A stretch of 64,000 bases of DNA from Trachythela sp. YZ-2020. Its lineage: Eukaryota > Cnidaria > Anthozoa > Malacalcyonacea > Clavulariidae. The position numbers were made by a program, and so were the translations under genes. The DNA is taken from contig JADLSH010000158.1 of the NCBI GenBank assembly GCA_016169945.1, forward strand, positions 1,089,001 through 1,153,000, written 5' to 3'. The notes under the pieces are model-generated. The model was not told where the DNA came from. It worked only from the letters and a program-made list of their open reading frames with translations, and did no database searches. This document shows positions 1-64,000 of this stretch, in pieces (position 1 is the stretch's first letter; every line of letters starts with the position of its first letter).

Positions 1-1718
1 CGTTATGTAATGTTATTGAAAGGTAACATCGACGTCGCCATGTAACATGTTAGGTCGCTGCTGTTTCCAGTGTGTTATACATGCCGAGTCGAACCCTTAT
101 TAAACGGACACCGCCAGGAATTAGCCGAGGTGTCCGCTTAAAAGAAGTCTACAGAAAAAACAGTAGGAGGCAAATTTGTGTGTGCATTTTGAGTATGAAA
201 ACAGTTTTCAATTTGTAATGTAAAGGCAAAGTTCGAGCGTGTCTGTGAGATCTACCTGCCAGGTTACAAACGAATCCAATTATATTTTACATTCACCCAA
301 ATGAAATGTCAGATGATATGAAAGTTATTGCTCACATCCGTAAGTTCATGGTGGCGCTGTCACCGCTGTGGGCAAACAAAATCTTTGAAGCGCGCAAGTA
401 ACTCAGAAAATGTTATAATAGAAGGAAGGGATTGATCTAGAAAAATAGTTCAAATGTAGTATAAATTGCTTTGAATTTATATTTACAGTTGATTGCTCAT
501 ATGAACATTGTATAATATGAAACCATCTCTCCTCTAACCGCGTTTAAGTAACGTCAGTGTTAGGTGCAGAGAAAGGGCTAGTAGGATGGAAATTGCTTCC
601 ACGTGCTTCACTGCATTTGTTTGTTTTACACTCTCCTTGCTCTTCTAAACCATCATGATGACGACACAAGCATGCTCTCATTTCTAAAATATCAATGTAA
701 TATACTTAAAATTGCCTACTATTCAAATTCTGAATTACACACAGATAGCATATTAATATAACTATAATACATGAAACGTTGTACTTCTCAGGCTATGCAT
801 GCCTAAGCTGCTCAAATTCGACTTGTTTTAAAATGCGAGAGGCAATTTAATATACTTAACTTGTTTACAGCGTGCATGTCGGTGTTAAAGTTTGGGCAAA
901 CTGACAACGAGAACCAACGTAGGCGTACAAGATACAACCGCTGATGTTGAAAAAAACATTAATAGAATAGCGACTGAAAACAGGTCGAATAAGAAATTTG
1001 TAAACAGTGCCAGTATATCGCATAAAACTTTTCACATGCTTTGTGGTGTAATCGCAGTAGAATAATGTATAAGACAGGGGCACGGGTCAGCCACGTATTT
1101 TAACACAAAGGTTCAAGCAAACAAGGCATTGTGGTCGCCAGTAAGGCATTGTCTATATCCTTATTCTATGGCATTGTGGTCGCAAGCAAGGCATTGTGGT
1201 CAAAAACGAAGTGAATCTTGCTTTGCAGACTCTATTACATAAATTCGAAATGCTGACTAACTCGCTCGCTGCAGGCTCGCTCGGTGCGTCAGCAATTAGA
1301 ACTGCTGACTGCTCGCTCGCTGCAGGCTCACTAGCTGCGTCAGCAATTATGTAGACATATTCTGCTTTCGTAAATGACATCAATGGAGCGAGGTTTAGGT
1401 TTGAACTATATCTTAACCAAGTTTTTAACTCCTTCTGCATGTGCTGGTTGTATTTCAAATAAAAATGGCAAAAATGTAATTCATTAGTTATTTATTACCA
1501 CGATAAAACAATATAATTATATGCTATTTGAGTTAATTAAAGCTGTTTCTAGTGCTGAATATTTTAGAATTCCAGTCCCTCTAGTATATACTCTAACGCA
1601 GAGAATATAGTTTTCTGAGACCTACAATATTACTCTATTCAGTTTGGCAATCATTTTAATTTTGGATATATTCTTGGTAAATGACATCGGTGGAACGATA
1701 TAGATCACAAACTATATC
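1..1718. other. Non-coding flank downstream of the fibrinogen-like gene
   Basis: No exon is recognisable. Two local duplications are visible. A phrase beginning GGCATTGTGGTCGC recurs at about 1125-1205. A unit of about 50 bp containing CTCGCTCGCTGCAGGCTC is repeated in tandem at about 1250-1349. A stretch at about 1371-1417 (AAATGACATC...ACTATATCTTA) is echoed at 1680-1722, overlapping the stop codon of the neighbouring gene, so part of the 3' end has been duplicated downstream. Confidence 0.5.
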
Positions 1719-4700
1719 TTAGCCCCAGCATCGCAATTTTCCCAAAGTGTAATAACCAGATTCAACATCTGAACCACCATAACGTTTTCCATCTGCATCT
1801 CCAAACCTCAGTTCTGTAGCAGGCAGCGTATTCTTGTCGGTCAGATATCCACTGTCTTGAAGCCATTTGTACTCATTCGTGTCACAATTACATTTTCGTC
1901 CACCTGTACAGCTATTGGTCATTCCACATGCACATTTCCCACTGTTGACTGCCGCTCCACCCCAGTAATTCATCTTTGAACCATTACGTGATACCCACCA
2001 ACCATATGGATGTCTAAGCAACATGCTCTCGTAACATTCATATTTGATAAACTGCTCACAATTCTTGGACTGCTTCATAATGGCAACAATCTGTTCCATG
2101 GAAATGTCATATTTAATCTTTCGCTTGTAAGAACCTGGAGAATCGTATCCACTCACAAGTGTTCTTGATTCACTGTCATGTCCAATCACTGTCACACCAG
2201 TGCCATTCTTTGAAGTCATATCACAGTATACTTGTACCAATGGTGACGAACTGAGTCCTTGGGGATTGATATCATACATTCCACTAGTTGTTGAAGGATG
2301 TTTTATTAACAAAGCTGAACAAGACGCTAACCTGTCAATACGGGCGACAATAGCTGTAAAACGTAAAGATTCTTGTTAAGTGACAAACATTATTGGAGCC
2401 TGACCCGTTAGTTAAACAAACATGTTCTGACTCGTTTTCGTTCTATAGTTAGCCTCTGCGAGAATTGCAGTGTTTATTGATCATTTAATTTTACTACCTT
2501 GATTTTCTTTTTCCAGCTTTTTAATCATATTTCCTTGACTTTGAATTTTGTTTTCTTGATTTTGAACTTTGTTTTCCTGACTTCGAATTTTGCTTTCTTG
2601 GCTTTGTACTTGTTGTTTTAATTGCTGAAGCTAGAAAAAAAAAATTTCAAAAATATATTTATTATACTACTATTCTATATCCTGCCTTAGAAATATGAGG
2701 TATAGAATTCGTTCTTTATTAACGAAGCACTCTTTTGCGCGTGTTCAGTGTTCTAATAAGCCGCCATATTGGGACGAGTTATAATGCTCTTATAAACTCT
2801 CCATTTCGTCTAGACAGATTTTTTACTGAGAAGAGATCGGATCGCTCATCAAATTACCAGTTCAAAAAACCAAAACATCTCTCCTTAAATCGAAGACAAA
2901 ACACGAAATTTTGTCACATTCCTGTGCAGAAATAAACAATAGAAAAAACTGCATGGCACTGGACGTACGTCAATCTCCGCCATCTTCGTTCACTTTTTGG
3001 ACGCAAGTTCTTACTCTAGATCATTGTATGGAGCTCACCGCATAATTCCTGCCAACACCCCATGTTTGGCAGGGGTAGTATGGGCTTTTGTTTTTGAGGC
3101 AGGGCTTTCTTTGGCTTTTGAGCAAGGACTTCTTTGCGATAGTAATTTCTAGTATCTATATCTCTAGCTAGCTTACTATCTCAACTTCTGGTACATGTCC
3201 AGTAGCTAAAAATTTAACTATGATATTTTCCTAAGTTTCAAACATACCTCTTGTTCAGTGCTCAGTGCTTCCCACTGTGATCCTTGATTGATATAAAGTT
3301 TTTTATTATCTGTACGATATGAGAGAAGACCTAGAACATCTGGAATCTTTTCAAAACTTTCCTTGTTAGACACTGTCAATGTCTGAAGAGAAAATTTTCA
3401 ACGAAGATAAAAGTAAAACGCATTATATTGTACAATTTGAAGACTCCACACAGAGGGAAGGTATTCATTATCTACTGTACGTACCATTTTGGGAGAAAAC
3501 ATTTAACTATACAAAACCATTTTTGGGTATTTCGAATTCAAAATATTTTTGCCCTTTCTTATAGCTGGTGATAATGTCCATCCAGCTAGCATGGAAGAAC
3601 GTTATTGTTGAAATAATTCCTAAATTACATTCGGAGTCTAATCCCGCGGCCTGAACTTCAGTAAAGCCTTAAATTTCAGCCCGAGTCCGCTCAATCATGC
3701 TGACAATGTTCGTGAGGCACAAAATGCGGTTGGTTGTGCTTCTTATGCAGAGTCAAGGAGAGAAAGTACCCTTTTGATTTTGGGTAAAGGTTTGGAATAA
3801 ATTTTCTAATTTTATTAATATCACTATTTCGCTAGTCGTGCGTCTTAATGTAGAATTACATGAAAGAAGGAGATATATTATTATACATTCAAACTTTATT
3901 CCCGTTCGTGATTGGTCAACAATTCCCCACACGTTCTTAATATCCAGGAGCTGTAACGCTATTTCAGATGCTGGTGTGGTCTGCGTGCAATAATTATTTT
4001 CTGGACGAAACTATTGTCAGGAAAAGACAACGACAGCAGCAAAAAGGCCACGAAATGCAAAACAATTTTAGACGAGTATTTATTATTTACTCTTTTAATC
4101 TTAGGTTTTTGTGTGTCCTTCACATCTGCCTTGTCTGTTCTTTTCTCAGCTCCGCTTTGGCAGATTGACCTCAGTCTAAATATTTCTTGATATCATGCTC
4201 GGACTCATCCAATGATTTTTTTTATATCTTAATTTTCATCTCGAAAAGTATGGTACCAGTATTAATAGTGTTTTATCAATTAATTGTGTTTTTAAATTTG
4301 TCAATAAAAATGCGTGAAATATTCATTTCGAAAATTATCTGCTTCAGTTGAAAGTTCCAAGACGGATTTTAGGTGTGGCTGAACTAATTTTTTGGCATTG
4401 CATGCACAACAAAAGAACCTGCATGCCCCGTTATGTAATTGTACACTGTGCTTAAAAAGGATTTTACCGGATTAGACCTGCAATGCTACCCTTAAATTCT
4501 CATTTTAGCCGACATTTAGTTCTCTTATTTGCTGGTCTGTTTTTTAATTATTATTTGCTTCTAAGTTTGATATCTGCCAATGACATTCTGCATCTCTCTC
4601 TCTGTCTCTCTTTTTCTGCGTGTAGACTTTGTAATAACCTTGAGTCAATTCCCTTCCACTTACAAAAACATTTAGTTAAATTCTCGCCCACCGTACCCCA

Positions 4701-7700
4701 CAATTCTACGTCAAAACATGCGATATTCCGTCTTCCTGTATGTTTATGCTAACGATAATTTTAAATAATGTGTTCTTGTAAATCACTGCAGAAGCTAACA
4801 ATATTTTCACTATAATACTTACACCTTCGTTCAAAAATGCTGTAAATTGTTCTGAACAGGAACCCTAAAAAACCCAAGATGCGAAAATTATTCGCATTTC
4901 TGATTGTGTTGTTGTTTTTGCTAATCGATATTTTCGTCGTCGTTGTTAACTAGTTGTTGAAATTATTAACGTTGTTATTTACTGCTCTAGTATCGGTACC
5001 TTGTGTGCCGTGCCAGTTTCAAGATCGATGAAATGCTTTTCAAGTTTGCCTCCAGAAGTTTTCCCCATGAACTCCATGCATTTTTTCCACAGACGTGTGG
5101 GCATTCTAGTTCGTACCCAAAACCAAACAAAAGCTTTCTTCATTACTGTTCCACCGTTAATTGCAGTACATTTAGGACCACAGTAGTTTTGTCTTCCACC
5201 TTTCGGTCCAAAACATGCACAACACTGCAAGACAAAAATGTAGTTAGCAGCAGCGTCACTTGGGCCTAAACGTCATCGGGTGTGGATCGTTTTGCCAAAA
5301 TTATGAAGGTTTCGGGGATCCGATGCCGCTAGCAGGAAAGCATAGGTATCGAATGGCGAAGGCACGTGACCACTTGGGAAGTATGGGATCATGTTCCCCC
5401 AGAAAATTTTGAAAAGATTTTACAGAATTCTGATGGTCAAAAAATGTCGTATATTAGATTTCCCAAACTGGTCTTCAATGCTTTTTGTTCTTACTCAACA
5501 TCTCTCAGTATCTCACCCCTCCCCCCAACACCCACATGTTACGCCGCTGGCAGTAAAACTGCTAAAACAGTTGTTCCTTAAAAATTACGTTAAAAGTTCA
5601 GGTAAATTAGATTAATTTGAGGCGTTTTAAGTACCTTCGCTTGGTCGCATCCGACAAATGCTGTGGAGTTATGTTTCATTCCAGATAAAGAAGAGCTGGC
5701 ACTATAACTGAAAATGAAATTGTTATTTTCATTCAAGCATACGACACGCCACGTCGCCATAAAGGTTGTTTACGAGGTTACAGCCAATATTCCATTGGAC
5801 AACTGTATGTTCAGTGACATTTAGGATTACTGATTCGAACGGAAAAGGTTATGAACAAGTTAAATGTTCAGTGAACCAGTGCACAGTGTTCAGTGTGCGT
5901 CAGAGAACTATATCGTACTTTCTTCTCTTATAAGAAGAATACGTGCAGATAAAAGCATACAAAAATTAGAAGAAACCATTACCTGTACGATCCAAAATTA
6001 TCGTATCGAAATTGAAGGACATCTAAAACTGCGTAACCATTCTTGCACTCATGTCGAAGGCAGTAATTCATTTTCCCCTTGAAGGAAAAGGCGATTTAGT
6101 ATGTGTAAAGGAAAGCGGTATTCTTAGAGGGGTTAAATAGTCCAGACAGTCGGTAGCATCTCTGAGGCAGACTATAAAATATAAAGGATCCATTTTATAT
6201 GAACCATTGACCCTATTATTCCCCTGAATTTCCATAAGTTAAGATTCTATTCTAGGACCGTTATTTGTTGTCTTATGTATACGTACTTAACATCTCTCGA
6301 CTTGCGTCGTAAATTAAAGCAAAGCAATGAAGATTATATTACTAGCTTATGAAATTAAATCTATAACCACTGTCGTTTATGATTTACTAAGTCATTTTCT
6401 ATGTATATATAACTCAAAATGTTTTGCATATTACGATTTTCCATTTAAGAGAAAAATAGTAACTATTTGTTACCCATCCAAGCAAATGATGTACGTGTTG
6501 TCCAAATTTTGAGCACTTGAAATTATTGCTAAGGACAGTTTTGGTCATCAGATCTTTGACAAATGAAATGTTACCAATTCCAGCATGAAGAAACGGACAT
6601 CCACTATTTATAATGAAAAGATTTCCAAATTCCCGTTGTGGATTTAACCTGTACATCCTGCATAGTATAAAACAGAAAGAAAGTTATCGTTGTAGATTTC
6701 AGATTTTTCCTAATTTTCCGCAAATGAAAACCTCATATTATTGCATTTTCCTTTCTATATTATTTTGCTATTTAATAGTCGAGAGTGAGATATTGCGGTA
6801 AAGTAGCAAACCGAAGTTTGGTTGTGTTGACCTAGCGATTTTATCCAAATTTCACTCGAAACCTGCAGCCATGCTCTAACTTTACAAAGTAGACACTGTT
6901 GATATTTTTATACTATTCATGCATGATTATCCTATTCTCAATATTTGACATAAAATTTTCTCACCAGTCTGCCTTTGTTCCTTCGAAATTTTTGTCAGTT
7001 GAAAATTGAACTCTAAAGTCCAGAACCTTGACATCGCCTAAATCACTAGACCAATGTGGGGGTCCTTCAGGGTCAACAGGGGACGAATTAGACGGTACTG
7101 TCCAAGATACAGGACTATCCTTCATTCCAACCAACGTAAATCCTCCACCATCTGTATGAACGTCACACCAAATCTGTTTTGGCCAAGAAAATAAATATTC
7201 AATTTCTTAACCAACTAAATAATTTTCGTGCTACATATAATAATGTAGCCTTAAACATTATACTTGCTATATGACGTAACCCAAAATTACCTTGTGTATA
7301 GTCCCTTTGGGCAAAACAATCCAATAAAATCCATCCTTCGCTGCAGGCAATTGATCAACAATATCAGAACAATCTCGAGCTGGGTTGAATTTTTCGCCCA
7401 ATGTTGGAGAACCTGTGGGAAGGGTAAACAGAATTTAGCTGAATATTTCCTAAATGTTTTATTTCCGTTAATGAAATTGTATGTATATAAATTTAAAATT
7501 GGAAAGCTTTTTCCAAAATGAGATTGCAGGCATGCTTCAAAAACGGGTTAAACGGGTTATGTGACTTGGACACATAGCCGTAGATATAAGAGGCATCAAT
7601 CTTTTCACTGCTTCATAGCATTGCGTGGGCCGAAACACTGCTTGTACGCACTCCGGGGCGAGCGGCTGGCTCCAGCCGTCATTGGGTATGAGTCCGAAGC

Positions 7701-10161
7701 ATATGCGCATGGATTTCAGTAACTGTCCCGCTGTATGGAGTATGTTGTGGTTCACTCAATTGATCCTGTGAGTGATTAAAGTGATGGATATTTTATTCAC
7801 AAAAGTGGGATTCAGTAACAGTGACAGTGCAGGACTTTGTTTGATAGCAAGTACATCATAGACAGATGTCGCGTCATTTGCCAGCTTTCATGGCTGCGTA
7901 ATTGTGCATTTGGAGTTGCTTACCTTGTACTACACCACATACTTTTATAGCAGTTAGTTATTAAAACGATGGGTTTTTCATTTTGCATAAAAGTGTATAT
8001 CATGCAATGGCCGATTTAGTAGAAATACATGATAGATGCATTTAGCATCACTTTGTGTAGCTCAATTAATGTGCAGCACTTACTGAAGTTCTGACTTCGG
8101 GCCAGGGTATGAGTCAAAATTTTTCATGCGTTATAAGCCATGGCTTTGATAATGCCATAATCTAAAGGTAGCAATAACAAAGATGGAAATACTTGGCGTG
8201 TCTAATAATAGAATGGGGAGAGGAGGGAAAGGGGTGGGAAGGAGGGAAGAAGAGGTCGGAAGGAAAGAAGTGGACGGCGAGAGAGAACATAGGTGGGGGG
8301 CATTAGCTTGATTCCTTTTGCCACACCCCCCCCCCCCCCGCTTAAACTATTACCATACCCGTGGCCATACCCGTCACCCCTCCCTTTGCCAACCCTGATA
8401 TGGGTACATATATAATAATAGTAGTAGTTTATTAAAACTCTCTTGCAGTTACAAAAACTGAATTAACGAGCTTAATACATTACAATATAAAATTACCAAT
8501 TACAGGCTCATTGTGAAAAGTGTAAGACTAATTAAATCTAAGTATTTGCATAGTATTTACATAGCAATAATATTACTAAGCTAATAAAAGTATCTAAAGG
8601 TAAAAAAAGATTGTGCTCTGTCTTTGTTCTACCAGCAGTAGTTTCATTAAATAAATAAAATTGTTCTGAGATCCTCCTTAAGTTAAAATGGCGATCACAA
8701 ACAACTGGCTTTGGTAAAAAATTAAACAAAGGTTGGTCCTTATCCTTCATCTTGTCCATATATTTAACACACAACAGGTCTCTTCTTATCTTCAAAGTTA
8801 TTAACTGTGCTAGATTTAGGGCCTTTATATACGACTCAGTCTCTGGATAAATGATATAAGTCTTATCTCTGGATAAGTGCCCTTTTTTGCACTACCTCAA
8901 TTGCATCAGATAAGTGATCCGGAATACCTTGCCACTTTGGAACGGTCGTACAGTACTTAGATATACTTTGAGAATATTACCCTGGTTAACGCCAGCTCTA
9001 GACAATACCCTAAAAGAATACAATTTCTTACTGGCTTTCTTAGCGATGTAATCGACGTGATTGTTCCACTTTATGTTACTGCCCATAATAACACATAAGA
9101 TCTTATAAGTCCTCACACGCCCTATAACATTGTTACCTATTTCAATAGAATGAAGTAAGAAGTTAGGATTGTGTAGAAAGTTTACAATTTAACTTCATGT
9201 TATCATCCATGGCGAGTTATGCATTTCAGTTGCAGCAGAGTTGAGAAGACTAATAGAGTTGGAAAAATCTCCAAGGCAGACGTATCGTCGACGAATTTGG
9301 TGCGAATGTGCCAGTCAAAAAGCAGATTGTTAGTCATGACTACGAAAATAACAACTCCCCATTTGGTCCCTTGGGGTACTCCACCTTTCAGAGTCTGCCA
9401 GTCTGATAGAACTCCTCCGATTCTAACAGCTTGCTTCCAGTTGGTTAGGAAGGGTGCAATCCAGCTCAGAAGCGATGGATTTGTAATTTATCCAGTTCTT
9501 GCATTAAGATGGTGTGGTCAATAAGATAGAACCCTTTGGTAAAATCTGCGAAGAAAATCCGGGCACCTGGCTCGCCTCTATCCACCGCCTCATAAATCAC
9601 TTGCAGCATATACAGAAGTGCATCTGTTATTTAATTCCCCTTACGAGCATATTGGCGGGGGTCAAGCTTGTCTTCTGACTGGGGGCAAAAGTCTTGTGCA
9701 CGTAAAGCCCTCCATAATCTTCGCTACTGAACATGTGAGAGAAGTTTGTCGGAGATCATTTACTTTTCCCTCAATGATTGGTTGTAAATGTCCCAGATGA
9801 TAGAAGCAAACTCTTTCAAAAACGTTTTTAGGTACAAGTATATAGAAAAATATAGATTAACGTAGTAGTTTTTCAAATTGTACTTTGTGTGTATTACTGT
9901 ACTAGTTTATGTCATGTAAGTTTAACATGCATGTATTTTAGTTAAGTAGATAATAATAGGACAGAAGGCCCAGTGTAAGATTAGCTTTGCTAAACTGGTT
10001 TTTGTAATTTACTTTATTTCAATAAAGTTTGTTATTATTGTTATTATTGTTATTAAAATCTGTTCGGGATATTGTCGGGTCCGACCGCCTTACTTACTTG
10101 AAGCGATGATAATGATGTATTTGCGACGGCCAATTATAGTCGGGATGGGTTTTTGTTGTCG

Positions 10162-10244
<83 letters not shown>

Positions 10245-13200
10245 GGTTGGTCACTGTCGTGCTACTTTATGGACAGGAGTGGTATGTCATGCAGGGCGTT
10301 TGATGGCCCTTAGTACTAGGTCACCGTGCTGATATCAATTAAGAATATGATAATTGAATATTTCTCACTTAATGATCATATTCGGATTGTAGTGAACAGG
10401 ATTAATCTCCCGAGTTAATAAGTTAACGTAAGTTATAATCGGGCGAGATACTTGCATTAATGTATATCTAGTTAGATGCTAGATTAGGAATTTGGTGTAT
10501 TTTTCAGGCAGGGAAACAAAAAAAGGATGACGACTGATTTCGAACAGAGCGATTTTTATTCATTTCCATCCACCAAACTGGCGTCACGTCATTTTCATAA
10601 AATTCTTAATTTCATTTTTCTCGACCTTTCTTCATTAATTGAATTAGGGTTAGATTTAGGGTAAGTTTTAGAGTTAGGCTGGGTTAGTGCAAGGCTCAGT
10701 ATTTTACATTTTCCTGATCTTCAAAAAGTCACTTCTGTATGTAAGACGGAAACAAGTGGCGACCTTGAAAGTAGGAGAATGTATAATACATACTTCAGCA
10801 TAAGCAAGAATAAAGATGTAAATGTTAAGGAAAGATTGTTCTCAAGCTTTTAGTATTCAGAAAAATCATCTGAACTCCCAACGGTAATCGAACCCGTGTC
10901 TCCCGATTGCCGGTTCGGTTGTTTTACCACTAGGCTATGGGGTTTCAGACGGCTATGTCATGTTATTTAGAGACCTGGATCCTACTACCGAACCGGCAAT
11001 CAGGAGACACGGTTCGATTCCCGTTGGGAGTTCAGATGATTTTTCTGAATACTAAAAGTTTGAGAACAATCTTTCCCTAATATATATCCAAGCTTACAAC
11101 ATGTAATATATCACATACATACTTAGTATAGGAAAACAACCACATAAAAAAAGAGCGTGTTTTGGTTCACGAAATGCCAAAGAGTGCTCGATATCATATA
11201 GATAGAGCAAATATATAGTTTTCGCTTACCTCAAGGTATCCACTACAGCCTGTTTCACGCAATAAGCGATTATCAAGTGGCGAGGGATTTCGAAAAGATT
11301 TTCCATTCTTAAATAGTATTGGTCGAAACGTGGGCGTGTGGGCGTTCAAACATTCCATGCATTCTTTTATTTCTGTAGGTTTTTTATTTTAAATCTGCTT
11401 TTGTGTCTGCATGTTGAAACTATTTCCGATCTTTTGTTCAGTAAAAATTGTTTGGCTTCTTTCATGATACCTAGTTTTCCTCCAAACATAAATTGCATAT
11501 TTTTGATCCTCCCGTATACGAAACTTCATGCTTTATGATTGACCACGTTATGGTGAAATCTTGTTTGTTTTCTTTGAATTTCCAAATTATATTTCGAAAG
11601 TTCGGTGTCATTTGAGTATTTTTTGTGTTGAAAAGATTTAATGTGGTTACGTTGTCGCTCTTTAAATGTGCTTGCAGTCATGCAGTGCATGTAGTGTTTA
11701 GTGTTGTTCGTGTTGCTTGTGGTGACAGTTACCTTGTATACTATGTCCTTGGTCGTGCATTGTTTCTGAAGTGGGCATGTGTTCTCATCTCTGCAATTGC
11801 AACTGATTGCGTCATTGCTAAGTGTCTGTGGCTGGGTTTTTCTAATTATGCGTGCATTGTGCCTAGTGATTATGGACTTGACATTGTTCATGCAACTACA
11901 GCTGACCTTAACTGTATTCCTGTTAAAAATTTTATGTAGTTTGTGGTTAGGTGGAAAATGCTTGTCAATTAAGCTGGGGAAATTGCGTTCTGACACTCTC
12001 ACTAAATGGAGGATTAAACCAAAAGATATTGCGGTACCTATCTCTGCGTTTTTGTTGTGGTGGTTGATGCGTGTAGTCAAGGGTTTGGTTGAAATTACTG
12101 TGCCTTAGTGCATTTTCATAAATTGGTGCAGATTTTCGTGTCCTCGCCAGAAGAGAGCAGTGAAATGCGCTTGTTGATTGATGCTGGTAGCTGCTTTGTG
12201 ATGCATGGTGGGTGGTTGGAATGTCTATTTATGTACGGTATAATGGATCATCATTAGGCTTCCTATGTGGTTTGTATTTTTCAGTATTAAGGTCGGAAGT
12301 AACATCTAGAAAGTTTACTGTTTGGAAGTTTGTCTCAGCTGTGATTTTTAGGTCAAATTGTTCGAAAATCTTCTGGAGTTCTTTTCTCGTTTTATCTGCT
12401 AAACGTGCTGACTTGCCTTTTATGATTCCCAATCCGTCATCTCCATACAGGCCAATATTTTCTTTGCCAAACTTTTTTCCTAGGTGTTTTAAAATGAAAA
12501 GGCCTACAAGTTCGCAAACTTCAGCGCTGTCATAGCTACCCATGGTAACGTCAAATAGACTGTTGCTGTCTCTTTTTATCCAAAGTTTTCGGTCGTTGAA
12601 AAGGAGTGATTTTCTAGCATGTTTTATAATTGAAATTTCGTCTTTAGAAATAATTCTCAAATTTAACGCCCAAGATATTGCTTGGTCGACTAAATTTTCC
12701 GAAATTAATGGATAGAAATCAACAATGTCAAACGAAATAAAGGTGTGCCTGCTTTTCTCTTTTATGTTATCAAACCATTCGATTACTTTTTGCGTGCTTC
12801 TCCATTGCTTTACTTTCAAAGTTTCTCTTAAATTAGCATTGATTTTATCAAGAATTGTTTTACTGATTTTTCCGGATTCACTTTTAGCCGGGTTAATTAG
12901 TCTACATTTTGGATTGTTCTCAAAATTGTCTTTATGATCTTTTAGTGAAATGAAAGCTTCGCGTTTTTTCATCTGCTAAATTCCGTCGCCAATTTCTAGT
13001 TTGCTCTAAATGCGTTTTAGTTCATTGTCAATCTTATCTATGTTGCCCTCTGATCCAAGGCAACTGTCACCACAAGCAACGTGTACAATTACACTAAACA
13101 CTACATTGGCATGATTGCAAACACATTTAAAGAGCGATACCGTAACCACAGTAATCTTTTCAACACAAAAACACTCAAATGACACCGAACTTTCGAAATA

Positions 13201-16200
13201 TATTTGGAAATTGAAAGTAAACAAACAAGATTTCACCATAACGTGGTCAATCATAAAGCATGCAGTTTCGTATACGGGAGGATCAAAAATATGCAATTTA
13301 TGTTTGGAGGAAAACTATGTATCATGAAATCGGAAATAGTTTCGACAGTTTAAAGTTGACAGTTTAAAGTTGGCAAAAATGCACTTTTTGCTGGACCTTG
13401 TCGGTCGTTACGAGGAGTCTGGAACGAGTAAATTTCTTGACGTCACACAAGGTACTCGTCAAAATAAACTTTCGGCCCACATGCAAATTCCCTGTATACT
13501 GTCGACCATCTACATATATCAGACCTACAAGCACGAAACTGTAAGTAAGATGTTTCTCTTGATCAGAGCTTTTGATCTATGCATCTTACATGCATAGAAC
13601 GTGTGTAGTTCTCAAGAAAATGTGCACGAAAATCGATGTATGTCTCACCGGGATCATGTATTTTTTAGAAGTTTAGTGCCGTTGAATTATTAGTACACTT
13701 TGCCTGTGGGCGAATAACTCGATAAATAATGAACTAACGAACTTGAAATAACCAATAGCTATCCCATCATGAAGAGAGCTTTATTTTCATGTATGATATG
13801 TCTATATAGCTTGTGTATTTCCATTCAAACATTACTACAAATTTTGTATGTTTTCAGCTTTCAAGCGCAGGACTTTAAAGAACGGATACCGGTTTAATTA
13901 AAGAGATATACAACCGATCTATTTGCCCGTATAACTTTGTAAATATTGCATCCACAACCTTGAAACAACTATGAGCGTGTTCGTCATGCCTGCAGCTTTC
14001 TATCCGTGCATAAAACATGTGTTTATCAACAAAATAGCTTTAAATATATTTTACTAAGTTCATTTCGCGCCGCGGTGACCATTGGCGCTGCGAAAGTGAT
14101 CAAGTGAGTAATATTCCATTTGGATATCGCTTCATACGTGACATAACTCAGCCAATATCAGACCTACAAGCACGAAATGTACGTAAAATGTTTCTCTTGA
14201 ACAGAGCTTTCGATCTACGCATCTTAGATGTATGGAACGTATGTAGTTCTCAAGGAAATGTGCACGAAAATCGGCACAGCGTCGTTCGATCCGAAACATA
14301 CATACTAATTGTGCTGTAGTAGGGGTAAACTTTTTTGACGCGCCTGAAGTTTTGGTATATATAGCAGTGACCTATATAGTGTAAACAAGTTGTAGTTTTA
14401 GATGCCTGCACGCGTGCGAAGTTGGATTTTCATTACAGCATAGCTTAATGCGGCATATTGTTAGATAGCAATTATATATATCCTGTGTACTAGTCTGTTT
14501 CATGGTTAGACATGATAGCCAGAAAAAAACAGTGTAAACTTCGATTGATTCAAGGCAAGCAAAGCGGTGAAATGGCGAACTGAATACAAGCCGATCAAAA
14601 CTAAATGCCGACTACCTTGCGTGACGTCAGAAAATGGGCTAGACCCAGGCTCTTTTTGGTTAGAAAATACGGCGGCCAAGGTCCATCGAAAGCTAAGTTC
14701 AAAACGCCATAAAAATCGAACGATTTGACCAAATTAAAAAACATTTTCACGGATATAGTCGAAATGATGCCAAGATTTGATAAAGCCAAAAAACAAATTT
14801 GGGGTGAGGTGCACCGGTGTTATTTTTGAGTTAAATAATATGAAAGCCAAAATATCCGCCATCTTGAAACGTCATTGTTGCCATAACAACGGCAGTTATG
14901 GGTGTTAATTTGAAAAAATTCAAAATCTTTTAGTTACAGTTTTTCAACAAATAGTAATTGTCGAAAAATTGGGATCTAAATCGGAAATCTTGTACTTTTT
15001 AAGAAACTGTATGGACCACCTTAAATGACTCTCTGAAATGCAAATGTCAAGCCGCTTAGCAACCAGAATATAAGTTTTCTTAATTTGTCGTATATGTACT
15101 TCATCTTTCGCTTCTTTTACAGCTTAAATATATAGACTAAACGTCTAATGCATAGAATCTACTTAAACTTTTTCGAAGCTTTAATTTTTATACCTACATA
15201 CCTTAGCATCGCTTGTGTGTATTCTATGACGATTAATTTTCATTTTGGGAAGCTCAGTTTTGTTGTTTACTAGTCAGACAACGTTTAATATATATTGTAG
15301 ACAAAGGGTGATTGAGAATGTATTTTACACAGAGAACTAAACCGCTAAGTAAATGTACAGCAAAGTTCTATGTCTGCAAATCTTTTGACTAAATTTCGAT
15401 TTAGTTCGCTAAATTAAAATTTATCGGAAGCAGGAATCGAAGCGTCATTACATAGATAAAGTGCTCTCCCCTATTGCGGTGCCCTGCGCCAACTCACTCC
15501 ACCTCACTAGCTGCATACTCATGAGTGCGCCCCCTGATGCGCCTACTCAAAAATCCGGATCGAACGGTACATTATATTAGTACTCGTGTATGTTGTATTA
15601 ATCAACTATCAGGCGAACTTATTCAGCGATCCATATTTCGGATTTTCGCAGCAACAAAAACGCTACTTAAATAAATCAGCGACTGCAGAGTACAGCATTT
15701 TAATACTTCACCTATGCATGCGACAAAGTAATATATATAGAGTCAAGCGCATTTTAAAGTTCAGCGCTCTCTTTGTATTACTAAAACAGCAGGGATTTTA
15801 TGTATATTATTGACTGTATAAGTCTATAAACCGATGAGATGAATCACGCTAACATCGAATGCAAAATTGTAACATTTTCTCTATATGTTTTGATTTTTAC
15901 TGACGGTCTATCTATGTAAACGTTGATTAAAGTTTGGTTATATAATATGCATGCATATAAAGGATATGATCAGCATTGACATTGTATATATAATGTATAA
16001 GACACTTCAATATTAACAATCTATCGATTATGGAATCAAATCACGCGTTTCGTTGAGTACATGCTGCTGTTGCATGGGATTGGAAGACAAAACTTATTCA
16101 TGTTAAATATAATTTGTTCACTTAATATGTATGTCTTTTTTAAAAATAACGACAATGTGTTATAAATTGGCACACAAACATATTTTGTCCAGGGCGAGGA

Positions 16201-17349
16201 AGTGATCAAAGCAGTTGAAAAAGCCACGAAATTGAAATAAACCTTCCTTGCAAACTATATATATATACATATATTGATTGGTATAATAGTGCATAAAAAC
16301 ATTCTGTCTTTATTCATGTCTTTATCACGAATATTCTACTTTGACGCAGTTTGGTGTGCAATGGCAACTTTGAATTGGGTAATAGAGCATGCATAATTGC
16401 TAGCGGCTGTTTAATAATTATAAATTACCATACGGTTGAAATGATCAAAAGGCTTCAAGTTGACGTACCTTAGGACAGAGAACAAACCATATTCAACCCT
16501 ATCACAATATTCTATCTTCTATTCTCAACATAAGTACTTTTGAAAAGAAATTGGCAAATCTTACCATCAACAGATTTCCAACGATATTTCATATCTTCTT
16601 TTAAACAAACAACTTCCACGTCATTTCCCTTCTTATTATTGTACAACACACGAACTCCACGGGATGTCTGGTTGCATTGCTGAAGCTGCAAATAAGGAAA
16701 ATTCTAGTTTGCTTTGAGGAAGTAAACATGACAGTATTGCAAAAGCGCACCAGCCCAACACGGCTGAGACGACTGAATATATATATATTCAGAATTTTTT
16801 GCAAAACATCTTATTATCTATATAGACTACATGAATATACTATACATGCGCCATGTTAGGTGAGGGTCTATGTGAATATAAATATTAGATTAATTATGTC
16901 TACACTGGAGTTTAGTGACTAGTGTAATTTAAACAACATCTATACAATAGTCAATAAAGTACTGCAGGTTTGCCAGTTGATGCTTAAGCTACCTTAGTCC
17001 AGCTACTTGGTATTTGTACAACAATGTAAATTCTATTCAAGAGTACATTTCAGATTGATACAACAGTACTTTTCATTCGATATTTAGTAGAGTAAACTAA
17101 GTTCAATTGTAGTTAACTGCGTAATGAACAAAACGTAACTACTAACATTTTAGATTAAAATTATACAACGCTACTCTCAGTTAATTGCGACAATTACATT
17201 CTTCTTAACGTGCACGGCCCTTATGGAAGCATGTAAAAATGAAACAAAGTACAGACCTCATTATGTACACCATCCCTGGATGCTTGAACAAGTTTTGACG
17301 ACAAGATGATAGAAATGGCGACTGTACTAGTTAAAGTTAGAAAAAACAT
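1719..17349 (-). CDS. Secreted protein with two fibrinogen-like domains and a coiled coil (11 exons)
   Basis: Exons on the minus strand: 17257-17349, 16565-16685, 7291-7412, 6965-7173, 6474-6657, 5983-6077, 5635-5701, 5000-5224, 3248-3382, 2498-2630, 1719-2353. All junctions are GT-AG and keep phase, giving 672 residues and a TAA stop. Residues 1-23 are a signal peptide (MFFLTLTSTVAISIILSSKL...), which sets the start. Residues about 95-372 form a Cys-rich fibrinogen-like module with IWCDVHTDGGGFTLVG, PHWSSDLGD and CCACFGPKGG. Residues about 418-455 repeat S/NQE(N/S)K(I/V) and should form a coiled coil. Residues about 462-672 form a second, different fibrinogen-like module (VYCDMTSKNGTGVTVIG, MNYWGGAAV, ending TLGKLRCWG) like those in cnidarian contactin-associated-like proteins. 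The likely role is extracellular recognition or matrix, possibly as coiled-coil oligomers; no ligand can be read. The 9.2 kb second intron holds a LINE, a Penelope element and simple repeats. The GTCTGT donor of exon 1 is weak. Confidence 0.83.
7414..8404. other. Intron 2 sequence with a polypurine tract and C run
   Basis: No exon is seen. Positions 8214-8290 are almost pure purine (GGGGAGAGGAGGGAAAGG and similar), followed by a C run at about 8328-8339. Mirror-like purine tracts of this kind can form triplex DNA. The short open frame at 7537-7755 on the minus strand has no family features. Confidence 0.5.
8405..9840 (-). mobile_element. CR1/L2-like LINE fragment, reverse transcriptase to 3' end
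   Basis: Read on the minus strand, the sequence gives broken but recognisable LINE reverse transcriptase. Near 9740 is SLTCSVAKIMEGFT. Near 9550 is ARIFFADFTKGF, the motif A region, where the family usually has FADF.KAFD. Near 9050 is IKWNNHVDYI with KKASKKLY. At 8650-8795 is the C-terminal phrase RRDLLCVKYMDKM. Several frameshifts and stops separate the blocks, so it is dead. The 3' end lies near the TA-rich triplet tail around 8405-8440. It sits in intron 2 of the fibrinogen-like gene, in the same orientation as the gene. Confidence 0.75.
9850..10062 (+). mobile_element. 3' tail of a second LINE, plus strand
   Basis: The sequence ends in AATAAAGTTTGTTATTATTG followed by repeated TTATTG units, the usual form of a CR1/L2-type LINE 3' end: an AATAAA signal and a short microsatellite instead of poly(A). 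No coding remnant is left. It abuts the minus-strand LINE fragment head-on, so two separate insertions or a rearrangement are needed. Confidence 0.5.
10151..10244 (+). repeat. (GTT)n trinucleotide microsatellite
   Basis: About 28 nearly uninterrupted GTT units run from about 10157 to 10243. Open frames across it encode homopolymers and are artefacts. It is intronic to the fibrinogen-like gene. Confidence 0.95.
10826..11085. repeat. Foldback element with tRNA-like arms
   Basis: The left arm (about 10828-10925) and right arm (about 10988-11083) are near-perfect inverted copies. Both contain GAACTCCCAACGG and its complement. Read on the minus strand, the left arm resembles a tRNA-derived SINE head: an A-box-like TAGCCTAGTGGTAAAAC, then about 30 bases later a B-box-like GGGTTCGATTACC. 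The right arm repeats the B-box half on the plus strand. This could be two SINE heads inserted tail-to-tail or one foldback element. A functional tRNA is unlikely because there is no good acceptor stem. Confidence 0.6.
11385..12995 (-). mobile_element. Penelope-like element: reverse transcriptase plus degenerate GIY-YIG region
   Basis: Minus strand. The frame at 12229-12972 (247 residues) encodes a Penelope-type reverse transcriptase: FISLKDHKDNF near the start, motif A region FISFDIVDFYPLI, then MGSYDSAEVCELVGLFIL, and the catalytic LYGDDGLGI. A second frame, 11526-12080, carries the downstream Cys-rich linker (CNCRDENTCPLQKQC) and a GIY-YIG-like module with FKERQRNHIKSFQHKKYSND. The usual YIG is replaced (HYMHCM), so the nuclease is probably inactive. 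The two frames are separated by stops, and the N-terminal part of the reverse transcriptase is cut off near 13045. It lies in intron 2 of the fibrinogen-like gene. Confidence 0.8.
13045..13345 (+). mobile_element. Inverted partial copy of the Penelope-like element 3' region
   Basis: The plus strand repeats the GIY-YIG region of the adjacent minus-strand element (about 11460-11745), with GGCAACTGTCACCACAAGCA and NDTELSKYIWKLK. Identity is high but not perfect. In this copy the residues after TELSKY are IWKLK, the usual family form, whereas the neighbour has NLEIQ. The arrangement resembles the inverted pseudo-terminal repeats of Penelope-like elements. Confidence 0.75.
13505..14280 (+). repeat. 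Two direct repeats of about 125 bp
   Basis: Positions about 13518-13640 and 14146-14270 share ATCAGACCTACAAGCACGAA at one end and TGTGCACGAAAATCG at the other, with scattered substitutions between. They are 636 bp apart and encode nothing recognisable. Confidence 0.7.
14330..16560. other. Intron 2 remainder
   Basis: AT-rich sequence with short TA runs (for example near 16258-16270). A weak tRNA-like stretch at about 15425-15500 (minus) has GCTTCGATTCCTG as a possible B box. No exon is supported. Confidence 0.4.
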
Positions 17350-19796
17350 GTTGCTCCTAAGATCAACGTCTGCTCGCCTTCGCTGTCTAAGTATAACTGA
17401 CAATACGAATTAAACATCATTTCAATAAAACACATCACAAGAGTTTTCAAACATGAAATTTCATGTTTTGCTTTGTTAAATAGATGCACATAATAATTTC
17501 CATTTAATTTAGTGTTTTCCTTCGAAATGTACCTTTTTTCACTCTTCACTAACTGAAATCGAGTGAAGATTTGCCAGTACAAATTCGCCGGGTTTTAAAC
17601 CGATGATATTCTGGTAATTAAATGTTAGTTCTGAATCTGCAAAGATAATATATACTGTATTGTGCTTTTGCATGCTGAATGTTTATTTTGGAATATACAT
17701 TGATATAGATCAGCACATGCTGAGAGAATACAATATTTGCGGAATTGTTTATACAGTAGTCATACAGAGAGCTGATATATTAATTAACTGGGAAAGACAA
17801 TATCCGCTATGCTGACACGACTAAATCGTTTTCTTTTTATAAATATCTCTGGATCATTTCCCATACTCCTTGCCCTCTGTCGTCTGTCGAAAAGTAGAAG
17901 CGAGGTTTCATTAATTCAATCTAACGTTCTTCTAGGATTCCTAATTATTAGGAAGCATTGACGTCAAACTATGGACGCTATATCGCCAACTTCAGAGCAG
18001 TTAGCGACATAGGTATTTATAAAGAAAACATGATAAATATTGCAAGAAATATATAGTGTTGCGCTAAAAACGTTTGAAGATATTAAGGCACACAACTCTC
18101 CTATAGTCATGCTTCAAATGTTACGTACAACACTGACGCACACTCCTCTGCAGAGGCAGAGTTGTCGTTGTCGAGCTTTTATTAGTGAGCTTAAAGCAAG
18201 GCGACGTTTTTGTCAACACGGACGTCACCCGAAAATTGGTATATCTAATTTTGGCGGCATTTTGCCTCATAGCGCTCGTGTAAGGAAGCAAAAAACTTTA
18301 AAAATCTTATGTTTTGTCATAATATTATGTGTTGAAAATTACCACAAACTGATTCAAACACAATTTTTAATCCAGTCCCCCCTCGGCAATCTGACGTCCG
18401 TGTTGACAAAAACGTCGCTTTTACACGAACTTTTGTAAGGATTGGGGGGGGAGTGCGTGGTACACATTGGGAAATTTAGGGATGTGAGAAAGCAACCGGA
18501 AGACAGAAAAATCCTTCCCGTCACATCCGTGCGCTCCCTTCGTGTCGTAGGAAAACGTCGTGTAAGACTAATGAAAAAGGTCGACTATAAAGCTCGATAA
18601 AAACGTACGATGTATAAGACTGCGATAAAAAAGGCATAATAGGCCTAGTATTGAAGTATTGCAATTATATACAGACTGTCAGACTGCAAGCGTGTATTAG
18701 TGTAGTAAATTCTATGACTTGTTCTGACAATCTATTTGTGTCGACTGGTTCTATGTCATATAAGCAAAAGCTATTGACATACTGTGCCTGATACATATCA
18801 CACTTATCATCACTGCATGATCATATATAATTCAAGAGAGAAAGTATATACCCATTATACCCAGCGATTGCTAATATTGACTTATCTTGAGCGGGATTTA
18901 ACTATTGCTTAGTTATGCGCGATTAAACTCTGCTTAGATCGACTTATCAATAAACAAATTTGCAAATATTACTAGCATAACTGTTAGTGTTAAGTCTGTC
19001 GAGTGGTGGTCGCTTCATCGTAGCTCGGCAGTCTCGGCATAAGTCATGTAGTCCATGCATCACACGGTGCAGTCGGCCCTATAAGCCAGAGTTTATAATA
19101 TCCTCATATTCATTTTGGAACAATATTTTGGTATAGCTAAAAGGATAAGTTCATTTTATTGTGTGTTCAAATGCTACACTGCCTTAGACAATAAATAAAG
19201 TTGTCTAAGCGGAGTTTCATGTTGTACAATAAACTTACAATCAACTCTCACCCGAAACAGTTTATATTGGCAATATATTACTAGGTATAGGCGTTTTGTC
19301 TTACATTTTATATGCTCAGCGATGATAGGGAAATGTCAGTTTAATACGATTTGTGCAAGCCGCAATCTGTCGTTCTGCTTTTGACATAATCAGACAAACA
19401 AATACAGTCATGCAGTGTATATTATACTATTGCTTGAAATACTTCAAGAACATTGCTAGATAGTGTAAAATATCTTACCTACAAATATCAAAATGTTTTA
19501 TATACTTTGTCACATTACAAATGTTCGACTTGCACTCCTTGTAGCAAACAGTAGCCTTGAAAACTAATTATGCATTCCTATCTTAGTTAATTACTGCCTC
19601 CCCGTAGGGAGGCAGCACACTATTCTTGACGTCCAGTGTTTTCATCCCCAGTCCACAAAACGGAGCTATATTGAGTCGACAGTTCTGGTCGACAGCGAGA
19701 TTTTCGTCTGTCCGGATGTTTGCATTCCGGGGGAGTTTTTAATAAATGCTTACATGACAATGTCTTGTAATTTATGTCAATTCAATTATAAAAGCT
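17350..19796. other. Upstream region of the fibrinogen-like gene and intergenic DNA
   Basis: Should contain the promoter of the minus-strand fibrinogen-like gene just above 17349, but no clear TATA box or initiator can be singled out in this AT-rich sequence. An inverted repeat of about 25 bp (GCGACGTTTTTGTCAACACG at about 18202 and its complement ending near 18416) marks a short foldback element. A small hairpin (CTGCCTCCCCGTAGGGAGGC) lies near 19590. Confidence 0.45.
18195..18425. repeat. Short terminal-inverted-repeat element
   Basis: The arms GGCGACGTTTTTGTCAACAC...GGACGTC and the reverse complement GACGTCCGTGTTGACAAAAA...CGTCGC flank about 165 bp of non-coding sequence. This is MITE-like. 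No target duplication could be read. Confidence 0.55.
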
Positions 19797-21835
19797 AGAA
19801 GAATGCGTGGATTTGAAAACCCAACCATTGAATCTATTTGGATCTCACTTAGACCTAAGCGTTTACCAAGATCTATTTCAGTTATATTACTTGCTGTTAT
19901 TTACCATAGTACTTCCAGAAACGCTACGGAAAATTTGGAACTTTACAATCATATTCAAGGCAATGTAGACCTTTTTCTTTCTAACCATCCTGATGCTCTC
20001 GTTATAATAACTGGTGATTTCAATCCTGTGAGTACTGGTTTTAATGCCAATAGAGTCAAACAGATGACTGGTTTACGCCAAATTATTGACGTTGCGACTA
20101 GGGAAGAATCAATATTGGACTGGTGCCTAACAAATATGAGGCACTTTAATTTTCAGATAACTCAAGTGACCATAATTCAATTCTAGTGAACGGGAAATTA
20201 CATCGTGTATATAAGCCCTCTAACGATCGAGTGTGGAAAAGAGATTTACGAGACAGTAGCATGAGATTTTTCGGACAGTGGATAACCAATTTTGATTGGT
20301 CGGTAGTTCTGGAAATCCCCGATTGCGAGTTAAAATATGGTAAATTTACTGACATCATGTTTGATATGATTGAACACTTTTTCCCAAATCAGCCGACGAG
20401 AATTAGAAAATCAGACAAACCGTGGGTGACTCAGTCGTTGAAATTGCTTATTAAGAGTCGCCAAAAAGCCCTGCATACGTATGGGAAAACTTCGCAGATT
20501 GATAAAAATTGGCACAATATATAAAGTCCAGCTCGAAGTCAAAACTGCTCGCAATAAGTTTTATCACCAGTCGGTCAAAAGGTTAAAGAATATCAATCTT
20601 GCAAGGTGGTGGAAAGAAATTAAGTCGTTGGGTGGTTTATCGTCTCAACAGTCTTGGTTCCATCAGTTGCTGTCCGATGATAGTCCTACATGTGCTGAGT
20701 CTTACAATGATTTTTTAGTTGGTCCCACTGCCCACTTTGAATCTTTGGTTAACTGCGTAAGATTGAGGATGTTGAAGTGCCAAATAATGTCATGGTTAAT
20801 GACGGCCAAGTTTACTCAGCCTTACGTCGCATTAAAACTACAAAATCATCTGGACCTGACTGTATCCCAAACAAGATATTGAAGACCTTCGCGTTTGAAC
20901 TTGCCCCTGTGTTATCTGATATTTATAACTCCTCAATGCATGTGTCAGGGAGTTTTTCCCCAAAATTTAAAACGTTCCTTTGTTGTACCTATCCCGAAGA
21001 CATCACCTCCAGGTTCCATTGAAGAAGATTTACGACCAATCTCTCTCACCCCACAAGTTGCAAAGATAATGGAAGGATTTACTTTGGATTCGTTATTGCT
21101 GGAAGTGATTGATAAACTAGATAATAAACAGTTTGCGTTGCCCAAAAAGTCAACAACTCAAGCTTTGGTCTACCTTATGCACCAGATTCATGCCGAACAC
21201 GATAAAGGTCATTGCTCAGCCAGAATTTTCTTTGCAGATTTTAAAAAGGGTTTCGACCTTGTCGATCATAATGTCATCATTGCAGAGCTTGGAAATCTTG
21301 GCGTCCATCCTGTCATTATACGCTGGGTTAAGTCCTAAAACTAACGGTGGACTACCTCAAAGTACTAAATTAGGCCCTCTGTTATTTGCAATCTTAGTTA
21401 ACTCCCTGTTGAAGGATTGGCATGCTAGGATTAAGTACGTTGACGACACTTCGGCGCTTGAAATTATCCCCCGTTGTTCACCGAGTTTATTCCCTAGTGT
21501 GGTGGATGAAATTTCTCGTTTTGCTGTATCACGTGGAATGCAATTAAATGCAACAAATGTTGGTATCTTTCCTTAAGTATGTCTTGCTGCAGGGTATGGA
21601 GTCAATTTATATTTCTGGAAGAGCAGTTCAAAGAGTTTGTTCCTACAAGCTATTGGGCGTCAACACCTCGCAAGACCTTACTTGGAACAATCACGTGGAA
21701 TATATTCTGAAGAAAGCTAATTCTCGACTTTATGCACTTAAAGAAAGACAATTAAAGAAAGCTGGTTTAAAAGCTTGCATGATTTCTTTATGTGGAATTG
21801 TTTTTCAGAAATTGTTTGCTTCAACTTGACAACAT
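19797..21835 (+). mobile_element. CR1/L2-like LINE, 5'-truncated and frameshifted
   Basis: The coding sequence is split over at least six frames. The first (19803-20186) holds the end of the apurinic endonuclease domain with VIITGDFN. After a frameshift come a linker, then reverse transcriptase blocks: SSGPDCIPNKILK (20830-20880), DLRPISLTPQVAKIMEGF (21030-21080), ARIFFADFKKGFDLVDHN (21220-21270) and KYVDDTSALE (21435-21465). The segment that should lie between VIIRWVKS and GGLPQSTKLGPLL is deleted at about 21330. The C-terminal part near 21640-21740 has NNHVEYILKKANSRLYALK. The element is dead. Its 3' side runs up to the LTR retrotransposon at 22021. Confidence 0.85.
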
Positions 21836-22020
21836 TTGGATATAAATGAAAGTGGCTGTTTTAATTTATTAAAGTTCAAATTGAAGATATTGTTATGCTA
21901 TGGATTATGTAATATCGGAGAACACAATGAATTTAGGACACAACTGTTTATATACATGAATTAACAATTGCAACGACAACTCTGATGGAATTATGACAGC
22001 AAATTTAAAAGATAAACATT

Positions 22021-22213
22021 TGTAACGGATAATAATGTGTCAACGTGTAAATAAGGAAGTCAACCATAATTAGCGGTGTATGCTTCATTTTGCAAGCTGC
22101 ATCCGTGATAATGTAATTATAGCTCACTAGATTATAAATATGGGATGTAAAAGAAAATAAAGTTAAGTTGGATCTTGACAACGTTGCGTGTCGTGCTTTC
22201 TCGGCTCGTTACA
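22021..22213 (+). repeat. 5' LTR of the gypsy element
   Basis: Begins TGTAACGGATAATAATG and ends GGCTCGTTACA, so it has the TG...CA ends of LTRs. AAAATAAAG near 22154 may serve as polyadenylation signal. Confidence 0.9.
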
Positions 22214-22238
22214 TTTGGTGGCAGCGGAAAATACTACA

Positions 22239-23085
22239 ATGTCTGCAATACTGCCGGGAAAATTTGATGATGGCGATTTTGATGCTTGGGTGCACGAATT
22301 TGATGCTTGTTGTGCTGCAAATGGTTGGCAAGTAACCGAGGCTAACGACGGAAAAATCATAAAACTGGCCAGCCTTCTTGCGTGGTCGAGCGGCCAGTAA
22401 TTTTTATGCTATTCCCGCAGAAGACAGGAAAACTTACGCGGATGCGGTGAAATCGATGCGACGAGCCCTCTGTCCGCAAGCAAAACGTGAAAATTTCTTT
22501 GCCGAGTTTGAACTCAGAATTTTGAGGCCTGAAGAAGATCCGTCGGTGTATAAATGGGAGTTGGAGAATATTCTCTCAAAAGCTGATCCGACTCTTTCGG
22601 CCGACGCAAAAACTGCGTTGTTGACGAGGCAATTCTCAAGAGGTCTACCACCATCGCTGAAGCTGAAGATGCTGGAGCATAACCCTATTCCTACACTGGA
22701 CGAAATGATCGAGTTCACTCAACGATTTCGTGCTCTTGGGCGTCCAACAGCGGCAGAGATTCCGCCTGTTCAAGTTGATGCTGTTGCTCACTCTTCCTCT
22801 CCAGCCGACCCGCAGTTGAAAGAGCTTATTACCATGGTTGCTGGCATCGCGGAGAAACAGCAAGCACTAGAGAACCGCCTGAAACGTACGAACAATTCTA
22901 TACGTACTTCACTTCGACCCTCGCCAGCTGGATCCTGTTATACGTGTGGTTTACCAGGTCATTTTGCTCGGGATTGTACGCGACAGCGAGGTTTTGCTCA
23001 ACGGCGGACTATCACTTGTTTTAACTGTGGAAAACCGGGACACGTTGCGCGAGATTGTAGATCACCGCGTCATTTAAACTGTTAA
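22239..23085 (+). pseudogene. Gypsy gag with two CCHC zinc knuckles, one frameshift
   Basis: The ATG at 22239 opens a 53-codon frame (MSAILPGKFDDGDFDAW...) that hits a stop at 22398-22400. The sequence continues in the next frame from about 22380 (GRAASNFYAIPAEDRKTY), so a one-base indel has split gag. The downstream part includes the capsid-like helix-rich region and two nucleocapsid zinc knuckles, CYTCGLPGHFARDC and CFNCGKPGHVARDC, spaced about 20 residues apart. It would have assembled cytoplasmic virus-like particles and bound the element RNA. Confidence 0.85.
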
Positions 23086-23099
23086 GGGATGGACGGAAA

Positions 23100-23635
23100 A
23101 TTGGTGGAGATCGCGCCCATCCTGTCGTAAGTACAAATGTTATTGATAAGTGTCCTATTATCCACCCGTTTGTTGATTGTTTTGTGGACGAAGTCCGTGT
23201 TCGTGCTCTTATGGACTCTGGTTCCATGAAATCTTTCATTAGTTAGTCTGTACAGCGAACAATTGACTTTGACGATCGTAAATTAAATAAGTCGAAGAAA
23301 GCCAAATGTGTTTCCATAACGGGACACAATGTAAATATTCAAGGTCACCTATCTAGTATTTTTAAATTTTTAGGAACTCGTGCACGCTTTAACGGAGACT
23401 TCTTAGTTAGTAATAATATACCATATGATTGTGTTCTGGGCTGGGACTTCATCAGCCAAAATAATCTGTCATTATGCCAAGATCTTAATTTAGGTAACTA
23501 TATTTTAGTAGGTAAACATGGGGCTACCCCCATTATTAACTCGCAACCGTCTACTACGGCAGATCGAGCAGGAGTAGTTGAGTCGAATCCACAAATTGGA
23601 CATGTGAATTCGCAAGCCGGTCGTTTGTTGTGTCA
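23100..23635 (+). pseudogene. Gypsy aspartic protease region with premature stop
   Basis: The frame contains RALMDSGSMKSFIS, a retropepsin active-site loop with DSG. A TAG stop follows at 23244-23246. The same frame then runs on with protease-like sequence (YDCVLGWDFISQNN) to about 23630, where a shift of frame joins the polymerase. Its product would process the Gag-Pol polyprotein. This copy is inactive. Confidence 0.7.
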
Positions 23636-25720
23636 ATCCCGCTTCCAAGGAAACATCGGTGTTTCTTTGGTGGAGAGAGTGTAATGATTCCGCCACGAAC
23701 CGAAATAATTTTAGAGGGGAAATTGGTCAAACGTGCCAAAAGTAGCATAGGTATGTTAGAGCCACGTTCTAGCAGCAGCAATGCTGTTAGACAGGGGTTT
23801 AATATAGCGCGTGTTGTCGTAAAACCTGACAACAGACTTGTGCCTTTACGTGTTCTCAATGCGTCTAATAGCCCGATTGAACTGGCTGCTGGTGAGCATT
23901 TAGCAGATATTTGTCCTTTGATTGAATCGTGCCTGTCTCAACCCAACATTTGTGGGGCGGTTGGGAATAGTAGGCCGCTACAGGTTATTTCAGATAAAAT
24001 AGACTCTATAATTGACCCGTCATTACAAGGTGAAGATAGGGACAAGTTAAGAAATTTGCTATTTGAGTTTTCGGATGTTTTTGACGACAGTTTAGGACAC
24101 ACTAACATCTTGACACATGAAATTCACACAGGGAATAGCACACCAATTAAGCAACATCCTCGCCGTATCCCTTATGCCCACCGTGAAGAATCTGAGCGAC
24201 AAATCATTGAAATGTTAGAGAAAGGCATAATTCGTGAGTCAACAAGTCCCTGGTCTAGTCCCATAATTTTAGTAAAGAAGAAGGATGGCGAAATGCGCTT
24301 TTGTATTGACTATAGAAAGCTTAATTCCGTCACTGTTGGACACGCGCACCCTTTGCCTCGCGTTGACGATATTTTAGATTCATTAGGAAACTCGCAATAT
24401 TTTTCCACATTAGACCTAAAAAGTGCCTACTGGCAAATTTCCGTTGATGAAAAAGACCGTCATCAAACTGCCTTTGTCACCCAGCGCGGCTTGTTTGAAT
24501 TTAACCGCATGCCCTTCGGCCTTGTTAACGCGCCAACTACATTTCAAAGAGCCATGGATCTTGTGTTAAGTGGCCTTTCCTACGTAATCTGCTTGTGTTA
24601 TCTTGATGATGTGATTGTATTTGGTCGTGATTTTAATGAACATTACAATAGGCTGAAAATGGTTCTAGAGAGATTGCGTTCGCATAATCTTCGCGCAAAA
24701 CTTGAGAAATGTACCACTGCCGCGCGACAAGTCTCATTCCTAGGACATGTTGTTTCTGAATCTGGTATCATGCCAGATCCGGCGAAAATTGAAGCTGTCA
24801 ACAACATTACTAGCCCTCGCAATATCAAAGATATTCGCAGTTTTTTAGGTCTCGCTGGCTATTACCGCAAATTCATTCCAGGATTTTCGTCTATTGCAGC
24901 GCCATTACTACAATTGACGCAAAAAACGGCGCGATTTAATTGGACTGATGCTTGCGAACAAGCGTTTCAGCGTTTAAAGCACTTATTATGCTCTGCCCCC
25001 ATTCTGGCATATCCTGACTTCGGTCAAGAGTTTATTTTGCAAACAGATGCGTCTGATTATGGCGTTGGTGCGGTTTTGTCGCAACTTGATGCGTTAGGAA
25101 ATGAGAAAGTTATTGCTTATGCGTCAAAAGCTCTTTCCCCTCGCGATCAGAAATACTCAACAACTGAAAAAGAAGCGTTTGCCGTAGTCTTTGGAACAGC
25201 TCATTTTCGCGTTTATTTATTAGGTCGCCATTTCCAAGTAATTACTGACCATAGTGCCTTACGCTGGCTGCACACTGTGGAAGCTAAGGGTCGTTTAGCG
25301 CGGTGGATTATGGATTTACAGGAGTTTGATTTTTCAGTCGCCCACCGTGCTGGCCGGATTCATAATAATGCCGATGCTCTCTCTCGCCTTGTACAAACTA
25401 ATTCACAAGAACCCACCACATGCATTAAGAATGCACAGCAACCAGCTTTCGTCTCCACAATACGTGTTAAATTATCTGGGGGACGCACAGCGATTGTTAA
25501 ATTAGAAAGCAGCAAGCCACTTATCGTTGATACAGATGGCACTTTAGTAAATATTCATGATCAGAACCGTGGTGCTGCCTCCCTTTCACCTCCGGAGGTG
25601 GGACAGGTCAACACAATCACATTAAATCCAACCATAAATCTCCGGGTTAGTCAACGCAATGACCCACATCTTGCATCCTTATTGACACGAAAACACGTAA
25701 ACTGCCTAAGCCAAATTTAA
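23630..25720 (+). CDS. Gypsy pol: reverse transcriptase and RNase H
   Basis: The longest open frame in the window, 696 residues. The reverse transcriptase spans roughly residues 190-400, with FCIDYRKLNSVT, the motif A region STLDLKSAYWQI, FNRMPFGLVNAP and the catalytic YLDD near residue 323. A tether (FLGLAGYYRKFIPGFS) follows, then RNase H with ILQTDASDYGVGAVL, STTEKEAFAVV and ITDHSALRWL, ending with NADALSRL. It copies the element RNA into DNA and removes the RNA strand. The frame is intact, unlike gag and integrase. The first few codons belong to the protease linker and there is no true start: it would be made as part of Gag-Pol. Confidence 0.9.
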   Translation: MSIPLPRKHRCFFGGESVMIPPRTEIILEGKLVKRAKSSIGMLEPRSSSSNAVRQGFNIARVVVKPDNRLVPLRVLNASNSPIELAAGEHLADICPLIESCLSQPNICGAVGNSRPLQVISDKIDSIIDPSLQGEDRDKLRNLLFEFSDVFDDSLGHTNILTHEIHTGNSTPIKQHPRRIPYAHREESERQIIEMLEKGIIRESTSPWSSPIILVKKKDGEMRFCIDYRKLNSVTVGHAHPLPRVDDILDSLGNSQYFSTLDLKSAYWQISVDEKDRHQTAFVTQRGLFEFNRMPFGLVNAPTTFQRAMDLVLSGLSYVICLCYLDDVIVFGRDFNEHYNRLKMVLERLRSHNLRAKLEKCTTAARQVSFLGHVVSESGIMPDPAKIEAVNNITSPRNIKDIRSFLGLAGYYRKFIPGFSSIAAPLLQLTQKTARFNWTDACEQAFQRLKHLLCSAPILAYPDFGQEFILQTDASDYGVGAVLSQLDALGNEKVIAYASKALSPRDQKYSTTEKEAFAVVFGTAHFRVYLLGRHFQVITDHSALRWLHTVEAKGRLARWIMDLQEFDFSVAHRAGRIHNNADALSRLVQTNSQEPTTCIKNAQQPAFVSTIRVKLSGGRTAIVKLESSKPLIVDTDGTLVNIHDQNRGAASLSPPEVGQVNTITLNPTINLRVSQRNDPHLASLLTRKHVNCLSQI

Positions 25721-27050
25721 AACAAATTGAGGATCCTGCACTGAAGAGTTGGCTTAGACACTATGACCAATATTTCCTTCATGATGAAATATTGTACAGA
25801 GCGCTTGGTAACCGTAGCAACTCTCATCCACAACATGTTATATTAATACCCTCTGGCTTACAAGCAAACATCCTCAAAACATTGCATGATGGGCCACTAG
25901 GAGGTCATTTAGGTATCACTCGTACCGAAGAACGAGTTAGGAAACGATTTTATTGGCCTGGCATCCGGCAAACAGTAACCAAACATATTCAGTTGTGCAA
26001 AGTTTGCAACCAAAAGAACTCTCCACTTAACAGCAACACAGCCCCATTAGGTCACATTTCAGTTAGTCAACCTTTACTTTCTGGGCAATGGATTATATGG
26101 GACCATTGCCAGAAACAAGTCGTAGGAACAAACACATTCTAGTTGTTGTTGACCATTTCACCAAGTGGTGTGAAGCATTTGCTACCCCAGATCAAAAAGC
26201 CAGCACAGTTGCGCCACTTCTAGTAAGCCGCATTTTTTCTCGGTTTGGTCCTCCAGAAGTCCTGCATTCCGACCAAGGTCGAAATTTTGAAAGCACCCTA
26301 TTGCACGAAATATGTAATTTTATGGGCATCACGAAAACGCGCACTACAAGCTACCATCCTCAGTGTGACGGACAGACAGAGCGGCAAAATCGAACTATTC
26401 AGGCTATGCTTTCGGCTTTTGCGTCAAATAGAAGAGATGATTGGGACTTGTGGCTGGATTCAGTCACGTTTGCTTATAATACCAGTAGACATGACGCTTT
26501 AGGCATTTCACCCTATGAAGTAGTTTTTGGTCAATTACCGCGGTTGCCAGTTGAATTGGAATTAGGAATGCCTCTAACAAATCCTTCCACACAGAGTGAA
26601 TACTTAGTTTCAGTTAGGTCGGCATTTCACGATGTAAGACGCATAGCAGAGGAACATTTGTCAAAAGCATCCGCAAAGCAGGCAAGGCTCAATCAATCGA
26701 CAAACACTTGGCGGCCTTTCAAATCGGGTAAAACAGTCATGTTGAAAAGACCAAAAGGCTGGAAGTTAGGCAATAGATGGGTGGGACTGTACAGAATTCT
26801 AAAACGGGTTGGGGTCAACTATAGAATTGTTTCTAAGGGAGGGAAGGAAATGGTTGTTCATCACGACCAGTTAAAACACAGTTATATTCCTTTTCAAGAG
26901 GGCGAACCGGTTTGCCCTAGTAGGGAAGTAGGTGAGTTCAAGGTGGTTGATGTTACACCTCCACAAGACGGTATTGACGGTATTGCTCGTGCTCGGCCTG
27001 CCAGACTTAGACAGCATATTAATCAACCAATTAGATACGGATTTAATTAG
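25721..27050 (+). pseudogene. Gypsy integrase, split by frameshifts
   Basis: After the RNase H frame ends at 25720, the sequence continues in another frame to 26142 with the HHCC zinc-binding domain (HDGPLGGHLG and CKVCNQKN). It then shifts near 26090 into the frame 26088-27050. That frame has the catalytic core: MDYMGPLPE with the first Asp, VLHSDQGRNFES with the second, and DGQTERQNRTIQ with the Glu, followed by a C-terminal region with WKLGNRWVGLYRI and HHDQLKHSY. It would insert the DNA copy into the genome. The two frameshifts make this copy defective. Confidence 0.85.
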
Positions 27051-27079
27051 AAACATGTCTTCGGGACGAGAACATAAAG

Positions 27080-27090
27080 GAGGAGGATAG
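27080..27090 (+). other. Polypurine tract of the gypsy element
   Basis: GAGGAGGATAG, preceded by AAAG, stands directly against the 3' LTR. This is where plus-strand DNA synthesis would be primed. Confidence 0.75.
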
Positions 27091-27293
27091 TGTAACGGAT
27101 AAGAATGTGTCAACGTGTAAATATAAGGAAGTCAACCATAATTAGCGGCGTATGCTTCATTTTGCAAGCTGCATCCGTGATAATGTGATAATGTAATTAT
27201 AGCTGACTAGATTATAAATATGGGATGTAAAAGAAAATAAAGTTAGGTTGGATCTTGACAACGTTGCGTGTCGTGCTTTCTCGGCTCGCTACA
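27091..27293 (+). repeat. 3' LTR of the gypsy element
   Basis: Starts TGTAACGGATAAGAATG and ends CGGCTCGCTACA. It is 10 bp longer than the left LTR because of a duplicated GATAATGT and an extra TA. Confidence 0.9.
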
Positions 27294-27920
27294 TAAGTAA
27301 GTTTATATGTTAAGTCTCCAAAACAAGATAAATTAAAATTACTTAGAGGACAAATTAACAAGAGGAAAAACAGTCGAAAGACCGAAAAAGGAGCGTTTTA
27401 AACAGGCAAGTGTCTATTTTGCATGCTTGCTTTGCCGATTTTTTAACATAGCATGCAGTATAGTTTGTGAATTTGAAAATGTGTAGATCATTCTGTGTGG
27501 TCAATACAACATTGAATGATCTTTAAGAGTATTTTAGTATTGATTCAAATATGTTATAGAAAAATAAAAAAACATTAAATCTCAAAAACTTCATTGCAAA
27601 AGCAAGTGCGAAGTATAAAAATACTCCTCGAAAAACAGTTGACGTTTTTTGAAAATTTCGAAACGTTTTGTGAACGTCTAAGGTTGAATGTTCCAGTAAA
27701 TCAAAGCTAAAAGAGTACATAATAGCATACCCACTTTATATAGTTTGGCAATTGATAATTTTATAGTTAAAAACAAAGTAATATTTTGTACAAATTAAAA
27801 TATAAAAAATATACAATGATGCGTGTTACCATGGTTACATTCGTCGACTCAGTACTTCATGTTACAATAACTTTTTGGGAGTAAATTGTTTGGTTCAAAT
27901 GGGCGAGGGGATTCTGCATG
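27294..27920. other. Intergenic sequence
   Basis: AT-rich. Nothing recognised. Confidence 0.4.
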
Positions 27921-27924
27921 CATG

Positions 27925-28515
27925 TATTTCTCTCTCTCCTCCGCAGAGGCTTACATGAAGTTTCTAGTGAGGGAAAAGTGAGCGTGCAGGGAGTGATGGG
28001 AAGAGCGAAATAAAAGTAGCCTCTGCTAGTTAATGTAATAAATATGGCGGTTCGATATCAACCTTCGAGGGTGTTAAGAGATGTTTTCCACTTTCCTTTT
28101 CAGGCGTACTTAACTCTCCTGGAGTGAATCCAACATTAATATCTTCTTCTGTCAATTTACACCGAAAAATAGTGAGGATATGTTGACTGAATACACTCAT
28201 CTAATTATAAATATCCTCTAAATTGCAAAATTTCTTTATAAAAATGACTCCACTGACCTTCGATACTCAGATTATGAAGATTTATTTCAATTTCTTCCAC
28301 ATTTCCGTCCATTTCAGGTTTAAAAAGATGTCAAAGCAGTCAAACAAAAGTTTGGTTCGAAAACCATACTTTTTTGCATTATCTGGCAGAGCCTCCTCGC
28401 GTTCATTTCAATCTTCCCATCACTCCCCGCGCGCTCACTTTTATTCAGGAAACTTCATGTAAGTTATTTGTAAATACTTAAGGAGGCTCTGCGGAGGAGA
28501 GAGTGTATTTCTAGT
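27925..28515. mobile_element. Inverted-repeat element with CTCCTCCGCAGAG ends
   Basis: The left end (about 27938) CTCTCTCCTCCGCAGAGGCT is mirrored by the right end GCTCTGCGGAGGAGAGAG at about 28488-28505. A second inner pair also folds: ACATGAAGTTTC at 27952 with GAAACTTCATGT at 28449, and a purine-rich GAGTGATGGGAAGA at 27991 with TCTTCCCATCACTC at 28413. There is no transposase frame, so it is non-autonomous. The ends share CTCCTCCGCAG with the element at 29405. Confidence 0.65.
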
Positions 28516-28540
28516 TATAAATACTATGCTCAACAACACC

Positions 28541-28910
28541 ACAGAGTAGAGATCATACAGAGGTGGAACGGACCGTCGTAAATACTTGGGAGGCTTACGT
28601 TTTCGTGTACCCACCTGATTTCAGGCGGCCGGGCAAAAAATGATCAACTGCGCATGCTCGGCAAGTTCCCCCCATTCCAAGTTCCCAACATTCCCCAAGT
28701 TCCCAACATTCCCCAAGTTCCCAACATTTTCGGCTCTTTAAAGTTTCACAATCTTAAGGTCTTTCGCATTTTTACGTGCTGCTAAAAGGTAAACTGCCGT
28801 TAAAAGCGAGCCGCCATCTGAATCGTGCACTTTAACTGCGCATGCTCGGCAAGCGTCTGAAGCATAAGTGGGTACACCCGTTACACCTCTGTATGATCTC
28901 TACTCTGTGA
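28541..28910. mobile_element. MITE with CAGAGTAGAGATCATACAGA ends
   Basis: Perfect inverted ends: CAGAGTAGAGATCATACAGA...GGTG at 28542 and CACC...TCTGTATGATCTCTACTCTG at about 28884-28907. The interior has three tandem copies of about 21 bp containing CCAAGTTCCCAACATT (28672-28728) and two copies of ACTGCGCATGCTCGGCAAG (28648 and 28836). Confidence 0.75.
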
Positions 28911-29404
28911 AAACACGTATGAGAAATCGGTAAATACGTATCGCTTTATTCGCCTAATTTGTCGCCATAATTGATAATTCCCGTACTTATTCGCGCAAAA
29001 TGTTCGCGAGGTTTTGTTCTAGTTTTTTTCTCGTGTATGTGGTCAAATATTATATTAGTGTGTTTTTCTTCACACACCCGCTATATTATACAATTTCATG
29101 TACATGGAAGCGACTTCACGGCATTTTATGTTTATGCGATATTGGGAATATTTGAATTTACACTATTTAAAAAATATGATAAAAATCCTTGTAAATTCCT
29201 TGTGAGATTTAATTCCTTGCATGTGGAAACACTGGTTTTCTGTACCTCTGAGTCGGATTATTCCAGAGCCTCCGTTCCTTCCCCCGAAGGATCGCGGGCC
29301 CGGGGAACGAGATTGGGAACCCCTATTACCCTATACCAAACATTAATTTAAGGGGTGAGGTATTAATTGGGACGAAAGACCTGTTCAACATCCCAGTCAC
29401 GTAG

Positions 29405-29584
29405 TAGCCTCCTCCGCAGGCAACTTGGTGGAAAACGGCAGAATTACGCAATAATTTCATAGGCATGAGGGAGTAACAGTGGATAGTGAGGGATAATTGG
29501 AGCTGGTCTGAAAGCTATTGCGCAATTTTTGCCAAGTATTGCACAATTCTGGCGTTTACGAAGAGTTGCCTGCGGAGGAGGCTA
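29405..29584. mobile_element. 180-bp Mutator-like MITE with 9-bp target duplication
   Basis: The inverted ends are TAGCCTCCTCCGCAGGCAAC (29405) and its complement ending at 29584. Both sides carry GTCACGTAG (29396-29404 and 29585-29593), a perfect 9-bp target-site duplication as made by Mutator-like transposases. No coding capacity. Confidence 0.85.
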
Positions 29585-29894
29585 GTCACGTAGGTTGTCT
29601 TGTAATTGTGAATTGTATTGCGAATTGTGAAAGTATACAGTCCCAACGATCAAGAACCAAGGATTTTATAACATACACTAATGCTAAAACAAAGTGATTT
29701 TTAGTAGTACAATAAAACGATTACAGACCGGTACACCAAAAATACGCGACATATCCTCTTAATTGTAATAATATTCAGTATACCAACACGCAATACATTC
29801 AATTGTTACGTAATATATATCATATGTACTGAATTTTAATAAATCTAAATCCTCATTCCGCACGGATGGTCCTTACGAATTATATATGTGATTA

Positions 29895-29935
29895 TATACA
29901 GAGTTAGGGTTAGAATTGGGGTTAGGGTTAAATTA
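29895..29935 (+). repeat. Short degenerate TTAGGG-like stretch
   Basis: GAGTTAGGGTTAGAATTGGG and a following GGTTAGGGTTA. Similar degenerate stretches occur at about 10645-10690, 42563-42605 and 57135-57165. The animal telomere unit is TTAGGG. These are too short and impure to be telomeric and may be parts of dispersed repeats. Confidence 0.5.
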
Positions 29936-31391
29936 TACATTTTGTGTAGGCCCGGGCTACGGTATTCCGCAGTCCGCATTCCGCAGACCCGCCATCTCGA
30001 GTTGGATCTTGATAACAATGATAAGAAAGGAAGCCTCGTTTGGGCATTTTGAACTTTAAAGCAGAGGATCGATTTTCTTTGTCTATAAATGATTTTTACA
30101 TTCCTTTCTTCCTATATAAACAGTGACACTCTGCACGAAACAGACGTAGGCCAGACGTCACAGCGAGAAACTGGACTTTTGTCATTTTTATGAAGACCGA
30201 CGACGCGTGCGGTCAGTCATTCATTCAGTGCGGAACTAATTCGCAGTCCAGTGCTAAATAATGAGGTCGTTTGGTTTACAACCAACTTGCCAAGTTTTGG
30301 TCAAAACACAATTTCAATTGGATGAGTCACACAATCATAATGCATAAATACATATATTACATTACATACATAAAGTAACATTTTTTGCACCTCCCCTAAA
30401 ATTTATTTCACCTCCCCTCAAAATTTGGCCTTGGTCCTAGCAAGCGGGCAGTCATGGGCTGCAAAGACACCCCTTCCGAATGTTGTGGGACTAGCAGTGT
30501 TGTATATTTTTGCATGGCTGCAGCCGACACTGGACCCCAAGGTTACAGATATATATAAAACAATACATGAAGCAATCTTGGTATGGGCATAGCAAGCATG
30601 GTTCTTATGAACAGCCCCTAAACAATTATAGTTGAACTACAGTATATCATGGGACAAAGGGCTGTTTGTTAACAACTTTCAGCAATCACTGGCCATGGTA
30701 GTCACTACTTACTGTCTGGAGTAGTGGCAGACAAAGGACTTTGCATATAATATATTTTCCGAGTTATTTTAATGGGAGAACTTCTTAAAAATACAACATT
30801 TTGCATACACACAGCAACCAAAACACTAATTTTTGCAACTATTCTATAAACACATGTGGCCACAACCAAAAATATAGCCAAGATAAAGTCAACAGCAAAG
30901 CAGATGTATTTTACAGTCAATACTGTTCGGAAATAACGAGAAAGTTGCTAGTTAACCGGGTTTGTTTTCGCGACAAACCATGTCAAAGTGAAGCCATGCC
31001 TCTGGGACATGTTGATAAAATGTCGGCTAAAACATTTTGATTTTTAACTGCCTGTACGTAGAAATCAAGCAGTCAGAAATACATAAAAACAATAAATCTA
31101 GATTATTTGGTCACAGAGCTCCATTTGAAGGGGTAAATTGTCTACAGTGCTCTTACCGATCACTTTATTTACTTCAAAACGTGCGACAGAGTAGTTTTCG
31201 AAGCCAGCTTTTTGCCAAATTTGATTCGACAAAAATGCGTGCCGAAACATATAGTCGCTGTGAGCACAGTGCCCCAGCGACTAATAATAAACGGAACATT
31301 GATATTAGCTAGAAATGATTCAACTCGCGCCACTAGATTTGTATGCAATGATATAGTCATGATATAGTCTTGATATGGTCATGTATCTTCT
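29936..31391. other. Intergenic sequence
   Basis: No supported gene. The local duplication ATTCCGCAGTCCGCATTCCG sits near 29972. Remaining sequence is AT-rich and unrecognised. Confidence 0.4.
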
Positions 31392-31690
31392 ATGATTAAG
31401 AATTTAGGATGGGACACATTGGAGCAACAACGTAGGATACCCCACCAAACATGTATGTTCTATATTATTAAGATATATCAGCATTATCAGGGCAACATTG
31501 GTATAGGCCTACCCGAAGAAGTGTGTCCGTTAACAAGGAAATCTAGGCTGCCTAATCTACAACCTTTTCGCCAGCTTAAAGGTAACACTAATATTTTGAA
31601 GTTTTCTTTCTATCCTAGTCCTAGAGCTAAATTGCATCTGGAATAATCTGCCAATCCACGAACTTCCAAGTAGCATTCATGCATTTAAAT
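31392..31690 (+). mobile_element. LINE reverse transcriptase C-terminal fragment
   Basis: The frame starting at 31392 reads IKNLGWDTLEQQRR, then after about 45 residues ILKFSFYPSPR. Following a one-base shift near 31630 it reads WNNLPIHELPSS with HAFK. This is the conserved tail of many animal non-LTR retrotransposon proteins (LGW..L..RR, F..SFF, W..LP). Everything upstream is missing. Confidence 0.7.
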
Positions 31691-32095
31691 ATATTGTTAT
31701 AGTCAGGGAGGCAGAGGGAATTTCGTTTACCTCATCGAGGGGCAAATTTATTTTACCACACAATTGTAGTTTAGTACGTGGTAAAGACGATTCCGGATGT
31801 TGTTTGCCCCAAAATTTCTTCTATGCGCTGTTTCGTCTTCTGAGACATCGTGCAAACGCCATGTTTTTATTGCGAAATTTTCAAGAAGAAGTGAGCCCAC
31901 GTTACTTTCGCCAGCACCAGGTGAAAAACTTCGTTTAAGCTACATTTAAGTTACCACTATTACCTTATTTTAAAACTAGTTTTAAGCGTAAAATTGTAAA
32001 AAACTGTGAAAATATTAATCTATATTTAATCTATATGAGTCTTTCTTAATAAATATTATATCCACGCTATCTCTAAAAGTTGTTAGTATATATTT
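31691..32095. other. Intergenic sequence
   Basis: Nothing recognised. Confidence 0.35.
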
Positions 32096-32164
32096 ACAGT
32101 TACACATAGAATGGGATTAATTAATTCCGGTCCATCTTTAAACATAAACGCAGCAGAAAACATA

Positions 32165-32445
32165 TGAACTGAAGTTCATTGTTAAACATTGACACACAAG
32201 AAAATTGGAGGAAAGTTCATCTTTAAACATCTACGCTCCAGAAAATAGGAGGAAAATTCGACATCACCGCACCAAAAAAGAAGCAATGTTCATCTTTAAA
32301 CATCAGCGCACCAGAAAAGGGAAGAAAATTCGTTTTTTAACATCAACGCACCCGGAAACAGAAAAAAGTAAATCTTAAATCATCAACGCACGCACCAACG
32401 TTCATTTTTAAACATCAGCCAACCAAGAAAGGAAAGACATGTTTA
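32165..32445 (+). repeat. Imperfect tandem repeat, period about 50-60 bp
   Basis: The phrase TTCATCTTTAAACATC followed by GCACCAGAAAA recurs with changes at about 32216, 32290, 32335 and 32400. The units are too degenerate to count exactly. Confidence 0.55.
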
Positions 32446-32809
32446 GGTACTAATCATATAGAATTGAAAGCGCCAGTATACACGCTATCTTCATTTCGTA
32501 GCCATGTGGTCAACACTACCGCTCGAGATGTTTTACCGATTTTTTAGGGAGCCGTAATTAAATGGGCAGCCGGAGGTTATTTGGTGGGGTCAAGAAACAA
32601 AATCGTTCTTCGTAGCAGGGGTTAAGACCAAATTTATAGTAAAGCAAAGGGGCTTGACACTAAAATCATCTTTCGTAGTATTTCACTCTCTTGACAGCAG
32701 TTCCTTCCTACTTGTATAATTTTAGTGAAAATAGATTTAATAATCAAGTGAATGCAATTTGAAATTTGTGTGTAAGAAATCTATACCTTTTAGTATAAAT
32801 ACTAACCAC

Positions 32810-33085
32810 AGCCAGTATTAACCCATTAACTTGTAATACGCCCAGATGCGCCCTACTTTACTACTTTACTCAACCCCGTTCCCAGCCTCTTCCCTCTTGT
32901 GGAGATTTTACTCTGTCTAAAGCCAGACGATTCTACTGGTCAGTGCTAGGGAGCTGCCAGTTAATGGGCTAACAAAACTATCTGCCAGTGTTTCCCCTTT
33001 AGCTGGCAATCATATGCGCCCAACTTTAGTATTTTACTGTCTAAGCCAGACGATTTTACTCCTTAGTGGTAGGGTACTGCCAGTT
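32810..33085 (+). repeat. Dispersed repeat family, two tandem units
   Basis: Two units of about 150-190 bp each contain CCAGACGATTYTACT and GCTGCCAGTTAATG or CTGCCAGTTAAT. An inverted relative appears at about 35075-35130 (AAATCGTCTGGCGTTAAAAG). Non-coding. Confidence 0.6.
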
Positions 33086-33607
33086 AATATAAGAAGATAG
33101 TGGTGTGAAACTATATAATGGATTACACCAGTACAATATGTATCTATTGTGTGTTTGCACAATCTTGATATTAATAGTTCAATGAGGGTTATGAAATCAT
33201 TTTTCTAACAATTGAGGGGGTGCCAAAAAATTTCTCGAATGCATGGGAGGGGCACAAACTATTCAAATTATATAAAATAGCCTCCGGTCCCCCATGACAC
33301 ATACTTAATGACCGCTCCCGTAGTATATTCAATTAGACTTTTTGAGCTTTTTGCCTTTAGAATGGTGTGAAATATTTTGTATAATATTTGTTCCTATATT
33401 AACATGTATAATCTAGATTATAGTTTAGTATATCTCCTATAGTATAGTATTTCTGAATTAGGGGTATATAAAAAAAAACAAAGCATTATTAAACTTGTAT
33501 AATTGTGAGCAAAAACGGCCAAGCCCAAGAGATAAACTTAAGCAAACGTAGTTCATCTGAGTACTGAGTTCATCCACACAGACGAAGTTGCATGTCTGTT
33601 ATGTGGA

Positions 33608-34092
33608 TATACAGAGTGCATCAAAATAGAGGTAATCCGATCCAACTTTAGCATGTTATCGTGCGTTTATTATTTATACTTTATTTCTCTTTTCATGCCA
33701 ATAAATATCAATCTTTTAGCTGTCAAGTGATACCTTTTTTGTATTATTGCTTATAAAAGAGTGAAATACGACACGATATTTTTCCACTATTGGAAGTTGA
33801 GTGCAAAGCTATTGAGTACAGGAAATTTGCAGACTGAACTGGCAATGCTGAACGATTCACAAATAGACAACAATCATCTGGGTATTTGGTCGAAAATTTG
33901 AAGGACCTTTAATTCCCAAAGGTGGCAAAATATATTTCGACCACTCTTTTTTCATCGCATATTTATATTGGGCCGTTATTAATCGCCTGAGTCTGATCAT
34001 TGTTTGTTTCAAAAAGGTAAATTTATAAACTAAATATTATGCGCTCGATAGCACGATAAAGTTGGATTACCCTGTTTTTATACACCATGTAC
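33608..34092. mobile_element. MITE of about 485 bp with imperfect inverted ends
   Basis: The left end ATACAGAGTGCATCAAAATA, continuing GAGGTAATCC, pairs with the complement of the right end (GGATTACCCTGTTTTTATAC at about 34063). The two ends also share CAACTTTA and ATCGTGC. No transposase. Confidence 0.6.
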
Positions 34093-34452
34093 AGTATATT
34101 GTGAAATGAATTAATTCATATGCGAACTAGTTCAAACCACACGTGCTTGAAATTGGCGCTATCACCATCGTCATCATTTGTATAGGCTTTACACGGGTAT
34201 ACATGTGACGTCTACATGTTCTGTAGAAAGCATTTAATTATTATTCACGAATTTCACAATTACTCACATCTTGCATTTTGAAATCAAAAGTGTTTCTTGA
34301 TATTTAATTTGCTCACAAGAGTGCGATTATATTAATTCCCAAATCGTATCAAATCATATTGAAGTGCTGCCCATAGCCGACCAATCATATGAAATTATAG
34401 AATTCAACTAGCCAGTTCTTAATTTCTAATCACATCTTGACCTTTATAACAG

Positions 34453-37400
34453 GTATCGTCCACCTGGGGAAGGGCAACCAGCTGGTGTGTTGAGAAAGGA
34501 TATTAAATTATGGGGTCCAGAAATGTCTGAGGAAGGAAACATACCTACATTTCAGTTTGATAAGTTATTGAATGATGAACAAGAACTTTACACATGGCTG
34601 GTAACATTGGCAACTCAAACCGGAATAGCCAGAATAGAACATGTACCCAAAGAGGCTGGTCAATTGAAGATATTGGGTGAAAGGGTTGGTTATCTTTTCC
34701 AAACTACTTACGGGTTAGTGTCATTTAGTTCGCGTATTTTGTCAGAAAACTAGGCATGCACGCAGAGGCAACACTGTATAAACAAATTGGTAAAATTCAG
34801 TGACCGGAATGTTCCATTGACTTTTTCTGTTCTCTGCCATCTAGTCACTCATTGTTTTAATATAGTTGTGACGTTATGTAAAGGGCTTATACGTGGTTCA
34901 TTAACCACTAACACCTTCCCCTTGAAGAATAAAATCGACTATAAAAACTATCAGTTGGGCATATCGCGGTATGATATGGGTTAACGAAAGATATGGGCAA
35001 TTTCCAATGGGCGAGTAAAATCACATGGCGTTAGAGTAAAATAACGAAATAGGGGATTGGTTGTTGTTGCGCGGGACTTCTAACAGTACCGAAATAAAAT
35101 CGTCTGGCGTTAAAAGCCAGTGTAAAATTAAAGAATGAACATTACGCAATTAAAGTTAAGTAAATCGAATTCATTTTTTAGACCAGTCTTTGAAATAAGA
35201 GCATTCAGCGAAAACTCGACACATGAGATTGGTTACAGTGATTCTTATTTACCCATGCATTCTGATTATTCATTCAACCAACTCGTACCAGGGGTAAGTC
35301 TTTCTATATAATTGAAAACTAAAGTGGCGATGCGCGTACTTTTTTACCAAACGTATTTTGATAATGGTGGGTAGACTTTGTTTGCAATTTATCACTTGAT
35401 TATACTCCAAAACAAAATAAACGAAAGAAAACAAACGTGGAGGAATATACTGAAAGTTATGTTTTGGACGAAAATGTTGACAATAATTTACCTTATTGAA
35501 TAGTAATTATCATGAGTAATAGTGACTGCAAAATCTGACTCGTAGTTGATGAATTTTTTAGTAGGATTACGGATTATTGGCGCATGAAAAACAAGATTAT
35601 GGATCACTTGGGTAGGACTTTAGGATTACGGATTATTGTTAAATCAAATACTCAAGTGTTGGAGGTTTTTTACGTCATAGTGACGTCGTCAGTGTAGTTT
35701 CTCTAGCAACGATAGTATCTGAACGGGTATTAGGCGGTATTGTATGTTTAAATAAATATTATAGTTGGCAAAAGCGTTTTCGTTCTTTTAAATTAGAATT
35801 TGAGCATTCATATTTACAATTTTTCGTACAGATATAATCGTATCATTAAATTTTTTGGTTAACCGGCAACGTGGAAACTAGAAGTTATGCTAATCGGTAT
35901 ACAGTAACAGTCAACACGTGAATCCGAATGAATACAAGCCACAAGGCCTAGTTCAAACGTCGAACTTATCATGTGCGGAACCTAATGTAAATGAGCTTCA
36001 ACCATGGTCAATGACAATGTCGATGAGGCTAATATTTGAGTTCTAAATTCAGGAAATCAGCAGAAATCAGGTCGGAGATTTGTACGCTGTGGCCTTTGTG
36101 TCTTTGAAGCAATTTGAAATCGTGATATTGTTAGAATTATGAAATACCGTCAGAAATAGGCAACAAGGAGACAATTTCGTTCCAACCTAAGCCTGAAAGC
36201 TAGTGTTTCTGCCGTCACGAATTGCGGATTGTACAGTGTCAAAAAGGATGGTGTCTTATTCGTCACTAATAAACACGCTTATGTTTGGTCGTCAAGCGCT
36301 AGTTTTAACCTGTATAGGCTGTAATCCAAGATAAGCTATCTATTCGCCATTCCGAAGTTGCAGTAGAGGACTGGTAATAGCGAGGTTGACAATGCATCAT
36401 GGGACTGTTTTTGGGGACACAAACAAAAAGCTCGTTCCCTAAAACAGCCCCATGATGCATTGTCAACCTTGCTATTACCAGTCCTCTACTGCAACTTCGG
36501 AATGGCGAATTCTACCCGTGTGCGTGATCATCATGGTCGCCGAGAGAATTCGCGGGCCCCCGGGCAAAATTTTCTCTGGGCCCCTATGACGTCATTATTT
36601 TCAAGCAGCGGAAAATACTAAAAATTGTACTAAGGCATATAATGGCCCCTAACTAGAATCAAAGTCATAGGAAGCTTGGAGTCACTAGATCGTCAGAAAT
36701 TGCATTTTCAGAGTATTCTTTACCTCTTTTGTTAGGCCCTTGCATTTATTCTTTCATTATGATATACGAGTTTATGCTATTTGCTGCCATTTTTTTAAAT
36801 TCAATTATTTTGGGCCCCCAATTGAAAAAATGGGCCCTTGCACCGATCCCTACATTTTGAGGGGGCCTGCTCAATTTTAGGCTCTCTCAAGTTGGGGGGC
36901 CCCTATTAGGTCGGGGGCCCGGGCAAGTTGCCCCCCCTCTCGGCGGCCCTGGTGATCATGCCCGATCACGTATAATGTACTCGACTTCACGCTACGAAAA
37001 ATAAAAATTCGTGTATGCTATACGCGGTACCGCGAAATAATTTGAAGTGTGTACCGCTTTTACATTGTATTTGCACATACTGTCAAAGTTATTTTATATT
37101 TGGCAACAAATTTGCCATAGGCATCAAATAAGGGAAAGACTTTAGAAAATTTTTGCAAAGTCGAGAAGAGTAAATTACGGTAATATATACGCAATGGATT
37201 TACTTCGCTTGCAAATTTGTGGCAAAATTGCAAACATTTTGCACATTATGGAAATAGGCGTGCAAATTTGATGCAAATTTAACAGTCGCAAATCTAAAAC
37301 ACTCCATACGCAAATTTGGGCAAATTTAGTTCAACAAATTTGCAACATATTTGGCAACGTGCAAAGTTATTGCAAATCTAAAGTCCCGTGTACGTAGATG

Positions 37401-38325
37401 GGAGGGGGCTTAATAGATTTCCTCCTCTAAAATGGAGGAGGCTTATAAGGTAGGGGGCGTATTTAAGAGGGAGACTCAATTGATGATTAGAGGTATTTCT
37501 TTAGGTTGCAATGTTTCATTGTATTGAGCAAACAGAAGGTGAAGGTGGTGCCAATTTATGGGTAGATGCTTTCCATGCAGCAAACCTCCTCTACGAAGAA
37601 AACTCAGAATCATTTCAAATACTGGCCAACACACCAGTCGTATTTCGAAATTTAACAAAGACGCAGGTTGGACAAATGTATAATGCATCTCGTCATCCTC
37701 TAATCAGGTTAGTTATTTTGCTACATACGAGATGAACGTCACCTCTAGGAAATCTTCAGATGGATTTATGAATTAAACACTTACGAATGCTCGAGACTCG
37801 ACGAGTGTAGCGGAATAATATAATTGCATTGCAGTTCGCAAAACAAGTTTTCCTTGTGCAGCATCTCATTACAAGCTGCATTATCATTTAAAAAAAACGC
37901 ATTTTATGTTGGAGGAAAAAATGCCTCGATTCGGACTGTGTATAAAAGTGTTAAAACTCTCTCTAATATATGACGTTTATCTGTTTAGAGTTGATCATGA
38001 CAAAAAGGTGAAGCAAATGTGTTATAGTGATGAATTCCGTCATAATCATATGCCATTGGAGCCAAAGCTTATGAAACCCTTCTATAAAGCTTACTTCCGC
38101 TACTCTGAATTACTGGAAGACAAAAGAACCTCGTTTTGGTATAAAATGAAACCAGGTGACCTCATGACAGTCAATAATCACCGTGTGCTGCACGCAAGAT
38201 CTGAGTTTAAAGATCGAAGCGAAAACGTGAGGATACTCGAGCTTGGGTATTTTGATTGGGATTGTGTTTACTCGAAAATTCGAAATCTGGCTGAGAAACA
38301 AGGAATACAGTCGCCTGTAGATTAG
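34453..38325 (+). CDS. BBOX1: Gamma-butyrobetaine dioxygenase-like, four C-terminal exons
   Basis: Exons 34453-34713, 35182-35293, 37505-37707 and 37989-38325. All have GT-AG borders in matching phase and give 303 residues ending in TAG. The family is a 2-oxoglutarate- and Fe(II)-dependent dioxygenase that hydroxylates gamma-butyrobetaine to L-carnitine (or trimethyllysine in the TMLHE paralogue). The double-stranded beta-helix core shows the iron-binding HxD in LPMHSDYSF and the distal His in NNHRVLHAR. FRNLTKTQ and LGYFDWD also fit. The first exon here starts at RPPGEGQPAGVL, so roughly the first 90 residues, including the N-terminal zinc-binding domain, lie in exons I could not find upstream. 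Intron 2 (2.2 kb) carries a hairpin MITE and a hAT-like element. BBOX1 and TMLHE cannot be separated firmly from this part. Confidence 0.88.
36342..36511. mobile_element. 170-bp hairpin MITE in the dioxygenase intron
   Basis: Arms of about 65 bp: ATTCGCCATTCCGAAGTTGC at 36342 and its exact complement ending at 36511. They are almost identical and separated by about 38 bp. The transcript could fold into a long hairpin. Confidence 0.85.
36532..36951. mobile_element. hAT-like non-autonomous element with 8-bp target duplication
   Basis: Starts CATGGTCGCCGAGAG and ends CTCTCGGCGGCCCTG. GTGATCAT flanks it on both sides (36524-36531 and 36952-36959). An 8-bp duplication and CAGGG-type ends are the hAT signature. 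The interior is G/C-rich near the ends (runs of GGGCCCC) and non-coding. A second copy lies at 50839-51395. Confidence 0.85.
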
Positions 38326-38600
38326 AAACACATGTGATGAATGGAAAATATTTTGAGTAAAGTATGAAACAATTATTTGGAATGACTAGTTGTGCTGAAA
38401 CAAAGAATACCTAGGGCCTTTTCAACACATAAACTGGGGAGGCCAAGGCCCATGGAGGCTCCAGCCCCCATCTTACCCCGTCCCCCAGTAAATTATTTTG
38501 CCCTTCCCCCCAGCGAAGGTCCCTTCTGCCCAAACGATTGGCCAAAAGGAGAAGGATAACTTAGTTTTGAAGAGTATTGTATGTTCCCATAACAAAACCC

Positions 38601-38698
38601 TTGCTTTTGCACTGAAAGCTCAGTCCGTTTTAATAGATGGGATATATGATTGATTGCTTTTGCACTGAAAGCTCAGTCCGTTTTAATAGATGGGATAT

Positions 38699-38761
<63 letters not shown>

Positions 38762-38762
38762 C
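38601..38762 (+). repeat. 56-bp tandem duplication followed by (ATTG)n
   Basis: A 56-bp unit containing TGCACTGAAAGCTCAGTCCG occurs twice in tandem, then about 15 copies of ATTG run from 38700 to 38760. It lies just beyond the dioxygenase stop. Confidence 0.9.
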
Positions 38763-39611
38763 TTATGGAGAGCGGCGCAAGATAATCCATGCTGGTATAA
38801 ACTGGTTAGTCTATGAATAATGTTGGGGGTATTTATATGTGTCCAGCTTGAACTGCTTGGGGCAGAGGGGAGGAAGGGATTGCTGAGCGCGCGCTGGTGA
38901 TGAAGCCGAGGCATGGTACATCATCACAAAAGAGACTGGGTAAATTCAAACTAACTAAAATGAAATCCAACATGGCTGACATAAATACGTACGCCAACTT
39001 TCCTTAATAACTCGAGTTCTAGATAAGCTAAAACAACAAACTATACACCAAAATACTCCTTGTTGTTCAAGGATTCTAACGCGATATAGCTTGTTCTAAC
39101 GCGATATAGCTTTCTTGAGACGGCATCTCTTTGAACTTTCATCCCGGCAATCAGCGCTGGTTGGTGAGCGTTTATGTGGGAAGTGTTTTAAGCTAGATCT
39201 CGGCAACCAGGCCAACCCGGTTGTCCATATAAACACATAAACGAAGTATTTTCTATTGTAAAAATAACCTTACGGCGAGATTTCGCTTACCAGGCTGTCT
39301 TGCTAACCGGACCAGCCAGACTTTCATATTAACAACCCCTAAATAGAGTTTACATACACTTACATGCCATTTTGATCTTAAAAAAGTACTTTGCTATAAC
39401 ATTTTTATTCAGAATGTCTTACATGCCACATTATTAGTCTATCAAACAATTTAAAATGTTAACATTAAAAAGTTGTAAGATAATGTTTATAAATATGTAT
39501 CTATAAACTTTATTTTATAGTCAACTATATTAAAAACACTAATATTTACTAAGATCTATTTACTAAATTTAGAGTGTTTATACAATATAAACAATTGGAC
39601 AAGTCTTCATT
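38763..39611. other. Intergenic space between two convergent genes
   Basis: Lies between the dioxygenase (plus) and the lectin gene (minus), so both 3' ends should fall here. A local direct duplication of TTCTAACGCGATATAGCTT is seen near 39074-39112. No further gene. Confidence 0.45.
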
Positions 39612-42600
39612 TTACTGGCAGTAAACTTCCACCTCACAAAAATTCATATAGTCAGTGAGTTGGGATTGAATGACCAAATATCGACCAAACATAATCGGTG
39701 TGTATGTTATATTTGTTGTACCTCTGCCAGCCGTATGCCTGTCACCACACTTCGGGTTTACCAGTCCGTTATCCACCAAACTGTCTCCGACCTTAAATAG
39801 TAATAACAATAATATTCAAAAATTCGTAATAAGTTTATCAACACAAACACTCTTAGAGAGGTGCCCGTATTAGAGAGGTGCCCGTATTAGAGAGGTGCCC
39901 GTATTAGAGAGATGTCCATATTAGAGAGGTGTCCGTATTAGAGAGATGTCCTTATTAGAGAGGTGTCCGTATTAAAGAGGTGTCCGTATTAGAGTGGTGT
40001 CCGTATTAGAGAGGTGTTCGTATTAGAGAGGTGTCCGTATTAGAGAGGTGTTCGTATTAGAGAGGTGTCCGTATTAGAGAGGTGTCCGTATTAGAGAGGT
40101 GTCCGTATTAGAGAGGTGTCCGTATTAGAGAGGTGTCCGTATTAGAGAGGTGTTCGTATTAGAGAGGTGTTCGTATTAGAGAGGTGTCCGTATTAGAGAG
40201 GTGTTCGTATTAGAGAGGTGTTCGTATTAGAGAGGTGTCCGTATTAGAGAGGTGTCCGTATTAGAGAGATGTCCGTATTAGAGTGGTGTCCGTATTAGAG
40301 AGATATCCTTATTAGAGAGGTTTCCGTATTAGAGAGGTGTCCGTATTAGAGAGATGTCCGTATTAGAGAAGTGTCTGTATTAGAGAGATGTCCGTATTAG
40401 AGAGGTGTCCGTATTAATGAGATGTCCATATTAGAGAGGTGTCCGTTAATGAGACATCCTTATTAGAGAGGTCTCCATATTAGAGAGGTGTCCGTATTAG
40501 AGAGATGTCCGTATTAGAGGTGTGTCCGTATTAGAGAGATGTCCATATTAGAGAGGTGTCCGTATTAGAGAGGTGTCCGTATTAGAGAGATGTCCTTATT
40601 AGAGAGCTGTCCATATTAATGAGATGTCCATATTAGAGAGGTGTCCGTATTAGAGAGATGTCCGTATTAGAGGTGTGTCCGTATTAGAGAGATGTCCGTA
40701 TTAGAGAGATATCCTTATTAGAGAGGTGTCCGTATTAGAGAGGTGTCCGTATTAGAGAGATGTCCTTATTAGAGAGATATCCTTATTAGAGAGGTGTCCG
40801 TATTAGAGAAGTGTCCGTATTAGAGAGCTGCCGTATTAATGAGATGTTCTTATTACATATATGTCTGTGTTAGAGAGGTGTCCATATTAGAGAGGTGTCC
40901 GTATTAGAGAGGTGTCCATATTAGAGAGGTGTCCGTATTAGAGAGATGTCCATATTAGAGAGATGTCCGTATTAGAGAGATGTCCTTATTAGAGAGATAT
41001 CCTTATTAGAGAGGTGTCCGTATTAGAGAGGTGTCCGTATTAGAGAGCTGCCGTATTAATGAGATGTTCTTATTACATATATGTCTGTGTTAGAGAGGTG
41101 TCATATTAGAGAGGTGTCCGTATTAGAGAGGTGTCCATATTAGAGAGGTGTCCGTATTAGAGAGATGTCCATATTAGAGAGATGTCCGTATTAGAGAGAT
41201 GTCCTTATTAGAGAGGTGTTCGTATTAGAGAAGTGTCCGTATTAGAGAGGTGTCCGTATTAGAGAGGTGTCTGTATTAGAGAGGTGTCCGTATTAGAGAG
41301 GTGTCCGTATTAGAGAGGTGTTCGTATTAGAGAGGTGTCCGTATTAGAGAGGTGCCCGTATTAGAGAGGTGCCCGTATTCGAGAGGTGTCCGTCCGTATT
41401 CGAGAGGTGTCCGTCCGTATTAGAGAGGTGTCCGTATTCGAGAGGTGTCCGTCCGTATTAGAGAGGTGTCCGTATTAGAGAGGTGTTCTTATTACAGATA
41501 TGTCTGTATTAGAGAGATGTCCGTATTAGAGAGGTGTTCGTATTAGAGAGATGTCCATATTACAGCGATGTCTGTATTAAAGAAGTGTCCGTATTAGAGA
41601 GGTGTTCTTATTACAGATATGTCTGTATTAGAGAGGTGTCCGTATTAAAGAGGTGTCCGTATTAGAGAGGTGTCCGTATTGGAGAGGTGTCCGTATTGGA
41701 GAGGTGTCCGTATTAGAGAGGTATCCGTATTAGAGAGATGTCGTATTAGAGAGATATCCTTATTAGAGAGGTGTCCGTATTAGACAGGTGTCCGTATTAG
41801 AGAGATGTCCGTATCAGAGAGATGTCCCTATTAGAGTGGTGTCCGTATTAGAGGTATGCCCGTTTTAAAGTGGTGTCCGTATTAGAGATGTGCGTATTAG
41901 AGAGATGTCCGTATTAGAGAGATCTCCGTATTAGAGAGATGTGCGTATTAGAGAGATATCCGTATTAGAGAGATGTCCGTATTAGAGAGATGTCCGTATT
42001 AGAGAGGTGTCTGTATTAGTCATTTTCGCGCCAAACGCCGTGTTGTTTGCATAGGCCATCTCGCAAAAGTCGTATTTGTCGGGCTTTTGAGTACGAGACG
42101 ACTTTTGCGAGATGGTGTATGCTACGCACACGGCGAAATGACGAATCTCGTACTCGTAGTCGAACTCATAGTCACTCCTAAAGCTCCCTAATGTATCAAT
42201 TTATCTTTACCTTCATTTCAAAATTTCTCATGCGATCCCAGCAACAATCACCACGGTTGGTAAAAGCCACTCGAGCTACGGGGATTGTTTCACCGAAATC
42301 AACTCTCCACCAGGGCTGGGTTTCTTCCGAGGTGTGGGCACACTGAGGTTGATCTTGGTCGTTAATACAGTTGGTAGCTGTGTTTCCATCGACGGCAAAG
42401 TGGGACGCGAGTACCCCATATACATCGGTATAGGTCGATGATTGTTCTGTCGACTTTCCCAAAGCAAAGTTATGACTTGGATCTATAAAAGCAGAGTGAT
42501 TTAATATACACAACAACGATAACTTCGAATAATATTACTATCCTGAAATAAAGTCACAAGGATTAGGGTTAGAGTTACGATTAGGGTGAGGTTTAGGATT

Positions 42601-45600
42601 GGGATTATGAAATTCAGTCATTATTACCTCCGCCAGGAGGTTATGTAATCATCTGGGTTTGTATGTATGTGTGTGTGTATGTGTGTATGTGTGTATGTGT
42701 GTGTATGTGTGTTTGTCTGTGAGCACGATAACTCAAAAAATACCAAACATATTCATACGAAATTTTTTGAATGTATTTCCCATTGGCCAAGGAAGAATTG
42801 ATTAAAATTTGGTTGAATTTGGTTAAAAATTGAACGAGAAATGAACAAAAGTTTGTCTTGCTTTTCCCGGTCCATTAAAAAAAACTCACTGAATGCGTAA
42901 TTAGGTCGTGTATAATTTATGCACGAAGTATACAGGGTAGATAAAGGTATAGAAATAATGTAATTACCTCCCCCAGAGGGTTATGTAATCATCTTGTTAT
43001 TGGTATCTTTTTAGATTATATACAATTGTAAATCTCACTTATATAAGTGAGGCTGCTCTAAAATCGTGTGCTTTACAACGAGTAGCGGGCGGAGGTATGC
43101 AGTCTCTGAATGCCCTCTAGTTTTATATAAATTTGTAATAGTTTTTCTCGAATGGATTTGTATGACAACTGTCTGACACTTCGTGCGAAAGTTGTACAAA
43201 TGAATTATGTCATACATTCGTCATATCGTGACGTAGTTCAATTCTTGTTCAGACGTCGAAAATCTTCTTATGTTTTTTTTAAATCTTGTTACATAATGAA
43301 AAATCTTATATCCAGCCCTAGATGGTACTAACCTTTACATACACCACATCCCTCACCAATCATAAAAGCATTGCAATGGCATTTGAAACCTGCCCGATTC
43401 TGCTTGTCTGGCTTGCAGGCTCCAGTCTTGCACGGATTTGGAACACAGGGATCCTAAAATGATATCGTAACATTTTGCAGTTCTACCACTGATCTTAAAA
43501 TTTAAACTAGATAGAGCATCGTTTTGAAGACAGAATATTTATAATAAGAGGCGATTTAACATCCAGTAGTGCGCGCTTAAAGTGCCCATGTCATAAAATG
43601 GGAGTTTACATTAATAGAATCTCCTTGAAACGTAGATCATGAAAATACAAATCAGATTTAAAATTGAGCTTGTTTTCACGGAGTAATAAGGCAATGAAAT
43701 TTGAAAATTTCAAATTTTAACGGCAAAAGTTTTTGAAAACCGCGAAGGTGGGAAACTGGTAACTAATACGTCACAATAGGAACCCATTGCCTACTTGGAT
43801 AAGTGAAAATATATAAATGTAAAGGGAGAATCGCGATCAAGCCCGGTAAAAAATGTCGTAAACGAGTTCAGGTACAGAAAATAATAGCTACCAAAGCGAT
43901 GACTCCGATTGGAACTATATTCCCGGGCAGTATCAAATCGAGAAACCGAGTGAAATCGATGAAAACACCGTTGACGCGAAGTCGAGCGAAGTCAAGCAGC
44001 GATCACGGACAAGACGTCTTCCGTATATAAATAATGAACTCGTTGCTGACGAAGAATGGCTCGCAAAATATCGCGAAAAAGAGCAACAAATTGTACGACG
44101 AACGTCTCAAGGAACTACATGCAGCGAAGAGTTGATGGTATAGAATATAAAATGTAAATATTTCACTTTGATTTTGTTGCGTAACATGGGTTTCGCGACT
44201 CGTGTATTTGTCTCTACATGTACAATATTCAAATTACAAAATTAATATAATATTTCAGGTGTAAATGTGACAATTGTCGCATTGAGACTAAAGAGTGTCA
44301 ATGTTGTATAGAAAATGAGGAGTGCGTCGATTATTTAAACAGTGACATTGTCCCGTCAAGTTGAAGTCCCGCCATCATGTATTGTCAAGCATCCTTGGTT
44401 TAAAATAGCTTATGTCTCGATATCTGGGCCCTCCGTTTAGCAGCAACGAGCAAGAAAGAAGCCAGAATATCGCCAAACAAGCACACAAGATAGGTAAATA
44501 ATGCTTTATTTGATATCAACACGTTGTCATTGATATATATATATATATTTATACACATGTCAATACACACACATTTAGGCATACAAGGCATAATAAGGAC
44601 TTGCGTGTATACTATGTGTAAGAAAGCTTTATGAGGACTGGTGTATAAACTACTTGCAAACCTACTTACAAGGACATCAGTGTGTAAACATTGTGGGGAC
44701 ACAGCATACACACTACATACTCCTATATTTTATAGTTAAATGCTAAATATATGAGTATATATGAGATATTGGAGAGATATGAGATAGCATTTAGAAATTG
44801 GAATATAAAACAAAACAGATGTTCTGCCCCATATGTTTTCCGAGCGTAGACCATCTGTCCGTAAAAACAATTTGTATATATTTTACATTGCCATTGGCTA
44901 CTGTTTTTCGCAATTCCGTATTCAAGCTACAAACACAGGCATAATTTCACTGTGCATTATAATTTTAGTTTAACTGACATGTATTCAAGGCCACAGTCGG
45001 CATTTTGTCGCAGTTTCCGACATCAAAGTGACAAAGTCAAAATGTGTTAATTACCAATTAAATTGGAATATGACAGAAAACAGATGTTCTCCCCCGCATA
45101 TTTTCTGAACGTAGACCATTCCGTTGTCAGAAACAATTGGTATTTTACACTTGTATGAGCTCAACTCATCAAGCAAGAAGTCAAGGTAAACATTGACTCT
45201 TTCGAGACGAGGCAGTCATGAACGAATATATATCAATGCTTTGATTTTCGCACGGAAAATCCTGCTAATTATATATTCAATAACAATATTCGAGTCACAA
45301 CACAAATCACAATATATTATTACGTTATACCGTAGCTAAGATTCCAGCATCCAACTTAAAACATAATAAAGGCAAAACCGCAAAAGGTTAACACTATGGC
45401 TGAAAGGTAAATAAAAACTCAACGTTTTGAGCGAAGGCTATTAATCTGGAGAATTATTATCAGGCTCTATCGAGATATTGTTTACCTTCTAGCTACACGC
45501 GTTAGACTCCCGTTAGTTCAAGTCGAAAAAACTAGACGACTATGGACAATATATTATCCCGATAATAAATTATAGTGTGTTTTAATGCAAATTTTATGCA

Positions 45601-48508
45601 GTTTTGTAAAACCATTTTCGATTGCCAATGGGCAATGGCAATGTATACGAAGCTTCGCGATCTTTTGCAATTATATTCTGCCTGCATATTTTGCCATAGC
45701 GGCATTGCTTATTAAAAGCAAGGTCTAAAGTAAGCAACAACAGTCTTCATCTTAACTTATTGCTATTTGGCAACATTTTGCGAATGGACATAGTGCATAT
45801 AGACTGTATCTGTAATTTTAAACTTCATACTGTTTCGTACATGTGCAGCAGTTTCAGGTATTCCATGGCACCATGCTAGTCACTAGAAGTTCCCTTTCTG
45901 ATATAAAGAATAATTTATGAACTGGTATATGTATACAGTATACTAAAGTAATATACCTTTTCGGTCATTTTGTCACAACTACATGGAAGCGAGGCTGAGG
46001 GGCCAAGCGATATTATAAAAGCAATATCGCTTGGCCTCAGCCTCGCTTCCATGTAGTTGACATAATTACTAAAAGGTCTATGTATGGCCGATGTAGGTAA
46101 CAATTGCAAGTCAAATTTATAGTTGAAACAACCTACTTTCCCTTGTGCATTAACTTGATGTGGTACAAGGGTTGCTAAACCAGGGCTGGTAAAAAAACAG
46201 GGCCTGGCCAACAATTGAGGTTCGCGGACATATTTCACAGAACCCCGTCCCCGAAGTAAATCCATCCTGCTGGCACACAGAAGATATACCTCTTTCCTCT
46301 GAGTTAACAATGACAGTATATTTTTACAGATCTCTGCAATATTACTTTTACAACCTTGAAGATATGATTATGATGACAGATGTCTGTACATTGTAGAGTA
46401 TTTTGTACATCCTATATATAAATGTTTTGTAATCTATGCAATAGATAAATTTTTCACATAATTAAATTTGTATCATAATCTGTATATATTCTAATAAACA
46501 TTCATTTCATCGTGTTTTATTTCATGTTTTGTTTATTGATAGCCTGAAAAAAAAATTTTTTAAACTTATTTCATAAGTTATCAATAATTTCTTGAAAATT
46601 TATCAAATTTCTGTAAGTTGAGTTGGGTAGTGAAAATGGTGTGTCTGAAAATGGTGTGTCTGAGGGTCTGTTTATATGATCCCACCTAGACAGGAAGGGA
46701 CGTTTTCATCCCGTCTAGATGGGAAACTTGCCCAGTGTTTATATGGACAAAATACCTTACCGAGATGAAGCCATTTAAGTGCATGTCGTCATATTTTTGT
46801 TGCAATAAATGCATTTACGCATGCTCAAAAGGGGAAAATTCATCCCGCCTAGGTGGGATGAAGTGTTTATATGGGATTTTTTCATCTCGCTTAGGCGGGA
46901 TCCGGTATCTGTTGTCAAGATCCCGTCTAGGCGGGATAAGTGGCCAGATCATATAAACACTCATTAAAATTTAAATTATGAGCGGGATTTCGGTAAGCAT
47001 CCCGTCCCGCCTGGCCGGGATCATATAAACAGGCCCTGAAAATGTTGTGTCTGAAAAGAAATATGAATTAGTGTGCGACTGAAATGTCCATCGGGCATGA
47101 CTTCCACCACCCCCTTTCAGTCACTGGCAAAACAGCTCCCCCCCCGCAATACCCAACTTAAGTTACCCCACCCCTTTATGGGCTAGAGACACAAAGACCT
47201 AATGAAAAATGCTCTAATGTTAGCAAAAGCAGGAAAGAAAACAATACAAAGCATTATATTGTTAGAAAATAATTAGCAAATAAATCCATGTTACCATAGC
47301 AACCACCTGTGTACATTCATTAAATGCTAAAATACACTTCAGAAAAGTTTTTATATCAATAGTGATTTATAATCATGAAGAATATTGCATTTTCATACAC
47401 ATATTTCCTTACAGCTTGCCAAACATCATAGAGCCACCTTAATTAAATACAATAAAACTAAAAAAGAAAAGCCAATGAAAATGGCTAAATTCTGCGAGGA
47501 CCATGCACCTAAATTTTTTCCAAACCATATTAATTTTGAAGTGTCGTACATAAACTTCAATCTCAAATCTACCTTACGGTGGGCCAATCAATACTAAGCA
47601 TTATTTTTGCAATTTTGTAAAGTCTTCAGTCATTTTTTTGCTCACTTGGCAGAAAATCAACATTTTTTTTTCAGAGTTCTTCTAGATTTTGGCCAACATT
47701 ATAATGATACTTGATTACAAAGCTACATAGTTTGCAAGCCTATTAATATCTAACCATTAGGTAGAGTATTTTAAAACAACCAAAACAAAAGCCATCTAGC
47801 TATTTTAGCAAAAAATGAGGAAAATGGGAAACTAAAATATTTACTTTTAAAAATTGTGCGAGGACCATTCACCTAAAATTTCTTCAAACAGGCACTGTTT
47901 TTATCCTCAAAGACTGTATTATAATGTACTATAAGTCCCACAGTGTGCCAATTGGTTTAAACGCAAAAATATCTAATATATCCAAACTGAATGGATTTTG
48001 TAGATTGGCATGAAAAATGACATACAACAACGTTTGCCCAAGGAAAATTTACGTTTTATATCAACACAGTGCGCTTCAGTACATGCAAAAATTGAGACTC
48101 GGGCATACGATAACACTCTTTCACATGCAATAATTTTTTTGTGAAATCAACATAAATTTCAAAGTATATTTGCAAGATAATTTGTGGGAGTCAACGACAA
48201 TGGTACTTTTAAAGTCGGAGAAAGGTCGCTCATTTCAAAGAGCAAAAATAGAAATATCCGAGGCCAAGATCAAATCGATGCAGAAAAGACACAAAGTTTA
48301 GGCATATATGTTGCTATTAACGGAATTATTTTTAAGATCTAGCCACATAAAAACAGAACTGAAGGAGATATAATACTCGTACCTTCTTGGCTTCTGCATT
48401 CGAAGTATACACCCCCAGAGTTCGAAGCACGCTGTTGTTGTTTAAAACGCCTTGGATACGTTTTATAAACTTCCAGTACAGGAAAATATGCTGAATATAC
48501 CATTTCAT
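39612..48508 (-). CDS. EGF-like plus fucolectin-type (F-type lectin) domain protein, four exons
   Basis: Minus-strand exons 48383-48508, 43333-43453, 42211-42482 and 39612-39791 join in phase with GT-AG borders and give 232 residues. Exon 1 starts at ATG 48508 with an in-frame TAA just upstream. It encodes a hydrophobic, aromatic N-terminus (MKWYIQHIFLYWKF) that could be a signal peptide or anchor. Exon 2 is one EGF-like module with six core Cys (DPCVPNPCKTGAC, KCHC). Exons 3-4 form an F5/8C-like fucolectin/tachylectin-4/pentraxin-1 domain (NFALGKSTEQSSTY, AVDGNT, PWWRVDFGE, ending EVEVYCQ). Such domains bind fucosylated glycans, so a role in innate recognition or adhesion is likely. Exon 1 is the least certain: it was chosen by frame and phase only. 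Intron 3 holds a 17-bp minisatellite of over 2 kb. Confidence 0.78.
39845..42018 (+). repeat. 17-bp minisatellite, about 127 copies, inside the lectin intron
   Basis: The unit is GTCCGTATTAGAGAGGT with variants (GATGTCC, TTCGTA, TCCTTA, TCCATA). At 17 bp over about 2.17 kb this is roughly 127 copies. Around 40826 and 41046 a block with an odd spacer (CTGCCGTATTAATGAGATG and CATATATGTCTGTG) is repeated at 220 bp, showing higher-order amplification of about 13 units. It lies between the two exons of the fucolectin domain. Confidence 0.95.
42021..42146. mobile_element. Short palindromic element at the end of the minisatellite
   Basis: The arms GCCATCTCGCAAAAGTCGT (about 42055) and ACGACTTTTGCGAGATGG (about 42098) are inverted and extend outward through GCAT and the CGCCGTGT/CACACGGCG ends. 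MITE-like, non-coding. Confidence 0.7.
42620..43000 (+). repeat. Dispersed repeat with TACCTCC...GGTTATGTAATCATC motif and GT-rich tract
   Basis: GAGGTTATGTAATCATCTGG is followed by a GTAT/GTGT tract (42660-42718), and the motif recurs as GAGGGTTATGTAATCATCTT at 42975. The phrase GAGCACGATAACTCAAAAAA after the GT tract is part of the same unit. Non-coding; in intron 2 of the lectin gene. Confidence 0.6.
43790..44440 (+). pseudogene. P2X7-type cysteine-rich C-terminal domain, decayed fragment
   Basis: After an acceptor-like TATTTCAG, the frame from 44259 reads CKCDNCRIETKECQCC, the CxCxxC...CxCC pattern of the cytoplasmic Cys-rich domain of P2X7 and of many cnidarian proteins that carry it without a channel. 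After a one-base shift near 44360 it continues with SCIVKHPWF, the family's CITxHPxF block, and stops at 44438-44440. An upstream frame (about 43905-44148) encodes a charged region with DEEWLAKYREKEQQ that could be the preceding exon. Its donor phase does not match, so I read it as a decayed or mis-sequenced copy. It is antisense inside an intron of the lectin gene. Confidence 0.5.
44441..45960. other. Lectin intron 1 sequence
   Basis: AT-rich with a TA run at 44540-44560. Two related stretches (about 44815-44910 and 45075-45150) share ACAGATGTTCTSCCCC and ACGTAGACCAT or GCGTAGACCAT, a diverged duplication. No exon. Confidence 0.4.
45963..46075. repeat. Long hairpin, arms about 38 bp
   Basis: CAACTACATGGAAGCGAGGC continuing to the AAGCGATATT region is mirrored by AATATCGCTTGGCCTCAGCC and beyond, with one extra G in the left arm. 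Weaker pairing extends out to CCTTTT/AAAAGG. A MITE remnant or foldback. Confidence 0.8.
46672..47034. mobile_element. MITE with GGGTCTGTTTATATGATCCC ends
   Basis: The left end GGGTCTGTTTATATGATCCC and right end GGGATCATATAAACAGGCCC are inverted. Inside are repeated TCCCGYCTAGGYGGGA palindromes (about 46708, 46843, 46889, 46918). No convincing target duplication. Confidence 0.75.
47035..48382. other. Lectin intron 1 sequence with a diverged duplication
   Basis: Positions about 47477-47590 and 47818-47950 share GCGAGGACCATKCACCTAAA and following sequence, a diverged direct duplication. No coding signal. Confidence 0.4.
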
Positions 48509-49130
48509 GTCTTAGATGTAACATCGAGCAAGTTTTCATGAGATCAATAGAGCAAAATTTAAACACGTTCACTCATTTGGGGAGTAGCGATTTGTCAGCA
48601 GTTCCCAAAAACGGATACTCCAGGCAGTGCTTCCACTTTCATAAACTGGATTTCCTGTTTTCATCCTTATTTATTGCAATTTACTAGAAAATACATGCAT
48701 GCAGAAACCCCTCGCCTTGCTATCAGCAAACCATTATGTTTTTCATACATGAAGTATTAAAGGAGCAGTGTCACCTGGTGCGCATCGTTTCTGCGCATAA
48801 CAACAAATTTCGCAAATTGTCGGAAAATTGTTCGGTGCCTAAAATACTCTCTCGTAGTCCTTTACAACCAGCACATTGTTACGAAACTATGCATATTTTT
48901 GCATATAATTTGTGAATCCGCCATATTCGATTGGAAAACTTGAAAAACTACTGCCGTAGTAGTATACATATAACAACAGCCCCTACTTATATGATAGTTT
49001 TACTAAATATGTACAACGTTTTTTTACAACAAAAAGTGTTTAAAAGACAAAAAAATACGAAATGTTTCTTTGAATTTGCCGTGTCTCGATGCGGGATGCA
49101 GGATTTTGATGCTTCGCGTGCCTGACGTGA
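48509..49130. other. Upstream flank of the lectin gene
   Basis: Should hold the lectin promoter. No clear TATA element can be assigned. Nothing else recognised. Confidence 0.35.
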
Positions 49131-49131
49131 T

Positions 49132-50212
49132 CCGCTTATTGGCGCTGCTCGTCGCGGTCGGGTACGTAAAAATCATAGAATATAAATATTAAAGAGTCCT
49201 GGTCAACCACAATGCAATGCGTGCGTTTGTTTACGTTTTTATGTTGTGAGCCAGAGGCGGCCATTTTGTGTGACATCGAAAATGGCGGCACTGTTAATAA
49301 AAGTAACGAGAAAACGTAAACAAAGGCGCGCATTGCATTGCGGTTGACCAGGACTCGTTAATATGATCATGATTCTACATTGTATAGTATAGTTACATCA
49401 TGAAGTGCGCATGCGTAGATGCGCGTAGCAGGAACAATCAACAACCACAATAATTAGAACGTATTTGTGGTTATAAATTGCGTTCATCTGTGTATGTGCA
49501 CCACTTACTCGCAGCAAGCAGCGGACAGGCCCTGCTCATCTCAATACCCGGATGCCATCTTCGGAGAATTTTTGCAGAGAACATTAAATATGCTCTCCTA
49601 CCACAGAATATGCATTCAAGCTTGCGGCGTGCATTTTCGGAACGTACGTTCGACGTTTCGAAGTGTATGTTTTGCCACACCGACATGTTATGTTTAGGCA
49701 ATATATAAACTTACACGGTTTGGGGCTTTGAACCTCATGTTTTGCTTTATACGCACTAGAAAGTTTTTTACATATTCGTACAGCGACCGTATGTTTACAT
49801 TTCTCATAGAATGTGAATCCATCTCCTAAATCACTAAAAACCTCTTGCGTGCGTGACAAAACATGGCATTCGAAGCGCCAGAACATGTCAATTTCATTGC
49901 CCAAACATGACATAAGGCGTGGCAAAACGTACGTTTTGAAATGCTAAACGTACGTTTTGAAACGTAAAACGTACGTTTTGAAAATGCACGCCGCAAACTT
50001 GAACTCAAATGGTAATAATTGGAATTACGAGAGAATACAGTTTTCGATTGTATTTACAAAACATAAACTTACTATGTATGGACATATAAAACTTTTCTTA
50101 ATTATTACCGGCGCTGCTCGTCGCGGTTGGGTACGTAAAAATCATAGAATATAAATATTAATATTATCATGATTCTACATTGTGTAACATTGTGTAGTAT
50201 ACTAGTTACATC

Positions 50213-50215
<3 letters not shown>
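49132..50215 (+). repeat. Direct duplication (filled and empty site) flanking an inverted-repeat block
   Basis: The segment GGCGCTGCTCGTCGCGG through TTACATCA occurs at 49141-49410 (with the TTAA MITE) and at 50110-50214 (without it). Between the copies, about 49600-49710 and 49905-50000 form an inverted repeat with AAACGTACGTTTTGAAA-like palindromes and GCACGCCGCAA at the inner ends. Confidence 0.75.
49193..49357. mobile_element. 165-bp piggyBac-type MITE flanked by TTAA
   Basis: The inverted ends AGAGTCCTGGTCAACCACAA and the complement ending GGTTGACCAGGACTCG (about 45 bp imperfect) are flanked by TTAA at 49189-49192 and 49358-49361. A paralogous copy of the flanks at 50105-50215 has a single TTAA (50158-50161) and no insert, so the boundaries are confirmed by an empty site. 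Confidence 0.85.
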
Positions 50216-50276
<61 letters not shown>

Positions 50277-50492
50277 GCAACAACAACAACAACAGCAGCA
50301 GCAAGCAGCAGCAAGCAGCAGCAAGCAGCAGCAAGCAGCAGCAAGCAGCAGCAAGCAGCAGCAGCAGCAGCAAGCAGCAGCAAGCAGCAGCAAGCAGCAG
50401 CAAGCAGCAGCAACAGCAACAGCAACAACAGCAACAAGCAGCAACAACAGCAACAGCAACAACAACAACAGCAACAGCAGCAGCAACAACGA
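50212..50492 (+). repeat. (CAA)n/(CAGCAGCAAG)n compound microsatellite
   Basis: About 20 CAA units run from 50213, then a block with period about 9-10 (AGCAGCAAGC) to about 50410, then mixed CAA/CAG to 50490. All frames are open over much of it, which is a composition effect and not a poly-Gln gene. Confidence 0.9.
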
Positions 50493-50516
50493 CGAGGAGT
50501 TCATTTTGAGTGCAAC

Positions 50517-50742
50517 TGGGAGATCTTTGATATGTGTTGTATTAATGGTCAAAATATCAGATAATTTGATCAATTTTAAGTGCTTTAAATAGCCGCCGAA
50601 ACTTTCGTCTCAGAAACGTGCTTCCGATGAATTTTATCAAAAAGATGAAACTTTCGGTGGCTATTTTATTTTAAGGGACTTATAATTGAGCAATTTTTCT
50701 GATATTTTGACCATTAATACAACACATAACAAAGTCCCCGAT
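50517..50742. mobile_element. MITE with long imperfect inverted arms
   Basis: TATGTGTTGTATTAATGGTC (about 50531) and its complement at about 50711-50729 continue into TCAAAATATCAG and further. An inner pair, AATAGCCGCCGAAACTTTCG and CGAAAGTTTCGTC-type sequence (50655), also pairs. Non-coding. Confidence 0.75.
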
Positions 50743-50819
50743 GCGATTACGTACTAACTATACCCTGCAATTCCTGCAAGACACCATGACTTCTACCACG
50801 ATTAGACATAATTCTATAT

Positions 50820-51640
50820 TCCAGACCCGGGTTGTTCACAGGGCCGCAGAGAGGGGGGGGGGCATTTTGCCCCGGGCCCCCAACCTAAAGGGGGCCCCCT
50901 ATTTGAGAGTAAAAAATAAAAATGTTGCGTTCAGTGTAAAGGACCATTTACAGTTAAGAGCATTTTTGAAAAGGTTGCCAAGCCCTTTTCAACTTTGGTC
51001 TACACGCACTGAACCCAACACTTTTTAAAACGCTTTGCTTAATTTTAGGTCCTCTCTTAAACCAGGGGCCCCATTTAAATCGCCCTTTCATTGTGTATTT
51101 TAAAACAGGTAGTCGCACTTAGCGAATTAATTAATCAGAAATTCTTTTGTGACAAATTTCTGGATTGTGACAAATTTTAGGACGAAGAACATTTCAAAAT
51201 AAACATCTTCTATAAATCATTGGATAGTCTGTTGGTACCGCTGACTTTCACAGAGATTTAAAGCTGTTGATATGATTGCACGTCGTTTTAAATTCGTGAC
51301 CACCCCCCCCCTTTCCAGATATTTAAAATCATGACGTCATAGAGCCTCGGGGAAAAATTTTGCTCCGGGCCCCACAATTTCTCTCGGCGGCCCTGGTTGT
51401 TTAAAGCTGGATTAGCGCTAACCCGGGGTTAAAATTTAATCTGCTGTTTTAGTTTGTGCATTTCTGCACGTCTGTTTATTTCAAAAGATTAGAGAAGTAA
51501 ACTCCTATCCATCCAGACAAGATCTCTAAAGAAATATTTCCAAATTTATAGACAAGCTGTCAGGAAGTTTGCTTTGAATTTTTAAGTTAACCTAGGGTTA
51601 AGCTAACCCAGCTTTGAACAGCCGGCCCCTGGTCTCGAAC
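50820..51640. mobile_element. Inverted-repeat element interrupted by a hAT-like insertion
   Basis: The left end is split. CCAGACCCGGGTTGTT stops at the insertion, and AAAGCTGGATTAGCGCTAAC resumes at 51404. Read without the insertion it matches the complement of the right end (TTAAGCTAACCCAGCTTTG, about 51597-51616, then GAACAGCCGGCCCCTGG). Confidence 0.65.
50839..51395. mobile_element. Second hAT-like element copy, 8-bp target duplication
   Basis: Starts CAGGGCCGCAGAGAGGGGG and ends CTCTCGGCGGCCCTG. Flanks are GTTGTTCA (50831-50838) and GTTGTTTA (51396-51403), a 7-of-8 match. Same family as 36532-36951, but with a longer interior. Confidence 0.8.
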
Positions 51641-52035
51641 TCTTTTAAACTGTTCATCTATAAAGTCCTGATCATTAGCCTCGCTCCATCAAGAAAGTGA
51701 ATAAACCTCTAGGATCATCCAGTCTTTCCCCACAAATTTCCTCCGTGACGAGGGGGCTGTGCTCCGAAACGTAAAGATGTATTTTATTTAGTATTGATAT
51801 TATATTTTCTATTTAACACATATGTGTTGATTTGAAGTTGAAGTACATCAGATATGCAGCAAAATTTGGGATATTTTTTGCAACAAAGGCGAATTAGCAG
51901 TCTTTTAGTATATCTAGGAGAAAAAACTATTTCTCAAAGTAAATTTCTGCTGCCAGGGGGGGGGGGTTGCTTCTCATCGTTTAAACCTGCAATGGCTTAC
52001 GCACAAAAATGTCAAGCTGAAAATGGCATGTTTTT
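51641..52035. other. Intergenic sequence with a hammerhead-like motif
   Basis: GTGACGAGGGGGCTGTGCTC followed by CGAAACGT at about 51744-51773 resembles the core of a type I hammerhead ribozyme (CUGANGA, stem II, GAAAC). A G run lies at 51957-51966. No gene. Confidence 0.35.
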
Positions 52036-52039
52036 CAAC

Positions 52040-52340
52040 TGGTTAATAAACTGTCAAAATTTCACAAAAAGTGGTGCACATTAAGAGCAACGCGAAAGCT
52101 CTTAAATTAAAGGTGCAGCATTTTCCATTGCGCGTAGTTGATTAAAGGCATCACTGATTTTAGCGTAACTAATTTCATGCAATAGTGCGCACGTGACTAA
52201 ATTTACACAAAGACAAAAATTTTTTTACTAAATTAACTACGCGCAATGGAAAATGCTCCAGTGTTTGAGCTTCCGCGTTGCTCTTAATGATCACAATTTT
52301 TTGTGAAACTTTGACAGTTTTTTTTAAAACCTCTCATACT
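52040..52340. mobile_element. Foldback containing a TTAA-flanked MITE
   Basis: The inner element 52085-52283 has ends GAGCAACGCG and CGCGTTGCTC and is flanked by TTAA on both sides (52081-52084 and 52284-52287). Outside it, AACTGTCAAAATTTCACAAA (about 52048) pairs with the complement of TTTGTGAAACTTTGACAGTT (about 52301-52320). This suggests insertion into the centre of an older palindrome. Confidence 0.7.
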
Positions 52341-52764
52341 TGCAACAAGTTGAAAACTGCAAACAGGGTATACAAGACACTGTTATGTGTCTAATTTGAC
52401 CCATTGGTGGGCCTTGGTGAGGATGACTATAAAATATAATCGAAAAGTAGATTATGCATTAATTTTCTCGTGTGTGTTTTTTATGGTTACGATTGTGTAT
52501 TTTATGAAAATATGTAGTGCTTCCCATAAATACCATTCATTAATAATATCATTTTTACTTAGGATTACATTGATGAGCAATCTCTTGCTGTGCAAATTTA
52601 GAGGGCTATATATAAAAAACCAGTCATGGATGACTCTTGACGATTGTCATTCAAGATTGATAATCAGAAAGGAATCATCAGCAAGAAATGGTCTTTTCAT
52701 TGGCAGATAAATTCGAACATTGGGTTGATGTTTGCCAGGTTGTATATACAGCTAATTTAATTAA

Positions 52765-53020
52765 GGTTGTCCTTTGAAGGTCAAAACTCAAAATTTTAAA
52801 ACCTCGATCTCTAAACGCGTGAAGCATCATAGGGGCATGCTAACAGTTGTAGTTTAAATTATTTTTGACTGTATGATACAAAAAGTAACACGTATACATA
52901 ATTTAACACATGTACAATTCTATATAGGTCAAATTGACTTGTATATGCATACACCCATGATACATTCGCGCTTAGAGGTGAAGGTTTTATAGTTTTGAGT
53001 TTTGACCTTCGAGGACAACC
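52765..53020. mobile_element. TTAA-flanked MITE with GGTTGTCCTTTGAAGGTCAA ends
   Basis: The left arm GGTTGTCCTTTGAAGGTCAA and right arm TTTTGACCTTCGAGGACAAC are about 60-bp imperfect inverted repeats. TTAA lies immediately outside both (52761-52764 and 53021-53024). A short non-coding centre separates them. Confidence 0.8.
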
Positions 53021-53925
53021 TTAATTGAATCAGCTGTATCATGTAGCTTTGACTTGTGTAATGAAAGGAAAATATATACTGACACTACATGCTAGATGAT
53101 TGATGAACTCATTGTTGAAGAACATATTATAGTTATGTTTACATAGAAAAAGAACACTGTAAAGTCACCTTGTACTAGACAGAGTAATGTAATAAGGGCA
53201 GAACTCGACACAGGTAATTTACCTTACCATGCATGCATTCATAATTTAAATGGTCACAACTCTGCGATGTTTCACATTTATCCCGCTTTACTGTCTTACA
53301 TTTTGAGGAGCATTACAGTACAAACATGAGATTAGGGATTGATCATTAGTAAAAGGGGGGGGGGGCACCGAAGAGAAATGTTTTCATTGGTAAACATTTT
53401 GCTGACCCAACCATTGAAATTTCAATATTTTTCTCAACCCAACCTCAAATATCAATAAAAAATTATCCCCACCCCAAAACTTAAACTATGCCCACATCAA
53501 TCATGTTCATATTATATCTATATATAAGAAGTCATTGGGAAGTCTGAAAACGACCAGAAATAATCCTTACAGCGAATCTGATTGACATATTGTGTATATC
53601 TTTAGACAATTTACATTACTTTTCAATATAACTTTTAAATTAACGTAATAATACTTAAGCAAGTCATGCTGTAGAAATTTCATTTAAATTTTTTTTCTAC
53701 CTATCTTGACTTGTTTGAAGTTTTGTTTACCCAACCTTTGAGTTGCTCAAAATTCTGTTTACACCACCATATTCTCTTCAGTGCCACACCCTACTTTTAT
53801 TCATGACCGGTCCTTTAATTACTTAATCAATACAAATATTTCAATCCAAGATAAATTTCTCATAAACGCACTAATCATCAGTTCTAAATGCGCAGGATGG
53901 ATTTCCACAGTTTTGTCGAAGGTTA
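53021..53925. other. Intergenic sequence downstream of the recombinase-like gene
   Basis: AT-rich, with a G run at about 53356-53366. The 3' UTR of the minus-strand gene ending at 53926 should lie here. Nothing else is seen. Confidence 0.4.
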
Positions 53926-56900
53926 CTAATGCAAAGATTTCGCCTTTTTTACCGTAAAATTCCTTACATAATCTTTTATATGTGACCATTGTCGATCCTT
54001 GATCAGGCTTTTGTGGAGCTCGAGGAATTTCTCGCATTCATCTTTTTTGGGGAGTTCATTTTCTCGAATATGTCTTGAAAAATATCCGTGTACGGCCTTT
54101 TTCTCTGCTGATGACCACGGATTTGGCCTGCTGGATCTTTTCCGTTGCTTTGGTCCCTCTTAAAAATTAACAAAACGATGTCTCAGCATATTTAAATTGT
54201 TTGTAATAGACAAAAAGAGTGCTCAACACCAAATAAAAGCAGAGCAAAAATATTATTATTTAATCTTAATAAAGCCGTCGTTACACGGTGTTTCATCCTT
54301 AATTCTAAAAGCGAAGCGATCTTCAGGCGACTAAAGTAGATTCTATTCATTATTCAATTCATAAGCTGTTTGTTTATATCTGACGCTTGCATGTGTATAT
54401 TGTAAAACAGTATACGCGCCTCGTCGGCTATAAGCTCATATACGACAAGAGTTAGCAGAATAACTGTTAAATATAGGTCCATAAAAGTTGTTTAAATTTA
54501 ACTCGAAACGTGGCTAGAAAAAGTAGAAAAGAAAAACTACTTCCTTCCATGAAATAACCTCATATTCTATCCACCTGGGCGTGTGATAAGGTATACAACT
54601 TGCCAGTAATCTCCGAAATAAGTCTACTGCTTCGATCTGTGTTTCGCCGCTAACATTTATTTATATACTTTCAAGACATACATGCATGCTTCAATAAAAA
54701 GAATTCTCCCTCAGTCTTAACACGTGTCGCAAGTTGCATAAAAATTCTCTTACCTGACGTCGTATTTCTCGCATTCTTTCCTACCACTGTTGACTGATCT
54801 TGTAACTCGCCTGTAATCAAAACGGCTTTAGTTAGTCATAAATATACTGTGAGTTAACAACGAATAACCCTATCACGGACAGGGTAGCCCATCTAGTCTA
54901 TTAACGCGAACAAGTATGATTATAAGTGTTTATTTGTAATCAACTTACATGTTGCATGTATACAACCGTAACAACATAAAAACTTGATTTTACGTTGACA
55001 GTCAATGCTAACAAGTTGTACGTATTTACGAAAATATATTTATAAAATGTGAAAGGATAACGTACTTATTCTACAATTTAAAATCTAAAATTTGTTCAAG
55101 TTAAGAAAATTTAGCTTAAGTTTCGTCCATCATGCATGTAAGCCATGATTCCGTTGTTACCAAAACTTTTGTTAGCACTGATGAAGATCCGGGTTTATGG
55201 ATCAAAACATCGCAATAATTAAATAGGATCTAAAAACTAATACTAATAAGAACTAAGTAAGCACCAACTGCCAAACCATTTATAGTTGCTGAGCGCAACA
55301 GTTGAAGACTATTTTTAGTGTTATTACAATAAAACGACGACTGTTTCGGGTAGTCCTTGAACTTCACACTTTATACAGGTAAACACATGCTAATGAGTCA
55401 TGTGAAAAGTCAGATATAAGTAACAGATCATCACCACATAATTTAGGTAAAACCAATATTGTGACCACGGTTGTTAAAAGGTGTAGCTAATAAATCACAT
55501 CAGGATATATCTCTATATATGTGTGTGGATATAGCATACTTGGTGTTTCGTCTTTCGACCTCTCCGCCAGATCATCCAAAGATTGAGATGACGTACCTGT
55601 TTGGAAATAAATTAACAAATTACAGTAACATGTAAAAAGTAGTGGAAAGCGAATAGGTTTTGGGATCTACGAATTTTGGCTGAGAAGTAATTGCAGATTT
55701 CGGTTTCTGTTAGAATTTTTGTCGGATTTGCGGATCCTACAAAAGTAGCCGATTGCGGATTTCCTCAGATATCAGTTTCGGATTGTGGATCTTCCTTGTC
55801 ATTTGGACTTGCTATTGAATTTGATCACCACGTGAAAAGAAGTCGCCAAGTATAACGAACGAAATTATTACATGGAATACAAATTGTTTGGGCTTACCGT
55901 AGATACGACAGGAGTTTTTGGTAAAAATAAATTGTTTATTCATTGTGATATTTAGAAATTATTCCTTTCATTCTTCATCAGTTGTGAATTATTGGATTGT
56001 TCCAACTCAAATTTTTAAGATACAATATACGCAGCTCTGCATGCACTTTAATTAAATTACATTATACTAATGGTTTGACACAAACTACATCAATTTAGGA
56101 TACATACCATCTCCCTCAGTGATATCCCGAGTTCCATATGAGTTATTCGCTTCTTCGAAATCTATTGGCGAATAAAATGTATTTGGCTCAATAAAACTCT
56201 AAAAGTACCTTTAAATCTTCTATTTTCTGGTGAAATGGTAGTTACACTTAATCTACTGTAATAAAAAATATGGCGGCTATCGATTTACACATAGTGCACG
56301 TGCATTGCAGTTGGAAATTATTTATGACAACAGTTAAAACACATTTTTAAATATCTGCTAAAACTTCGTGTCATTGTCTTTTTATTGTCACTCATTTTTG
56401 CGGATTTATTCTTGCTACCCGCAAAGGATTATAGGTAGATCGACATACTTTTCATCTTTTTCTATTATGACGAATTCTAATAATTGTAACTCTAATACTG
56501 GCAATTGTACATGTAACTGTAAAGTGCGTGATTTTCATTGGTTAACTTTCGCACTAACTGCAGTTAACTTTAACTACAGTATCTTTTTATACCAGCGCCA
56601 ATGCAGGCCGTGCAATTTCCCGTTGGTGAACAAAAGATTAATAATCACGCAAACTGAAATTATAGACTTAGGCCTAAGTCGAACGTCGCTCTTCTCATGC
56701 GCCGAACTTAACTACAGAATTAAGTGCAACACAAGAGCGACGTTTGATTCTATTAAGTTTGGCAAAATCAATTTGGAGCGAGACGAAACAATTGGAGCGA
56801 CAGCAAATCAAACGTCGCTTTGTTGATGCGCCAAACTTATAAATATATAAATTATTTTAATTTAGTTTTGCCCTTGAATTCAGGCTGGGCATGCACAAAT

Positions 56901-59900
56901 AAGCTGGTATGTAAACATTAATATACTCTAGAAGTGTAATATAAATACAATTTATTGTCATGCGTTTTCCAGCGGTTGTCAGTGGTTTAGTGGTTATGCT
57001 CTATGCTCATTGCGCGCTATCTCTTGGGTTCGCTCCCTCGACTGTCCTTCGAATTCATTTTGCAGTTCTGTTCATTATTTGTTCTCACTCTTATTTCTAT
57101 GTGCAGCCACTTTTAAACATTTTTGAGGTCTACTAGGTTAGATTAGGGGTTAGGGTTGGGGTTAATTTTTGACGTCTTTTACGCTCTTAATATTTTTTCA
57201 ACAAATCTTTCATATCAGATAACATTTTGAAGTGTTTTCTTAAATTTCGCGCAGGTGAATTCTTAAAAGGTACTTCATGTAAAACAATTATGTGAATTAG
57301 GTTCGACGTATTATTAAGTTCGACGTTTGACTCGACGCCGCTTAATTCGCTCGACCTAGTGTCGAATCTAATTGTATTAGGTTCGGCGCATGAAAAGAGC
57401 GACGTTTGACCTAGGCCTTACAGACATTTCAAGAAATTACAAGAGGATAATAAACGCTGCAAAAGTTTGAAAGAAAAAAGGGAATAGTATTGCCAAAACC
57501 TTCACAGGGAAGGGGATGTAGAAGTACATCTTATCGAAGCACTAATCAATTTGATTGTTGTTTGCGGTGTGTTCTAAGAGTACACAATGGGTAACTAAAT
57601 ATTGTATTACCTGCTATTGTGATGTCTCTTGGATTCTTTCCCTTGAACTGGTGAGCTCGACCTTCGTCAACAGCCAACAGTAGGTTTCCCACAACAGCCA
57701 ACTCTAACGTGGTTTGAGGCAATCTATAAAATTCTTTGTGGACATGAATGTCGTGGCCAAGATGGTTTGCTAACCACCCCATTTCAGACTCGTTCATGTC
57801 CACAAGCTGGCTAACGGTAGCGACATACTTTCTCAAATTAGTAGACTTGACTAGCTCTGGCTGCTCTAATTCAACTTTTTCACATGTCTTCTTGATGACA
57901 TCATGCCCTCTCAACGAATTTTGTGATTTGCCGTCGTTTACAGCAAAAATAAACTCGTTGCTTTCACAAACATCAGCCGCTTCTCTCTTTTGATTCAACA
58001 CCACTATTGCCGCCTTTACATCTTCGGTTAAAATCACTGGTACCTTTCTCTTTCTTTTTCCTACAATTTCCACCAGGTCAAACCTGAAATAAATAAACTT
58101 TGAACTTAGTAACGTGATTATACCTGGTCCTTCTCCTGGTCCTGTATATAGGAAAAATGTTGACATTGTGATTTGTGTATTTGAAAACATTGTTGTGCTT
58201 GGTGGATATACATACCGTTTACAAAGTTCTTGTTCACTAAGTGAAAGTGATTGGAATATCTCTTTATTATGTAGTTTATTCCAATTTGGTCGCGACTCGA
58301 ATGCTTGAATTGTCATTCTGGCAGCTTCACCTCCTAATGACAACAAGAACGTATTGCAATTAGAAACCATAAATACGTAAAAAGAAATCATATCTGCAAG
58401 AATATATTAGTGATATCGTGGGACAATATAAAACCAAACAAGACAAGAATTAACACTGTATTTTCTTGTTCATTTTAATTAAAGTGATCTTTATCTTCCT
58501 CACGATAAATTTGAAATGAAGTCAAACGTTTTCACTTTAAACAATTTGTCTTGTTGATTAATATATTTTGTTTTGAAGATGTCAGTGCTTGTATATAAAA
58601 AAATATTTACCTCTTCTTTTGTTAAACATAATGAGTCTGGTGAGGCAGAGTTCTGCAAGTTCTCTCCAATCTTCTTTGGAAACGTCTTTATTGCTGCACG
58701 TGGAGACAGACTTGGTGACGACGGATAGCCGATGAACAACGTATTGTCGCAGTGCCAAAAGGTCACTTGTTAAAGGTAACAGTTCAGGCGAGTTGTGTTT
58801 CCTGAATGCCAGGTTGTTTAACGCGGGAGATACAATTTTATTGTGCCATTCTGCTTCGTAAAGCTGAAGGAAGCAATCGATATCACTCTTTGTTTCCATA
58901 TCTTTCTCCCGGAGTGCTTGGCATCGTACAATTATTGCAGCCTTCTTCAGCTCATATCCACAAGCCACTGCTGTTGCTGGAGCCCTAAAAATCTTTTTTG
59001 ACGACGACCCATCCTTTTCTTCATAACCAGCGATATTTAGGGCAGAGTTCATAAGAATATCAAAATTTCCAGGATTTAGCAGAGACTGGAGCGTGGCATT
59101 TTGGTCGCCAGTTAATTTCCTGCCTTGTTGGACAATTCTACCAAGAAGTCTCATCTTCTGCGACACTTCTGATGCCTTTTCGGTGCCTTTGTTCTTGAGT
59201 AGTTGGCTTCCTAATGTCAAGATTGTTTTATCGGTTTGAACCAGTAGGCTGATGGAATCGTAGGCCATTTTAGAGATCACTTTCTCTGACAATAATTTGC
59301 TGCACCCTTCAGGAAAATGACCAGCTGCCAACATACATCTTCCTTCATATTTCATACGCCTCGATCCATGTTTTTCCTCTTCCTTAAATGGGCATTTCGG
59401 TGCATGCCTCCATAATTCGTCAGCCAAAAAATCCGTGACAGAATTTGCATGGCAAATAATCACTAATCTTTGGTGACGTGTTTGATGAAGGTCTTCTCAC
59501 CACCTTTAGTTCTCCTTCATTCAGCTCAAGTACCTTCATGTTGTGATTATAGTTCCCATTCGGCACAATTTTTCAAACTGACGAACTCTTTTTTCGTCCT
59601 TTGGCTTGTATTGTAGGGCTATGCTCACTTCTTCTTCTTCACTGTGCACCTGTGCGAGATGCCTAGCAATTTTTGAGTACTCTTTTCCGCAGAAGAAACA
59701 GCTATGTTTCTTGTCGTACGTTCTCTCGTCCTCTGCATCGGCGGTAATAATGTAAACTAAAAAGATAAGATATGTCATTTAGACACTCAGGTTTTGATCC
59801 AAAGTCAGAGTCACTATAAAGAGGAAATAGCACAACTAAGAGATACAGAGCTCCAAAATGTCATTCAAACGGTTCTGTATCCTATTAAACAACCTATTGG

Positions 59901-61453
59901 AATTTTTATCTAGCAAAAGCTAAACTAAAATCCGTAGTATATCATACGATAACTCGGTCAAAAAGTTTAAAAATGCTTAAGATTATAAATCTTTGAGTGC
60001 AAACACTATTTCTGCGTTTTGTTATTTTTATGTTATTTTTTAGACAGTTAACAGGGAAATGTCAGGGTTGTATTAAAAAGTAGTAAAATTAATCGCAGAT
60101 ATATTCAAGAGTTACAGTGACTACTTCAACAAAAAAACAGTCTTCGCTCGAAACGTAGAAGTTTTCCTAGCTTGTATTTTTCAGGTTATTTCCATTCCTA
60201 CCAAGATTATATAGAACACCAAATGTTTGTTATTCAAACGGTTAATTTAAGCGGTTCGGCAAGCACTGCGCATGGCTGTTGATTATTTCCGCGAACGAAA
60301 TTGGGCCAGGAATCCAGAACCTTCTAACGATTAACTAACGATTAACATTTCTATAGCGCAAATTTACATGTGAATATGATCAAATGCGCTTTACATCAAG
60401 TGTTACGCTTACCTAATTACACACCTAGCCTAGACTATTTTATCTTTACAACGATTGTGATATTACTTTCTTAACTGTGTTTATCCTAACCCACCCTGTC
60501 AACTTTCCCTGTGGGAGGAAACCGGAGTGCCCGGAGAAAACCCACGACTTTCGGCAGAGCGTTGACCGACTCTTTTCACATCAGTCCGTTGCGAGAATCG
60601 AACCCACGAACTCAGAGGTGAAAGGCGCTTGCCCTGACGACCGCGCCACCGAAGCCCCCTAATATTAATTCTTTAATTCAATCACTGATAAATTTTAGAG
60701 GGGAGTGATTATGTTCTTAACAAAGCGGAAAAGTACTTCTTTGTCAATTTTAAAAGTTACTTGTAGTACTACATTTATACAACACGCGTATAAATACTTG
60801 CAAGCTAAACTTGTACCTTTTGACTGAGTGCCGGCTGTTTCAGCTTCATACACATTCTTTCTATGGCTTGTTTTTTGTCGAGCCTTGTCATCTGCAAAAT
60901 TTTGAAGCATGTTATAAAGTATAATATTAAATAATATATTTTGTCACCATAGACCATATGCTCTGGATTAACATATACACATGGAATGTGCCCCTAAAAT
61001 TTATTGGATTTTTATCTAATAAAAACCAAATTAAATCCGTAGTATCTTATGCGGTAGCTTGATTAAACAATATTATAAAATGCTTAAAATTATAAATTGT
61101 TTATTCGAAGCCTATTTCTGCGTTTTGTTTATTATAGGTCTTGGTTAATTAATAGACAAATATTATGCACGAGCCACTTGTGTACAAATGTCGTAAACTT
61201 AACTAGAGTTAATGCGGAAGTTAACAATCAGAATCGCGTATTCGAGCGATAACTAGTGCTAATTTATATAACTAGTGCTATTATATTTTCGTCATTTCTT
61301 TATAGAATCTTAGTATGCTCTGGATTACCATATACTCCTGGAATGTGCTCCCATAATATATTGGGCTTTTATTTAGCAAAATCCAAATGAAATCAGTAAT
61401 GTCTCATTCGATAACTCAGTTAAAAGTTTTTAAAATGTTTAAGATTATAAATC

Positions 61454-61502
<49 letters not shown>

Positions 61503-63646
61503 TTATTTTTTTCTCGCTCGTGATTGATCGAAATGCCTGTGATCGAAATGATAATTCTGGGTATCTTGAACCTGCCCCCCCCCCCTCCCCTATTTCAGCT
61601 GCTTAAGTCACCAGCGGTGATAACACTTTATTTAGACCGAAGTTCGGTAAAAAATTTCCATAGAGTTAAGAGTGATAGCTGTTGATTATTTAAAACAAAT
61701 ATTGTTACATTAAATATCGAATAGCAAATAGTGAAGCTTGCTTGTGGTTTATTTTATCAAACATCATGTCTGTTCGTCTGGTGTTGGTATTTGTTTTCTT
61801 TCCTGATTTTTAATATAGGTTTTGATAAAACAATTATTGAATTCGATATTCGTATGATATCAAGAATTATCATGGTAGAAAATGTGTGTTTCTCTAGTTT
61901 GGAGAAAAACCGTGCAGTTTCGTATCATAAGCTCACTCCAGTACAACATAAGCATCAGTACATTCCAGGTTGAGCATAGTTCAGATTTATTGCATGCATA
62001 AACAATAGACCAAGAAAATAGCGTAACCAAACGATATAGAACACCAAATGTATGTTATTCAAACGGTTAATTTATGTCAGGCAAGCGGTTCGGTAAGCAC
62101 TGCGCATGGCTGTTGATTATTTCATGAATGAAATTGGGCCAGGAATCCAGAACCTTCTATGCTATACAATATTAATTCTTTAATTCAATCACTGATAAAT
62201 TTTAGAGGAGTGATTATGTTCTTAACAAAGCGGAAAAGTACTTCTTTGTCAATTTTAAAAGTTACTAGTAGTATTGCATTTATACAAGACGTGTATACAA
62301 TACTTGCAAGCTAAACTTGTACCTTTTGACTGAGTGCCGGCTGTTTCAGCTTCATACACATCCTTTCTATGGCTTGTTGTTTGTAGAGCCTTGCCATCTG
62401 CAAAATTTTGAAGCATGTTATAAAGTATAATATTAAATAACATATCTTGTTACCTTGCAGGAGCCACTTGTGTACAGATATCGTAAACTTAACTAGAGTT
62501 AATGCGGAAGTTAACAATCAGAATCGCGTATTCGAGCGATAACTAGTGCTAACGATATTATATTTTCGTCATCTCTTTATAGAATCTTAGTATGCTCCGG
62601 CTTACCATATATACTCCTGGAATGTACTCCCATAATATATTGGGCTTTTATTTAGCAAAATCCAAATGAAATCAGTAATGTCTCATTCGATAACTCAGTT
62701 AAAAGTTCTTAAAATGTTTAAGATAATAAATCATTATATATATATATACTTATATTTTCTCGCTCGTGATTGATCGAAATGCCTGTGATCGAAATGATAA
62801 TTCTGGGTATCTTGAACCTGCCCCCCCCCCTCCCCTATTTCAGCTGCTTAAGTCACCAGCGGTGATAACACTTTATTTAGACCGAAGTTCGGTAAAAAAT
62901 TTCCATAGAGTTAAGAGTGATAGCTGTTGATTATTTAAAACAAATATTGTTACATTAAATATCGAATAACAAATAGTGAAGCTTGCTTGTGGTTTATTTT
63001 TATCAAACATCATGTCTGTTCGTCTGGTGTTGGTATTTGTTTTCTTTCCTGATTTTTAATATAGGTTTTGATAAAACAATTATTGAATTCGATATTCGTA
63101 TGATATCAAGAATTATCATGGTAGAAAATGTGTGTTTCTCGAGTTTGGAGAAAAACCGTGCAGTTTCGTATCATAAGCTCACTCCAGTACAACATAAGCA
63201 TCAGTACATTCCAGGTTGAGCATAGTTCAGATTTATTGCATGCATAAACAATAGACCAAGAAAATAGCGTAACCAAACGATATAGAACACCAAATGTATG
63301 TTATTCAAACGGTTAATTTATGTCAGGCAAGCGGTTCGGTAAGCACTGCGCATGGCTGTTGATTATTTCCGCGAATGAAATTGGGCCAGGAATCCAGAAC
63401 CTTCTATGCTATACAATATTAATTCTTTAATTCAATCACTGATAAATTTTAGAGGGGAGTGATTATGTTCTTAACAAAGCAGAAAAGTACTTCTTTGTCA
63501 ATTTTAAAAGTTACTAGTAGTATTGCATTTATACAAGACGCGTATACAATACTTGCAAGCTAAACTTGTACCTTTTGACTGAGTGCCGGCTGTTTCAGCT
63601 TCATACACATTCTTTCTATGGCTTGTTTTTTGTCGAGCCTTGTCAT
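53926..63646 (-). CDS. Zinc-finger, tyrosine-recombinase-like protein with SANT/Myb-like tail; 5' end beyond window
   Basis: Minus-strand exons, all GT-AG and in phase: 60817-60891 (75 nt, plus duplicates at 62323-62397 and 63572-63646), 58611-59756, 58216-58333, 57611-58083, 56108-56161, 55540-55596, 54754-54810 and 53926-54158 (TAG). One 75-nt exon gives about 737 residues. The large exon starts with a C2H2 finger (CFFCGKEYSKIARH...H) and a second Cys/His motif (LPCKFCHGF...LWRHAPKCPF). A phage-integrase-like core follows: NKRRGGEAARM (first catalytic Arg), STNLRKYVATVSQL (second Arg, usual His missing), WLANHLGHDIHVHKEFYRLP (His and nucleophile Tyr). The last exon has NPWSSAEKKAVHGYF and RQWSHIKDYVRNF. 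Similar multi-copy proteins occur in fish and cnidarians, with function unknown. Two one-base shifts (near 59557-59561 and in A6 at 59426-59431) cancel, so they may be decay or sequencing error. Confidence 0.78.
56660..57430. mobile_element. Inverted-repeat element in an intron, with a tRNA-like interior
   Basis: The left end (about 56665) TTAGGCCTAAGTCGAACGTC...CATGCGCCGAAC pairs with the complement of the right end GTTCGGCGCATGAAAAGAGC...GACCTAGGCCTTA (about 57383-57420). Extra copies of GAGCGACGTTTGA occur inside. At 56978-57048 a tRNA-like stretch has A-box-like TTTAGTGGTTATG and B-box-like GGGTTCGCTCCCTC. A relative of the end sequence is at about 35945-35985. Confidence 0.65.
59870..60060. 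repeat. Diverged partial copy of the 1.25-kb tandem unit
   Basis: ATTGGAATTTTTATCTAGCA...AAATCCGTAGTAT...AAAATGCTTAAGATTATAAA resembles the block at 60998-61130 and its copies, with more differences. It suggests an older fourth unit. Confidence 0.6.
60325..60660 (-). mobile_element. tRNA-derived SINE
   Basis: Read on the minus strand, the head is GGGGCTTCGGTGGCGCGGTC...AGGGCAAG with an A-box-like TGGCGCGGTCGTCAGG, then the B box GGTTCGATTCTCG. A central conserved-looking block (GGGTTTTCTCCGGGCACTCC and GGTTTCCTCCCACAG) follows. It is absent at the corresponding place in the other two tandem units (near 62162 and 63411), which marks the insertion boundaries. Confidence 0.75.
61452..61503. repeat. 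(TA)n microsatellite
   Basis: About 23 TA units. The matching place in the next unit (62737-62748) has only about six. Confidence 0.95.
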
Positions 63647-64000
63647 CTGCAAAATTTTGAAGCATGTTATAAAGTATAATATTAAATAATATATTTTGTC
63701 ACCATAGACCATATGCTCTGGATTAACATATACACATGGAATGTGCCCCTAAAATTTATTGGATTTTTATCTAATAAAAACCAAATTAAATCCGTAGTAT
63801 CTTATGCGGTAGCTTGATTAAACAATATTATAAAATGCTTAAAATTATAAATTGTTTATTCGAAGCCTATTTCTGCGTTTTGTTTATTATAGGTCTTGGT
63901 TAATTAATAGACAAATATTATGCACGAGCCACTTGTGTACAAATGTCGTAAACTTAACTAGAGTTAATGCGGAAGTTAACAATCAGAATCGCGTATTCGA

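What the first reader, a model, noticed from the sequence alone, without database searches (positions are those of the whole stretch)
60817..63646. Triplicated 75-nt phase-symmetric exon upstream of a recombinase-like gene
Three copies (60817-60891, 62323-62397, 63572-63646) each have an acceptor, 75 open nucleotides and a donor, and all are phase 1 to phase 1. Any number of them, or any one alone, can be spliced in without breaking frame. Copies one and three appear to encode the same 25 residues; copy two differs at several residues yet stays open (DGKALQTTSHRKDV against DDKARQKTSHRKNV). That invites mutually exclusive or variable-copy splicing of a hydrophilic linker just before the C2H2 finger.
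Basis: partly seen in the sequence, partly recalled or inferred. Interest (0 to 1): 0.78.

Follow-up and report, generated by a model that had tools for sequence, protein, structure and literature searches.

The report
Copy-variable tandem exon in coral gene
A short protein-coding exon in a coral-type gene for a recombinase-like protein has been copied head-to-tail together with its intron, and its copy number differs between near-identical genomic copies of the gene, so the linker in front of the protein's zinc finger could vary in length; whether cells splice the copies in is not yet known.

Summary
In detail: three 75-nt stretches lie at the stated coordinates on the minus strand, with AG/GT borders, open in phase 1-1. 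Copies 1 and 3 are identical; copy 2 differs by four bases, all amino-acid changing. They are part of a larger array: a 1.25-1.5 kb exon-plus-intron unit (types A and B) amplified as a 2.75 kb A-B dimer. The window's contig carries five copies, a 99% identical locus seven, a roughly 98% identical locus two. A splice-anchored pattern over the 578 Mb assembly hit 18 sites, all this exon family, against 0 in the reversed control; four are diverged relatives in two paralogues, and for one of these similarity was shown to end near the splice sites. So this is a real, old exon, recently and unstably amplified. Phase-compatible exons lie upstream, outside the window. Most likely: tandem duplication of a frame-neutral linker exon by unequal exchange, changing linker length. 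Mutually exclusive splicing has no support. No transcripts were available; the main exon in the window is frame-broken as assembled, though open at two sister loci. A new member of a known kind.

The parts
63572..63646 (-). cassette exon copy, type A (A2 of the 5-copy array on contig C86)
   Evidence: 75/75 identical to 60817-60891; AG/GT; phase 1-1
62323..62397 (-). cassette exon copy, type B (B2)
   Evidence: 71/75 to type A; four amino-acid changes
60817..60891 (-). cassette exon copy, type A (A3, last before the finger exon)
60661..64000 (-). part of the tandem array that lies in the window; the array continues to about C86:1155436 (2.4 kb beyond the window)
   Evidence: C86 self-match 1149661-1152684 to 1152415-1155436 at 99.1%; A against B about 94% with gaps
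58611..59756 (-). F exon: C2H2-like finger and long conserved region; frame-broken as assembled here, open at two sister loci
   Evidence: Pfam finger matches below cut-off
58216..58333 (-). G exon (GGEAARMTIQAF...CKR)
   Evidence: matches Paramuricea P0013 and Dendronephthya P0024; borders
57611..58083 (-). R exon, tyrosine-recombinase-like
   Evidence: Pfam Phage_integrase E 0.0049 for G+R, below cut-off; 97 homologues; borders
53926..54159 (-). probable C-terminal exon; its SANT/Myb-like look is recalled, not tested with a match; borders approximate
   Evidence: open stretch; no Pfam match at E<=1

Best explanation
A small phase 1-1 exon coding for a hydrophilic linker before a zinc finger, in a multigene family with a recombinase-like domain found in octocorals, sits in a unit that has been tandemly duplicated with its intron. 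Unequal exchange between units first made a diverged pair (A, B) and then amplified the 2.75 kb A-B dimer, so copy number differs between near-identical copies of the locus. Because each unit is frame-neutral, any number of copies can be spliced in, and the likely consequence is a linker of 25 x n residues between the N-terminal exons and the finger. SHOWN: array, copy numbers in the assembly, phases, splice-site conservation, homologues in paralogues, upstream phase-compatible exons. INFERRED: unequal exchange as the cause, inclusion in mRNA, effect on linker length.
For: 14 of 14 copies at the three loci carry the same 12-nt acceptor and 10-nt donor and are open in phase 1. A paralogue (C16), 65% identical over a 267-residue stretch of the F exon, carries two diverged relatives of 87 and 78 nt with the same kind of borders and phase: against type A, 0 of 10000 shuffles reached the first and 15 of 10000 the second. 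The alignment of A with the first runs from TTTTGCAG| to 19 nt past the donor; ungapped identity in the further flanks is 26 of 80 and 31 of 90. Pattern: 18 hits, control 0. Copy numbers 5, 7, 2. Like units differ by 0.6% or less once the array-edge stretch of A1 is set aside; A and B differ by 2-4% of intron positions plus about 270 gap columns. Upstream exons U (phase 1-1) and V (ends phase 1). The family's F exon is under constraint: dN/dS 0.06 over 135 codons against C16 (dS 2.08, saturated). A Dendronephthya family protein (P0022) has three near-identical blocks of about 42 residues directly before the same finger exon.
Against: No transcript was available. A and B differ by 4 nonsynonymous and 0 synonymous changes, and A against C16's first relative gives dN/dS 1.22 on 24 codons, so the cassette's coding sequence shows no purifying selection there (A against the second relative gives 0.48 on 25 codons). 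Between A and B the exon (4 of 75) is no better conserved than the intron. As assembled, none of the three loci has both the F and the R exon open. The database search with cassettes in the query gave 8 hits whose coverage (64-76% of 180 residues, F part alone 72%) leaves at most a few residues of cassette matched. P0022's blocks do not visibly resemble the cassette and their exon borders are unknown.
Confidence: 0.6

Rival explanations
1. Passenger array: the cassette is a real exon, but the extra copies are bystanders of intronic repeat growth; only one copy (for example the one nearest the finger) or none is spliced in.
For: Whole units with intron are duplicated, and identical borders need no selection at this low divergence; A/B changes are all nonsynonymous; F and R exons are never both open at one of the three loci as assembled.
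Against: 14 of 14 copies keep splice sites and the phase-1 frame, though little decay is expected at this age.
Confidence: 0.25
2. Mutually exclusive splicing: exactly one of A or B is chosen, giving two linker variants.
For: Two diverged types, A and B, that differ at 4 of 25 residues.
Against: 75 nt is frame-neutral, so double inclusion is not punished; introns are over 1 kb; the 25 inverted repeats shown of 62 are TA-rich, with no docking-site pattern seen in the window part; exon copies of one type on C86 and C341 are identical, so choice among them would be idle.
Confidence: 0.06
3. Assembly artefact: copy numbers 5, 7 and 2 are errors of assembly, or the three loci are alleles of one locus.
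For: Near-identical 2.75 kb repeats are hard to assemble; contig C341 ends inside another tandem array; homology of C86 with the other two contigs is long (tens of kb).
Against: Units carry private differences and length changes. The left flanks of the three contigs do not match each other beyond repeats within what was fetched, which speaks against simple alleles. Diverged relatives in two further paralogues cannot be artefacts of this array.
Confidence: 0.09

Closest known systems
Tandem exon duplication with cassette or mutually exclusive use (PMC9013439: abstract and passages seen)
   Same: A coding exon copied head-to-tail inside a gene.
   Different: Here the copies are nearly identical, their use is unknown, and their number differs between near-identical loci.
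Nebulin triplicate region (PMC9109913: only the search listing and start of abstract seen)
   Same: Exon-bearing block repeated within a gene and prone to copy-number variation.
   Different: Nebulin's block holds eight exons; here a single 75-nt linker exon per unit.
Crypton-derived tyrosine-recombinase genes (PMC3212892: abstract part and passages seen)
   Same: Animal genes with a recombinase-like domain; that the window's R exon lacks part of the catalytic set is my reading by eye.
   Different: Descent from Cryptons was not tested; Phage_integrase match is below cut-off.

Membership tests
Tandemly duplicated coding exon | Adjacent homologous exons in one orientation with splice sites | tested here: met
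   5 copies on C86, 7 on C341, 2 on C217, all AG/GT
Tandemly duplicated coding exon | Symmetric phase allowing any copy number | tested here: met
   phase 1-1; the chain of the window's three copies stays in frame into the F exon
Tandemly duplicated coding exon | Inclusion in transcripts | not testable with these tools
   no RNA data held
Mutually exclusive exon cluster | A device against double inclusion (frame, short intron or competing RNA structure) | tested here: not met
   75 nt, introns over 1 kb. Competing structures were looked for only as inverted repeats in 59760-64000, 25 of 62 shown, all TA-rich.
Tyrosine recombinase (Phage_integrase) | Profile match above the curated cut-off | tested here: not met
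   E 0.0049, 17.1 bits against 27.1; 5 of 52 relatives match at E<=0.01, best 0.00028
Tyrosine recombinase (Phage_integrase) | Fold | tested here: inconclusive
   models of mean pLDDT 51 and 54; Foldseek against PDB: 10 matches with E<=10, 0 with E<=0.001
C2H2 zinc finger | Profile match above cut-off | tested here: not met
   best PF18387, E 0.0061, 16.7 bits against 27; the CFFC...H...H spacing is seen by eye

The most novel reading that the evidence does not exclude
The array is a working length-tuner: whole-exon copy number, changing by unequal exchange between near-identical loci, sets the length of the charged linker in front of a DNA-binding finger. It would be a coding repeat whose unit is an entire exon plus intron, and the same place in the protein would have grown repeats independently in another octocoral (P0022).
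Probability: 0.25. Interest if true: 0.6.

Novelty: new member of a known kind. Interest (0 to 1): 0.38.

Why it matters
Here one exon is seen old (diverged relatives in paralogues), middle-aged (A against B) and new (identical copies, 2 to 7 per locus) in one genome, so one could ask directly whether splicing uses all copies of a freshly grown exon array and whether protein length follows copy number.

Tried and rejected
Structure of the recombinase-like part: two AlphaFold2 jobs gave mean pLDDT 51 and 54, and Foldseek gave nothing usable. PDB sequence searches gave nothing credible (best E 0.13 and 0.86). Rfam: no match in 56000-64000. Tandem Repeats Finder (longest period 500) shows only a TA run in 59000-64000, so it cannot see this array. 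Species name: not established; paper searches on assembly size and contig count did not settle it; 'octocoral' rests on the named relatives Paramuricea and Dendronephthya (one search also names two scallops). A relaxed splice pattern gave 39 hits, the same 18 plus 21 others, against 15 in the control; I recognised no new family member among the 21 by their letters and places. The genome-wide search for exon U did not complete. I first thought that the 25 residues before the finger in P0024 matched the cassette; after seeing the length of exon V's tail I dropped this. That the exon evolves faster than its intron between A and B was not significant (Fisher p 0.28 and 0.08 within C86, 0.56 within C341; the A1 comparisons include a non-homologous edge of about 30 nt). 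Literature on copy-number-variable tandem exons: one search found no paper, one listed one paper, one listed nebulin papers. Alleles against segmental duplicates: left open. One search stopped with an error after part of its output and was redone; one search printed exon U with wrong borders, corrected.

Full report
CHECK. The window is C86:1089001-1153000 of a 578,087,698-base, 396-contig assembly. The three stretches are present as described. The array goes on past the window: on C86 copies start at 1149817, 1151323, 1152572, 1154073 and 1155324 (types A, B, A, B, A); on C341 there are seven copies (ABABABA); on C217 two, one of type A and one with two of B's four changes. A genome search with the 75 nt found these 14 places and no other.

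UNIT. Self-comparison shows a 2.75 kb period at 99.1% and A-to-B matches of about 94% (gaps counted) over about 1.3 kb. Unit lengths are 1234-1251 nt (A) and 1499-1506 nt (B). Substitutions: A1-A2 on C86 17 of 1174 non-exon positions, 16 of them in the array-edge stretch upstream of exon A1; B1-B2 on C86 3 of 1422; on C341, A1-A2 20 of 1157 (16 at the edge), A2-A3 3 of 1159, B1-B2 9 of 1417, B2-B3 3 of 1419; A-B on C86 34 of 1167 and 24 of 1168, on C341 49 of 1161, with 4 of 75 in the exon each time; C86-A1 against C217-A1 15 of 1171, exon 0 of 75. The exon therefore travels with its intron.

THREE LOCI. C86 and C341 match at about 99% from C86:1133565 on, with 94.8-97.6% in the tandem array where C341 ends. 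C86 and C217 match in blocks of mostly 94-99% from C86:1141254 to at least C86:1183046. Left of these points the contigs do not match over the 44-56 kb compared, apart from repeats: 72-78% between C86 and the other two, and 89-99% multi-copy repeats at C341:185715-187565 against C217. This looks more like recent segmental duplicates than plain alleles, but structural haplotypes or assembly joins are not excluded.

GENE. Below the array, in the gene's direction, come the F exon (58611-59756), G (58216-58333) and R (57611-58083), with AG/GT borders and matching phases, and a probable C-terminal exon (53926-54159). Relatives: 21 proteins for part of F, 8 for the N-terminal part, 97 for R. Those that carry an organism name come from the octocorals Paramuricea and Dendronephthya and, for R, also from two scallops. 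Upstream, outside the window, a tblastn match to Dendronephthya P0022 (E 2e-20) marks exon U (C86:1158414-1158644, 231 nt, phase 1-1), and a weak match to P0024 (E 0.08) marks acidic exon V (C86:1156685-1156802, 118 nt, phase 0 to 1). V gains support from three paralogues, with matches at E 7e-9, 1e-8 and 3e-8. U does not splice to V in frame at V's first acceptor, though an inner acceptor 19 nt further in would keep frame; they may be alternative N-terminal routes. Both end in phase 1 and so can join a cassette or F directly.

AGE OF THE EXON. The genome holds 49 matches of the F-exon piece, 24 of them with stops inside. The best outside the three loci is on C16 (65%). There two relatives of the cassette were found: 262441-262527 (87 nt, upstream of V) and 264650-264727 (78 nt, between V and F), with the same kind of acceptor and donor, phase 1. 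The first aligns with type A from TTTTGCAG|ATGACAAG to 19 nt past the donor; beyond that the ungapped identity is 26 of 80 upstream and 31 of 90 downstream. The second aligns at DNA level only over its last 30 nt or so. Two more paralogues were looked at: C79 has the 78-nt form complete and C82 a damaged one; C79 also has the 87-nt form. The 18 pattern hits are C86 5, C341 7, C217 2, C16 2, C79 2.

SELECTION. F exon, C341 against C16 (the first 135 aligned codons): dN 0.13, dS 2.08, ratio 0.06. Cassette A against C16's first relative: 24 codons, dN 0.29, dS 0.24, ratio 1.22; against the second: 25 codons, dN 0.70, dS 1.47, ratio 0.48. A against B: 4 nonsynonymous, 0 synonymous. Silent sites of the cassette (A against the first relative) are less changed than those of F (3 of 14.5 against 54.8 of 77.8; Fisher p 0.0008 on rounded counts). 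This could mean constraint on the RNA, such as splicing enhancers, or later exchange of the exon; the alignment has gaps, the sample is tiny, and the second relative does not show it.

STATE OF THE GENE. As assembled, F is broken in the window but open at C341 and C217, while R is open in the window and broken at C341 and C217. Sequencing indels and real decay cannot be told apart here.

READING. The triplication is an excerpt of a copy-variable array. Variable-number inclusion fits best but is inferred; mutual exclusion has nothing beyond two diverged types to support it. The recombinase label stays weak.

Noticed in passing
window 60480-60660 (minus): A tRNA-derived SINE-like insertion (by eye, from the letters) in the last intron; not seen at the matching place beside the window's other two cassettes (families D7 and D8).
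   Followed up: no
C86:1161270-1167574 (L010, L015): A second tandem array, period about 2.28 kb, upstream of exon U; contig C341 ends inside it.
   Followed up: partly
P0022 (Dendronephthya gigantea): Three near-identical blocks of about 42 residues directly before the homologous finger exon; may be a parallel expansion at the same place.
   Followed up: partly
window 50105-50609: Long trinucleotide-type run, open in several frames.
   Followed up: no
window 1-1500: Dispersed repeat with 105 listed matches in the genome (40 of 296 candidates scored, so a lower bound).
   Followed up: no
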